IMG/VR virus record: IMGVR_UViG_3300046169_000063 | Span: 1 to 38,566 of that record | Direction: 5' to 3' (one strand) | Length of the DNA: 38,566 nt | Source: a virus | In this document: positions 1 through 38,566 of the stretch, in pieces | Position numbering within the stretch: position 1 is the first letter of the stretch | Layout: each line of letters begins with the position of its first letter | Translations under genes and position numbers: made by a program | Notes under the pieces: model-generated | The model's input: only the letters and a program-made list of their open reading frames with translations | Told to the model about the DNA's origin: nothing | Databases searched by the model: none

Positions 1-547
1 AGTTTGTAAATACGCAATCAGTCGCTACTGCCGCGCCGTTTCGGTGTTCAAAGAAATACTGGTTAGAATTTTGTGTAAATACGCACCCTGTAAAATTTGC
101 CCTTGGACAGCCTGTAAGTCCACCTGACTCGAAAAAGTAAACTGCATCAAACAAACAACCATTAAATGTCTGTAATCTAGTTGCTTCTGAGGTTAACTGA
201 TAAAGAACTACAGGATCAGTAGTTGCACTAGCAGTAATGTCTATATTTTCGTAATTTAATGCTGATACCAACGATGTGTTACCAAGGTCGCAAGAGGTGC
301 AAGTGAACTTTGCTTTTGATCCGTTAGTAGTTTTGTAATTTATAACCTTTGATGTTTCTGCCGAACAAAAGTCTAAAGCACCTCCAACAGCATAAGTTGC
401 AGAAGTATCAAAAAAGATAGTGTCACCTGAGTTAATAGCACCTTCTGCGGTCGCAAGTGCGGCATTAGTAAATGCTTTAGCATTGGTTGCTGAGTCTCCA
501 CTGCCTGTGCCTTGGTCTGCGGTTGGATGAAAATAATAATTAGCCAT
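1..547 (-). CDS. Beta-helix-like tail protein, N-terminal part (gene continues at 38566)
   Basis: An ATG at 547 opens 182 codons with no stop before the window edge. The protein begins MANYYFHPTADQGTGSGDSA and then has a segment of the type DTIFFDTSATYAV, as seen at the start of right-handed parallel beta-helix proteins in phage tails. Repeated turns with Cys/Asn ladders follow (for example TGCVFT, TDCVFTN). Joining position 1 to 38566 completes a TGC codon and continues in frame to a stop at 38277, for 278 residues in total. Likely a tail spike or fibre part binding host surface polysaccharide. The fold is inferred from pattern only; no catalytic residues are recognised. Confidence 0.75.
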   Translation of the reverse strand, partial: MANYYFHPTADQGTGSGDSATNAKAFTNAALATAEGAINSGDTIFFDTSATYAVGGALDFCSAETSKVINYKTTNGSKAKFTCTSCDLGNTSLVSALNYENIDITASATTDPVVLYQLTSEATRLQTFNGCLFDAVYFFESGGLTGCPRANFTGCVFTQNSNQYFFEHRNGAAVATDCVFTN

Positions 548-577
548 AATATGTGTGTCTCTAAGTTAAGTGTGTTG

Positions 578-1399
578 TTAAGCGATTGTACCACCGCTGA
601 TTAAAATAGGTGATGGATATGCTCCTATGTCTGGGTTTTGAAAGCCTTGGCGGATTGGTAATCCGTTTACTCCTTTAGAGTCAGAGTCTCCGCTGATTAC
701 TGAATAGTTTTCCCCACCGCTCTCTACCTCAATGTCAGGCTCGGTCGAATCTTCGACTACACTAAATCCAAACGAAGCCGCCTTTCTAGCAGACGGAGTG
801 TTTAGGTAGATATTAGCTGAGTCGCTTTTTACCAAAAAGTCCAAGTTGCCGTCCGCATCTGCGATAACCATGACCGACTTATTCGGATTGTCCGTGACCT
901 TAAAACTCTGATTAGGATAAGCACCGATGTGCGGGTTGTCTGTGCCTCGAAGTGCGGTGGTGAGCGGGCCGTTCACATCAGGACTAGGCAAGTTCGTTAA
1001 CTGCGAGCCATCAACTGCGGGCAATCCTGTAGCATCTAACTCAACAACATTGCCGTTGCTTGTCCCTACATTCTTTGCCGCCGCTGTTCCTAGGTCACCC
1101 GGTTGAGTAGCACTATCTGCTAATGTCCCTTGTGCCGCAGTTGCGTAGGCGGACGAATCAAATGTTTTTACCTGGGCTAGGTTAGTAACCTCACTATCCA
1201 TCAACGCTCCAGCCGCAGTTACATTCGTTGCATTTACACTCTGTACGGGAGCCGCCAACATTAGGTTTGCGACTGTGACCCCCTTGGTTGTACCTTGTGG
1301 TGAACCCGTAGTATCATCCACATCGGTGATCGGTAAAATATCCCCAACGGCTGGCGTTGTTCCGAGTGCCGTTAATTGTGAAATGCGCTTATTTGCCAT
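578..1399 (-). CDS. Putative tail fibre protein
   Basis: A 273-residue protein opening MANKRISQLTALGTTPAVGD followed by an ILPITDVDD stretch, a recurring N-terminal pattern of phage tail fibres that probably attaches to the tail. A second typical fibre phrase, LDATGLPAVDGSQLTNLPSP, lies near the middle. The composition is Ala/Thr/Val/Asp rich without Cys, as in beta-rich trimeric fibres. The start is supported by AGAGGA about 9 bases upstream. It sits directly upstream of the beta-helix gene, so the two may form one adhesion apparatus. Receptor and exact fold are unknown. Confidence 0.6.
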   Translation of the reverse strand: MANKRISQLTALGTTPAVGDILPITDVDDTTGSPQGTTKGVTVANLMLAAPVQSVNATNVTAAGALMDSEVTNLAQVKTFDSSAYATAAQGTLADSATQPGDLGTAAAKNVGTSNGNVVELDATGLPAVDGSQLTNLPSPDVNGPLTTALRGTDNPHIGAYPNQSFKVTDNPNKSVMVIADADGNLDFLVKSDSANIYLNTPSARKAASFGFSVVEDSTEPDIEVESGGENYSVISGDSDSKGVNGLPIRQGFQNPDIGAYPSPILISGGTIA

Positions 1400-1412
1400 A
1401 ATTTATTTCCTC

Positions 1413-1565
1413 TTAATCGAATGCTAAAAATTGACCCGCTTCTACTTGTAAAAAGTCTTCCGCTTCGGTTTGGATTACACCATCGGGGCCACCAGGTGTA
1501 GGTGGTCCTACCTGACTGTCTGCATCGGTATCACCGATGAATAAACCTAGTCCGAATAATGGCAT
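1413..1565 (-). CDS. Small hypothetical protein in the tail module
   Basis: A 50-residue frame starts at an ATG that overlaps the stop of the upstream gene in a TAATG junction, a coupling used repeatedly in this genome. The translation starts MPLFGLGLFIGDTDADSQVG, continues with a Pro/Gly-rich linker and ends VEAGQFLAFD. It has no basic residue, so it is strongly acidic. No family is recognised. Its position between tail-fibre and connector genes suggests a minor virion protein or a fibre chaperone, which is inference from context only. Confidence 0.55.
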   Translation of the reverse strand: MPLFGLGLFIGDTDADSQVGPPTPGGPDGVIQTEAEDFLQVEAGQFLAFD

Positions 1566-1825
1566 TAGGCTTTGTAAAGTATGGCCGCCCCGCTAGTAAG
1601 CGTGATGCTAGTGAAGGGAAAATAAATACAATCGTTTTTATTGAATGTAATACTATCCGCTATTAAACCTGCCGAGTTTTCCATCTTGCCGGTGACCGAA
1701 TCTATTACTGAATCCTCAGTAAATTGTATGGCCACAAAGTCACCTACATTAGCCCCAGTTCCGTTTACATAAATAGAACCATTGGCTCCCATCGAGTTCT
1801 GTACATTTATACTGCTGATTCCCAT
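1565..1825 (-). CDS. Small virion-associated hypothetical protein
   Basis: An 86-residue protein, Gly/Ser/Thr/Ile rich and without charged clusters, ending TLTSGAAILYKA. This looks like a small beta-structured protein of the kind that decorates capsids or tails in environmental podoviruses. It lies 4 bases downstream of the connector-like gene and couples to the next small gene by TAATG. No named domain is recognised. A role as a minor structural or decoration protein is a guess from its place in the late operon. Confidence 0.55.
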   Translation of the reverse strand: MGISSINVQNSMGANGSIYVNGTGANVGDFVAIQFTEDSVIDSVTGKMENSAGLIADSITFNKNDCIYFPFTSITLTSGAAILYKA

Positions 1826-1829
1826 GATA

Positions 1830-2459
1830 TTATGATGTTGTTAAAATGTTTACTCCGAAGCTGTAGCTCGGATAAGTGTTGAAGGTTATTTTGTTCATCG
1901 CATTGAGTCGCTCGACTCGATCTAGTTCCAATGCCAAGGTTTCCTCGGCCATCTGTTCCTGTTGAACACTTTTTTCTAATTGCCCATCGGATTTATAAAA
2001 GTCTGCAACGCAGGCTAATAATAAATATCTCTCTAAAAATTGTGGAAGATCCGTTGTGCCTGTTCCATAATCGTTTGCCGGTACTTGATTACCCACAACA
2101 AATACAGATGTCTGTGTCGAGTTGGCGGGCAGAATTAAATAACCATTGATTAATTGATATTCGAGCAGGATTGCGGTCCTGTCCGTAAGTGGGTTTTTCG
2201 TGTATACCTGGTATACATCTAAGAGGTCGGATGCATTGTCGATCTGTACCGCTTTATCGGCCACTATAGGGCTTGTGACTGCGGCCACAGTCTTCTCGAC
2301 TACTGTCTGTACATCAGGCCATTTTGCCCGTGTCCATGCCCCTCTGATGCGATCATTCAGGCTGTTTTTGAGCGATGTTTCTTCCTGTGACAATAAAGCA
2401 TCAAGTCCAATCGCTGATTGGAATCTACTCTTAAAGTCGCTGTAGGAAATAGTCCTCAA
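1830..2459 (-). CDS. Putative head-tail connector (adaptor) protein
   Basis: 209 residues. The C-terminal third (ERYLLLACVADFYKSDGQLE followed by repeated Glu/Gln and an AEETLALELDRVE helix) resembles the helical adaptor proteins that sit below the portal in short-tailed phages, where an AAYADxLRxDGQxEKA-type helix is usual. The start overlaps the stop of the upstream gene as ATGA. Its position after capsid genes and before fibres fits a connector. The family is inferred from helical pattern and order, not from a diagnostic motif; a minor tail protein is the alternative. Confidence 0.45.
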   Translation of the reverse strand: MRTISYSDFKSRFQSAIGLDALLSQEETSLKNSLNDRIRGAWTRAKWPDVQTVVEKTVAAVTSPIVADKAVQIDNASDLLDVYQVYTKNPLTDRTAILLEYQLINGYLILPANSTQTSVFVVGNQVPANDYGTGTTDLPQFLERYLLLACVADFYKSDGQLEKSVQQEQMAEETLALELDRVERLNAMNKITFNTYPSYSFGVNILTTS

Positions 2460-2764
2460 TGTTTTACCTTAACTTCGGGGTTTGATTTCTCGAAGTCTTT
2501 GACGAATCCTTTATCGCCCCAGCATCCTGGCCGCTCCTGTTGGTGTCTTAAATAAGTCGCAGTATCTGTCACTCGCTGAAGGCGGAAGTTTCCTTTGCCC
2601 CCCTCGAGGGATTTAGCGGCTCGGCGAGCTTGCTCCTGTCTTTGAGCATAGCCACTTTTTTCCCGAACTACTGCCTGCTCGTTTGCTTTCCTCATGTAGT
2701 AAGCGATTTCCTCCTGGGAGTTTCCACTCCGCTTACCTCCTTTTACGATGATATTAAGACTCAT
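2456..2764 (-). CDS. Hypothetical basic protein downstream of the capsid gene
   Basis: 102 residues, rich in Arg, Lys, Gln and Glu, with a predicted helical middle (EEIAYYMRKANEQAVVREKS) and a C-terminal segment containing RPGCWGDKGF. It starts immediately after the T-tract of the hairpin that follows the major capsid gene, so it is probably expressed by read-through. Its stop overlaps the start of the connector-like gene. No family is recognised. The charge pattern would suit a nucleic-acid or portal-contacting minor head protein. Confidence 0.55.
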   Translation of the reverse strand: MSLNIIVKGGKRSGNSQEEIAYYMRKANEQAVVREKSGYAQRQEQARRAAKSLEGGKGNFRLQRVTDTATYLRHQQERPGCWGDKGFVKDFEKSNPEVKVKH

Positions 2765-2765
2765 A

Positions 2766-2810
2766 TTTTAAAAAGAAAAAGGGAGCCAGCCTACCCCTAA
2801 GCTGGCTCCC
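2766..2810 (-). terminator. Intrinsic terminator after the major capsid gene
   Basis: A perfect 10-bp stem (2781-2790 with 2801-2810, GGGAGCCAGC/GCTGGCTCCC) encloses a 10-base loop. Read on the minus strand, it is followed by TTTTTCTTTTT (2780-2770). It lies 50-100 bases after the capsid stop, where a partial terminator would raise capsid mRNA relative to the tail genes. Confidence 0.9.
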
Positions 2811-2862
2811 CATTTTATGAACACATGAAACAAACAATTACTACTAATTGATTGAAGATTTA

Positions 2863-4095
2863 TTAAACAATAGAACCAAGTGCGCGAGGGTTTGCTACTC
2901 TTAGAGTAAGCATTGCCTCGGAGATCGCTCTACGGCCAGCACCGTTGTCGGGTAAGTCGTTTACAGTAATTCCTTCAAGGAATTTAAGGGAAACATTATC
3001 ATCATCCGAAATCAAGTATGCACGATTTGAATTGATGACTCCTTCAGCGGTGTCTGTACCTGCGGTAAGTTTACCACCTGAAACATAAGCACCATTACCA
3101 GCGACTCCACTAAGTTGGAAAGTATCAGCAGTTTTACCAGCTACTGTGTGAGTTCCGTTTGCGGCAGTATTACCAAGAACTCCGCTAATTGTGACCTTAT
3201 CACCATTAGAGAATCCATGACCAGCAGAGGTTACTACGATTGGGTTGGCATTAGTTGCACCTGTGATCGCTTTGGAAATTCCACGACCGCCGTGAAGCAT
3301 TGGAATGATATCGATTGAACCGAAATCAGATATGAAACTAAGTACAGAACGAACCAAGGTTTTTCCGCTCACATCTTGAGTGAAGGAATAAACTGGGTTA
3401 GTCGCAATAGCGGCACGGGTGTAATCGGTGATTGCGTTCATTACCGCAGGACCAGCAAAAAGTTTGTATTCCCCTTTAGCTCCACTTGCTTCGTAAACAG
3501 ATTGAAGAAGTCCACGAAGACCTGATTCTGTCAAGTTTGCGAAGTCTACCCGAGATCCACTTACTGCACGAAATCCTTGTTTTAAGGAAGTATCGAAAGT
3601 GTTTCCAGTTGCTTCAGGATCACTCCATTTGCCCAACCCACACAACAAACTTCCAGCAGAACTAGAACCAGCGGCTTGGTCGGTTGACGAACCAATAGCA
3701 GTCTCGATTGAGCGCTTGAGTTGGATAAGGGATTTTGCCTTTGAAGCGTTGTACAATCCGTTCTGACCATTAGGTGCTACATCTACCATCTCAGCTTGGC
3801 GAGATACAGAAAAGCGGTCCTGTAGGGTTTGGATTCTGTTACCCAAACGAGCGCGAGAATTTACCAAGTCGCTCATATCACTAAGTGAATAGTCAACGCC
3901 GTCAACTTGTCCTGAGATGGATGGGTCGGCGAGGCTATCTACGAGCCATTCGTTTAAGGTCGCTTTAGGAGCGGCGGATTGTGGGAGGAAACTGAACAGA
4001 GGTGTCTCTGTCGGTTCCACAGTTTTTAGAAGTGATTCTAAGTTTTCTCTAGCGCCTTGAACGCTAGTGACATTGTAAGATGTTGCTAAGGACAT
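2863..4095 (-). CDS. Major capsid protein with an inserted FCCH-like domain
   Basis: 410 residues. The N-terminal part (NLESLLKTVEPTETPLFSFL, then NEWLVDSLADP) and the C-terminal part (NRAYLISDDDNVSLKFLEGI, then TLRVANPRALGSIV) match the layout of the SU10-type/DUF5309 HK97-fold capsid proteins, which form the procapsid shell. Residues about 275-347 (VVTSAGHGFSNGDKVTISGV through DTFQLSGVAGNGAY) form a small beta domain like the E1-FCCH-type modules found in phage structural proteins. It falls between IDIIPMLHGG and NRAYLIS, i.e. as an insertion near the C-terminal strands. The gene lies after the scaffold gene and before a terminator. The upstream region lacks a good Shine-Dalgarno and is A/T rich. 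Confidence 0.88.
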   Translation of the reverse strand: MSLATSYNVTSVQGARENLESLLKTVEPTETPLFSFLPQSAAPKATLNEWLVDSLADPSISGQVDGVDYSLSDMSDLVNSRARLGNRIQTLQDRFSVSRQAEMVDVAPNGQNGLYNASKAKSLIQLKRSIETAIGSSTDQAAGSSSAGSLLCGLGKWSDPEATGNTFDTSLKQGFRAVSGSRVDFANLTESGLRGLLQSVYEASGAKGEYKLFAGPAVMNAITDYTRAAIATNPVYSFTQDVSGKTLVRSVLSFISDFGSIDIIPMLHGGRGISKAITGATNANPIVVTSAGHGFSNGDKVTISGVLGNTAANGTHTVAGKTADTFQLSGVAGNGAYVSGGKLTAGTDTAEGVINSNRAYLISDDDNVSLKFLEGITVNDLPDNGAGRRAISEAMLTLRVANPRALGSIV

Positions 4096-4129
4096 TTTGG
4101 TATAAGATTTTGAATTTTAATAATAAAGT

Positions 4130-5155
4130 TTAGTCGCTAAGAAAGGCGGCTAGATCGGTTACCGAGAGATTGCCTTGGCGCTTGATTTGATCTTTCTGTT
4201 TCTGTTTCCGAGTATTGGCATTTTCCACCGGTGGTGAGGCGTTGCCTCCATCTGTAGGTGGTGGACTCTTGGGCTTAATCGCTTTCTTTTTAGGTGCGGT
4301 CTTTGCCTTTTGGTCCGACTTGATTGCTTCAATTCCTCGAACGAGGGTTGCGGCTATAAAGTCACCATTAGGAAGATTTTCCAGGACATGGCCGTATTGG
4401 CTTTTGAGTCCTCCGAATAATTCTTTCCGAGCTTCTGCTGATTCATCGTCCTGGTTTAACCAAGGATGCGTAGCAATTGTATCCTGTTGCCATTGAGATT
4501 TTTCCTGTAAGTAGTTCTGCCTAGCTGGAATCTTTTCGGTAAGGTACTCGTCTGCTTGGGTAAGGATATTGCGGATGTCATCATCTGAATATTCTTTTCC
4601 ATCAACTTCGACATAGTCTTTCCCGATATTCTGTAGGGCGAACTTCTTGGCGGCTTGGGCTTCCTTTTGTAACTTTTTTAAGTCTTCAAAGTTCTGAACA
4701 TTTTCAAGTTCAGGTTGACCGGTTGCCTGCTCAGTAGGTTGGCTATTGGATTTAAGTGATTCGATCTCGGCTTTAAGTGCATCTGCGTTTTCTTCAGCAG
4801 ACTTAGCTCGGGCAGTTAGTTTATTAACTTGCTTGAGCAGTTTACCTACAGCTTTTGGTGGTTCCTCTTCAGACTCCTCCTCGACCTCTTCATCCTCTTG
4901 CTCGGTTTCTTCTTCGGTATCTTCTTCCTCTTCGGAAATAGACTGTGAAAGAACATCTTCTTCTTCCGATGCTTCTGCTTGCTTGGAACTCTCGGGAGTT
5001 TCCACGCTTGCCTCATCTTCAGATGCCTTCTGATCACTTTCTACCTGGTCGACAAAGGATGCCGCCAAATCTTCCATGCTCATTGGGCTTTGCGCTTGAT
5101 TGTCTTCTGCTCCCGTGGATTCAGCCGGAGCCTCGCTAATAACTGTGTCTGCCAT
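4130..5155 (-). CDS. Capsid assembly scaffold protein
   Basis: 341 residues, directly upstream of the major capsid gene as expected for a scaffold. Residues about 25-100 are extremely acidic (runs of Glu, Asp and Ser such as EEEEDTEEETEQEDEEVEEE). They are followed by a predicted coiled coil (KLLKQVNKLTARAKSAEENA) and a basic C-terminus (KTAPKKKAIKPKSPPP, then NTRKQKQKDQIKRQG). This acidic/coiled-coil/basic-tail design is typical of scaffolds that bind capsid protein through a C-terminal basic region and leave the procapsid later. No protease domain is visible. A TGATATAAT promoter lies about 75 bases upstream. Confidence 0.82.
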   Translation of the reverse strand: MADTVISEAPAESTGAEDNQAQSPMSMEDLAASFVDQVESDQKASEDEASVETPESSKQAEASEEEDVLSQSISEEEEDTEEETEQEDEEVEEESEEEPPKAVGKLLKQVNKLTARAKSAEENADALKAEIESLKSNSQPTEQATGQPELENVQNFEDLKKLQKEAQAAKKFALQNIGKDYVEVDGKEYSDDDIRNILTQADEYLTEKIPARQNYLQEKSQWQQDTIATHPWLNQDDESAEARKELFGGLKSQYGHVLENLPNGDFIAATLVRGIEAIKSDQKAKTAPKKKAIKPKSPPPTDGGNASPPVENANTRKQKQKDQIKRQGNLSVTDLAAFLSD

Positions 5156-5227
5156 AATTTCTCTGCGTTTGAAGAGTTCGCACTCTCTTGTATTGATCTG
5201 CGAAGTAAATACACTCCGCCAATGACA

Positions 5228-5236
5228 ATTATATCA
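5228..5236 (-). promoter_or_regulatory. Extended -10 promoter for scaffold and capsid genes
   Basis: On the minus strand the sequence TGATATAAT (5236-5228) is a perfect extended -10 element (TGnTATAAT). It lies in the 99-base gap before the scaffold gene; no good -35 is seen, which extended -10 promoters tolerate. The same nine bases occur upstream of the plus-strand gene at 10954-10962. Implies use of host RNA polymerase. Confidence 0.6.
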
Positions 5237-5254
5237 GATAAAAATTAGGATTAT

Positions 5255-5692
5255 TCAGGAAATTTTAAATGCGTTCCAGTTGTCCTGAAACCTTTCATAT
5301 TTGGCTTTTGATTTAGTATTGTGAGGATACAAACTTATGCGAATTGCGTTATCCAAATCCATGCAGGGAATGATGTACCATTTATTTAAAGGTTCGACAT
5401 AGGCCGCTAGGGTATCGACCTTAGTGCAGTCTATAGTCTCTTTTACCTTCTTGCCTGATGCCGATGTAATCATGTAGCGACCAAGTCCTTTCCCCCTCGA
5501 ATCATGCAATAAAGTAGATGTGCCTTTTATCTGTACTCGAAAGGTTCGACCTGCCGAGTTCATAACAATACAATCCTGTGGCAAATAGTCGCCAAGGGGA
5601 GTAAAAACTTCTAAGCCATTCTTTAGGGCATCTAAAAAAAACTGCTGTTCGTATAAGCTACCCGCCCTCTTCATCCTCCAGGTCGATTTCAC
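5255..5692 (-). CDS. PD-(D/E)XK nuclease-like protein
   Basis: 145 residues. The pattern GSLYEQQFFLDALKNGLEVF, then PLGDYLPQD, then FRVQIKGTST matches the PD-(D/E)XK fold of the small endonuclease family that includes group I intron-associated nucleases (E...G.xVxxPxGDxxxxD...xxRVQxK). Candidate catalytic residues are E15, D40, Q54 and K56. Q-x-K replaces the usual E-x-K, which is normal for this subgroup. It lies between structural genes (portal side and scaffold), an unusual place for a replication enzyme, so it may be a free-standing homing-type or DNA-processing nuclease. An internal ATG at residue 7 is an alternative start. Confidence 0.6.
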   Translation of the reverse strand: MKSTWRMKRAGSLYEQQFFLDALKNGLEVFTPLGDYLPQDCIVMNSAGRTFRVQIKGTSTLLHDSRGKGLGRYMITSASGKKVKETIDCTKVDTLAAYVEPLNKWYIIPCMDLDNAIRISLYPHNTKSKAKYERFQDNWNAFKIS

Positions 5693-5855
5693 TCTCGAAC
5701 TCTAGAACATCTTCACCCAGCCACTCGTTAATATCGACCATCGCTATATTCGCCATTTCCATATCATCGATGTCTGACTCCTCAAGCCATCGATTCAATA
5801 ATGCACGATGTTCGTTCTTAAATTTCTGATGGGGGGTCTCGGTCATCTTCCTCAT
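5658..5855 (-). CDS. Small acidic hypothetical protein
   Basis: 65 residues with a strongly acidic C-terminal half (LGEDVLEFESEIDLEDEEGG). Its 3' end overlaps the nuclease gene by 35 bases and its 5' end overlaps the gene upstream by 38 bases; the ATG at residue 4 would shorten the second overlap to 29. No family is recognised. Acidic partners of this size sometimes act as DNA mimics or inhibitors, but there is no direct evidence here. Confidence 0.45.
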   Translation of the reverse strand: MRKMTETPHQKFKNEHRALLNRWLEESDIDDMEMANIAMVDINEWLGEDVLEFESEIDLEDEEGG

Positions 5856-6048
5856 TTTCGATACAACTTATTAGCCTACTTAGCCCAGCAATCTCACCCG
5901 ATAGTCGGGCAAGCTTTTGTGGGTTGTCCACATGGTTATAATCCTGAAAGTCTACCAAACAGGAGTCCCTTTGTTCCTTGATAAATTTCTTGACGAATTT
6001 CCATTCTGTTTGGTCGTTAAGACCGGCAATAGCATCAGATAAATTCAT
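5818..6048 (-). CDS. Small hypothetical helical protein
   Basis: 76 residues, starting MNLSDAIAGLNDQTEWKFVK, with two probable helices separated by a loop (HVDNP) and an acidic end (NEEDDRDPPSEI). Its start overlaps the stop of the preceding basic 52-residue gene in an ATGA junction, which supports this start. This helix-loop-helix arrangement is seen in small phage coiled-coil proteins, but no family is identified. Confidence 0.5.
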   Translation of the reverse strand: MNLSDAIAGLNDQTEWKFVKKFIKEQRDSCLVDFQDYNHVDNPQKLARLSGEIAGLSRLISCIENEEDDRDPPSEI

Positions 6049-6203
6049 GCTTTTTTCTTCTTCTTGGTTTGCGAGGCTTTGATGGCTTTTGCCGTTGGGT
6101 AGTTTTTACTTCCTGGCTTATTCATCCGCTCACCCGAGCCTGACTTAATGCGTTTCTTTTTAGCGGCGATATTCGCCCATAGTCCTGGTTTCTTTTTATT
6201 CAT
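6045..6203 (-). CDS. Small highly basic virion-module protein
   Basis: A 52-residue frame with TAATG coupling to the gene upstream and ATGA coupling to the gene downstream, so both ends are well fixed. The translation starts MNKKKPGLWANIAAKKKRIK, continues SGSGERMNKPGSKNYPTAKA and ends in a Lys-rich tail. The KPGLWANIxxKKxRI...GSGExMxKPGSKxxPTAxA pattern recurs in many marine phage genomes next to portal genes, from memory, with unknown function. About 40 percent Lys/Arg suggests DNA contact in the head. Confidence 0.7.
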   Translation of the reverse strand: MNKKKPGLWANIAAKKKRIKSGSGERMNKPGSKNYPTAKAIKASQTKKKKKA

Positions 6204-6481
6204 TACCACTTTACTTTGTTTGCCCAGTAGGCCGCAGATGTTTTGCCCCTTGCGATGTTCTTGCCGTGTCTGTTTTTAAAATTTGAACGCTTTTGCTTCA
6301 TGGCCTGACTCTCTCCCTTCTTGGGTTTACCAGCAGTCTTTGCACCCTGTTGCCCAAATCGAATCATTTTATTTTTATCCCCATCCTTAACTAAAACCAC
6401 ATGGGATTTAGTCGGATGGTTTGGGGTTCGCTTGGGTTTTGAATATCCGGAAAAGGTTACACCTCGATAATTAATACTCAT
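6203..6481 (-). CDS. Conserved phage hypothetical protein next to portal
   Basis: 92 residues, very basic, with a recurring phage pattern: KSHVVLVKDGDKNKMIRFGQ, QGAKTAGKPKKGES, RSNFKNRHGKNIARGKTSAA and the end YWANKVKW. I recognise this arrangement from many environmental phages but no function is assigned. It is coupled to the portal gene by TAATG, so it is made with head proteins. The charge and aromatic C-terminus would fit a small protein binding packaged DNA or portal, which is inference. Confidence 0.65.
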   Translation of the reverse strand: MSINYRGVTFSGYSKPKRTPNHPTKSHVVLVKDGDKNKMIRFGQQGAKTAGKPKKGESQAMKQKRSNFKNRHGKNIARGKTSAAYWANKVKW

Positions 6482-8535
6482 TACATTGAACTTGCTGGTA
6501 CATTACCAGGTGCGGTCCCTAGTTGACCAATTAGAGCGTTCCTTTGTTGGGCTTGCTGTTGCTCAAGCTGACCAGCATATGTCTGTAGCCTCTTGGCAAA
6601 ATTCTCGTCCTCTTGCATCCTTTGTTGGATGTCTGTGGCTGGAATTTCTTCCGTTCCTTGCAGATATGTCTGCATGAATTGTAAACGAAGTTGAGAATTT
6701 GCTCCTTGTGGGGCATTGACCACCTGTCCACTAAAGATTTTAGCGAGATCCGCAGATGTTTCCTTAATCTCCTTATCAGTTGCCTCTTCAGCAGGTGCAA
6801 TTAATTGACCAGCAAGGTTTGGATCGATTGCTTCTAAGAATTTTCGGAGATAAACATCCGACCTAAATGCCCCTTGTCTATCGTACTGGGCCATAACCTT
6901 ACCTACTGTGTCCAACTTCTGAAGAACCTTCTCCTCGTCTTGGTTCATGCTGTTCCAAGTAATATTAAAATCATACAACTCAGCAGTTTCATCCAAGATT
7001 AGCTGTGCGCCTTGCTCGTTATTGGTAACCCGAAACCATACCATTGGCCCCGAATAAGTACGATCCAAGCACCATACACGCTTTAAAACTTCCTTCCATC
7101 CACCCAACCAACAATTGACTAGGTGCTGTTTTAACGCATTTGCTTCCACCGCATCTTCAGGACCAGTCGCCCGACCGGTTATGCGATTACAAAGTTGACG
7201 AATTTCCATCTCCACCTGTGTCGATGCTGGTGAATACCTAGGAGTATCCATCCAACCGACTTCATCCCTACGGCGGACAGGAATCTGTGCGCCTGGACCG
7301 ATCCGTTCGGGTCTGCGTCCCAAGCTGTAAAGAAATGGAGGCATAGTAGTCATCGATGTTGCATCACGCCGGGAGTCCATTTCGGTTTTCACGGCCACCT
7401 GGTAACTCTTCAACAATTCAGGGTATCCCCGAGAGTCCAATAACCGATGATTTAAATGCTCTCTCGTGATACATACGAATGGATACCGCCCCTCGTCATA
7501 TCCGACAGGCTCATGGAAGCCTGCTTCTTCCATTTCATCCGTCCAACAGGTCTTAATTACGATTGGGCAATCATCCTCGTCCAATTCCTTGCGATATGTT
7601 GTAACTACTCGGATTAATCCCTCATAACTCTGAGTCGAATAATCATTTCCATAGTTAAAATTACTGTAAGATTCCTCCTCAAAGAAGTCTTTTGCCTTTT
7701 CGATAGCTCCATCTATCCATTTGGCATCCCATCCCTCATTTACCTTCTGCTTTAACGCTTCAGGAGTATAATAATGAATGCAATGGATAGAACGAGCGGA
7801 CTCTAAATCGATGACATTACTATCAACGATTAATTCACGCCCAAGCTCATACGCTTTTACTGCCGGACGATTTACCACCATCTTTTCAGTCGGTATTTCT
7901 GTCTCACCAGTCTTACGAAGTTCATTGAGCATCTTCTTAACCCGTCTCTTCTTCAACTTAGGGAACATAGGATAGAACATTTCCTCGACTCCCTCCTTCA
8001 TTTCAGGGTCTTGAATAGCCATCGCCAGTTCGGGCGATTGTTGGGCAATTTCTTCCAAACTTAATGGTTCAAACTTACGAGTCTTCTCCTGTTTCCAATA
8101 AGTGCCAAAGAAAGTCAGTCCGTTTTGAAGTAAATAATTAGCACCGATGGCTGATTCTCTCATCAGTTCATCCATTGTACCCATTCGCCACTTCAAAAAT
8201 TCACTTACCAGCTTGGCCGATGCTATGTCACCGCTCTCCACAGGCGCGGCTACCAGGTTAGCCTGTGTGAGGGCCTGCGTGAGAGTCGCCACATCCCCAT
8301 CGATCAATGGGTTTACAACATTGGGGTCAAGGTCGCTACTGCCAGGAAACGGAAAGGCTTCAGGTCCACTCTTCTTGCCGTCACCTGTTTTGCCTGCCCA
8401 CTCATTAAATCGAACCTCCCGAGCATCCTCGGCTTTATCCATCCATGATGATAAATTTGCTTTTGCCCGTTCAAACTCATGCTTTAATTCATCAACATCG
8501 GGCTTTTCTTCGTATAATTGTACTTCGTTTTCCAT
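6481..8535 (-). CDS. Portal protein
   Basis: 684 residues, the size expected for portals of short-tailed phages (about 75-80 kDa). The N-terminal region (WAGKTGDGKKSGPEAFPFPG, then SSDLDPNVVNPLIDGDVATL) and the long helical wing/stem region around TCWTDEMEEAGFHEPVGYDE and LDSRGYPELLKSYQVAVKTE are portal-like. The C-terminus is Gln rich (YAGQLEQQQAQQRNALIGQL), as in portals with a barrel that senses head filling. It would form the dodecameric DNA channel at one capsid vertex and bind terminase. Position between terminase and scaffold fits the standard head-gene order. Confidence 0.85.
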   Translation of the reverse strand: MENEVQLYEEKPDVDELKHEFERAKANLSSWMDKAEDAREVRFNEWAGKTGDGKKSGPEAFPFPGSSDLDPNVVNPLIDGDVATLTQALTQANLVAAPVESGDIASAKLVSEFLKWRMGTMDELMRESAIGANYLLQNGLTFFGTYWKQEKTRKFEPLSLEEIAQQSPELAMAIQDPEMKEGVEEMFYPMFPKLKKRRVKKMLNELRKTGETEIPTEKMVVNRPAVKAYELGRELIVDSNVIDLESARSIHCIHYYTPEALKQKVNEGWDAKWIDGAIEKAKDFFEEESYSNFNYGNDYSTQSYEGLIRVVTTYRKELDEDDCPIVIKTCWTDEMEEAGFHEPVGYDEGRYPFVCITREHLNHRLLDSRGYPELLKSYQVAVKTEMDSRRDATSMTTMPPFLYSLGRRPERIGPGAQIPVRRRDEVGWMDTPRYSPASTQVEMEIRQLCNRITGRATGPEDAVEANALKQHLVNCWLGGWKEVLKRVWCLDRTYSGPMVWFRVTNNEQGAQLILDETAELYDFNITWNSMNQDEEKVLQKLDTVGKVMAQYDRQGAFRSDVYLRKFLEAIDPNLAGQLIAPAEEATDKEIKETSADLAKIFSGQVVNAPQGANSQLRLQFMQTYLQGTEEIPATDIQQRMQEDENFAKRLQTYAGQLEQQQAQQRNALIGQLGTAPGNVPASSM

Positions 8536-8548
8536 TTTTCTAAACTTA

Positions 8549-8779
8549 CTAGTTTAACATTTTATTTCTTAATTTATCCAAGGCCTGTTGCTCGATTCGT
8601 TGGAGCGATGTGAACCCGATCCCAACAAATTCCGAAATCTCCTGTAGAGTTAATGGTTCAGGCTCCTTACCGCTGGCTAAAGATTCAATCCCATGCTCGA
8701 TGACCATTTCACGAAGCATCATATCGATCCTCCGATCCTTATCTTCCGATGTCTCACACCAATCTGTACAGCTCGTCAT
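8549..8779 (-). CDS. Sigma-70 region 4-like DNA-binding protein
   Basis: 76 residues. Residues about 43-71 (LTLQEISEFVGIGFTSLQRI then EQQALDKLR) match the helix-turn-helix of sigma factor region 4.2 (xTLxEIGxxxGxxxxxVxxIExxALxKLR). No region 2 is present, so it cannot be a full sigma factor. It may bind -35 DNA or the RNA polymerase beta flap and adjust host transcription during late expression. It overlaps the HTH gene upstream by 26 bases and precedes the portal gene. A second such protein is encoded at 14255-14467. Confidence 0.6.
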   Translation of the reverse strand: MTSCTDWCETSEDKDRRIDMMLREMVIEHGIESLASGKEPEPLTLQEISEFVGIGFTSLQRIEQQALDKLRNKMLN

Positions 8780-9128
8780 TGCCTTCCACCTTCTTGACTA
8801 AAACCATGCTGTTAGGACGGTGATTATCCTGTGGCCTCTTCACGCAAACCCCTACACCTTCACGATCCTTAAAGAATATACGCATTAAACGAGGATTGGG
8901 AACTGGTCCAAGCACCCTAGCCTCTTCGTATTTAGGTAATTCAGGCACAACCTCCTCCTCCTTGGGCTGTGGGGGAGGCTCAGAGGGCTTCATGTCCTCT
9001 CTGTATACCTTTTGTACTGTTGCCCGACTGAAGCCCACAAGCTTCGCTACTTCCGGCCATGTATTGCCAGCCTCCCGAAGCCTAATAATTTCCTTACGAT
9101 GCCGAGGCATCACCTTTTTAGATTTCAT
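8754..9128 (-). CDS. HTH DNA-binding protein, possible small terminase or regulator
   Basis: 124 residues. Residues about 8-42 (RHRKEIIRLREAGNTWPEVA then KLVGFSRATVQKVYRED) form a resolvase/homeodomain-like helix-turn-helix. A Pro/Glu linker follows (KPSEPPPQPKEEEVVPELPK), then a small beta-rich domain ending DELYRLV. It lies directly after the terminase gene, so it could be the DNA-recognising small terminase subunit, or a late regulator. The other candidate for the small subunit is the plus-strand gene at 11032-11553. The sequence alone does not decide between them. Confidence 0.55.
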   Translation of the reverse strand: MKSKKVMPRHRKEIIRLREAGNTWPEVAKLVGFSRATVQKVYREDMKPSEPPPQPKEEEVVPELPKYEEARVLGPVPNPRLMRIFFKDREGVGVCVKRPQDNHRPNSMVLVKKVEGNDELYRLV

Positions 9129-9131
9129 AAT

Positions 9132-9557
9132 TTAATAACTCCCCCCGCCTGAAGGTAAAAAACTCTCCTCATCGTGGTACTCGAAATTACCGATGGAAAA
9201 ATACCTGGCACAGTCCACGAAATCTTTCGGAGCTGACTTTAAATCCCCAGGTACATATGCCTGCATACAGCTAATCAAATTCTGACATTCATCCGAGAAC
9301 ATCAATCTAGGCTTGTTATCCAAATCCATTGGCTTGTCCCGATCCCATGCCAGTAAATTGTTGATTGCCTGCAAGCCCGTCTCGATGTCCAAAGCCTCAG
9401 CGGGTTCAACGATGATATCTTCATCCGTTAAATCATCTATAATATTAGAAGATCCTTCCGACTTCTGATAACTTGCCGCTCCTAAACGAGGGTCGATAAT
9501 CCGTACAACCTCATTATCGCCACAAATCTTTTCCATCCTCCTGATTCTCATCCGCAT
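9132..9557 (-). CDS. terL: Terminase large subunit, C-terminal nuclease fragment (frame-broken)
   Basis: This 141-codon frame continues the terminase gene in the +1 frame. It carries the second and third acidic motifs of the RNase H-like nuclease: VVRIIDPRLGA (D22) and APKDFVDCARYF (D112/D115), which match the usual C-terminal terminase motifs. The overlap with the upstream frame spans 9514-9557. Removing one A from the run at 9529-9532 (minus-strand AAAA) joins the frames as EDGK-ICGDNEVVRIIDPR, giving one protein of 533 residues. AGGAGG directly before an in-frame ATG could instead allow separate translation, but a nuclease half alone has no known precedent here. Confidence 0.75.
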   Translation of the reverse strand: MRMRIRRMEKICGDNEVVRIIDPRLGAASYQKSEGSSNIIDDLTDEDIIVEPAEALDIETGLQAINNLLAWDRDKPMDLDNKPRLMFSDECQNLISCMQAYVPGDLKSAPKDFVDCARYFSIGNFEYHDEESFLPSGGGSY

Positions 9558-10734
9558 AATCCTTCAATCCATACCCATTTGGTTGGGCGGCCTCACCGGC
9601 AGACAGTTTATCCTTAGTCAGGTCAATCCATCCACCCCATGTGTCAAAGTCAGGGAACTCCTTAACTGCCCAGGCTACTCCATGAGGGTCGATTGCGAAT
9701 AATACCATCGTCCAAGGCTTTGCTCCCGCAGGGTCAATGCTCAGAACGAAGTTTGCATCCTCAAAATCGGGGAGCTTTTCTGCCTGTACGAAGTTTTTAT
9801 CCGTAAGATTAGGAAATATTGCCCGACTCTGACGAACAGGCACTCCATAGGCCCGACAAAGAATCGTTTCCCTCTTTTCTCCCTCCAATTGGTTCTTCAT
9901 TGCCTCCCATCCGCCAAAGGGGTTGGCCTCTGTATGAAAATACACCACCGAGCTGGCTTTGCGGATGGGCTGTTGGACGAGGGGGACCTCTTCGCCGTCC
10001 AAAAGGTCAGCTTTTGCCGATTCAACTGTCCTTGCTCCTGTGAGCATACTCTTTACTACCGAGTTCCAGCCGTCTACTGCGGTGAAGCTGATTATTCCCT
10101 TGGAATTTCTTGTTACAGTCCGAAATCTAAGCGTATTTACCCATGACATGGGTACAAGTTCATCTGCCCAGTAACCGATGTTATGTGTGCCGTTAACAGG
10201 TTCTTGCGGTGAGCCGATTTCTCCACCCTCGATTGTGGTTATATCCTGTTGCCAAAACCTAAAGATGCATTGGCTTCCATTATTTAGCGTAAACTTAGAT
10301 GCTGTGAAGCCATTACGAAGTGAATACATGACATATCCAACCTTGCCCCTACCAAGGCTTTTCAGCTCTTTAGGAAGGGCGTTGTATATAAGGGCTTGCT
10401 GAAATTGGATCGAATTTGCCGATGTTTCAGTTAAGCACCATATGATCGTACCTGGATTCTCAACGAGGGACTGAACTACACGCTTGGCCGCCCAAAACGA
10501 TTTTCCAGCTCTATTACCCCCCATAACGAGGATTTCCGAGTGGGTCTTTAATTCTTTATCTGCCCGTTTCCATGTATCGAGTTCAAAGCCATGCCGATAT
10601 GGGTCATCCTTTTCCTTGGCTATCGCTTCTTCCCTCTTCTCCCAGTATGCGAGAATATTCTCAGGCGACATCCTCAGCATCTCGGACTTGCTGAGAGGCG
10701 GGATGGCGGGATGCGGTGACCAGGTGAGAGGCAT
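9514..10734 (-). CDS. terL: Terminase large subunit, ATPase and first nuclease motif
   Basis: 406 residues of the DNA-packaging motor. The ATPase has a Walker A motif, VMGGNRAGKS (K78), and a Walker B motif, IGYWADE (D191, E192). The first nuclease acidic residue is in FVLSIDPAGAKP (D334). The frame then ends early at GKDLWR, before the other nuclease residues, which lie in the overlapping downstream frame. So the nuclease active site is split by a frame break. No clear Shine-Dalgarno precedes the ATG; a TGATAA-N4-TTATCA inverted repeat (10741-10756) sits 7 bases upstream of the start and could affect initiation. It begins the late operon. Confidence 0.88.
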   Translation of the reverse strand: MPLTWSPHPAIPPLSKSEMLRMSPENILAYWEKREEAIAKEKDDPYRHGFELDTWKRADKELKTHSEILVMGGNRAGKSFWAAKRVVQSLVENPGTIIWCLTETSANSIQFQQALIYNALPKELKSLGRGKVGYVMYSLRNGFTASKFTLNNGSQCIFRFWQQDITTIEGGEIGSPQEPVNGTHNIGYWADELVPMSWVNTLRFRTVTRNSKGIISFTAVDGWNSVVKSMLTGARTVESAKADLLDGEEVPLVQQPIRKASSVVYFHTEANPFGGWEAMKNQLEGEKRETILCRAYGVPVRQSRAIFPNLTDKNFVQAEKLPDFEDANFVLSIDPAGAKPWTMVLFAIDPHGVAWAVKEFPDFDTWGGWIDLTKDKLSAGEAAQPNGYGLKDYADENQEDGKDLWR

Positions 10735-10826
10735 GGCTAATGATAACAGATTATCAATAGTAGGTCACCTCGGGGCGGGCAATTTGTTGAAATTTTTTTA
10801 TGAGCCTCTATCGGTCGGCGGTGATC

Positions 10827-10866
10827 GGGGGGCAGATTCTCAGACCCCCCTCCCCCCCCATCTGAG
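10827..10866. other. Possible pseudoknot in the terminase leader
   Basis: GGGGGG at 10827-10832 can pair with CCCCCC at 10845-10850. The loop between them contains CTCAGA (10839-10844), which can pair with TCTGAG at 10861-10866. This is the order of an H-type pseudoknot, with the two stems abutting at 10844/10845. A further C8 run (10852-10859) offers alternative pairing. It lies in the 246-base gap between the divergent terminase and plus-strand genes. On the minus strand it would be in the terminase leader if transcription starts near the ATTATA (TATAAT) at 10906-10911. Confidence 0.4.
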
Positions 10867-10953
10867 CCTAAATTTTTATGTGATTTAGGACAAAGCGTAC
10901 AATATATTATATTTGTGCATCATTTTATGCTATGGCAGACATGAATAGGTTCG

Positions 10954-10962
10954 TGATATAAT
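10954..10962 (+). promoter_or_regulatory. Extended -10 promoter of the plus-strand HTH gene
   Basis: TGATATAAT is a perfect extended -10 (TGnTATAAT) and is identical to the element before the scaffold gene. The expected start of transcription is near 10969, about 25 bases before the palindrome at 10995-11014 and about 60 before the likely ATG at 11032. No good -35 is seen at the expected distance. Confidence 0.6.
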
Positions 10963-10994
10963 GATTATGTCTAATTAGACTTGCATCGAGGCTT

Positions 10995-11014
10995 ATTGAG
11001 AATACATTCTCAAT
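10995..11014. promoter_or_regulatory. Operator-like palindrome in the HTH gene leader
   Basis: ATTGAGAAT-AC-ATTCTCAAT is a perfect 9-bp inverted repeat with a 2-base centre. It lies between the TGATATAAT promoter and the first ATG of the HTH gene, the position of an operator for autoregulation. The short centre makes it a better DNA-binding site than an RNA hairpin. The likely binder is the adjacent HTH protein, by inference. Confidence 0.55.
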
Positions 11015-11031
11015 TGCCTACACCGATAGAA

Positions 11032-11553
11032 ATGCCTACCGAAAAGAAAAGAGTAACTATGGAGGCTGAGAACCTTCCGGCTAATCTAATGGTGGAGGAA
11101 ACCTGCCCAGCGATCTACACAGCACAGGGTCTTTACGATAAGAGACCAGGTGACTATGCTAAGATGGTTCAGATGCTTGCTGATGGTGTACCCGTTACCC
11201 GCATCAAAAAGGAACTCAAGGTCAACCATAACACAATAGCTGTGGTTCGCTCCCGTGAGAAGCAGGTGATCGAATCCTCCAAGAAAGTGATGAGAGGATT
11301 AATCGGCCATGCTTCACAGCTCGCAGTAGAGAAGATGATCGAAAAACTTGAGAACGATCAAATCCCATCAGGTGTTCTCCCTATCGCTACCGGCATCCTA
11401 ATCGATAAGCATCGCCAATACGAAGGTGAACCGACTCAAGTCATTGAGGTTAAGAAATCTTTATCCCTCGATGAAATACGAGCCGAGCTGGCGAACCTAA
11501 AAGATGAAGAGGTTATCGAAGCTGAGGTTTCGGATGTAGAGTCATCCGCCTGA
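11032..11553 (+). CDS. HTH DNA-binding protein, candidate small terminase subunit or regulator
   Basis: The only convincing plus-strand gene. From the ATG at 11032 it encodes 173 residues; an ATG at 11059 with AAGAG upstream is an alternative, and an upstream TTG at 10981 lies in the leader. Residues about 41-78 (DYAKMVQMLADGVPVTRIKK then ELKVNHNTIAVVRSREK) form a helix-turn-helix. A helical region follows (ASQLAVEKMIEKLENDQIPS) and the C-terminus is acidic. This HTH plus oligomerising helices suits a small terminase subunit, and the divergent large terminase gene is adjacent. A regulator acting on the palindrome at 10995-11014 is equally possible. Confidence 0.7.
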   Translation: MPTEKKRVTMEAENLPANLMVEETCPAIYTAQGLYDKRPGDYAKMVQMLADGVPVTRIKKELKVNHNTIAVVRSREKQVIESSKKVMRGLIGHASQLAVEKMIEKLENDQIPSGVLPIATGILIDKHRQYEGEPTQVIEVKKSLSLDEIRAELANLKDEEVIEAEVSDVESSA

Positions 11554-11585
11554 CCGCCAATCCTTAGATTGCCAGCCTACCTGTA

Positions 11586-11621
11586 TGGCTGTGTCAGATA
11601 TGCCTTGGCTGTGTCAGATAT
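11586..11621. repeat. Tandem 16-bp direct repeat, iteron-like
   Basis: TGGCTGTGTCAGATAT occurs at 11586-11601 and again at 11606-11621, a period of 20 bases or about two helix turns. A degraded half (CGATATGTCATAT) follows at about 11627. Same-face spacing suggests protein binding, as in replication iterons or packaging sites. It opens the 530-base gene-free stretch 11554-12083. Confidence 0.65.
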
Positions 11622-11673
11622 ATTTCGATATGTCATATTAATTGGCTCGATCTTTGTACCTATGCATATATTA

Positions 11674-11779
11674 ACGAGCATAGCCTTTAAAGCCCCGTAG
11701 AGTACCCTATTTAGCCTTTTAGCATATCAGCGAGTCCTCTGACTCCTATTAACCCGATCAAAGCCTCCTACGAGCATAG
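11674..11779. repeat. Dispersed direct repeat and small inverted repeat
   Basis: ACGAGCATAG occurs at 11674-11683 and 11770-11779. Between them is GAGTC-CTCT-GACTC (about 11732-11745), an inverted repeat. A TACC tandem run lies just downstream, about 11807-11822. There is no credible gene in this stretch, so these are parts of the same non-coding control region as the 16-bp repeats. Confidence 0.45.
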
Positions 11780-11855
11780 GGGTCTTACCTGTTATTCTTT
11801 TGTTCGATACCTACCTACCTACCAGCTTTTATTTTTTTTCGATCCTCCGAGCTTG

Positions 11856-12010
11856 TAGGCTAATGTATCGTAGTACCCCCTTCCCTTTACCCCGTCCGTC
11901 AGGGCAAGGGGTGTTGGGTGTGAGCGGTAGGTATAACGCAGTTATAGCTAATGGCCGACCTTGGAGGCCATAGCTTACCCCGACAGGGAAGGGGGTTCTA
12001 CTATAGCCTG
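11856..12010. other. Large multi-branched structured element (candidate ncRNA, origin or packaging site)
   Basis: A long-range closing helix pairs 11871-11886 with 11985-12000, including the perfect 12-bp ACCCCCTTCCCT/AGGGAAGGGGGT (11875-11886 with 11985-11996). Only one T:T mismatch breaks 16 positions, and G11870:C12001 extends it. Outside, TAGGCTA (11856-11862) pairs with 12004-12010. Inside are three hairpins: ACCCC/GGGGT (11889-11893 with 11908-11912), TATAAC-GCA-GTTATA (11932-11946), and ATGGCC/GGCCAT (11951-11956 with 11966-11971) extended by AGCT/AGCT across a one-base bulge. Short GGTA/TACC pairing can close the last two. It lies between convergent genes and is more G/C rich than its flanks. 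Strand of action is unknown. Confidence 0.6.
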
Positions 12011-12015
12011 TTTTG

Positions 12016-12059
12016 ACCACCACCCTCCTCCTTATATATAAAGGGAGGGGGGTGGTGGT
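12016..12059. terminator. Strong hairpin between convergent genes
   Basis: ACCACCACCC at 12016-12025 pairs with GGGTGGTGGT at 12050-12059, and the stem continues through TCCTCCTT against AAGGGAGG with a wobble or bulge, around a TATATA loop. On the plus strand it is followed by TTTT. On the minus strand it lies just after the helicase stop codon at 12084. It probably ends transcription from both sides, mainly the early minus-strand operon. Confidence 0.75.
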
Positions 12060-12083
12060 TTTAGAGAGTAATCGACCCATATT

Positions 12084-13232
12084 CTACTCGGTATAAGAAT
12101 AGATGTTTCCTACACCATTTTCGGTCTTATGTACACTAATATGATTCTTGGAAATTAGTAGTATTTTATCCATTTTTTTATCTCCAATCGACTCCCCTGT
12201 CTTATCCTGAAGTAGTTTTCTGAGGTTATTTAAGCCATGAATAGAGTTAGGTTTGAGCAATTCGATAAGAGCATTAGATAACTTTTCATTGACTCGTTGT
12301 ATCTCTTTTGACTGTCCAGGCTTGCGTAATTTGGGTTCAAGTTCGGGCTTATGGACGAAGTTTGGCCACTCAAATTCGACTACCTTTGCGGGTGGAGACG
12401 AGAAGTCTCTGACAGTTGCCTCGAGGACTAGGTGGTCTTCTTCTTCGTGGGGTGTTAGGGTGAGAATAGCATCGGGGTCACGGGCAAATACGCCTGACCC
12501 GCTTGCCCTGTCGATGTGGTCTGTGTCAGACTTATTACCTTTTGAGAAGTGGTGGGCATAGACGAATGAACAGTCGAGTCGTTCGGAGAATTGCTCCATG
12601 CGGTTGACAACTTCGGAGATAGCACCGGCATCGTTCTCATCTGCACCTGTTGCCAGTTTATAGAAGGGATCGACTATTACCATGTCAGGTTTGAAATCGG
12701 GGAGATCTTCAATGTGGTGTACGAGGTCCTCGAGGGAACGGGCTTGGCCTCGGAGTCCACAGTAGAGAAATCGGGGGTTCTGTTTATAGATACCTGGGTT
12801 GGCGGCTATGATGTGGGTTATGCGTTGGGCGGCCATGCGGGGCTTTAGCTCGAAGTCGAGGTATATGACATTGCCTTGGGTAGTTTCATGGCCCATCCAG
12901 GGCTTTCCATTGGATACTGCTAGGCCGAGGTGAAGGAGGGATAGGGTTTTACCAGCCTTGGAGGACCCTGAGATGATCATCTTTGATCCTTTATAGAGAA
13001 CTCCTGAAATGATTTGCGGGGGCATCTTAGTATTCGTTTCGATGCTTACCATATCGGAGAGGGTAAGGAACTTGGGGGCGGGTAGCGGGTCATCGATTGC
13101 CAGCGAGTAGGATTGGGGTGCATCGGATGACCACTCGGGATAGTGTGGCTGTCCTTGGGATTGGAAGTAGATGTCTAATTCATCTGCTTTGGCTAAGGTT
13201 TCGGGTTTTAGGTAGTCTTCTCTGTATGCCAT
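12084..13232 (-). CDS. RepA/DnaB-type replicative helicase (AAA_25-like ATPase)
   Basis: 382 residues with a RecA-like core: Walker A ISGSSKAGKT (K95), Walker B MVIVD (184-188), and a sensor strand FVYAHHFSKG (HH at 227-228), as in RSF1010 RepA-type hexameric helicases. The usual basic finger follows (SGSGVFARDPDAILTLTPHE). A helical C-terminal region (about 310-382) may bind DNA or primase. It would unwind DNA 5' to 3' at the phage fork. It is the last gene of the replication operon, 7 bases after a small gene and a little downstream of the primase-like gene, so the two probably work together. Confidence 0.85.
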   Translation of the reverse strand: MAYREDYLKPETLAKADELDIYFQSQGQPHYPEWSSDAPQSYSLAIDDPLPAPKFLTLSDMVSIETNTKMPPQIISGVLYKGSKMIISGSSKAGKTLSLLHLGLAVSNGKPWMGHETTQGNVIYLDFELKPRMAAQRITHIIAANPGIYKQNPRFLYCGLRGQARSLEDLVHHIEDLPDFKPDMVIVDPFYKLATGADENDAGAISEVVNRMEQFSERLDCSFVYAHHFSKGNKSDTDHIDRASGSGVFARDPDAILTLTPHEEEDHLVLEATVRDFSSPPAKVVEFEWPNFVHKPELEPKLRKPGQSKEIQRVNEKLSNALIELLKPNSIHGLNNLRKLLQDKTGESIGDKKMDKILLISKNHISVHKTENGVGNIYSYTE

Positions 13233-13239
13233 GTGTTAT

Positions 13240-13419
13240 TTATTCCTTTGTGAGTTTAATGATTATTGTTGGTTTATGATTATCATCGTCACGGATGATA
13301 TAAATTATTGATCCTTCACGCATCGAACCGGCTAACTCGAATGCCTTCTCCATGTGGAGGCCCAGCTTGATAAACCTTCGGGCTATGGTCTTTTGTAGCT
13401 GGAGGCTTATTCCTTCCAA
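13240..13419 (-). CDS. Small hypothetical protein between primase and helicase genes
   Basis: A TTG at 13419 is preceded at ideal spacing (7 bases) by AGGAGG, giving 59 residues and only 13 bases overlap with the upstream gene. The frame could extend upstream to an ATG at 13488, but that would overlap 82 bases and lacks a ribosome site. The product starts with EGISLQLQKTIARRFIKLGL after the initiator, continues with MEKAFELAG and ends in beta-like segments SIIYIIRDDD and PTIIIKLTKE. No family is recognised; a helicase loader or primase partner is possible from position. Confidence 0.55.
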   Translation of the reverse strand: MEGISLQLQKTIARRFIKLGLHMEKAFELAGSMREGSIIYIIRDDDNHKPTIIIKLTKE

Positions 13420-14255
13420 AAGATTACCTCCTGCTTGGCGGGATAAGGTTCGCCTTCCTTTCTGCGGGTTCCCCAGGGTAGTCGGCATAGTTGATTCATT
13501 AGTTTGAATCGTGGATCTCCACCGAGCTTTTGTGAGAGTTCGAGAAAGTCTTTCTTATATCCCTCGATCCAATGAAACCATGCGTGTAGAGATTTCCCAC
13601 CTGAGTTTACGATCATCTTGAGGGGGGCAATCTGTTCGAGGCGTTGGATGAGGCCAAGTTGTTGCTCGAATGACAGGGATGGATCGTCTGTTTCGTGGAT
13701 GAAATACTTACGCCCTAATACCTCTGCCTCGGATCGAGTGGCTTGCTCGGGAAATGTGTTATAGGTGATGAACTGGAAGTTTGACAGGTCGGGCATGGCG
13801 ATTGCCTGCTTGATCGTCATGGGTGCAGATCGCTCGGCAACCACTCGCTGTACAAAGATTGATTCGTCAGGATCGAAGAGTCCCTGTAGCGCATCCTCGG
13901 CATTCCTCGGAATGGGGTCGGATCGGAGGGTAAACTTTTCGAATAGACCGGCTTGGCCTAAGTTATTTTCTTTAAGGGATGGATCGGGAGGAGCTACCTT
14001 TATGGGGTTTTTCGGCAGGTTTGGGTTATCATGTCGATGATATGCCCCTTTTATAGCATTCCTAATTTCCGATGGTTGATGTTGCCTATGGGAAACCTTA
14101 TCGAGTAGAGCGATCAACGCCCGTTCTGCATGGTTTGGGTCTTTGGTCCACCTGGTAATGACTAAGGATAATCGAAGTAGCACATCGTGATGGGACAGTA
14201 GTCCGCTTGGCAGGTTTTCTAAGCACCTGCGTATATCTCCTTTCAGGGTAGCCAT
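13407..14255 (-). CDS. Primase-like protein (archaeo-eukaryotic primase type)
   Basis: 282 residues. The C-terminal half has the signature of AEP/RepB-type primases: a candidate metal-binding FIHETD (E188, D190), then KMIVNSGGKSLHAWFHW (the SGGKSxHxW motif at 218-226), then QLCRLPWGTRR (255-265). The N-terminal region (about 1-75) is helical and His rich and resembles a primase or helicase-binding domain. It would make primers for the family A polymerase at the fork opened by the helicase two genes later. The start overlaps the preceding gene in TAATG. DnaG-type TOPRIM or zinc motifs are absent. Confidence 0.7.
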   Translation of the reverse strand: MATLKGDIRRCLENLPSGLLSHHDVLLRLSLVITRWTKDPNHAERALIALLDKVSHRQHQPSEIRNAIKGAYHRHDNPNLPKNPIKVAPPDPSLKENNLGQAGLFEKFTLRSDPIPRNAEDALQGLFDPDESIFVQRVVAERSAPMTIKQAIAMPDLSNFQFITYNTFPEQATRSEAEVLGRKYFIHETDDPSLSFEQQLGLIQRLEQIAPLKMIVNSGGKSLHAWFHWIEGYKKDFLELSQKLGGDPRFKLMNQLCRLPWGTRRKEGEPYPAKQEVIFWKE

Positions 14256-14467
14256 TATTCTTCCTTGAGCAGTCGGGTAATCTGCTCGGTTATTTTCATC
14301 ATTGCTGACTGTTCGATCTTTGAAATCGTTTGCTTGGCAACGCCTACCTTTTTAGCGATTTGCTCCTGAGTAAATCCTCTGTGGTCCTCGGGGACTGCTC
14401 TGAGCATCTGCCGAAGTTTGGCATCGGTTACCATCTTGCGGACGGAGTTGGAGGGTCTACTCGGCAT
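14255..14467 (-). CDS. Sigma-70 region 4-like HTH protein
   Basis: 70 residues. FTQEQIAKKVGVAKQTISKI then EQSAMMKI (about 32-59) matches the region 4.2 helix-turn-helix (TxEEIAxxxGVxxxTVxxIExxAxxKI). The N-terminus is basic. It carries no other sigma region. Its stop overlaps the primase start as TAATG, and its start overlaps the kinase gene by 11 bases, so it is made early with replication proteins. It may bind promoters or RNA polymerase; a simple Xre/Cro-type repressor is the alternative. Confidence 0.6.
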   Translation of the reverse strand: MPSRPSNSVRKMVTDAKLRQMLRAVPEDHRGFTQEQIAKKVGVAKQTISKIEQSAMMKITEQITRLLKEE

Positions 14468-14960
14468 CGACCTTCACCCAATCGGTTATAAAGTGTTCAG
14501 GTAGTCCATGCTCCGACTTATGTACCTCATTCTTATCCATCTCATAGCCATCCCTTGATATGTGTATAATCTTGTAAGGTAGTCCGCGCGATTCCGCCCA
14601 TCGCTTGATCGCCCAGCCTTCGTTCGGGAATCGCAGATCGTCAAATACAACAGTATCTTTCCCGAAGAATGGTTCGGCTGTACGCATGGCCGCATCGACC
14701 CATATGTTTGGATACCCTGACTTGCCTTCCCTACCCCATGTGGTCCCAAGTTCCTGTAGCATCTTACGCACGGTAATATGCTCGGGGAATCCTGGTATTG
14801 GTTCTTCCTTTCGATTGAGCCAACCAGGATGAGGGAGGATGACCTTCAACATCTTTTTAATTGGCGATGAGAATGAAAAGATCACCGCATCTTCAATCGT
14901 TTTAGAGTAAGTTGTTTTGCCCACACCCTTGGGTCCACATAAGCCTATTATTGGTTTCAT
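14457..14960 (-). CDS. Deoxynucleoside monophosphate kinase
   Basis: 167 residues from the ATG at 14960, chosen because it overlaps the stop of the preceding small membrane gene (TAATG); an ATG 9 bases upstream is weaker. The P-loop is IGLCGPKGVGKTT (K15). A substrate-binding region follows (FPEHITVRKMLQELGTTWGR, then PNIWVDAAMR), and VVFDDLRFPNE has the Asp/Arg pattern of T4 gp1-type dNMP kinases. The enzyme phosphorylates dNMPs to dNDPs using ATP, recycling host DNA breakdown products for phage replication. A kinase able to accept modified nucleotides would be relevant beside the Mom-like gene, but that is speculation. Confidence 0.85.
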   Translation of the reverse strand: MKPIIGLCGPKGVGKTTYSKTIEDAVIFSFSSPIKKMLKVILPHPGWLNRKEEPIPGFPEHITVRKMLQELGTTWGREGKSGYPNIWVDAAMRTAEPFFGKDTVVFDDLRFPNEGWAIKRWAESRGLPYKIIHISRDGYEMDKNEVHKSEHGLPEHFITDWVKVDAE

Positions 14961-15070
14961 TACAGCCATCCCTCGTTACAGAATAAAGCTATGCCGAAAC
15001 AGAAGAGCATATACATCCACATGATTATGGCGGTTATGAAGACTATCGAATAAATGATTAGTTCTTTCAT
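14960..15070 (-). CDS. 36-residue single-pass membrane peptide
   Basis: A short frame with an ATG at 15070 and a stop that overlaps the kinase start in TAATG. The product is almost wholly hydrophobic: MKELIIYSIVFITAIIMWMY, then MLFCFGIALFCNEGWL. One or two membrane passes are likely. It follows the 283-residue unknown gene by two bases. No family is recognised. It sits in the early operon rather than the lysis region, so superinfection exclusion or membrane anchoring of replication is as likely as a holin role. Confidence 0.55.
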   Translation of the reverse strand: MKELIIYSIVFITAIIMWMYMLFCFGIALFCNEGWL

Positions 15071-15072
15071 AA

Positions 15073-15924
15073 TTAGTAGTGTGTTAGTTTTATCACCTTG
15101 TAGGTGGTTTTGGGTTTTTGATCTTTGGGTGGGATAGGAGGCATATATTGAATCTTACCTCGCATCTTTGTATATCGTTCGTGCCGATATGTTCTCATAA
15201 ATCCACGCCGGCCATAGAAGTTGTACTTCTTGCTGGCTCTTTCGGTCATGCCTTGCCCGTCAATGATCTGCTCACGGGGTAAATAAACTACTCGGTTAAT
15301 CGGTAAATGTGGTCTACCTTTAACCTTTGGTTTTCCACCAAACCTTAGTTCTTTTTTACCGATTTTTTGGGGCTTTAACTTGGGTATTGAGGCATAAATT
15401 AAAACCTTGAAGCACAGGAAAAACATATCAATAGCGCCTTCAGTAACACCATTTTCTAATCCAGCTAATAAGGCTTTTTTAGTTATGTTACCTACACCTC
15501 TTATATTAAGTATCTGCGTAAAATCTTTAGTTTGATAACTAAACCAACATTTTTTCACATCACCTTGTTTTTTTTCGTAATCAAGTCCAACGGATTCTGC
15601 GAATTTCTTGGGTTCGGCAGTATTTAGTAAAAAGGTTCCTAATTTTGGATCTTCAAAATAAAACTCTAAGGAATCATGCAATATAGGCAGTTCCTCAAAT
15701 GTGATATCCTCTAAATCGGTTTGTGCTAAATCGTCTGATACTAGCTTATCGACTACAATTTGCTCACCCCATAGTATATGATAACGCTTCGATATAAATG
15801 AAGCCATTGAAAGACTGGCTTGAGTTGGATTATCATAATGTGAAGTATCAAAAATATGACTTGCATAGAATTTCCAATTATCGTCCTGCACCTCCGTATA
15901 GTCTAAGTTTTTTAAGAACTTCAT
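15073..15924 (-). CDS. Hypothetical protein with a C-terminal RRGxxRTYRHER motif
   Basis: 283 residues, not recognised as a named family. The N-terminal 170 residues are mixed alpha/beta with many aromatic and acidic residues. A helical stretch (AIDMFFLCFKVLIYASIP) follows. The C-terminus is basic: GRRGFMRTYRHERYTKMRGK, close to the RRGHxRxYxxxRxxxRG motif seen at the end of several phage and mobile-element proteins of unknown function. It lies between the polymerase and kinase genes and is two bases from the polymerase stop, so a replication or DNA-processing role is possible. Confidence 0.55.
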   Translation of the reverse strand: MKFLKNLDYTEVQDDNWKFYASHIFDTSHYDNPTQASLSMASFISKRYHILWGEQIVVDKLVSDDLAQTDLEDITFEELPILHDSLEFYFEDPKLGTFLLNTAEPKKFAESVGLDYEKKQGDVKKCWFSYQTKDFTQILNIRGVGNITKKALLAGLENGVTEGAIDMFFLCFKVLIYASIPKLKPQKIGKKELRFGGKPKVKGRPHLPINRVVYLPREQIIDGQGMTERASKKYNFYGRRGFMRTYRHERYTKMRGKIQYMPPIPPKDQKPKTTYKVIKLTHY

Positions 15925-15926
15925 AA

Positions 15927-17510
15927 TCAGTAGTGTGTTTTGATTTCCCCCTCGGCGGCCAAAGGTAGTCCAGGGTAGCTAAGAGGTTCCTCGGTGAGTA
16001 GTTGAGTAAGTAAATCTAGTGCCGCCTGTCCTTCATTCTCTGCGACCTCCAAAGTCACAGAGTCATGTACATGGAGACAGATCGGTAGCCCGGCGGCCTC
16101 GATGCGGATAAGCGCATCTGCAAAGATTGATCGGGCAGTTGCCTGTACGAGGTTTTGAAAGAGCCTAGCCCCATATATCTTGACCGGTGCATACCCTCGG
16201 GTGGTCGAGGCAAAGAGGTTTCCATATTCCTCGTATGCATTGAAGTATCGAACAGGGACTCCACAGCGTGTGGTGAATGTAATACATTCGGGAGTCTCCT
16301 TCATCCACTCTCTGAACTGGTCCTCTATTTTCGACCAAGCTAGATGTACATCGGGGTTCTGCGCTCGATATAATAGTACCTGTTTCTTGGCTTCTGCCTC
16401 GGTCATAGTAACCCCGAATGATTTTGCCACTTCAAGAAATGTATTAGCTCCACATCCATAGCCTAATCCGAGGAGTCTAGCCTTGCATAGCTTCCTCATC
16501 TCGGGGGCAAGCTCGGCCATAGGTTCATCCTCGTTGTACAGCTTGGATGCTCGACCATGTGCCTCGTATATATCGATCCCTCCACGCACTAGGCCAAGAA
16601 AGTTTTGATCACCCACCAGGTACGCAATTACGCGCGGTTCGATCTGTGAGAGGTCAGCAGATACAATTACCCTACCCTGGGGAGCCTGTAAGCATTTACG
16701 GGCAGAAGTATCTGCCACAGCATCGTTAGGGATGGCTTGGAAATTTATTACTCCTCCACCGCTCCACCGCTTGGTATGTGGAGCGCCACAATATTTTAAA
16801 CGAGTGGGTACTCGGCGGTCCGAGCGTTGGCCCATGATTAATTTCTCATAGGTTTGTAGGGCAAGGTTAGCCTGTCTCCACTCAGTCGTTTTACGATCCG
16901 TATCTTCCAGTATCTTTTCCACCTTATCGATGAACTGCTGGCAGAGCGGGCCATTGATCGCCAAACCTCTGTTTGCGACTCTACGGGTTAACGATGAGAG
17001 CAATCTTTCCTTCTCAGGAAATCCGACATCTAACTCCTGGTAGACTCGTAAACAATTCCGACTGTCCTCTAGTGCATAATTTATAAATGATGGATTTGCT
17101 TGTATTTCCTGTGCAGATAATCCAGCCATTGCATCTCGCTCGTCCTTGGATATTTCCTCGTCAAATAATTCCTTAATCGCTCCGGCTAATGAGCGGGGTA
17201 ATTGGTGGTACGATGCCATGTCTGCGGTACATATCCAATCGCTCGGCATGAACTCGGGCATCTGTCCTCTGAAGATTGCCGCCCTTGCGCATACGCTATC
17301 AAACTCGGCATTATGGGAGATTAAGGTATGGCCGTTTAGGCGCTCAACCGGCAACCTCTGTGGCTCCCCTACCCATTCAAATCCATCCTCTGCTACGATT
17401 GAAACGAGGGTTACTCGGAAGTCAGGATTCTTTACATATCGGTCGAGGCCAATCTTTGCGACTGAGTAATTCTTACTCCACACAGTCTCTAGGTCAAAGG
17501 CTACAATCAT
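15927..17510 (-). CDS. polA: Family A DNA polymerase with 3'-5' exonuclease
   Basis: 527 residues, compact for the family. Exonuclease motifs: AFDLET (D6, E8), SHNAEFD (N67, D71) and NYALEDSRN (Y145, D149). Polymerase motif A is VSADLSQIEPR (D286, E291), motif B RKLCKARLLGLGYG (R339, K343, Y351) and motif C LHVHDSV (H482, D483). Residue 347, aligned to E. coli Phe762, is Leu; in viral family A polymerases this position is Phe, Tyr or Leu and affects discrimination against dideoxynucleotides. There is no 5'-3' exonuclease domain. The start overlaps the Mom-like gene stop as ATGA. It is the replicative polymerase of this phage. Confidence 0.93.
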   Translation of the reverse strand: MIVAFDLETVWSKNYSVAKIGLDRYVKNPDFRVTLVSIVAEDGFEWVGEPQRLPVERLNGHTLISHNAEFDSVCARAAIFRGQMPEFMPSDWICTADMASYHQLPRSLAGAIKELFDEEISKDERDAMAGLSAQEIQANPSFINYALEDSRNCLRVYQELDVGFPEKERLLSSLTRRVANRGLAINGPLCQQFIDKVEKILEDTDRKTTEWRQANLALQTYEKLIMGQRSDRRVPTRLKYCGAPHTKRWSGGGVINFQAIPNDAVADTSARKCLQAPQGRVIVSADLSQIEPRVIAYLVGDQNFLGLVRGGIDIYEAHGRASKLYNEDEPMAELAPEMRKLCKARLLGLGYGCGANTFLEVAKSFGVTMTEAEAKKQVLLYRAQNPDVHLAWSKIEDQFREWMKETPECITFTTRCGVPVRYFNAYEEYGNLFASTTRGYAPVKIYGARLFQNLVQATARSIFADALIRIEAAGLPICLHVHDSVTLEVAENEGQAALDLLTQLLTEEPLSYPGLPLAAEGEIKTHY

Positions 17511-18190
17511 ACCACTTCCCTTTCATTTGAAGATTTAGGATATGTAGAAATTTTATAATTTAATTCATTTCTTAGCTTGGCCTTTTCTTGTTTATCAGCG
17601 TGGATATAAACATACCTGTGCTTGGCGCTTCTAAATACTCGATTTGTTCGATCTTTTAAGCTATGGCGAGAGTGCTTATTATTTGCACTAGCCATGTCAG
17701 TTCTTGCTTTTGTTGTTCCTGTAAAAAGGAAATTTGTGGCTTGATATACTAGGCCAATATGACCTTGTGCGGTATCTGCGTAACTAACTATTATTTTTGG
17801 CTTAGGAAGCATCCTAATTGATTTGCTCACCAAAAAACTAGCTTCGTTTTTTCTGTTAAATTTTAATACTAACCGATTTAACTCTATGACCTTATTTCGG
17901 TTACTTTTACCAGCGATACCTACACATAAATTAGGGCTTGCAGGACTACCATATGTGCAAACTCCAATTAGTTTATGATTTCTATAAAGCCCATATACAA
18001 AACTTAAAGAAGGCTTTCGCTTTGCGTAATGAATTTCATAAATATATGGGTAAGCTAGTTTTTTATTACTTAACTCTCTAACAAAATAATTTTTAAATGA
18101 TTGGTGCGTAGAGGTCGGACTTGCACCGCCACCATCCTCTTGGAATAGAGGGAGTTCTGCTGTTAAACTATCTACGCTAAAATTCTTCAT
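17507..18190 (-). CDS. Mom-like DNA modification enzyme
   Basis: 227 residues. The pattern HYAKRKPSLSFVYGLYRNHK, GVCTYGSPASP, VIELNRLVL (ELNRL 103-107), SFLVSKSIRMLPKPKIIVSY (then ADT) and GHIGLVYQATNFLFTG (143-158) is that of the Mom-related, GNAT-fold family in phages. Phage Mu Mom converts adenine in DNA to a carbamoylmethyl form and so blocks restriction. The ELNRL and SYADTxxGHxGxVYQATNF motifs fit the family well. It is coupled to the polymerase gene by ATGA and to the small gene upstream likewise. The exact product on DNA is unknown. Confidence 0.8.
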   Translation of the reverse strand: MKNFSVDSLTAELPLFQEDGGGASPTSTHQSFKNYFVRELSNKKLAYPYIYEIHYAKRKPSLSFVYGLYRNHKLIGVCTYGSPASPNLCVGIAGKSNRNKVIELNRLVLKFNRKNEASFLVSKSIRMLPKPKIIVSYADTAQGHIGLVYQATNFLFTGTTKARTDMASANNKHSRHSLKDRTNRVFRSAKHRYVYIHADKQEKAKLRNELNYKISTYPKSSNEREVV

Positions 18191-18408
18191 ACCACTTCCC
18201 GAAATAAAGTTTCTGCCGAGAGGATCGCATTTTCGAGAGTTGGATATTCCGTTTCGGGAAGATCCCTATCGATCTGTACCCTCCAGGTATGTCCATCCTC
18301 GTTCTCGATTAATGTAATATCTGCCTGTCTGTTTCCCGCCTTTACGATTACCTTTGATCCACGGGGTAATCCCAATCCCATTTTATATTCTGTATTCATA
18401 TTTTTCAT
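18187..18408 (-). CDS. Small hypothetical protein upstream of the Mom-like gene
   Basis: 73 residues from the first ATG; a GTG 24 bases upstream would add eight residues and neither has a clear ribosome site. The sequence has a Gly-rich loop (GLGLPRGSKVIVKAGNRQAD) and beta-like segments (HTWRVQIDRDLPETEYPTLE), then a helix ending in FREVV. Its stop overlaps the Mom-like start as ATGA, so the two are co-translated and may act together, for example as a regulator of the modification gene. No family is recognised. Confidence 0.5.
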   Translation of the reverse strand: MKNMNTEYKMGLGLPRGSKVIVKAGNRQADITLIENEDGHTWRVQIDRDLPETEYPTLENAILSAETLFREVV

Positions 18409-18479
18409 GTGTTTAAAAACAGAGCTACTCACCCGACCGAGTGTCGCCGAGGTGTCCCATATGGTTTCCGTTGCCTGGT

Positions 18480-18492
18480 GCGGTAATACCGC
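18480..18492. promoter_or_regulatory. GCGGTA-A-TACCGC palindrome
   Basis: A 13-base perfect palindrome with a one-base centre, flanked by TGGT and ACCA, lies in the 100-base gap upstream of the small gene/Mom-like pair. The single-base centre favours a protein-binding DNA site over an RNA hairpin. It could be an operator controlling the modification gene. Confidence 0.4.
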
Positions 18493-18509
18493 CCACCAAT
18501 GAGTAACTC

Positions 18510-18785
18510 TTAAAGTTGTTCATCTATTTTCTTATAAGGATTTCGTTTAAATCCGTTATCGCTTGGCATCATTCTAGGCTTATTAGTCCGATACTTTTTC
18601 CCATCCGCTCCATAGGCTAATTGGCACTTGCTGAATGCCCGATGAAAGCCTTCGTTCGCTTCGTGAAGGGTTAGGAAACCACCTTCAAACTTTACAGGCT
18701 TTTCTCCCCACTCCTTAGTCCTCCAACAACGAGGACCATCAGTATGGTTTAAGCCCGTGGGTCGTAGTTCTTCAGACTTCTCCAT
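18510..18785 (-). CDS. Hypothetical protein downstream of the exonuclease gene
   Basis: 91 residues, starting MEKSEELRPTGLNHTDGPRC. A central segment (GGFLTLHEANEGFHRAFSKC) is helical, and a Lys/Arg-rich C-terminus follows. There are two Cys only, so no obvious zinc site. It overlaps the exonuclease gene by 37 bases, which suggests coupled expression. No family is recognised; a role with the exonuclease in recombination or host DNA breakdown is inference from position. Confidence 0.55.
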   Translation of the reverse strand: MEKSEELRPTGLNHTDGPRCWRTKEWGEKPVKFEGGFLTLHEANEGFHRAFSKCQLAYGADGKKYRTNKPRMMPSDNGFKRNPYKKIDEQL

Positions 18786-19558
18786 ACTTCACATACTCCT
18801 TTAAATACTTTCCACGCATCCCGAAGTTCATCGGGACTGTAGCTAATAACTTGAAAGCGACCAGGCTCTGTCGAACTGAGGTAGCAATTAGCTCCGTAGA
18901 TTCCCTCCTTCATCATTCGATCCTCGCCAAAGTAAGTCGCTCCATAGGCCGCAATCTGATGAACTTGGAAATCGTAACTCGTTACCTTTACGCCTTCCTT
19001 AGTCTTCCTAGTTTTCCAATCGACTATGAAGTTCTGACCATCCGGTCCTTTTCCTACGATATCAACAGTTCCAGCAAATCCATGATCGTGGTTCACCATC
19101 ATCTTTTCCCTCTCGATAAACCTAAGTTGATTCTCCTGTTTCCAGTCAAAGGCAGGCTGAACATATTCAAGTAAGTCCTCGTCTATAGGTTCACCATCAA
19201 AATACTTCTCTATCGAATCATGGATTCGAGTTCCAAACGATGCCGCTTCCTCTACAGGCTTCTCATGCTCTACTAAGCATCGGTCTGCAAATCGTTCAAA
19301 AGTTTCGTCCATTTTTGCTGGGTTCTCGTAAGCTATCCTTAAAAGTTGATCCTGTTTCCAACGATCAAGCCCAGGCTTTGCGAAAAGTCCAAGTATGCCA
19401 GTAACACTTGGAAAAAGCTTATGCTTCCTAGCATCTCGCAAGGTAGTATTTCTTTCCCCATCGCCCTTAGCGTTAGGAACTGTGTGCATGGCCTTACCTT
19501 CTGAGGTGTACCAATGTCCACCACTCCCACGCTTTGGTTTAGCGGTTAAAATAGCCAT
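18749..19558 (-). CDS. RecB/Cas4-like PD-(D/E)XK exonuclease
   Basis: 269 residues. Motifs: TRIHDSIEKYF (H113), GFAGTVDIVG (D166), NFIVDWKT (D180, K182) and YDFQVHQIAAYG (Q198 region), the H-D-DxK-QxxxY series of RecB-family and phage exonucleases. There is no Cys cluster for an iron-sulfur site, unlike Cas4. It probably degrades or processes linear DNA ends during replication or recombination, or attacks host DNA. The ATG has a strong AAGGAGG six bases upstream. The adjacent SSB-like and RuvC-like genes support a recombination-dependent role. Confidence 0.8.
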   Translation of the reverse strand: MAILTAKPKRGSGGHWYTSEGKAMHTVPNAKGDGERNTTLRDARKHKLFPSVTGILGLFAKPGLDRWKQDQLLRIAYENPAKMDETFERFADRCLVEHEKPVEEAASFGTRIHDSIEKYFDGEPIDEDLLEYVQPAFDWKQENQLRFIEREKMMVNHDHGFAGTVDIVGKGPDGQNFIVDWKTRKTKEGVKVTSYDFQVHQIAAYGATYFGEDRMMKEGIYGANCYLSSTEPGRFQVISYSPDELRDAWKVFKGVCEVWRSLKNYDPRA

Positions 19559-19616
19559 GTAGTGCCTCCTTTATTCTTAAAGCTATTACGATGAGCGTAT
19601 GAATTAATCGCTTCAT
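19539..19616 (-). CDS. Possible 25-residue hydrophobic leader peptide
   Basis: A short frame, MKRLIHTLIVIALRIKEALH then GYFNR, starts in an ATGA overlap with the preceding gene and ends 20 bases inside the exonuclease gene, covering its ribosome site. It may be a coupling leader rather than a functional protein. Coding status is uncertain. Confidence 0.25.
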   Translation of the reverse strand: MKRLIHTLIVIALRIKEALHGYFNR

Positions 19617-19927
19617 GCATCTGCCCCCTTGCCCTTCAACCAAGGGTACTCATCCTCGATGCCTTCGAGCATAGCCTTAGTTTCCCAATCGTAAATTCGC
19701 CTATCCCGAATCTGATGGCAGGCATATATTAAATTACTATGATCTCGGTCAAACTTCTCTTCCATGTCATCGTATTTCATGCCAAGAAGTTTTCGGGTAT
19801 AGTAATATACGCATTGGCGAGCTAGGGCGATTGGATGCCTTTTAATTCTTGAATCAATCTCTTGAATCGAAACTTCAAAGCCCTCAGCCACAGCCTTTTT
19901 TATTTTAGGTATAGTAGGCTCGTTCAT
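19613..19927 (-). CDS. Stand-alone DnaA domain IV-like DNA-binding protein
   Basis: 104 residues from the ATG at 19927, chosen because it overlaps the stop of the small membrane gene upstream as ATGA; an upstream ATG would add ten residues. The sequence EVSIQEIDSRIKRHPIALAR, then QCVYYYTRKLLGMKYDDMEE, then KFDRDHSNLIYACHQIRDRR follows DnaA domain IV, including the FxRDHSxxxxA signature that contacts the DnaA box. No AAA+ domain is present. It may mark the phage origin, load the helicase, or compete with host DnaA. The Trp-repressor-like fold is shared, so a regulator is possible. Confidence 0.75.
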   Translation of the reverse strand: MNEPTIPKIKKAVAEGFEVSIQEIDSRIKRHPIALARQCVYYYTRKLLGMKYDDMEEKFDRDHSNLIYACHQIRDRRIYDWETKAMLEGIEDEYPWLKGKGADA

Positions 19928-20004
19928 AGTACGATGTCGGCAAGTACGACTACCCATCCAATGAGAATTAATACTGCGGGAGATTTAAAATGATTTGTGT
20001 CCAT
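19924..20004 (-). CDS. 26-residue single-pass membrane peptide
   Basis: A short frame starts at an ATG at 20004 and ends in ATGA overlap with the DnaA-like gene. The product is MDTNHFKSPAVLILIGWVVV followed by LADIVL: a polar head and one membrane helix. The precise junction supports expression. With the 36-residue peptide at 14960-15070 it is the second tiny membrane protein in the early operon. Function unknown. Confidence 0.45.
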   Translation of the reverse strand: MDTNHFKSPAVLILIGWVVVLADIVL

Positions 20005-20049
20005 ATGGTTTTTTGTGGGGTAATTAAAAAAATAACAGGTGATCAAACT

Positions 20050-20086
20050 AGGCTAAAAACATAGCCTTGTTCGGAGACATCCTCCG
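20050..20086. other. Two tandem small hairpins after the SSB-like gene
   Basis: AGGCTA/TAGCCT (20050-20055 with 20062-20067) and CGGAG/CTCCG (20072-20076 with 20082-20086) lie in the gap 20005-20123. On the minus strand a T7 run follows 17 bases later (20032-20026), too far for a classic terminator. A weak terminator, processing site or regulator of the genes downstream is possible. Confidence 0.3.
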
Positions 20087-20123
20087 ACTCTACGCCCCGT
20101 TGAGTACAACCAGTAACTATAAC

Positions 20124-20753
20124 CTAAAAGGGTGGTTGTACTGTTGAGGTTGCGGGTGCTGTGAATGTGGCTTGTTGGGATACAGGTGCTACAGGTTGAG
20201 CGACTTGTACAGGAACTTGTACAGGTGCAGGCTGAACTACTTGAGGCTGATCAATTGTTACCTGTGTAGTAGCCTGTGGCGCAGGCGCGGAAGCACCGCC
20301 TGGAATGTTAAAGCTGGCGGCCTGTGGAACCTGTGCTTCCATGCCTTGCATCACAGGTGAAATCGATGTGATATCACTATAGACTGTACCCTTTTGGGAA
20401 GTCTTTTGGATGATATTAATCATGCACCCTTTGCCTCTTAAAGATTCTGTATCGAATCCAGCACCAGGGTTGCTACCGAGCCATGAGGTTAAAACTCCTA
20501 CGAGTTTGCTTTTCTCATGTGCTGAGATTTTCATCTCACCTGTCTGTACCATTTGTCCGTCCTGAGTTCCGAAAGAGAATCGACAGACATCTAATGTTTC
20601 GATGACTGATGGATCGTCATAGCTTGGGCGTTGAATGCCAAAGCTGTCTTTAACATCGAGACATACAGCGAGGTACTGCCCAGCGTTAATAGGTTCAATC
20701 GGCCAGCCACTTATTGGTCCGTTTCCGTTAGATGATTGTTGTAGTATTGCCAT
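20124..20753 (-). CDS. Putative single-stranded DNA-binding protein
   Basis: 209 residues. The N-terminal 135 form a probable OB-like domain: NAGQYLAVCLDVKDSFGIQR, then VCRFSFGTQDGQMV, EKSKLVGVLTSWLGSNPGAG and LRGKGCMINIIQKTSQKGTV. This layout recurs in phages that use RepA-type helicases, where it is taken to be the ssDNA-binding protein. The C-terminal 70 residues are a disordered Pro/Gln/Val/Ala tail (QVVQPAPVQVPVQVAQPVAP) ending VQPPF; an SSB-like tip of Pro-Phe is present but the usual acidic run is missing. It would coat single strands at the fork and contact other replication proteins. Confidence 0.5.
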   Translation of the reverse strand: MAILQQSSNGNGPISGWPIEPINAGQYLAVCLDVKDSFGIQRPSYDDPSVIETLDVCRFSFGTQDGQMVQTGEMKISAHEKSKLVGVLTSWLGSNPGAGFDTESLRGKGCMINIIQKTSQKGTVYSDITSISPVMQGMEAQVPQAASFNIPGGASAPAPQATTQVTIDQPQVVQPAPVQVPVQVAQPVAPVSQQATFTAPATSTVQPPF

Positions 20754-20791
20754 GTGTTTAGGTTGCCGGTTTTAGCGAGTCGGCCTCTCGG

Positions 20792-21250
20792 TTATTTATT
20801 TATAAGAAAGTCCCGAAGGATGAGAATCGCATCGGCAGTTTTTAAGGTAATTCCTTTAGTCGATGGGAAGAATCGTTTGGCATGGTTCGCTAAAACCTTT
20901 TTGCGTTTGTTTGAGGTTAGCCCAGTTAATCCGCTTAATCCTTTTTGCCATTCTTGAGGGCGGACTAAAGTGAATGGAATTTCAGCCATGCGAAGGACTC
21001 CTTCAAGGAATCCGCATGATTTGCCTAATTTGAACGAGCTACTAGAAGGTATCATCTTACCCGCAAACGGCGGGACCAACTCGACCACAGCTTCAATCGA
21101 TGTGACATCGGGGTGGTCTTTTAAGTCCTGAATATGTTCTACAAATTCAAAGTCTTCCCCGAGGGTGTGGAGATGTATACTGTCTAAGCTTCCCCAAGCG
21201 ATTGCGTAACCGCCTGACCTACCTGGATCGATTCCAATCGTTAGCTTCAT
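20792..21250 (-). CDS. RuvC-like Holliday junction resolvase
   Basis: 152 residues of RNase H fold. IGIDPGRSGGYA holds the first acidic residue (D8), AVVELVPPF the second (E57), and LKTADAILIL the last (D140), the usual order in RuvC and poxvirus/phage resolvases. It would cut branched DNA before packaging or during recombination. Its start overlaps (ATGA) the end of the frame-broken HTH gene. The intervening helical segment QEWQKGLSGLTGLTSNKRKK is typical of the family. Confidence 0.82.
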   Translation of the reverse strand: MKLTIGIDPGRSGGYAIAWGSLDSIHLHTLGEDFEFVEHIQDLKDHPDVTSIEAVVELVPPFAGKMIPSSSSFKLGKSCGFLEGVLRMAEIPFTLVRPQEWQKGLSGLTGLTSNKRKKVLANHAKRFFPSTKGITLKTADAILILRDFLINK

Positions 21251-21445
21251 ACCACTTCCTCCTGTAGAAATTCAGCGAGGGTCGCTTCGATATCTGCTCG
21301 AAGAAACTTATGGCCAGCTTTACGCCACTTTGTACTTTCTGCGCCAAGCGATTAGCTGGTGTTCAGAAAGATCAAATATTTCCTTTACCTCAGAGCGGGT
21401 AAGGAATATGGGGTGGTATTGTTTTAGTAGTGTTTTTGAGGTCAT
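21247..21445 (-). pseudogene. Excisionase-like HTH gene with a frame break
   Basis: An ATG at 21445 opens 41 codons, MTSKTLLKQYHPIFLTRSEV then KEIFDLSEHQLIAWRRK, ending at a stop at 21320-21322. In the +1 frame the sequence continues as STKWRKAGHKFLRADIEATL then AEFLQEEVV and stops in ATGA overlap with the RuvC gene. Together they make a MerR/excisionase-like winged HTH (LSExxxxxWRxxGxxFLRADIExxL) of about 65 residues. Removing one A from the AAA at 21338-21336 restores it. So the gene is either broken or, more likely, affected by a one-base sequence error. It may regulate the early operon. Confidence 0.6.
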
Positions 21446-21489
21446 GTGCCGATGTGAATAATTTCACTCGGCGGAAACAAAAACTAAAC

Positions 21490-21678
21490 TTACTCAGATA
21501 ATTTGTAGTAAAATCTGACAGATTGTATATTGTGCGAACCACTTTCTGGTTCCCGCCGAGAATTAATGTCTAAATGTGAAAAGAACTCCTGAACCCATCC
21601 AAGGTTCGTAATGTGCATAATCCACATAAAAACAATCCTGTCAATAGCTTTGGACGAAAAACCTATAAAAACACTCAT
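21490..21678 (-). CDS. Possible small hypothetical protein
   Basis: 62 codons beginning MSVFIGFSSKAIDRIVFMWI, with a hydrophobic N-terminal third, then NSRREPESGSHN and FYYKLSE. The ATG has AAAAGAG a few bases upstream and follows the preceding gene by 14 bases. Composition is unlike other genes here, and GAACCA-CTTTC-TGGTTC (about 21536-21552), an inverted repeat, lies within it. It may be a real small gene or a non-coding gap. Confidence 0.3.
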   Translation of the reverse strand: MSVFIGFSSKAIDRIVFMWIMHITNLGWVQEFFSHLDINSRREPESGSHNIQSVRFYYKLSE

Positions 21679-21692
21679 ATACTCTTTTATTA

Positions 21693-22091
21693 TTATTTTT
21701 TTGCGTGTTTTTTTCTTCGTTTTTCAAGTCCTTTTAATCTTAATAACTGGTAATAATTCGAGTCGCCTCGGACTTTTTTCTTACCTCTACCAGCCTGTCC
21801 GCCAATCTGCCCAAGCAGTCTAGCGGCCTCCTTGATCCTGTCCTTGCGGTCGATAATGCGGTATTGAATTCGCTTGCCACACAAAGTATTAAGTACTCCA
21901 TACCATTCACTATTACTGATTTGCGAAAGATCGTCCATAATCATCGTGGTCTGTAAATAGAATGATCGATAAACCGCATCAGGCAATCGGAGCTTCATTC
22001 GGTTCATATCCTTAGCGAAACATCGCTTGGTTTTGCCATTATAGCTAAAAGTACAAGCTAGATCATTTACCCATTTTTTTCTACTTTTCAT
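21693..22091 (-). CDS. Basic hypothetical protein, first gene of the early operon
   Basis: 132 residues from the ATG at 22091; a GTG two codons upstream is possible. The sequence starts MKSRKKWVNDLACTFSYNGK and ends in a very basic region (RGKKKVRGDSNYYQLLRLKG then LEKRRKKHAKK). A helical middle (DAVYRSFYLQTTMIMDDLSQ) is present. No family is recognised. As the first gene after the operator/promoter region, transcribed from a start only about 14 bases upstream, it may be an early DNA- or RNA-binding regulator, by inference. Confidence 0.55.
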   Translation of the reverse strand: MKSRKKWVNDLACTFSYNGKTKRCFAKDMNRMKLRLPDAVYRSFYLQTTMIMDDLSQISNSEWYGVLNTLCGKRIQYRIIDRKDRIKEAARLLGQIGGQAGRGKKKVRGDSNYYQLLRLKGLEKRRKKHAKK

Positions 22092-22110
22092 ACGCACAAC
22101 TGATTGCGTA
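22091..22110. promoter_or_regulatory. Operator-like palindrome 1 at the early transcription start
   Basis: TACGCA (22091-22096) and TGCGTA (22105-22110) are separated by eight bases. It lies right after the -10 TATATT (minus strand) and covers the expected start of transcription and the first codon. It shares the half-site ACGCA/TGCGT and the eight-base spacing with the palindrome at 22179-22200. Confidence 0.6.
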
Positions 22111-22111
22111 A

Positions 22112-22141
22112 AATATACCCCAAAAATCCATGTCTACACAA
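22112..22141 (-). promoter_or_regulatory. Early promoter
   Basis: On the minus strand TTGTGT (22141-22136) and TATATT (22117-22112) are separated by 18 bases, a reasonable sigma-70 promoter. It faces the replication genes. Transcription would start near 22105 inside palindrome 1. It is the best candidate for the main early promoter. Confidence 0.5.
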
Positions 22142-22178
22142 GGGAAAACTAGTATTATGTAGGTTTTACTAGGGTTTT

Positions 22179-22200
22179 TAACGCAAGGGGTTGTGCGTTA
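22179..22200. promoter_or_regulatory. Operator-like palindrome 2 upstream of the early promoter
   Basis: TAACGCA (22179-22185) and TGCGTTA (22194-22200) are separated by eight bases, the same geometry as palindrome 1. The two centres are 89 bases apart, about 8.5 helix turns. Further palindromes nearby are AATAAG-C-CTTATT (22214-22226) and AGCG-GAAA-CGCT (22227-22238). Suits repression by looping or a multi-site origin. Confidence 0.6.
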
Positions 22201-22265
22201 AAATGGGTATGCGAATAAGCCTTATTAGCGGAAACGCTCGGCAGATTTAAATGGATTAATCCTTA

Positions 22266-22463
22266 CTAAGATTTACGAGCTAGTCGTTCTGCTCTTCGAG
22301 CTTCGATCCTTTTTTTCATTTCAGGGTCTTCCCTCATTTTTTTATCCATTAATTTATTCAATGAAGATGCAATGCCTTCAATTTGTTTATCTGACATCTG
22401 CGATGCTATACCATCTTCATGGTTGAAATCAAAAACTTCAGGTTTCTTTTTATCTTTGGTCAC
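22266..22463 (-). CDS. Small charged helical protein at the end of the late operon
   Basis: 65 residues, MTKDKKKPEVFDFNHEDGIA then a helix-rich region and a Lys/Arg-rich end (KKRIEARRAERLARKS). It overlaps the 2070-residue gene by 14 bases. It is the last gene before the early control region. No family is recognised; a small virion or DNA-associated protein is likely from charge and position. Confidence 0.5.
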   Translation of the reverse strand: MTKDKKKPEVFDFNHEDGIASQMSDKQIEGIASSLNKLMDKKMREDPEMKKRIEARRAERLARKS

Positions 22464-25400
22464 GAATTACCTCCATTGCTGTATCGTAGGACATATTTAA
22501 TGCATCTGAATTTTCACCTTTTAAGTATGCCCATATATCTTTTTCAGGATACCATAGTGTAGCTTGAAGATCCGCTGGGGTCAAGTTGATGCCTTTATCT
22601 TTTAACGCCTTCAATGCCACATTAAATGCCTTAGTAATCACAGCTCTCTCGGCATTTGATGGTATATCAATAGGTTTTAATTTATCAGATACAGTTGAAC
22701 CTGCTTTTGCCCATTGTGGTTTTTCTTTTCCGATTGCTACCTTCTCAGCTTCAAACTTTGCAAGTTGCTTCTCCAGGTTAGCAGTCCCTCGCTTATCCTT
22801 CTTTGCTTTTTTTACAGCGTCTTTGGCTTTCGTGACATCATTGTTAGCTTTAGCAAAATTTCTTTCCCACTCCCGATTTAGTTTTTCGGCAAATTTATAT
22901 ACTGCATCATAATTATTTCTACCTGTAGTGTGATCACCAAGCAAGGTCTCGAATGCTTTGTCGGATATTTTGTAATTAGCTACTCCGTTCTTTTGAACTT
23001 TACCGCTTATTGATATTCCCTTCAAAAAGTCAGGCATTTCAAGATCAGCAAACTTCCGCTTACCTTTATTATTCCTAACTGCATAAATTAATCGACCTAC
23101 ATCTTTAGCTGTTAATGCTGTGTCTAAGGATAAACCGGTTAATCGCCCATAAGTCCTGCGTAACCAAAGGTCCACAGTTACGGGGTCGTAATTACCTCTG
23201 AGGTTTTGGAAAAAGCCCTGCCCGATCTTTGGACCAAATATAGCTGAACCTTTTACCTTGTCCGTGCTGTACCCAGCGATTGAAAATTTCTTATCCCCGA
23301 AAAAGTTTTTACCCCATTCTATTAGTTCCTTAACTGTAAAGTCGGCATCCAAGAAGTCATGGAGTTTATCAACTCCCATTTTAGCCTCCACCTTATCGTA
23401 CAGTTTTAAATTGCTTGTGATGGCATCAGCCTTTGCTCCATGCTTAATGCTGTAGTCAAATTTGCCGGTTCTTTCTTTGTGCTGATATTGTTTAACTGCA
23501 CCTTTGGCATTATCCATCACCCTCATGTTCTGACTGGTAATCGATAATGCACCAAGGAATCTATCTTTAGCCTCAAACTTTTGACCGATATCAGGAAAGA
23601 TTTCTTCCGCTACAGACAATGCTTTTTCAACTGCACTTGTATACCAGTTTACCGCATTGCCGGTTCTGCCGAGTGCGGCCTCCCCTTCTTTGGCAAGTGT
23701 ATCTCCTAACCAATTTACCTGTTCATCTGTAAAATCTTGTGCCTTGATAGGCTGACCAAATTCATCCTCGTATGATCTTCTAAGTAAAGCGGCGGCCTCC
23801 TTATTATCCTTGGCCATGCCCCTGGTGAAATTTGTACCGAATGTCGGATTTGGACCATCCCATGATTGAACCGATGCCGGAGTTGTATCGCCCAGGCTCG
23901 GCATAAAAAGAATATTCCTCTCCCCCGCATCGAAGGTTCCCCGATTGCCGGTGGCCGATTTGATTTGTTCGGGTTTGAAAGCCAGGTAGTGGATCGTATC
24001 AGGATTCATTCCTTCCATCGATTGACCCATTTTTCGTTGAGATCCGAATTTTTCGTTTACAGATAAATCGATTATCCCATCAAATCCCATGCCTTCAAAT
24101 ACTTGCCTTACGAACTCACCATTTGCTAGTTCGCCATCCGCATCCATAGTATCCATTAGCCCTTCGCTTTCCTTCATCGTCTTGATGAGTTCTTGCGCTC
24201 CTATACTATCATAGTCTGCGGCTTCCATAATGTCGGATTTTACTTTATCGACATCTACAAACTCAAAGTCATAAGCGACTTCGTCAACTTGCTCTAATAA
24301 ATCGACTAAAGTTCCTGACTCTGTGCCAGCATCTTCATCAAACATCATTTCAAAGTTCGTTTCTTTCTTTCCACCTTTATTTCCAAAATCGTCAATACTC
24401 CTAAACTTCTCTCCGACAACTACTGGGTTTTTAAACTTTGCAAATACTTTGTAAGTTTGATCTCCCGAACCTACCAACTCATTACGAGCTAACTCATAGC
24501 CTTTAGCCTCTATTTGCTGTTGAGTAGCATCATCCGACAAACCATAGGAACTAAGTTCATCCTCAATCATTCCCATGTAAGTTTCAGCTTTTCTTTCAAT
24601 TCTGCCTGTTAAGTCGGGACCCTCTCCAGCGTAATTTACTCCTACCTCATCGGGTGTGTTTGAAATATAAACCGCCTTACCTAAATCGCTTTCTGGGTTT
24701 CCTTTTGATGGGTCGAACTCCTTAAAGGTATGAGTCGATCCATGTACACCTTCGACCACCACTGGTTCGCCTGATACAAAATCATGTTGCTCGCCAATCT
24801 TTACAACTTTAGCACCTCCGCTGTACTTCTTAAAGTATGGCGAATCCGTACCCTTCTCATTCCATAGCTTTGCGGCCTCGGCTTGCTTCCCCTTCCCCGC
24901 ACCCGCTTCGGAGGCTGGCATGAAGAGTTTCTCGGTCACCGTGACATCGGCTTCGGCTTTGGGGATGAACGCCTTATTGATTTTATCGTAATCGATGAAT
25001 CGAGTCCCTGATAATTGTTCCATCTTGCCGATCCGCTCGATCCGCCTGGAGCGGTAAACATCTCGAGGGTTCTTCTTGCCAAGGCTTTGTCGCCAAGGAT
25101 TGGAGTCGGCTTGGTCTTTTGAGCCTGTACCGAAAGCGGAATTTATAAAGTCTGCTTTGGATTTAGCGATGTCCTGATTGGCATCCAATCCCGTTCTGCC
25201 AGGTAAGCCGTCTGCATGATTGCGGTGATATTGATCTAGGTCTTGCAGGAGCTTTACTTTTGCCTGTGCAATATCTGCCCCATATAGGCGAGTGAGTTCA
25301 CCCTGTTGTTGCCTAGCTAATTGATCGATATTCTTGACTAGCTGGTTAACAGATACGGTACGCAGTATGATGTTGTTCTTTTGTGTTATTTCAAACCCGT

Positions 25401-28400
25401 AGGGAACTTCGATATGATTCTCTACCTTGGCATTTACATACCTTCCACCGCCCTGCCCTGCGGCCTTAAAGTAGGTCATTAAATACTCGTTCCCGCCTTT
25501 GTTGCGGATGTTTGAGTTTACATCTCTAAGGGTCTGTATTTGATCCTTATTCCAATTGCCTGATTTTTCGAGCTTATCAATTACCGAGTCATCAAGGTAT
25601 CGGCCAACAAAGCGGATATTGCCAGTCTTGGGATTAACTTCGGGGCGTACATGGCCTTCCGGCAATCCCTCATTTTTCTCCTTCTCCTCGACAGCCTCTT
25701 TGAGTTTCTCAGCAAATGAGCGATTGTATTTACCCTGCTCTCTTGCGGTCATAGCCAGGTTGGGTATTACATTTCCATCCTTGTCTATTTGTAGGAGTGT
25801 TCCCGCTCTTAGAAGTTCTGCGAGCTGTGGGCTTTTAGCGAGTTCTGTAGACTTTATATCGACCACTACCTCCTTGGTGGTCCTTCCGCTGGACTTAATA
25901 TCTCTGCCCTGAATGTCGCCCTTTTGCTCGAGGGATTCTTTCCTTTGCGGACTCATGCCCTCAATCTCCCTGTTGTACTTTCGTACAAGCTCGGTGATTT
26001 GTGGGTATTTTTTGAGATTGGAGAATAATTTATTATCGGTGATCAGGCGGCCATCGGGGCGAAAGGTTCCACCCATCATGGCGATTGTCTGACGAAGGAG
26101 TGGGATGTTTTGCACAAGTTCAGTATCGAGTATACCGCCCATGATCTTACCGATTGTCCCCCGTCTTTTATCTCTGTACCTTTTTGGATCGTTGAGCAAA
26201 AAGTCTGTACCATGCTCGGCCACAATCTCGCTGACTGTTTGTTCATCAGTCATAATTTTTGCGAGGTCTGTATCGGACATTTTATTACCTTCTGAATCCA
26301 GTAGTGTATCCTGTAGCTTATTGCCGTATTCTGTGCGGGCTTGTTCAAACTCATCGCTGAGTAGAAATTTACGATTCGCCCCCTCCCCGACCATAATCGG
26401 ATCTCCTACCTTTAGGTCAGTATATTTAGATTGGTTTTGCTTGGTTACCCGCTGGACAAATATACCAGGCTTGCCGGTGATCGGATTGCCGATGAGTAGG
26501 TCGATGAATTTACGCTTCCCGCCTGTCTGCTCAAGGTAGTGTGTAAATTCGTGGGCAAGTAATGGCTCAATCGCTCGGGGAGAGTCTGTATTGATTACTA
26601 TGTCACCTGTTACTCGGTCAAAGTATCCACCCTCTGCATTCTTACCATTACTGACATATTCAATCGATAGGCTTGGGTTGGCTACGATCTTATTAGACAC
26701 CGCCATCTGAACATCTCGGTTTAGTTTATTAAATGCGTCCTTCTGATTGGCGGGTAAGTAGTTTTCGGTGTAGTGCATCCAATCTCCATATCGGGCTTCC
26801 ATGTGATTGATTGGGCTACTAAACCCGCCAACCTCTGCCCCTAATGCACCGGCAGAACCAAAGAGCATTCCTGCGCCGATTCCTCCATATATAGCTTCGG
26901 GCATATCTCCACCACCACTTGCCGCAAGGCCGAAGGCTCCGCCTACCGCGCCTCCCACTCCAGCACCTTTTGCGAGTCTGCCGGCAGTCTCCACATATCG
27001 CCCAAGTCCTGTGCGGTCTAAAAAGTTTACAGCGGCCTGTCCGCCTTGTGACATATTACCGAATGCTTCCTTGCCTGCCATTCTGCTCATCACCTTGCCC
27101 TCTGCCGCTCCTGTTACTTTGCGGGCTACGGAGGAGACTGGAAGAATTGCGGTACGATCTATGAGTTGAGTGGTCAGCTTTTCAGCGTCCTTGGAGGCGA
27201 GCCTTGAGAAGAATGCCATGTCGCTGGTTGGCTTCATTATTTCTCTCCCAAGGATTGCAGTATTTCTTCCGAATCGGGAGAGGAACTGTGGACCGAGCAG
27301 GAAGGATAAAGCCCCTCCAAGTTTGCCAACCTCGCTGTCTGTAAACTGCTCAGAGAACTGATAACCTCCGTAACCTACTCCACCAACAACTCCGCTTTTG
27401 ATGAGAAGATTAGCCTGTTGCTCGGTTACTTCCACGCCAGCCTTTTCCCCTGCCTTCATTAACATATTGATAGCAGTCTCCTGGGGGAGTGTTTTAATGA
27501 ACTGCAAGGCGTTGCCCAAAAACTCAACAGGTTTCGCCAAGCCGATAAGTGTCGCCCCTCCTGCCTTGTTTAGTAGGTTAAGCGGTTGCTTTACAGGGAC
27601 ATCCTTGAGGGATTCGTTAAGGAACTCTTTAAGTGGGTGATTGGCTGGCAGTTTTGTTGCAATATCGGTAAGTGCCATATCCCGCTTGGCCGCTAGTGGT
27701 TTTAGCTTTGCCTTGTTTTCTGCGATCTTCTCGGTGACTTCGGCTAATCCTTTTTCCAGCCTAGCTCTTGCCGGTGCTTGTTTTATTGCGAGTCTTCTAC
27801 TCTTAACAGTATTATCGCCAATTCTATTGAGAGCCTGCTTCATATTTACCTGCAACTTAGCGAGATCCATTGTCTCATTAAGTAAGGCTTTTTCGGCTCC
27901 TCTTAATACTTGTCTGCCTGTACCTGTTGCCAGTCTGAATGCAGAGCCTAATGGTAGAAGCCCAATAGGATCTCCCGTCATAGTTGCACCTCGAGCGGCG
28001 GCCATGTCGGGCATGACTTGCTGTGTGCGAATTTGTTCTCTTTCCTCTTCGGGCATACCGAGAGTTAAAAACTCAGGAGACATACCAAGGAAACCTTCGG
28101 TTACCATTTCGGCGGCCTTGCCTTGGCGTTGATGCTCAAGTTCAGCCTGAGTCCGAAAAAACTCATAGGACGACCTTAAATCTTCCTCTGACTCGTCTTC
28201 AAGTAAAGGTTTTTGTACTCCTCTAACAATCGCTGAAGTTAGTTGTTTGTAATCTAATTCAATGTTTCCGTAGGTTTGTAAAGATGTGGCTTTGGCTTGT
28301 GTTCTTACCTTGCCGAGTGGCTTGTAGATATCATTTACTTTATCCAAAAACAAAAAGCTGGAAGCAAACCTTACAGGTAATGTTTTAGCAGACTGCCAAA

Positions 28401-28662
28401 AATCAGATAACATACCCGCACCTGATTCTACAATCGATTCACCAATTGACTTTTGAGAGTCGAAAGCTCCAACCTTACGGAACTCTTTAAATGTCTCAAA
28501 GTCAGCCGTCATATCGAGCATGGTTGGCTGTTGAAGGACAGGCGTTATATACTGAAGATCCTCCTGGCTTGCTGGTACGAGGTTAATCGGTTGAGGCTCG
28601 GGATTTAGGTACTGCAAATCCTCCTCGCTTGCAGGAATAAGGCTAAGTGTTTGCTCGTCCAT
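22450..28662 (-). CDS. Giant polyvalent internal virion protein (2070 residues)
   Basis: The largest gene. In order: an N-terminal duplicated motif (LIPASEEDLQYLNPEPQP / LVPASQEDLQYITP); helical regions; a Gly/Ala-rich hydrophobic segment near residues 565-615 that could insert in membrane; a zinc-metalloprotease motif LAHEFTHYLE (H704, E705, H708); a helical core; an ADP-ribosyltransferase-like region from about 1305 (GVHGSTHTFKEFDPSKGNPE, then GKAVYISNTPDEVGVNYAGE and HYLAFKPEQIKSATGNRGTF). Two LFMP(A/S) boundary motifs are near 1242 and 1583. The C-terminal 480 residues (NYDPVTVDLWLRRTYGRLTG) resemble domains of phage polyvalent proteins injected with DNA. It probably enters the host at infection. 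Enzyme activities are inferred from motifs. Confidence 0.75.
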   Translation of the reverse strand: MDEQTLSLIPASEEDLQYLNPEPQPINLVPASQEDLQYITPVLQQPTMLDMTADFETFKEFRKVGAFDSQKSIGESIVESGAGMLSDFWQSAKTLPVRFASSFLFLDKVNDIYKPLGKVRTQAKATSLQTYGNIELDYKQLTSAIVRGVQKPLLEDESEEDLRSSYEFFRTQAELEHQRQGKAAEMVTEGFLGMSPEFLTLGMPEEEREQIRTQQVMPDMAAARGATMTGDPIGLLPLGSAFRLATGTGRQVLRGAEKALLNETMDLAKLQVNMKQALNRIGDNTVKSRRLAIKQAPARARLEKGLAEVTEKIAENKAKLKPLAAKRDMALTDIATKLPANHPLKEFLNESLKDVPVKQPLNLLNKAGGATLIGLAKPVEFLGNALQFIKTLPQETAINMLMKAGEKAGVEVTEQQANLLIKSGVVGGVGYGGYQFSEQFTDSEVGKLGGALSFLLGPQFLSRFGRNTAILGREIMKPTSDMAFFSRLASKDAEKLTTQLIDRTAILPVSSVARKVTGAAEGKVMSRMAGKEAFGNMSQGGQAAVNFLDRTGLGRYVETAGRLAKGAGVGGAVGGAFGLAASGGGDMPEAIYGGIGAGMLFGSAGALGAEVGGFSSPINHMEARYGDWMHYTENYLPANQKDAFNKLNRDVQMAVSNKIVANPSLSIEYVSNGKNAEGGYFDRVTGDIVINTDSPRAIEPLLAHEFTHYLEQTGGKRKFIDLLIGNPITGKPGIFVQRVTKQNQSKYTDLKVGDPIMVGEGANRKFLLSDEFEQARTEYGNKLQDTLLDSEGNKMSDTDLAKIMTDEQTVSEIVAEHGTDFLLNDPKRYRDKRRGTIGKIMGGILDTELVQNIPLLRQTIAMMGGTFRPDGRLITDNKLFSNLKKYPQITELVRKYNREIEGMSPQRKESLEQKGDIQGRDIKSSGRTTKEVVVDIKSTELAKSPQLAELLRAGTLLQIDKDGNVIPNLAMTAREQGKYNRSFAEKLKEAVEEKEKNEGLPEGHVRPEVNPKTGNIRFVGRYLDDSVIDKLEKSGNWNKDQIQTLRDVNSNIRNKGGNEYLMTYFKAAGQGGGRYVNAKVENHIEVPYGFEITQKNNIILRTVSVNQLVKNIDQLARQQQGELTRLYGADIAQAKVKLLQDLDQYHRNHADGLPGRTGLDANQDIAKSKADFINSAFGTGSKDQADSNPWRQSLGKKNPRDVYRSRRIERIGKMEQLSGTRFIDYDKINKAFIPKAEADVTVTEKLFMPASEAGAGKGKQAEAAKLWNEKGTDSPYFKKYSGGAKVVKIGEQHDFVSGEPVVVEGVHGSTHTFKEFDPSKGNPESDLGKAVYISNTPDEVGVNYAGEGPDLTGRIERKAETYMGMIEDELSSYGLSDDATQQQIEAKGYELARNELVGSGDQTYKVFAKFKNPVVVGEKFRSIDDFGNKGGKKETNFEMMFDEDAGTESGTLVDLLEQVDEVAYDFEFVDVDKVKSDIMEAADYDSIGAQELIKTMKESEGLMDTMDADGELANGEFVRQVFEGMGFDGIIDLSVNEKFGSQRKMGQSMEGMNPDTIHYLAFKPEQIKSATGNRGTFDAGERNILFMPSLGDTTPASVQSWDGPNPTFGTNFTRGMAKDNKEAAALLRRSYEDEFGQPIKAQDFTDEQVNWLGDTLAKEGEAALGRTGNAVNWYTSAVEKALSVAEEIFPDIGQKFEAKDRFLGALSITSQNMRVMDNAKGAVKQYQHKERTGKFDYSIKHGAKADAITSNLKLYDKVEAKMGVDKLHDFLDADFTVKELIEWGKNFFGDKKFSIAGYSTDKVKGSAIFGPKIGQGFFQNLRGNYDPVTVDLWLRRTYGRLTGLSLDTALTAKDVGRLIYAVRNNKGKRKFADLEMPDFLKGISISGKVQKNGVANYKISDKAFETLLGDHTTGRNNYDAVYKFAEKLNREWERNFAKANNDVTKAKDAVKKAKKDKRGTANLEKQLAKFEAEKVAIGKEKPQWAKAGSTVSDKLKPIDIPSNAERAVITKAFNVALKALKDKGINLTPADLQATLWYPEKDIWAYLKGENSDALNMSYDTAMEVIRDQR

Positions 28663-30173
28663 TATTGAGCAGGTTGTTGTACAAGAATTTGGCCTGTCTT
28701 TTTGTCTTTATAAATAGGTGTGCCGTCTTTTCTTTCCCCGACAATTTCAACATCAATGTTTTGTCCGTTAAAATTGAATGTATTTTGTGGAGACTGCGCA
28801 CCAGGTTGACCAGCAATAGGTGAAAGAACTTCGGATAAATCGTATTCAATCATATAATCCTCCAAACTATTTCTTTGCTCTACAATACCTACTCCTTTAC
28901 GGCGCATATCTTGAATAAATTTTACCCTGTCTTTATCTCGCTCGGCTTTCTTGATGACATATTTAAGTAATACCTTATTGGCTTCGGGAGTCATCTGTAA
29001 GCCTGGTGATATCTTAGCAAATATATCCATTTCTTTCTCAGATATAGAGCCTTTTGTATTACTAATATTCTCGAAAAGAAACTTACCAACCTCTGCCCGA
29101 AAGTTTTGAGTATTGGCCACCTTATCCATTGTTTCCTTGTCGATTGGTATTCCCAAGCTATCAAGCATCGCAATGGTATTAGTTTTTAATTCTGTAATAC
29201 CACCAGTATCTAAATCTCCTTTTTCAAGTAAAGTTAATGCCCGAGTGGCGGGTCTTATAGACTTCGCGGAATCTAATGAGTTTACACGAGTTTTATTTAC
29301 GAAGTCATTAGCATTCTCAACTGATAAAATGTCCTCTTTTCCTTTGGCCTGTTCTTTAGGAGTTGGGTACATACCTGAAGGCTTAGGTGGACCGAAGTCT
29401 GTAACAGGATTACCTGCTTCGTCTACTCCCACTTGTGTAAAGCCTCCCTTACCATCTTGCATAGTAATCGTTCGAGCTATTTTCTGAGCCTTCGGTTGAT
29501 TAGCCTGTTGAAACGCCAAAGCTTTTTGAAACATACCAGGATCTTCAAATTGTTTATAGAAGTCTGGTCCTTCTAATTCATAAACAGGTTTTTGAACATA
29601 GCTAGATGGATCATTTTTGACTCGTTCCATGAATGCTTGCGGGTCATTAACCTGTGCCAATCTCCTTGGATCGTTCGGATTTATAGCTGATGAAAAGTTT
29701 TCAACCCTTTGTTGGGCTTCAGGAGTTAATTCGTCTGTTGGAGCAAGATCATTTAATCGATCATAGAAGGCCTTTGTCTCTGCTTTTACCGCATCCTGCC
29801 GTCTATAACCTTCATCCAATTCTGCCTGCCTCTGCGCCCTTCCAGCTGATGCTATATTAGCCTGATTAGCCAGTCTTTTTTCCTCCATCTTCATTTGAGC
29901 TTCAGATGCTTTTTTTCGCTGATACTCTTTTTGAAGGAATGGATTTTTAGAAATAGCTTTGGCATCTTTTTCGCTCACCCCTTGATTCATCAGGTAACCA
30001 GTCATTTCTTCAGACCGAGCCTTTTTTTCCTGACCTTCGATGTACCCCTTTGCCACTTGGCCTAGTGCCTGTCCGAACGAAGCATTAGCGGCGGCATTAG
30101 CTCGCCCCGCTTCAAGAAATGGTGAAAAATCGACTCGCATGAGTCCCGCATTAACTGTGTCTCCTATTGCCAT
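28662..30173 (-). CDS. Internal virion (ejection) protein
   Basis: 503 residues, rich in Ala, Gln, Lys and Glu with long predicted helices (EKKARSEEMTGYLMNQGVSE; QMKMEEKRLANQANIASAGR). The N-terminal AGRANAAANASFGQALGQVA resembles the start of many podovirus internal proteins. The C-terminal 60 residues (NTFNFNGQNIDVEIVGERKD then GTPIYKDKKTGQILVQ) look like a small beta module. It is coupled to the giant protein by TAATG. Such proteins leave the capsid with DNA and build a channel across the cell envelope. No enzymatic motif is seen. Confidence 0.65.
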   Translation of the reverse strand: MAIGDTVNAGLMRVDFSPFLEAGRANAAANASFGQALGQVAKGYIEGQEKKARSEEMTGYLMNQGVSEKDAKAISKNPFLQKEYQRKKASEAQMKMEEKRLANQANIASAGRAQRQAELDEGYRRQDAVKAETKAFYDRLNDLAPTDELTPEAQQRVENFSSAINPNDPRRLAQVNDPQAFMERVKNDPSSYVQKPVYELEGPDFYKQFEDPGMFQKALAFQQANQPKAQKIARTITMQDGKGGFTQVGVDEAGNPVTDFGPPKPSGMYPTPKEQAKGKEDILSVENANDFVNKTRVNSLDSAKSIRPATRALTLLEKGDLDTGGITELKTNTIAMLDSLGIPIDKETMDKVANTQNFRAEVGKFLFENISNTKGSISEKEMDIFAKISPGLQMTPEANKVLLKYVIKKAERDKDRVKFIQDMRRKGVGIVEQRNSLEDYMIEYDLSEVLSPIAGQPGAQSPQNTFNFNGQNIDVEIVGERKDGTPIYKDKKTGQILVQQPAQ

Positions 30174-30183
30174 AATATTATCC

Positions 30184-31590
30184 TCATCCTCCTAACCATC
30201 CACCCAAGGCCATTCCAGCCCCGGTGAATAAACCACTCGCCATTCCGCTGGCCGCTTGTTCTTTTGCCGCATAAGTATTCGCTAAGTAATTCGCACGATT
30301 GGAATATTCCTGCATACCGATATTAACCCCAGCATCGGGGTTGATTCGTGTAACTTGCTCCTGTGGGATTCCAAACATTGCGGCTCGTTGGCCATACCCC
30401 TGTTGGATGGAGTTCTGTCCACCACCGGTAAGCATTCTAGGATTATATGAAGTTGCCTGGTTCAAATTAGATGCATACCCGCCAAGTGATTGTGCCTGGT
30501 TTCTACTATTGCCAATTACATCCCTTAAATAATCCTCTCGGCTCATTGCTTCGGCGGCAATACCTGCATTATCCATTTCTCGCCCTCTTGAAACTAAACC
30601 TTCACGGGCAGACTGAGTTGCTCGTCTGCGCATCTCCGGTGATAAGTCAGTCATCTGTGACTCACGGAATGCATCATTCGCCATTTGATTTGCCTGCTCA
30701 ACTCGGGCTTGCATGAGCGGATCGGATGATCGAATAGCCTGAGTCATGTCTGACCCGAATCGATTTATTAGGGAGATATCAGACCCCGCTTGGCGCTCTG
30801 CCATTTTGGAACCAAACTCCTGTGACCGCATTGCTTGGTCCTCGGCAAGTTGTGCCATTGGGTCGGCCGCTCTTCGAGCTAGGCTAAGTTGTAAATCCTG
30901 GTACTGTGGATCGTAGCGTTGACGATTTTGCAGAAGTTTATTCTGCAAGGCCGGATCGGACATTGCATTTACATAATCCCGAGCCGATTGCCCTGCATCA
31001 AACTTGCCTAATGCTGGTGCATCTTTTCCACCGCCAAACAATTTTTGAATGAAGAATGATGGAACTCCTGATGAGTTTACAGGTACACCTGCCCCGCCCT
31101 TGGATTTTAATAGCTTTGCCTCATCGTCATTAATGTAGGCTAGTTCTTCCCCTTCGGGGGCGGCCATATTGAGAACTGTGGCGGCTTGCTTGAGTGGATC
31201 TTCAGGGGCATACGAAACAACTCCTTCGGGGGTCATTTTTCCACTAGCACCCGAGCGCATTAGCATTTCCCTTTCGATTGGGTTTATGTAAGCTAGCGAT
31301 TCTCCTGCCGGTCCTTTAGATTCGAGATATTTAACAACATCGTCCTGAGATACATTTTCATTAAAAGCACTAGGATTAGTGTCCGGAAAAAAGGTAGGGT
31401 TTTTTTCTTTTGCGTAATTTGTGGGGTTTTTCTTGTAGGCAGAATCACCTGGGTCTTTTAATCGCTCGTAATCTATAGGCCCGAGGAATGCGTGTCTTTG
31501 CATTTGCAGTCTTTTTTGTGCCTCTGTGGCGATTTCATCTTTAGATGGACCCATGCCCACCAATCTTTTAAGTGCGTCTAATGATTCCAT
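30184..31590 (-). CDS. Internal virion protein with internal repeat
   Basis: 468 residues, Gln/Ala/Met rich. Residues 93-117 and 144-168 are a repeat: GPAGESLAYINPIEREMLMR against APEGEELAYINDDEAKLLKS, each ending in a Gly-rich turn. The middle has long Arg/Gln-rich helices and the end is a hydrophobic Gly-rich tail (GMASGLFTGAGMALGGWLGG) that could enter membranes. It lies upstream of two other internal proteins, and the three probably form the ejection complex, similar in role to T7 gp14-16, though no sequence match is claimed. Confidence 0.65.
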   Translation of the reverse strand: MESLDALKRLVGMGPSKDEIATEAQKRLQMQRHAFLGPIDYERLKDPGDSAYKKNPTNYAKEKNPTFFPDTNPSAFNENVSQDDVVKYLESKGPAGESLAYINPIEREMLMRSGASGKMTPEGVVSYAPEDPLKQAATVLNMAAPEGEELAYINDDEAKLLKSKGGAGVPVNSSGVPSFFIQKLFGGGKDAPALGKFDAGQSARDYVNAMSDPALQNKLLQNRQRYDPQYQDLQLSLARRAADPMAQLAEDQAMRSQEFGSKMAERQAGSDISLINRFGSDMTQAIRSSDPLMQARVEQANQMANDAFRESQMTDLSPEMRRRATQSAREGLVSRGREMDNAGIAAEAMSREDYLRDVIGNSRNQAQSLGGYASNLNQATSYNPRMLTGGGQNSIQQGYGQRAAMFGIPQEQVTRINPDAGVNIGMQEYSNRANYLANTYAAKEQAASGMASGLFTGAGMALGGWLGG

Positions 31591-31595
31591 ATCGA

Positions 31596-32372
31596 TTAGG
31601 TTTTGATGATGTAATTTAAAATGATGGTGGGCTGGACATTGTTGTGGGCGGAGGATGCGTCTTGAGCGCCACCTGTTACTCCGCCTGTTTGTGTAAAGTA
31701 AGTTCTAAACGGATCACCAGCGGCTCCGTTACTTGCACTAGTTGAAACTCCTCCTGAGTGAGTGTGGTCAGGCAGACCCGATTCTGCGGATGTGAGGAGG
31801 TGTTCTTCTGATCCACCAAATGCTCCTAAGTTATCTCCATTTATTCCACTTTTTGCCGTGGTTAAACGATCAGCAGATACACCTCCCATATCGTCCTGAC
31901 CTGCAATTACTCGACCTCGAAGGTCAGGTATATTGAAGGTGGTTGATCCGTCTCCGACTCCATAGGTTGTTCCTATGATTGCAAATAAACCTGCTTCAGT
32001 TGTGCGATTTTTGGCTGATCCATCACAAAGGAAATAACCTGTTGGAGCGGATGACCCAGCATATGGCAGAATGGTTGAGGTCGGCATAAGCACACTTACC
32101 GCCGCACTATTGAGCTTGGCCGCTGTGACTGAACCATCTTTAATATGATCAGTATTTACTGCACGATTGGCATCTACAGAGGCATCGCTGGCTAACTCGT
32201 TTGAGCCGATTCCATTGCCTGGCACTTTAAGTTTACCTGTGCCTGGGTCTTTAACGATTGTAGACTCATCTGCTGGATCGTCAAATGTTGCAAGATCCAC
32301 AATATCTTGCAACTTCTGTGCGGTTACTTGATCGCCTGATGCGAAGGTTTGTCCTCGTGATAATATTGCCAT
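31596..32372 (-). CDS. Tail fibre protein with phage collar domain
   Basis: 258 residues. The N-terminal part (GQTFASGDQVTAQKLQDIVD) attaches to the tail. A spacer (IKDGSVTAAKLN) leads to a collar domain: ILPYAGSSAPTGYFLCDGSA, then GTTYGVGDGSTTFNIPDLRG, RVIAGQDDMGG. The last part has PDHTHSGGVSTSA and ends NNVQPTIILNYIIKT, all hallmarks of the phage tail collar (microcystin-dependent-protein-like) family. The start has AGAGGA upstream. It is probably a receptor-binding or short-fibre protein. Confidence 0.9.
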   Translation of the reverse strand: MAILSRGQTFASGDQVTAQKLQDIVDLATFDDPADESTIVKDPGTGKLKVPGNGIGSNELASDASVDANRAVNTDHIKDGSVTAAKLNSAAVSVLMPTSTILPYAGSSAPTGYFLCDGSAKNRTTEAGLFAIIGTTYGVGDGSTTFNIPDLRGRVIAGQDDMGGVSADRLTTAKSGINGDNLGAFGGSEEHLLTSAESGLPDHTHSGGVSTSASNGAAGDPFRTYFTQTGGVTGGAQDASSAHNNVQPTIILNYIIKT

Positions 32373-32384
32373 GATTAATGTCCT

Positions 32385-32501
32385 CTATGAAATGGATGTG
32401 GTTGATCGGTCAGTTATTCGGGCATCCACTTTAACAGCTCGAATGTATGGCCGACCTAAGAATGGTTTAATATCTGCCTGAACCCCAAAGCCTCGCTTAT
32501 T
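32385..32501 (-). pseudogene. C-terminal end of the nozzle-like protein, third frame
   Basis: In this frame the sequence reads NKRGFGVQADIKPFLGRPYI then RAVKVDARITDRSTTSIS and a stop at 32385. It continues the protein of 32735-34876 after a second frame break; removing one A from the AAA at 32502-32500 joins ASSK to NKRGFG as ASSNKRGFG. The pattern KRGxGxQxxIxPxxGRPxIRAVKV is the usual end of this tail protein family. It has no start of its own. Confidence 0.65.
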
Positions 32502-32748
32502 TACTCGAAGCCTCTAGAGAGGCATCCTCCGAGTCGGCAAGTGTGCTTCCAAGCAAGGTTGAGGCGTTAATCGATGCGGTAGTGGAGTCAGGTTCCTCGG
32601 TTATAAATTCGATAGCACTATCGGTCTGAGAGTTATTAGATTTCATCTGAATCTCGGACCGGCTAAATACTTTTCGGTCCATACTATCAGCATCGAACTG
32701 GCGAGTGGTTAGCTGGCTTATTACAGGAATTGTCTCAGCAGATGCCTT
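32497..32748 (-). pseudogene. C-terminal continuation of the nozzle-like protein, second frame
   Basis: Sequence KASAETIPVISQLTTRQFDA then DSMDRKVFSRSEIQMKSNNS continues the tail protein whose main frame stops at 32735. Removing one G from GGG at 32752-32750 joins VSVTPG to KASAETIP. The phrase LTTRQFDADSMDRKVFSRSE is typical of the region after the propeller in this family (TTRxFDADSMxRKxWxRxEI), so it is genuine coding sequence out of frame. An internal ATG at 32682 would give a 61-residue fragment, unlikely to be functional. Confidence 0.7.
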
Positions 32749-34876
32749 GCCCAGGTGTTACTGATACAACATCTCCACCCTCAACAGAATCGACTCGATG
32801 CACTCCACCCTCTTCGGTGGTTATGTACAGGGCATTCTGTGCGCCTTCCCGAGCTACGATTAATTCACGAATGGCAAAGTCTACAGAGTTTACAGAGTCA
32901 ATGCTCTCAAACCCGCCATTAATAAAATTAAATATTATAATGGTATTCAACTTCCTACCATTGCCATTACCTGGAGCAGAATCCAAGGGTAAAGCAATCC
33001 AATATCTGTTATTAAAATAAACTGCACAGGACAGGTGAGCATAGTCCTGATTTATACGATCTATGTAGGGTTGAATTGTTTCCGAGATGGGTGTGCCAGT
33101 TCCTCGTAAATTATACTCATCCATAAACTCGACCGAGTAGATACCCTGGTCGGATAAGAATAGAATTTTGTTGGCCACCTGAACGATAGATTTCCGAGCA
33201 GATGCTCCTATTTCATTGGTTACCACATTTGTGGATACATCAGATAAAGATCCACTTACCCCTGTAAGTAGATGAATCGATTTACGATTAAATGCGACTA
33301 TGCTATCCTGTGTAAAAGGCTGGAGTCCTACCAAGTAATCGCTCTTGCCAGCAGATACTCGGAATTGATTTCCGATGATGTCGAATGTGTCTGAATCGAA
33401 TATATCGGATGCCGCTAATTCGTCCCTAATTTCTCGGTCAACGGGGTTTGTGTCTGAGGTATACCAGTATGGAACCCATAGCCTACGCTGATGAAATTCC
33501 CCCCAAGGGGCGGCTGGCATATGTACGAAACCTTTTCCGATAGCTAGTGCTTTACTAACTGTGAGCGATGCACCTGAAGACTCATCCTGAACTCCCAAAT
33601 TAAAGGTAAATTTTAAAAAAGGGTTAGTAGCACTACCTGATGAATCAAAAACCGATGTGACTACTGCTTTTTGATTTTCAAATAACTCGTAGGGAGATGT
33701 TGCGTTGCGGATAGTTATCTCGTCACCTTTTTGCAGGTTATGACCTGCTCCGATGTTCATGGTGACTACTCCATTTAATGCAGTTGCTGATGTGTCTGTA
33801 AAGTAAGCTGGAGTAGTGTATGCCCCTTTGCTCACTCGGGTAAAGTCTTCAAAGTATTCAACCTGTGCGCCACTCACATTGAAGGCGACAGTTTGAGAGT
33901 CTGCCATCTCTACTGTAAAAGATGTGGGGGTGGGTGCAGTCTTTATCTGATAGCAGTTATTTGGATTGTGGGTTGGCCAGCCTGTAAAGTTTGTGAGCGT
34001 GACAAAGTCACCGACCACTCGGCCATGATCGGTCGATGTGTTTACAGTTATTACCTGACCACTTTGGGAGGCTGTACTGACAGATCGATAATTAAGTTTT
34101 GGGGAGGCTGAAAGAGTTGTTTTACGGGAACGAAAAATAAACATCTTATCAAACCCTTGAGTCATTCCGACAGGACCATCTACTGTTTCTCCCCCACCCT
34201 CGTACCGGCACTTAAAAAGTGCAGAGTCTTTTAGTCGAATAATAACGGCTAAATTGTTTGTCGCTGAGAATATATAATCATCATTATTGGATGAAGCATC
34301 AGAATAAACTGCCGACCCAAAAACTGCATTTACTCCATCATCGTTCAGAGTAAATCCTTCAGTTGTGGCAATCGAATTTCCCATCGATGCTACTGAGGTT
34401 TGACCTACTGAATTATTGGCTAATGTAAACGCCTCGGCTTCACCGGTAGAGCCGTCCGAGTAGGTAATTGTTTTGGTTGTAAAGTTTATAGAAACCAAAG
34501 CAAATGTACCATTCGGATTTGTCGCATTGGTAAATCCAAGGTTTGCAGTAGTTATGTTTTCGCCTGGAATAAATGCAAGGCTCGGAATGTCATCCAATAC
34601 AAGTGTTACGATGCCCGATGCATCTCTTTGTCCCGCTGTTATAATGTAAGGAACACGCACAGCATCTGCACCCGATGTTATTGACCCAAAGAGAGTCGAT
34701 AGCCCTTTGCGGGGTTGCCAAGTACCATCATCGTTCATCCTTCCATTTTTGGATAAGGCAACCTCACCAGGCTTTAACTGGTTAGGCCTTAGACGGGCAT
34801 TCATCCGCAGAAAAAAGGTATCCCCTTCCGTCACGAATGGATCGTCTAGTTTTCCGTATGATCGATATCTGCTCAT
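32735..34876 (-). CDS. Tail nozzle/stabilisation-type protein (main frame)
   Basis: 713 residues from the ATG at 34876, chosen because it overlaps (ATGA) the repaired stop of the upstream tail fibre; an ATG 18 codons further up is less likely. The protein begins MSRYRSYGKLDDPF and carries beta-propeller-like repeats, two FCCH-like modules (ITVNTSTDHGRVVGDFVTLT; TMNIGAGHNLQKGDEITIRN) and the motif LPLDSAPGNGNGRKLNTIII then FNFINGGFESIDS. The layout resembles the nozzle/tail tubular B or packaged-DNA stabilisation proteins of podoviruses. It plugs the tail end and contacts fibres. The main frame stops early, and the true C-terminus lies in two further frames. Confidence 0.75.
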   Translation of the reverse strand: MSRYRSYGKLDDPFVTEGDTFFLRMNARLRPNQLKPGEVALSKNGRMNDDGTWQPRKGLSTLFGSITSGADAVRVPYIITAGQRDASGIVTLVLDDIPSLAFIPGENITTANLGFTNATNPNGTFALVSINFTTKTITYSDGSTGEAEAFTLANNSVGQTSVASMGNSIATTEGFTLNDDGVNAVFGSAVYSDASSNNDDYIFSATNNLAVIIRLKDSALFKCRYEGGGETVDGPVGMTQGFDKMFIFRSRKTTLSASPKLNYRSVSTASQSGQVITVNTSTDHGRVVGDFVTLTNFTGWPTHNPNNCYQIKTAPTPTSFTVEMADSQTVAFNVSGAQVEYFEDFTRVSKGAYTTPAYFTDTSATALNGVVTMNIGAGHNLQKGDEITIRNATSPYELFENQKAVVTSVFDSSGSATNPFLKFTFNLGVQDESSGASLTVSKALAIGKGFVHMPAAPWGEFHQRRLWVPYWYTSDTNPVDREIRDELAASDIFDSDTFDIIGNQFRVSAGKSDYLVGLQPFTQDSIVAFNRKSIHLLTGVSGSLSDVSTNVVTNEIGASARKSIVQVANKILFLSDQGIYSVEFMDEYNLRGTGTPISETIQPYIDRINQDYAHLSCAVYFNNRYWIALPLDSAPGNGNGRKLNTIIIFNFINGGFESIDSVNSVDFAIRELIVAREGAQNALYITTEEGGVHRVDSVEGGDVVSVTPGQGIC

Positions 34877-34998
34877 GGTGCGATTGTTTTGTACGGATGG
34901 TTGGAAGGTAGGTCTGCTGTTAGTCCCCACTTGTGTGCGAGGTAACCTTCGATCTTATCGGAGTTGGATTGCGTTACATTTTCAACAAATATTGCCTC
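34873..34998 (-). pseudogene. C-terminal end of the SASA-type tail fibre, shifted frame
   Basis: The frame reads EAIFVENVTQSNSDKIEGYL then AHKWGLTADLPSNHPYKTIA and P-stop. The IEGYLAxKWGLxxxLPxxHPYK phrase is the standard end of LamG-like domains. The upstream fibre frame ends at 34982 without it. Removing one G of the G5 run at 35004-35000 joins NADSDWG to EAIFVEN. The repaired stop overlaps the next start as ATGA, which strongly supports this as the true end. Confidence 0.75.
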
Positions 34999-36838
34999 TC
35001 CCCCAATCTGAGTCTGCGTTATTCTGATAATCGTTCAATCGAACACTACCCGTACCCATCGTGGACAAACCTGACTGCGTAACATTAGTGTTATAAGCGG
35101 TAGCGTTTAAAGAAGCAGTAGCTCTAGTATTAGGTACATCAAGTTCAATAGATAACATGACCCATTGATTTAATAGGTTGGTCGAATTGCCTGTTAAATG
35201 TGAACCTGGACTCATGTACCAATCTCCTGAGAACACTCCATTACCACTAAGATTGAAAAGTATCATCTGTAGGGTTGGATTGTTCTTAGTGAATGTAACT
35301 AGTGCATCGTGAGTATCAGACGCTGTTACCTTAACTACAAAGAACCATTTATGAACTGCGGTAGGACTAAAAGCTATACTTGTGTAAGAAGTCGCATCCG
35401 AGTTGTTATCAAACCTCAGTATATTTTTGTTGTTCTGTGATAGATTAACGGCTGTTAGCGTACTACCAGTAGCGGCGTTAAAGGTGTAGTTATTACCCGA
35501 CTTATCTGCGATCTGTGTGACATTACCACTCGATGAAGTGAAGGTCGTCTGATCGTCCATATCGAGCCACAAGCGAGTCGTAATTGAAGATGGATCCCAA
35601 GCGGCGTTAGTGGAACCGCTGATTGCGAGTTGCATCTCATCCGCAAACGCTTCACCTATATCAAACATATCGTTCACACCGTTGCCTGTTGCATCAGAAC
35701 TTCCTTCAGCGGCGCGACCTACATGGTTTTGCGAGGCACTATGTCCGTAGGTTGCGGCGTCTACAATTCCTATATACGCATCTGAACTAGCAACAGGAGT
35801 TAAATCTGTGCCGTATCCAATCTTTGTTATAACTATAGGGAATTGATTTGTGTTAGATACTCCGTAGGAGTTACCAAGAAGTGTCCGCACTGCGGCGATA
35901 AATGTATTAAGACCGCTAACAGTCGCGCCGCTCTCGCCTTGCCACCATATCATTCCCTTAAAATTCCAAGAGTATCCAGCGTTGGTTAGCTTTGTGGTGG
36001 CATCTGATAATGCAGATAATAATCCACGATAACAATCGCCCTCCCCTGTCCCCGTTGCGGTGGTATCCCAATCGGAAAGTGATGTACCAGCGTTCAAGGT
36101 GGTTGCCCCTACTGCGTATTTAAGAATACCTATTGGCTGTGTAGTAAGACTGATTGCATTGGCTCGACTAACAAATCCAAGTTCAGGGCCGAAGTTAGGT
36201 GAGTTGACTAAGTTATTACTATCTCCCTTGGTACTACCAGCCACTAGAGATGTCGCCCAAGATGAGTAGTTCTGTGTGGATTCAGCGTTAGAGGTGCTGT
36301 CATGCCAAGAGGTATAGAACAGACCATCCTGTGTAGCTTGTGCGGAAGTTAAGTCAGATACATCAGCGTGACCATGTGCGTTTGACTGACCTGCTAATAT
36401 GAACAGATCGATTGTTTGATTGGTGATTACCGAGTTATCAAATGTGCGATACCAACTTCCGTTATAGAAGTATGACATCGTAGGTGTGCCGCCTATTGTA
36501 CCGTCGGTAACTAAGGCGTTGTCACCCGCTGTGCCGTTAAGAGGTAGGTTAGTCTTTGTATAAGTCTGTATGGATACACCGTCGTTTCCCGCTGGGCCTT
36601 GTGGGCCTGTAGCACCCGTGGCTCCTGTCGCCCCTTGAGCGCCTGTTGCACCCGTTGGCCCCGCCACTCCTTGCGGCCCTTGAAACTGACTAAGCGAGTT
36701 CCACGCAGTCACACCATCGCCAACCTTGAGTATTTGATTTGTCGTATCAAACGCTGGTTCACCTTCGCTTAAAACGGGGTTGGTACTGGCAAAGTTAGCC
36801 GCTGTATCGCGCCTTAGAAAAATTCTTCTTATGCTCAT
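34982..36838 (-). CDS. Tail fibre with collagen-like stalk, SASA esterase and LamG-like domain
   Basis: 618 residues in the main frame. Residues 1-50 (RRIFLRRDTAANFASTNPVL and LKVGDGVTAWNSLS) are the common fibre attachment domain; 53-87 are Gly-X-Y collagen-like repeats; 143-404 are a sialate O-acetylesterase (SASA/GDSL) domain, with LFILAGQSNAHG (S152), GMIWWQGESG (298-303) and a possible catalytic His near QNHVGRAA; from about 416 a LamG-like fold (TTRLWLDMDDQTTF). It probably removes acetyl groups from host surface sugars. The C-terminus is frame-shifted (see 34873-34998). The start is coupled to the small gene downstream of the holin by ATGA. Confidence 0.85.
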   Translation of the reverse strand: MSIRRIFLRRDTAANFASTNPVLSEGEPAFDTTNQILKVGDGVTAWNSLSQFQGPQGVAGPTGATGAQGATGATGATGPQGPAGNDGVSIQTYTKTNLPLNGTAGDNALVTDGTIGGTPTMSYFYNGSWYRTFDNSVITNQTIDLFILAGQSNAHGHADVSDLTSAQATQDGLFYTSWHDSTSNAESTQNYSSWATSLVAGSTKGDSNNLVNSPNFGPELGFVSRANAISLTTQPIGILKYAVGATTLNAGTSLSDWDTTATGTGEGDCYRGLLSALSDATTKLTNAGYSWNFKGMIWWQGESGATVSGLNTFIAAVRTLLGNSYGVSNTNQFPIVITKIGYGTDLTPVASSDAYIGIVDAATYGHSASQNHVGRAAEGSSDATGNGVNDMFDIGEAFADEMQLAISGSTNAAWDPSSITTRLWLDMDDQTTFTSSSGNVTQIADKSGNNYTFNAATGSTLTAVNLSQNNKNILRFDNNSDATSYTSIAFSPTAVHKWFFVVKVTASDTHDALVTFTKNNPTLQMILFNLSGNGVFSGDWYMSPGSHLTGNSTNLLNQWVMLSIELDVPNTRATASLNATAYNTNVTQSGLSTMGTGSVRLNDYQNNADSDWGRGNIC

Positions 36839-37146
36839 ATCGATGCACTACCTCCATCGATAGAATTTGCCTCGACATGAATAATTCCGGCTCGGCCACC
36901 ATCCACGATGCCAACAGATGTATCCTCCAATGTATCGAGCCGTGTATCGTGCAGACTTACGCTGGATTTAATATTACCAAGACTTACCTTTGTACCGAAT
37001 GTATCGCTTGCGGTTACCTGGTAATTAGTAAAATCCGAGTCCCTTGTGTACTGCGAACGATCGTCCGCAGATATCGAGCCAAAGCCTGTCAACTGCATCA
37101 TCGTAAATTCACCCGTGCCAGGGTTCTTTAACGCAACAGTCTTCAC
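36835..37146 (-). CDS. Small tail-associated hypothetical protein
   Basis: 103 residues starting MKTVALKNPGTGEFTMMQLT, with a DTRLDTLEDTS segment and a Gly/Ser-rich end (IIHVEANSIDGGSASI). It is coupled to genes on both sides by ATGA overlaps. The short beta-rich and coiled segments resemble N-terminal parts of fibre proteins, so it may be a fibre adaptor. No family is recognised. Confidence 0.5.
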   Translation of the reverse strand: MKTVALKNPGTGEFTMMQLTGFGSISADDRSQYTRDSDFTNYQVTASDTFGTKVSLGNIKSSVSLHDTRLDTLEDTSVGIVDGGRAGIIHVEANSIDGGSASI

Positions 37147-37298
37147 TTTCTGCGGATTTCTTGGTAAAGCTTGATCGACATATAGACGAGGGTCACCGCA
37201 CCAACTGCTATACCCAGGAAGGAGTCGAGAGTAGATAAGCCAAAGGTGGCGGCTGTTCCACTCATTCCGGCAACTGATACCCGATCAATCATATTCAT
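37143..37298 (-). CDS. Small membrane protein, candidate holin or lysis partner
   Basis: A 51-residue frame starts right after the stop of the upstream membrane gene (TAAATG) and ends in an ATGA overlap. The sequence MNMIDRVSVAGMSGTAATFG then LSTLDSFLGIAVGAVTLVYM has one or two hydrophobic segments, followed by a basic tail (SIKLYQEIRRK), the N-out/C-basic design of small holins. Together with the three-helix protein at 37299-37763 it would form the lysis group. No lysozyme or amidase gene was recognised nearby. Confidence 0.6.
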   Translation of the reverse strand: MNMIDRVSVAGMSGTAATFGLSTLDSFLGIAVGAVTLVYMSIKLYQEIRRK

Positions 37299-37763
37299 TT
37301 ATCTTCTGTGAGGCGATGGCCCGAAATAAAAGCCGAGGATTCCCATAAGGGCTGTTTGCCCCATGTATGCCAGGTGTCCACTCGATAGCGTGATTGGGTC
37401 TTGGCTGGCTGGCCATGAGACGATTCCAAAGAGTAATTCGGTTCTTCCTTCTCCATGCGCATTAGTGATGGAGAGGAACTCGGCTTGCGGAAATGCGGTG
37501 CAGAGCAAGATGCAGAGACACAAAGTGCCAATACCGATAAAAGCAATAATTCTACGAGAAAAATCCCGGAACTCATTATTACCTCCTTTAGCCAATTCAG
37601 CTTGGAGTTTAAGAAAGTTTTCATTGGCTCGACTTTCACGGGCAACTTCAAGTTCATGCTTTTGACGGCGATTCTCAAATAGCATTCCAAAGCCACCTTT
37701 GAGCATAGCACCAAGAGCCGTACTACCGCCCCCCGTAAGTAACATAAGAAGTATTTCGCCCAT
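37299..37763 (-). CDS. Three-helix holin-like membrane protein
   Basis: 154 residues with a hydrophobic N-terminus (LLMLLTGGGSTALGAMLKGG), a charged coiled segment (ENRRQKHELEVARESRANEN), then a long helix (IIAFIGIGTLCLCILLCTAF) and a C-terminal hydrophobic stretch (GQTALMGILGFYFG). The layout matches the GTA-type three-transmembrane holin family. It would make pores in the inner membrane to time lysis. An overlapping frame in the same strand lacks this pattern and is rejected. Confidence 0.65.
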   Translation of the reverse strand: MGEILLMLLTGGGSTALGAMLKGGFGMLFENRRQKHELEVARESRANENFLKLQAELAKGGNNEFRDFSRRIIAFIGIGTLCLCILLCTAFPQAEFLSITNAHGEGRTELLFGIVSWPASQDPITLSSGHLAYMGQTALMGILGFYFGPSPHRR

Positions 37764-37764
37764 T

Positions 37765-38079
37765 TCACCGAGCTGTCCCGTAGCGGATTTCGTCCATTAA
37801 ATCTTCGTGCTTACCGACTTGCTTCTCGATAAACAGGAGTCGCATATTTTGCTCTGCATCATCGGGCAATGCACCGAGTTCACCCCGTGGCCACTTAATG
37901 CGAAATTCCGAGTTCATCTCCATCTCATGCTTGAGGCGGAGGATCTCCATCTCCAGGGTATTGAGCCGTGCGTAGATCAGCATGGCCGAGTACACCACGA
38001 AGATGGTCCCACCAAAGACCTTGAGTAAAAACGCCAGCGGTGTCTTTACATTCGTATCCTCACTGATGTTAGGAGCCAT
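37765..38079 (-). CDS. Membrane-anchored coiled-coil protein
   Basis: 104 residues with one membrane segment near 14-37 (PLAFLLKVFGGTIFVVYSAM) and a coiled-coil region (NTLEMEILRLKHEMEMNSEF), then a WPRGELGALPDDAEQN motif. The last motif recurs in marine podoviruses from memory. The N-terminal anchor with a coil facing the periplasm could be an i-spanin-like lysis protein or an anchor of tail assembly. It sits between the holin-like gene and a small structural gene, coupled to the latter by TAATG. Confidence 0.5.
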   Translation of the reverse strand: MAPNISEDTNVKTPLAFLLKVFGGTIFVVYSAMLIYARLNTLEMEILRLKHEMEMNSEFRIKWPRGELGALPDDAEQNMRLLFIEKQVGKHEDLMDEIRYGTAR

Positions 38080-38273
38080 TACGCAAGAGTTACACTCACA
38101 ACAGTAGCATCAGAAGTACCTGCATCAGTAAGTGCGATGTAGAGTTTATTCTGTGCGGTGTCGAAGAATAGTTCTCCCTTTGTAGCCTCTTTCTTAAATT
38201 TTACCGCTCCCGAATCAGACCCGTGTTTGATCGCAATGGTAAAGTCCTTCTTGTGTAACTTATTGTAAGCCAT
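38079..38273 (-). CDS. Small fibre-type structural protein
   Basis: 64 residues, MAYNKLHKKDFTIAIKHGSD then KKEATKGELFFDTAQNKLYI and a short beta end. GELFFDTxxNKLYIA is a phrase from tail-fibre head-binding domains, here alone. It lies 3 bases after the beta-helix gene and couples to the membrane protein gene by TAATG. A small tail adaptor is the likely role. Confidence 0.55.
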   Translation of the reverse strand: MAYNKLHKKDFTIAIKHGSDSGAVKFKKEATKGELFFDTAQNKLYIALTDAGTSDATVVSVTLA

Positions 38274-38276
38274 GAC

Positions 38277-38566
38277 TTATGCGGCTCCAGCGTTGATACC
38301 TGGCGAGGTTGGGCGAAGCCGATAATCGCCGCTTGAGGAGTCTACGAATTGCGGTACAACTGCTAGGTTATTAGCATCACTCGACAATGAAGTTCCGTCA
38401 GCTTGAACAAAAGTATTAAACGCAGATATTGTAATGGTCGATAAAGTCTCCATTGATGTATAGGAGTTGGTAGTGTCTAATATTATGCAATTTTTCAAAG
38501 TGCAATTAACTCTACGGAAGATAATCGTGCGATAACCTGACACACCTCCAGGGTTTGTAATAGTGC
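38277..38566 (-). CDS. Beta-helix-like tail protein, C-terminal part (gene begins at 547)
   Basis: This frame is open to the window end and contains TITNPGGVSGYRTIIFRRVN, CTLKNCIILDTTN and the terminal phrase VVPQFVDSSSGDYRLRPTSP followed by GINAGAA. The latter is the characteristic end of parallel beta-helix repeat proteins (PxFxDxxxGDYRLxPxSPxIxAG). It joins the N-terminal part at 1-547 through a TGC codon split by the window ends, so no new start should be assigned here (a GTG at 38543 is internal). Confidence 0.8.
   Translation of the reverse strand, partial: TITNPGGVSGYRTIIFRRVNCTLKNCIILDTTNSYTSMETLSTITISAFNTFVQADGTSLSSDANNLAVVPQFVDSSSGDYRLRPTSPGINAGAA

Follow-up and report, generated by a model that had tools for sequence, protein, structure and literature searches.

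What is the role of a multi-branched structured element in a gene-free region of a phage genome that belongs to no recognised family of structured sequences? The window, the whole stretch of DNA analysed here, is the 38,566-base IMG/VR record IMGVR_UViG_3300046169_000063 from a tailed phage, an uncultured bacterial virus. It encodes a terminase large subunit, major head and tail proteins, a family-A DNA polymerase, an exonuclease, a Holliday junction resolvase, and a Mom-like DNA modification protein (17507–18190), and nearly all of its genes are carried by the minus strand. No tRNA or tmRNA was found. The annotated phage and plasmid collections contained no DNA-level relatives of the window and the phage and plasmid collections no nucleotide relatives of the element, and nothing about the element was found in open-access papers; many relatives of the window are present in IMG/VR. 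A matching terminase is present in a single phage record, that of phage C75C1, which was rejected as a source of a related element because its helicase is followed by no more than a terminator-like hairpin (z −1.3).

The element occupies positions 11856–12010 (long form, 155 nt, with the plus strand as the better-folding strand) and is defined by its stability, covariation, and a covariance model. It is located between convergent genes, as the first-pass annotation had described: a helix-turn-helix (HTH) protein, a candidate small terminase or initiator, is encoded at 11032–11553 on the plus strand, and a RepA-type replicative helicase (AAA_25) at 12084–13232 on the minus strand. The element begins 74 nt beyond the helicase stop codon. 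The only open reading frame across it, 11829–12080 on the minus strand, has its frame broken in most of the relatives checked; a coding role was rejected, and the element overlaps no credible gene.

The fold proposed from the sequence, a nested closing helix of 7 bp plus 16 of 17 positions enclosing three hairpins, was reproduced. The 5′ arm of helix P1 (11856–11862, 7 bp) pairs with 12004–12010, and that of helix P2 (11870–11886) with 11985–12001, with 16 of its 17 positions paired. Hairpin A (11889–11912) has the loop c-GTCA-g, which is c-GACA-g or c-GGCA-g in relatives. An internal helix, supported by covariation, is formed by 11913–11925 and 11973–11984, and bears two of the three inner hairpins, so that the element contains two nested junctions. 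Hairpin B (11928–11950) has the sequence TATAAC-GCA-GTTATA, replaced by TATTGC-GAA-GCAATA with compensatory changes in other relatives. In L037 and L083 the loop reads TTC instead of GAA, and the whole hairpin appears to be inverted, an outcome to be expected of template switching within a palindrome. Hairpin C (11951–11971) has the loop GACCTTGGA, and its junction sequence GCTAATGG..CCATAGC is common to the distant relatives L137 and L138. A second hairpin, hp2 (12016–12059, plus strand), is positioned between the element and the helicase stop codon and probably belongs to the same region as the element.

The plus strand of the element has a predicted folding energy of −81.7 kcal/mol, compared to −54.3 ± 4.5 for dinucleotide shuffles (z −6.15), and none of 200 shuffles reached its stability. 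With DNA parameters, the z-score of the plus strand is −6.16. The minus strand folds less well, with z-scores of −5.13 and −4.29 for RNA and DNA parameters, respectively. When 155-nt windows were scanned along the entire contig, the eight with the greatest stability all fell at the element, and the best of them (−77.5, at 11851 on the plus strand) compares with a contig mean of −34.9 and a standard deviation of 7.8. The folding against shuffled controls that the first-pass annotation had called for thus places the element far above random expectation.

Relatives were gathered through the adjoining helicase gene and not through the element, which makes the sample unbiased towards the element. 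Sequence of at least 250 nt beside the helicase was available for 63 distinct relatives, and every one of them has a homologous element in the slot that separates the helicase stop codon from the plus-strand gene; 61 of these elements were identified by a pattern, and those of L124 and L151, for which the pattern was too strict, by eye. The position of the slot is fixed even where the letters or the overall size of the element change completely. At least four forms can be distinguished, including the long form of the window, distant long forms (L137 and L138; L139, L141, L143–L150, and L155; L124, L144, and L152), and short hairpins of about 58 nt. All forms contain a P1 helix of the type GGCT..AGCC and a long P2. 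In some relatives, the 58-nt hairpin replaces the 155-nt form on the same P1/P2 base, which is the only part that long and short forms have in common. Even L131, the helicase of which is only 33% identical to that of the window, has a P1/P2-type hairpin and a hairpin with a TATATA loop in the slot. The covariance model R1, built from 17 long forms, matched L137 and L138 with E-values of about 1e-11 and L141 with an E-value of 8e-6, and none of the three was in its training set. A match to L156 was discarded, as its E-value of 0.31 is at chance level. L029 and L034 have a long element together with a second hairpin of the kind that characterises short-form relatives; the pieces have therefore been shuffled by recombination. 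Among short-form relatives (L008, L045, and L043), the 3′ strand of hp2 can alternatively pair upstream of P1, in L008 through GTAGTAATCCCC with GGGGATTACTAC, and two mutually exclusive folds are possible.

The first-pass annotation had named loss of the stems without compensating changes in relatives as the outcome that would speak against the element. The stems are instead kept through compensating changes, and pairs altered on both sides occur in all three of the alignments, one per form: the long-form alignment of 17 sequences has 9 such pairs and 28 such cells, the short-form alignment 5 and 40, and the distant-form alignment 13 and 23. In each alignment, the covariation score exceeds those of all 500 shuffles and of every slid control. 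Helix P1 varies as CTA/TAG, CTG/CAG, and CTT/AAG among relatives. In every long-form sequence, the plus strand folds better than the minus strand. Mismatches in the alignment comprise 73 G-T cells and no A-C cells, a bias that is partly built in because the structure was derived from the plus strand. A strand-neutral helix finder gave G-T to A-C ratios of 25:15, 4:4, 22:8, and 66:19 in distinct contexts, which are a hint only since many of its helices are wrong. These results indicate that one of the strands is important in its single-stranded form; fold statistics and sequence leave single-stranded DNA and RNA unseparated.

The element could accordingly be a structured non-coding RNA of the plus strand that ends at hp2, is either driven by a separate promoter or forms the 3′-terminal part of the 11032–11553 transcript, and acts in trans or stabilises the transcript. 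The strong preference of the fold for the plus strand, the deep covariation with conserved wobble pairs, the U-rich 3′ flank of many members, and the conservation of the junction sequence GCGGTAGG/GCTAATGG/CCATAGC across distant relatives speak for such an RNA. The promoter scan, however, recognised none beside the element, the 5′ flanks differ between groups, and several relatives (the L137 and L146 groups) have no U run. The element exceeds the gathering threshold of no Rfam family and gives chance matches only, in agreement with the earlier statement that no known family is recognised. An RNA of this kind would also leave the fixed link to the helicase-primase pair unexplained, and we regard it as possible, with the balance of probability against it. 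Somewhat more doubtful is the idea that the element represents a structured phage RNA of a new class, whose 155-nt and 58-nt forms share a P1/P2 base and can replace one another, and which may act in replication, for example as a primer or loader RNA, in phages with RepA and an archaeo-eukaryotic primase.

The genes next to the element suggest a function in replication. The only sequence match of the helicase in the PDB is RSF1010 RepA (E 4e-4), and its comparison with IncQ1 RepA by hhalign gave an E-value of 2.7e-7 over 178 columns. Judged by these matches, the protein is a relative of RSF1010 RepA, a RepA-family hexameric helicase. Just upstream of the helicase gene is a conserved gene (13407–14255, minus strand), the product of which has no family match by sequence and gave nothing significant in a sequence comparison with IncQ1 RepB. 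It contains the motif SGGKSLHAW; therefore, an archaeo-eukaryotic primase was suspected and a structure model was made (pLDDT 57). The top Foldseek match of the model is RepB′ (PDB: 3h20; probability 0.99, E 0.017). A second structural alignment again ranked RepB′ first (Z 7.2), and nearly all of its rows with Z of at least 5 are from the RepB′ superfamily. The model thus indicates that the protein is, at the fold level only, a RepB′-like archaeo-eukaryotic primase. In the distant phage contig L131, an archaeo-eukaryotic primase and a RepA-type helicase are fused in one 689-aa frame (2068–4137), and the fusion and the separate primase have the same SGGKS[IL]HA motif.

The side of the element facing away from the helicase is bordered by a gene-free spacer of about 300 nt (11554–11855, plus strand), which contains candidate iterons in the form of oriented CGA[GT] motifs without exact tandem copies, and ends in an AT tract. 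In the window, the spacer has nine of these motifs on the plus strand and one on the minus strand, the highest plus-strand excess of the contig. In the spacers of 55 relatives, 361 are on the plus strand and 67 on the minus strand, with spacing peaks at 16–18, 24, and 34–36; the motif is common throughout the window genome, and the relatives are not independent. The A+T tract TTTTATTTTTTTT (11827–11839, plus strand) is, by its sequence, a candidate unwinding element. Positions 11575–11621 contain TGGCTGTGTCAG direct repeats, the copy number of which ranges from about 2 to 4 among the close relatives L066, L078, and L080. Between the HTH gene and the spacer, L012, L068, L109, and L118 have a small plus-strand gene, the product of which starts with MTDKK(E/Q)WGGKRPNQTGRP and is perhaps a ribbon-helix-helix protein.

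The C-terminal half of the HTH protein (IPxGVLPIATGILIDKHRQYEGEPTQ) is near-invariant, and the half containing the HTH varies between relatives. Its structure model (pLDDT 52) was too poor for a structure search. In relatives, the protein has weak small-terminase matches, from which we would hazard the guess that the 11032–11553 product is a small terminase. The element could then be a packaging initiation site recognised by this protein, in keeping with a distance of about 1.2 kb to the gene of the terminase large subunit. Packaging sites, however, act as double-stranded DNA, for which a one-strand fold is unexpected, and the contig breakpoints differ among near-full-length relatives and so indicate no fixed end; we consider a packaging site very improbable. 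A phi29-type pRNA is ruled out by the family-A polymerase and the phrog_2 terminase of the phage. The element resembles phage structured RNAs such as the staphylococcal cabRNA, which comes from the terminase genes (PMC10686824), in being a structured sequence near such genes; no relation in sequence was seen.

Hairpin hp2 was described in the first-pass annotation as a separate terminator hairpin. A separate hairpin is indeed present, and its status as a terminator was not established: the terminator scan gave no intrinsic terminator, and the T run after hp2 is short and missing in some relatives. The stem sequence of hp2 is replaced among relatives while its pairing is kept, and an AT-rich loop of the TATATA type recurs. 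The palindrome-like sequence of hp2 led us to consider a protelomerase target, which was rejected because relatives lack symmetry at the centre of the hairpin and none of the proteins scanned was seen to be a protelomerase. The whole region may be read as an elaborate transcription terminator, or an insulator against convergent transcription, between the plus-strand gene and the early minus-strand operon. Its position between convergent genes fits such a role, as do hp2 and the short forms, which in many members are hairpins followed by TTTT. Nevertheless, termination does not call for conserved loops on a multi-branched fold, some relatives lack the T runs, and the minus direction has no A run, which makes a terminator or insulator unlikely.

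The arrangement of the locus is similar to that of the Sulfolobus plasmid pRN1, which for its replication requires a stem-loop, about 100 nt in size, that follows the primase-helicase gene on its downstream side; a small, dispensable, terminator-like hairpin is located between the gene and the stem-loop (PMC4234260). The structure of stem-loops of the pRN1 type is conserved while their sequence varies, and a similar stem-loop behind the replication gene of phage BIP-1 has been proposed to be an origin (PMC4234260). In the window, likewise, a large stem-loop is within about 100 nt (74 nt) 3′ of the helicase gene, the small hairpin hp2 is between the stop codon and the stem-loop, and the structure of the element is kept as its sequence changes. 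The differences are that pRN1 combines an archaeo-eukaryotic primase and an SF3 helicase in one chain, whereas the two proteins are separate here and the helicase is RepA-like, as it still is in the fused protein of L131; that pRN1 has no iterons, whereas the spacer here bears repeat motifs; and that the long form of the element is multi-branched. Replication of RSF1010 involves iterons, opening of the DNA by RepA, and priming by RepB′ at exposed stem-loops (PMC4234260, PMC4434180). The locus shares with the RSF1010 (IncQ) oriV a RepA-type helicase, a RepB′-like primase (at the fold level), and repeats with hairpins. The RSF1010 ssiA measures 40 nt, its hairpin accounts for 21 nt, and its 3′ tail contains a GTG; there is one ssi per strand. 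The element, in contrast, is 58–155 nt long, and the GTG start motif is absent 3′ of it on the plus strand before hp2. By hairpin size and the GTG tail, the element is outside the RSF1010 ssi family, and by its helicase family it is not strictly of the pRN1 type. By analogy, it most likely works like the pRN1 and RSF1010 ssi origins.

Among the non-coding RNA, replication origin, and packaging signal offered by the first-pass annotation, the neighbouring genes and the pRN1 precedent thus support the origin best; the RNA follows, and the packaging signal has little in its favour. The RepA-type helicase, the RepB′-like primase, the oriented CGA[GT] motifs, the AT tract, and the pRN1-like order of helicase stop codon, hp2, and large element are the reasons for favouring a stem-loop origin. 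We infer, by analogy, that the element is the structured core of such an origin, and put the chances at about even. The detrended GC skew at four-fold sites has its minimum at the slot in the window and five relatives, which supports an origin weakly; the minimum is absent from the slot in two of eight genomes (G004 and G007), and its amplitude is not significant singly in the six genomes that have it (permutation p 0.08–0.31). Tetraloops of the c-GNNA-g type belong to a class that is very stable in DNA. Several loops of the element fit the DNA-stable motifs c-GNNA-g and c-GNA-g (GNA loops are discussed in PMC6479982), again weak support for an origin; hairpin C and some of the short forms do not follow these motifs. 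Against an origin, the conserved wobble-type G-T pairs suit RNA at least equally, and the models of both proteins are of low confidence (pLDDT 52 and 57).

Replication from such an origin would involve the binding of a phage protein, the HTH protein or a different one, to the oriented repeats of the spacer; this protein would open the adjoining AT tract, and the RepA-type helicase would enter. The plus strand, once single-stranded, would fold into the multi-branched element with hp2. The folded strand would then serve as an assembly or priming site that positions the helicase and the RepB′-like primase for the first primer, which the family-A DNA polymerase of the phage would extend. The data establish that the structure is conserved, that its position is fixed, and to which families the neighbouring proteins belong; we infer the action of the element as DNA, the identity of the protein that binds it, and the start of replication at this site.

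If the element is an origin, a pair of an IncQ-like RepA helicase and a RepB′-type primase would run the genomes of widespread uncultured aquatic (marine) phages. The inner domain of their stem-loop origin would exist in two exchangeable versions, one a simple hairpin and the other multi-branched. How a primase or helicase recognises a shape and not a sequence could then be tested directly by exchanging the natural forms, and the covariance model would enable origins to be located in phage contigs without known hosts.
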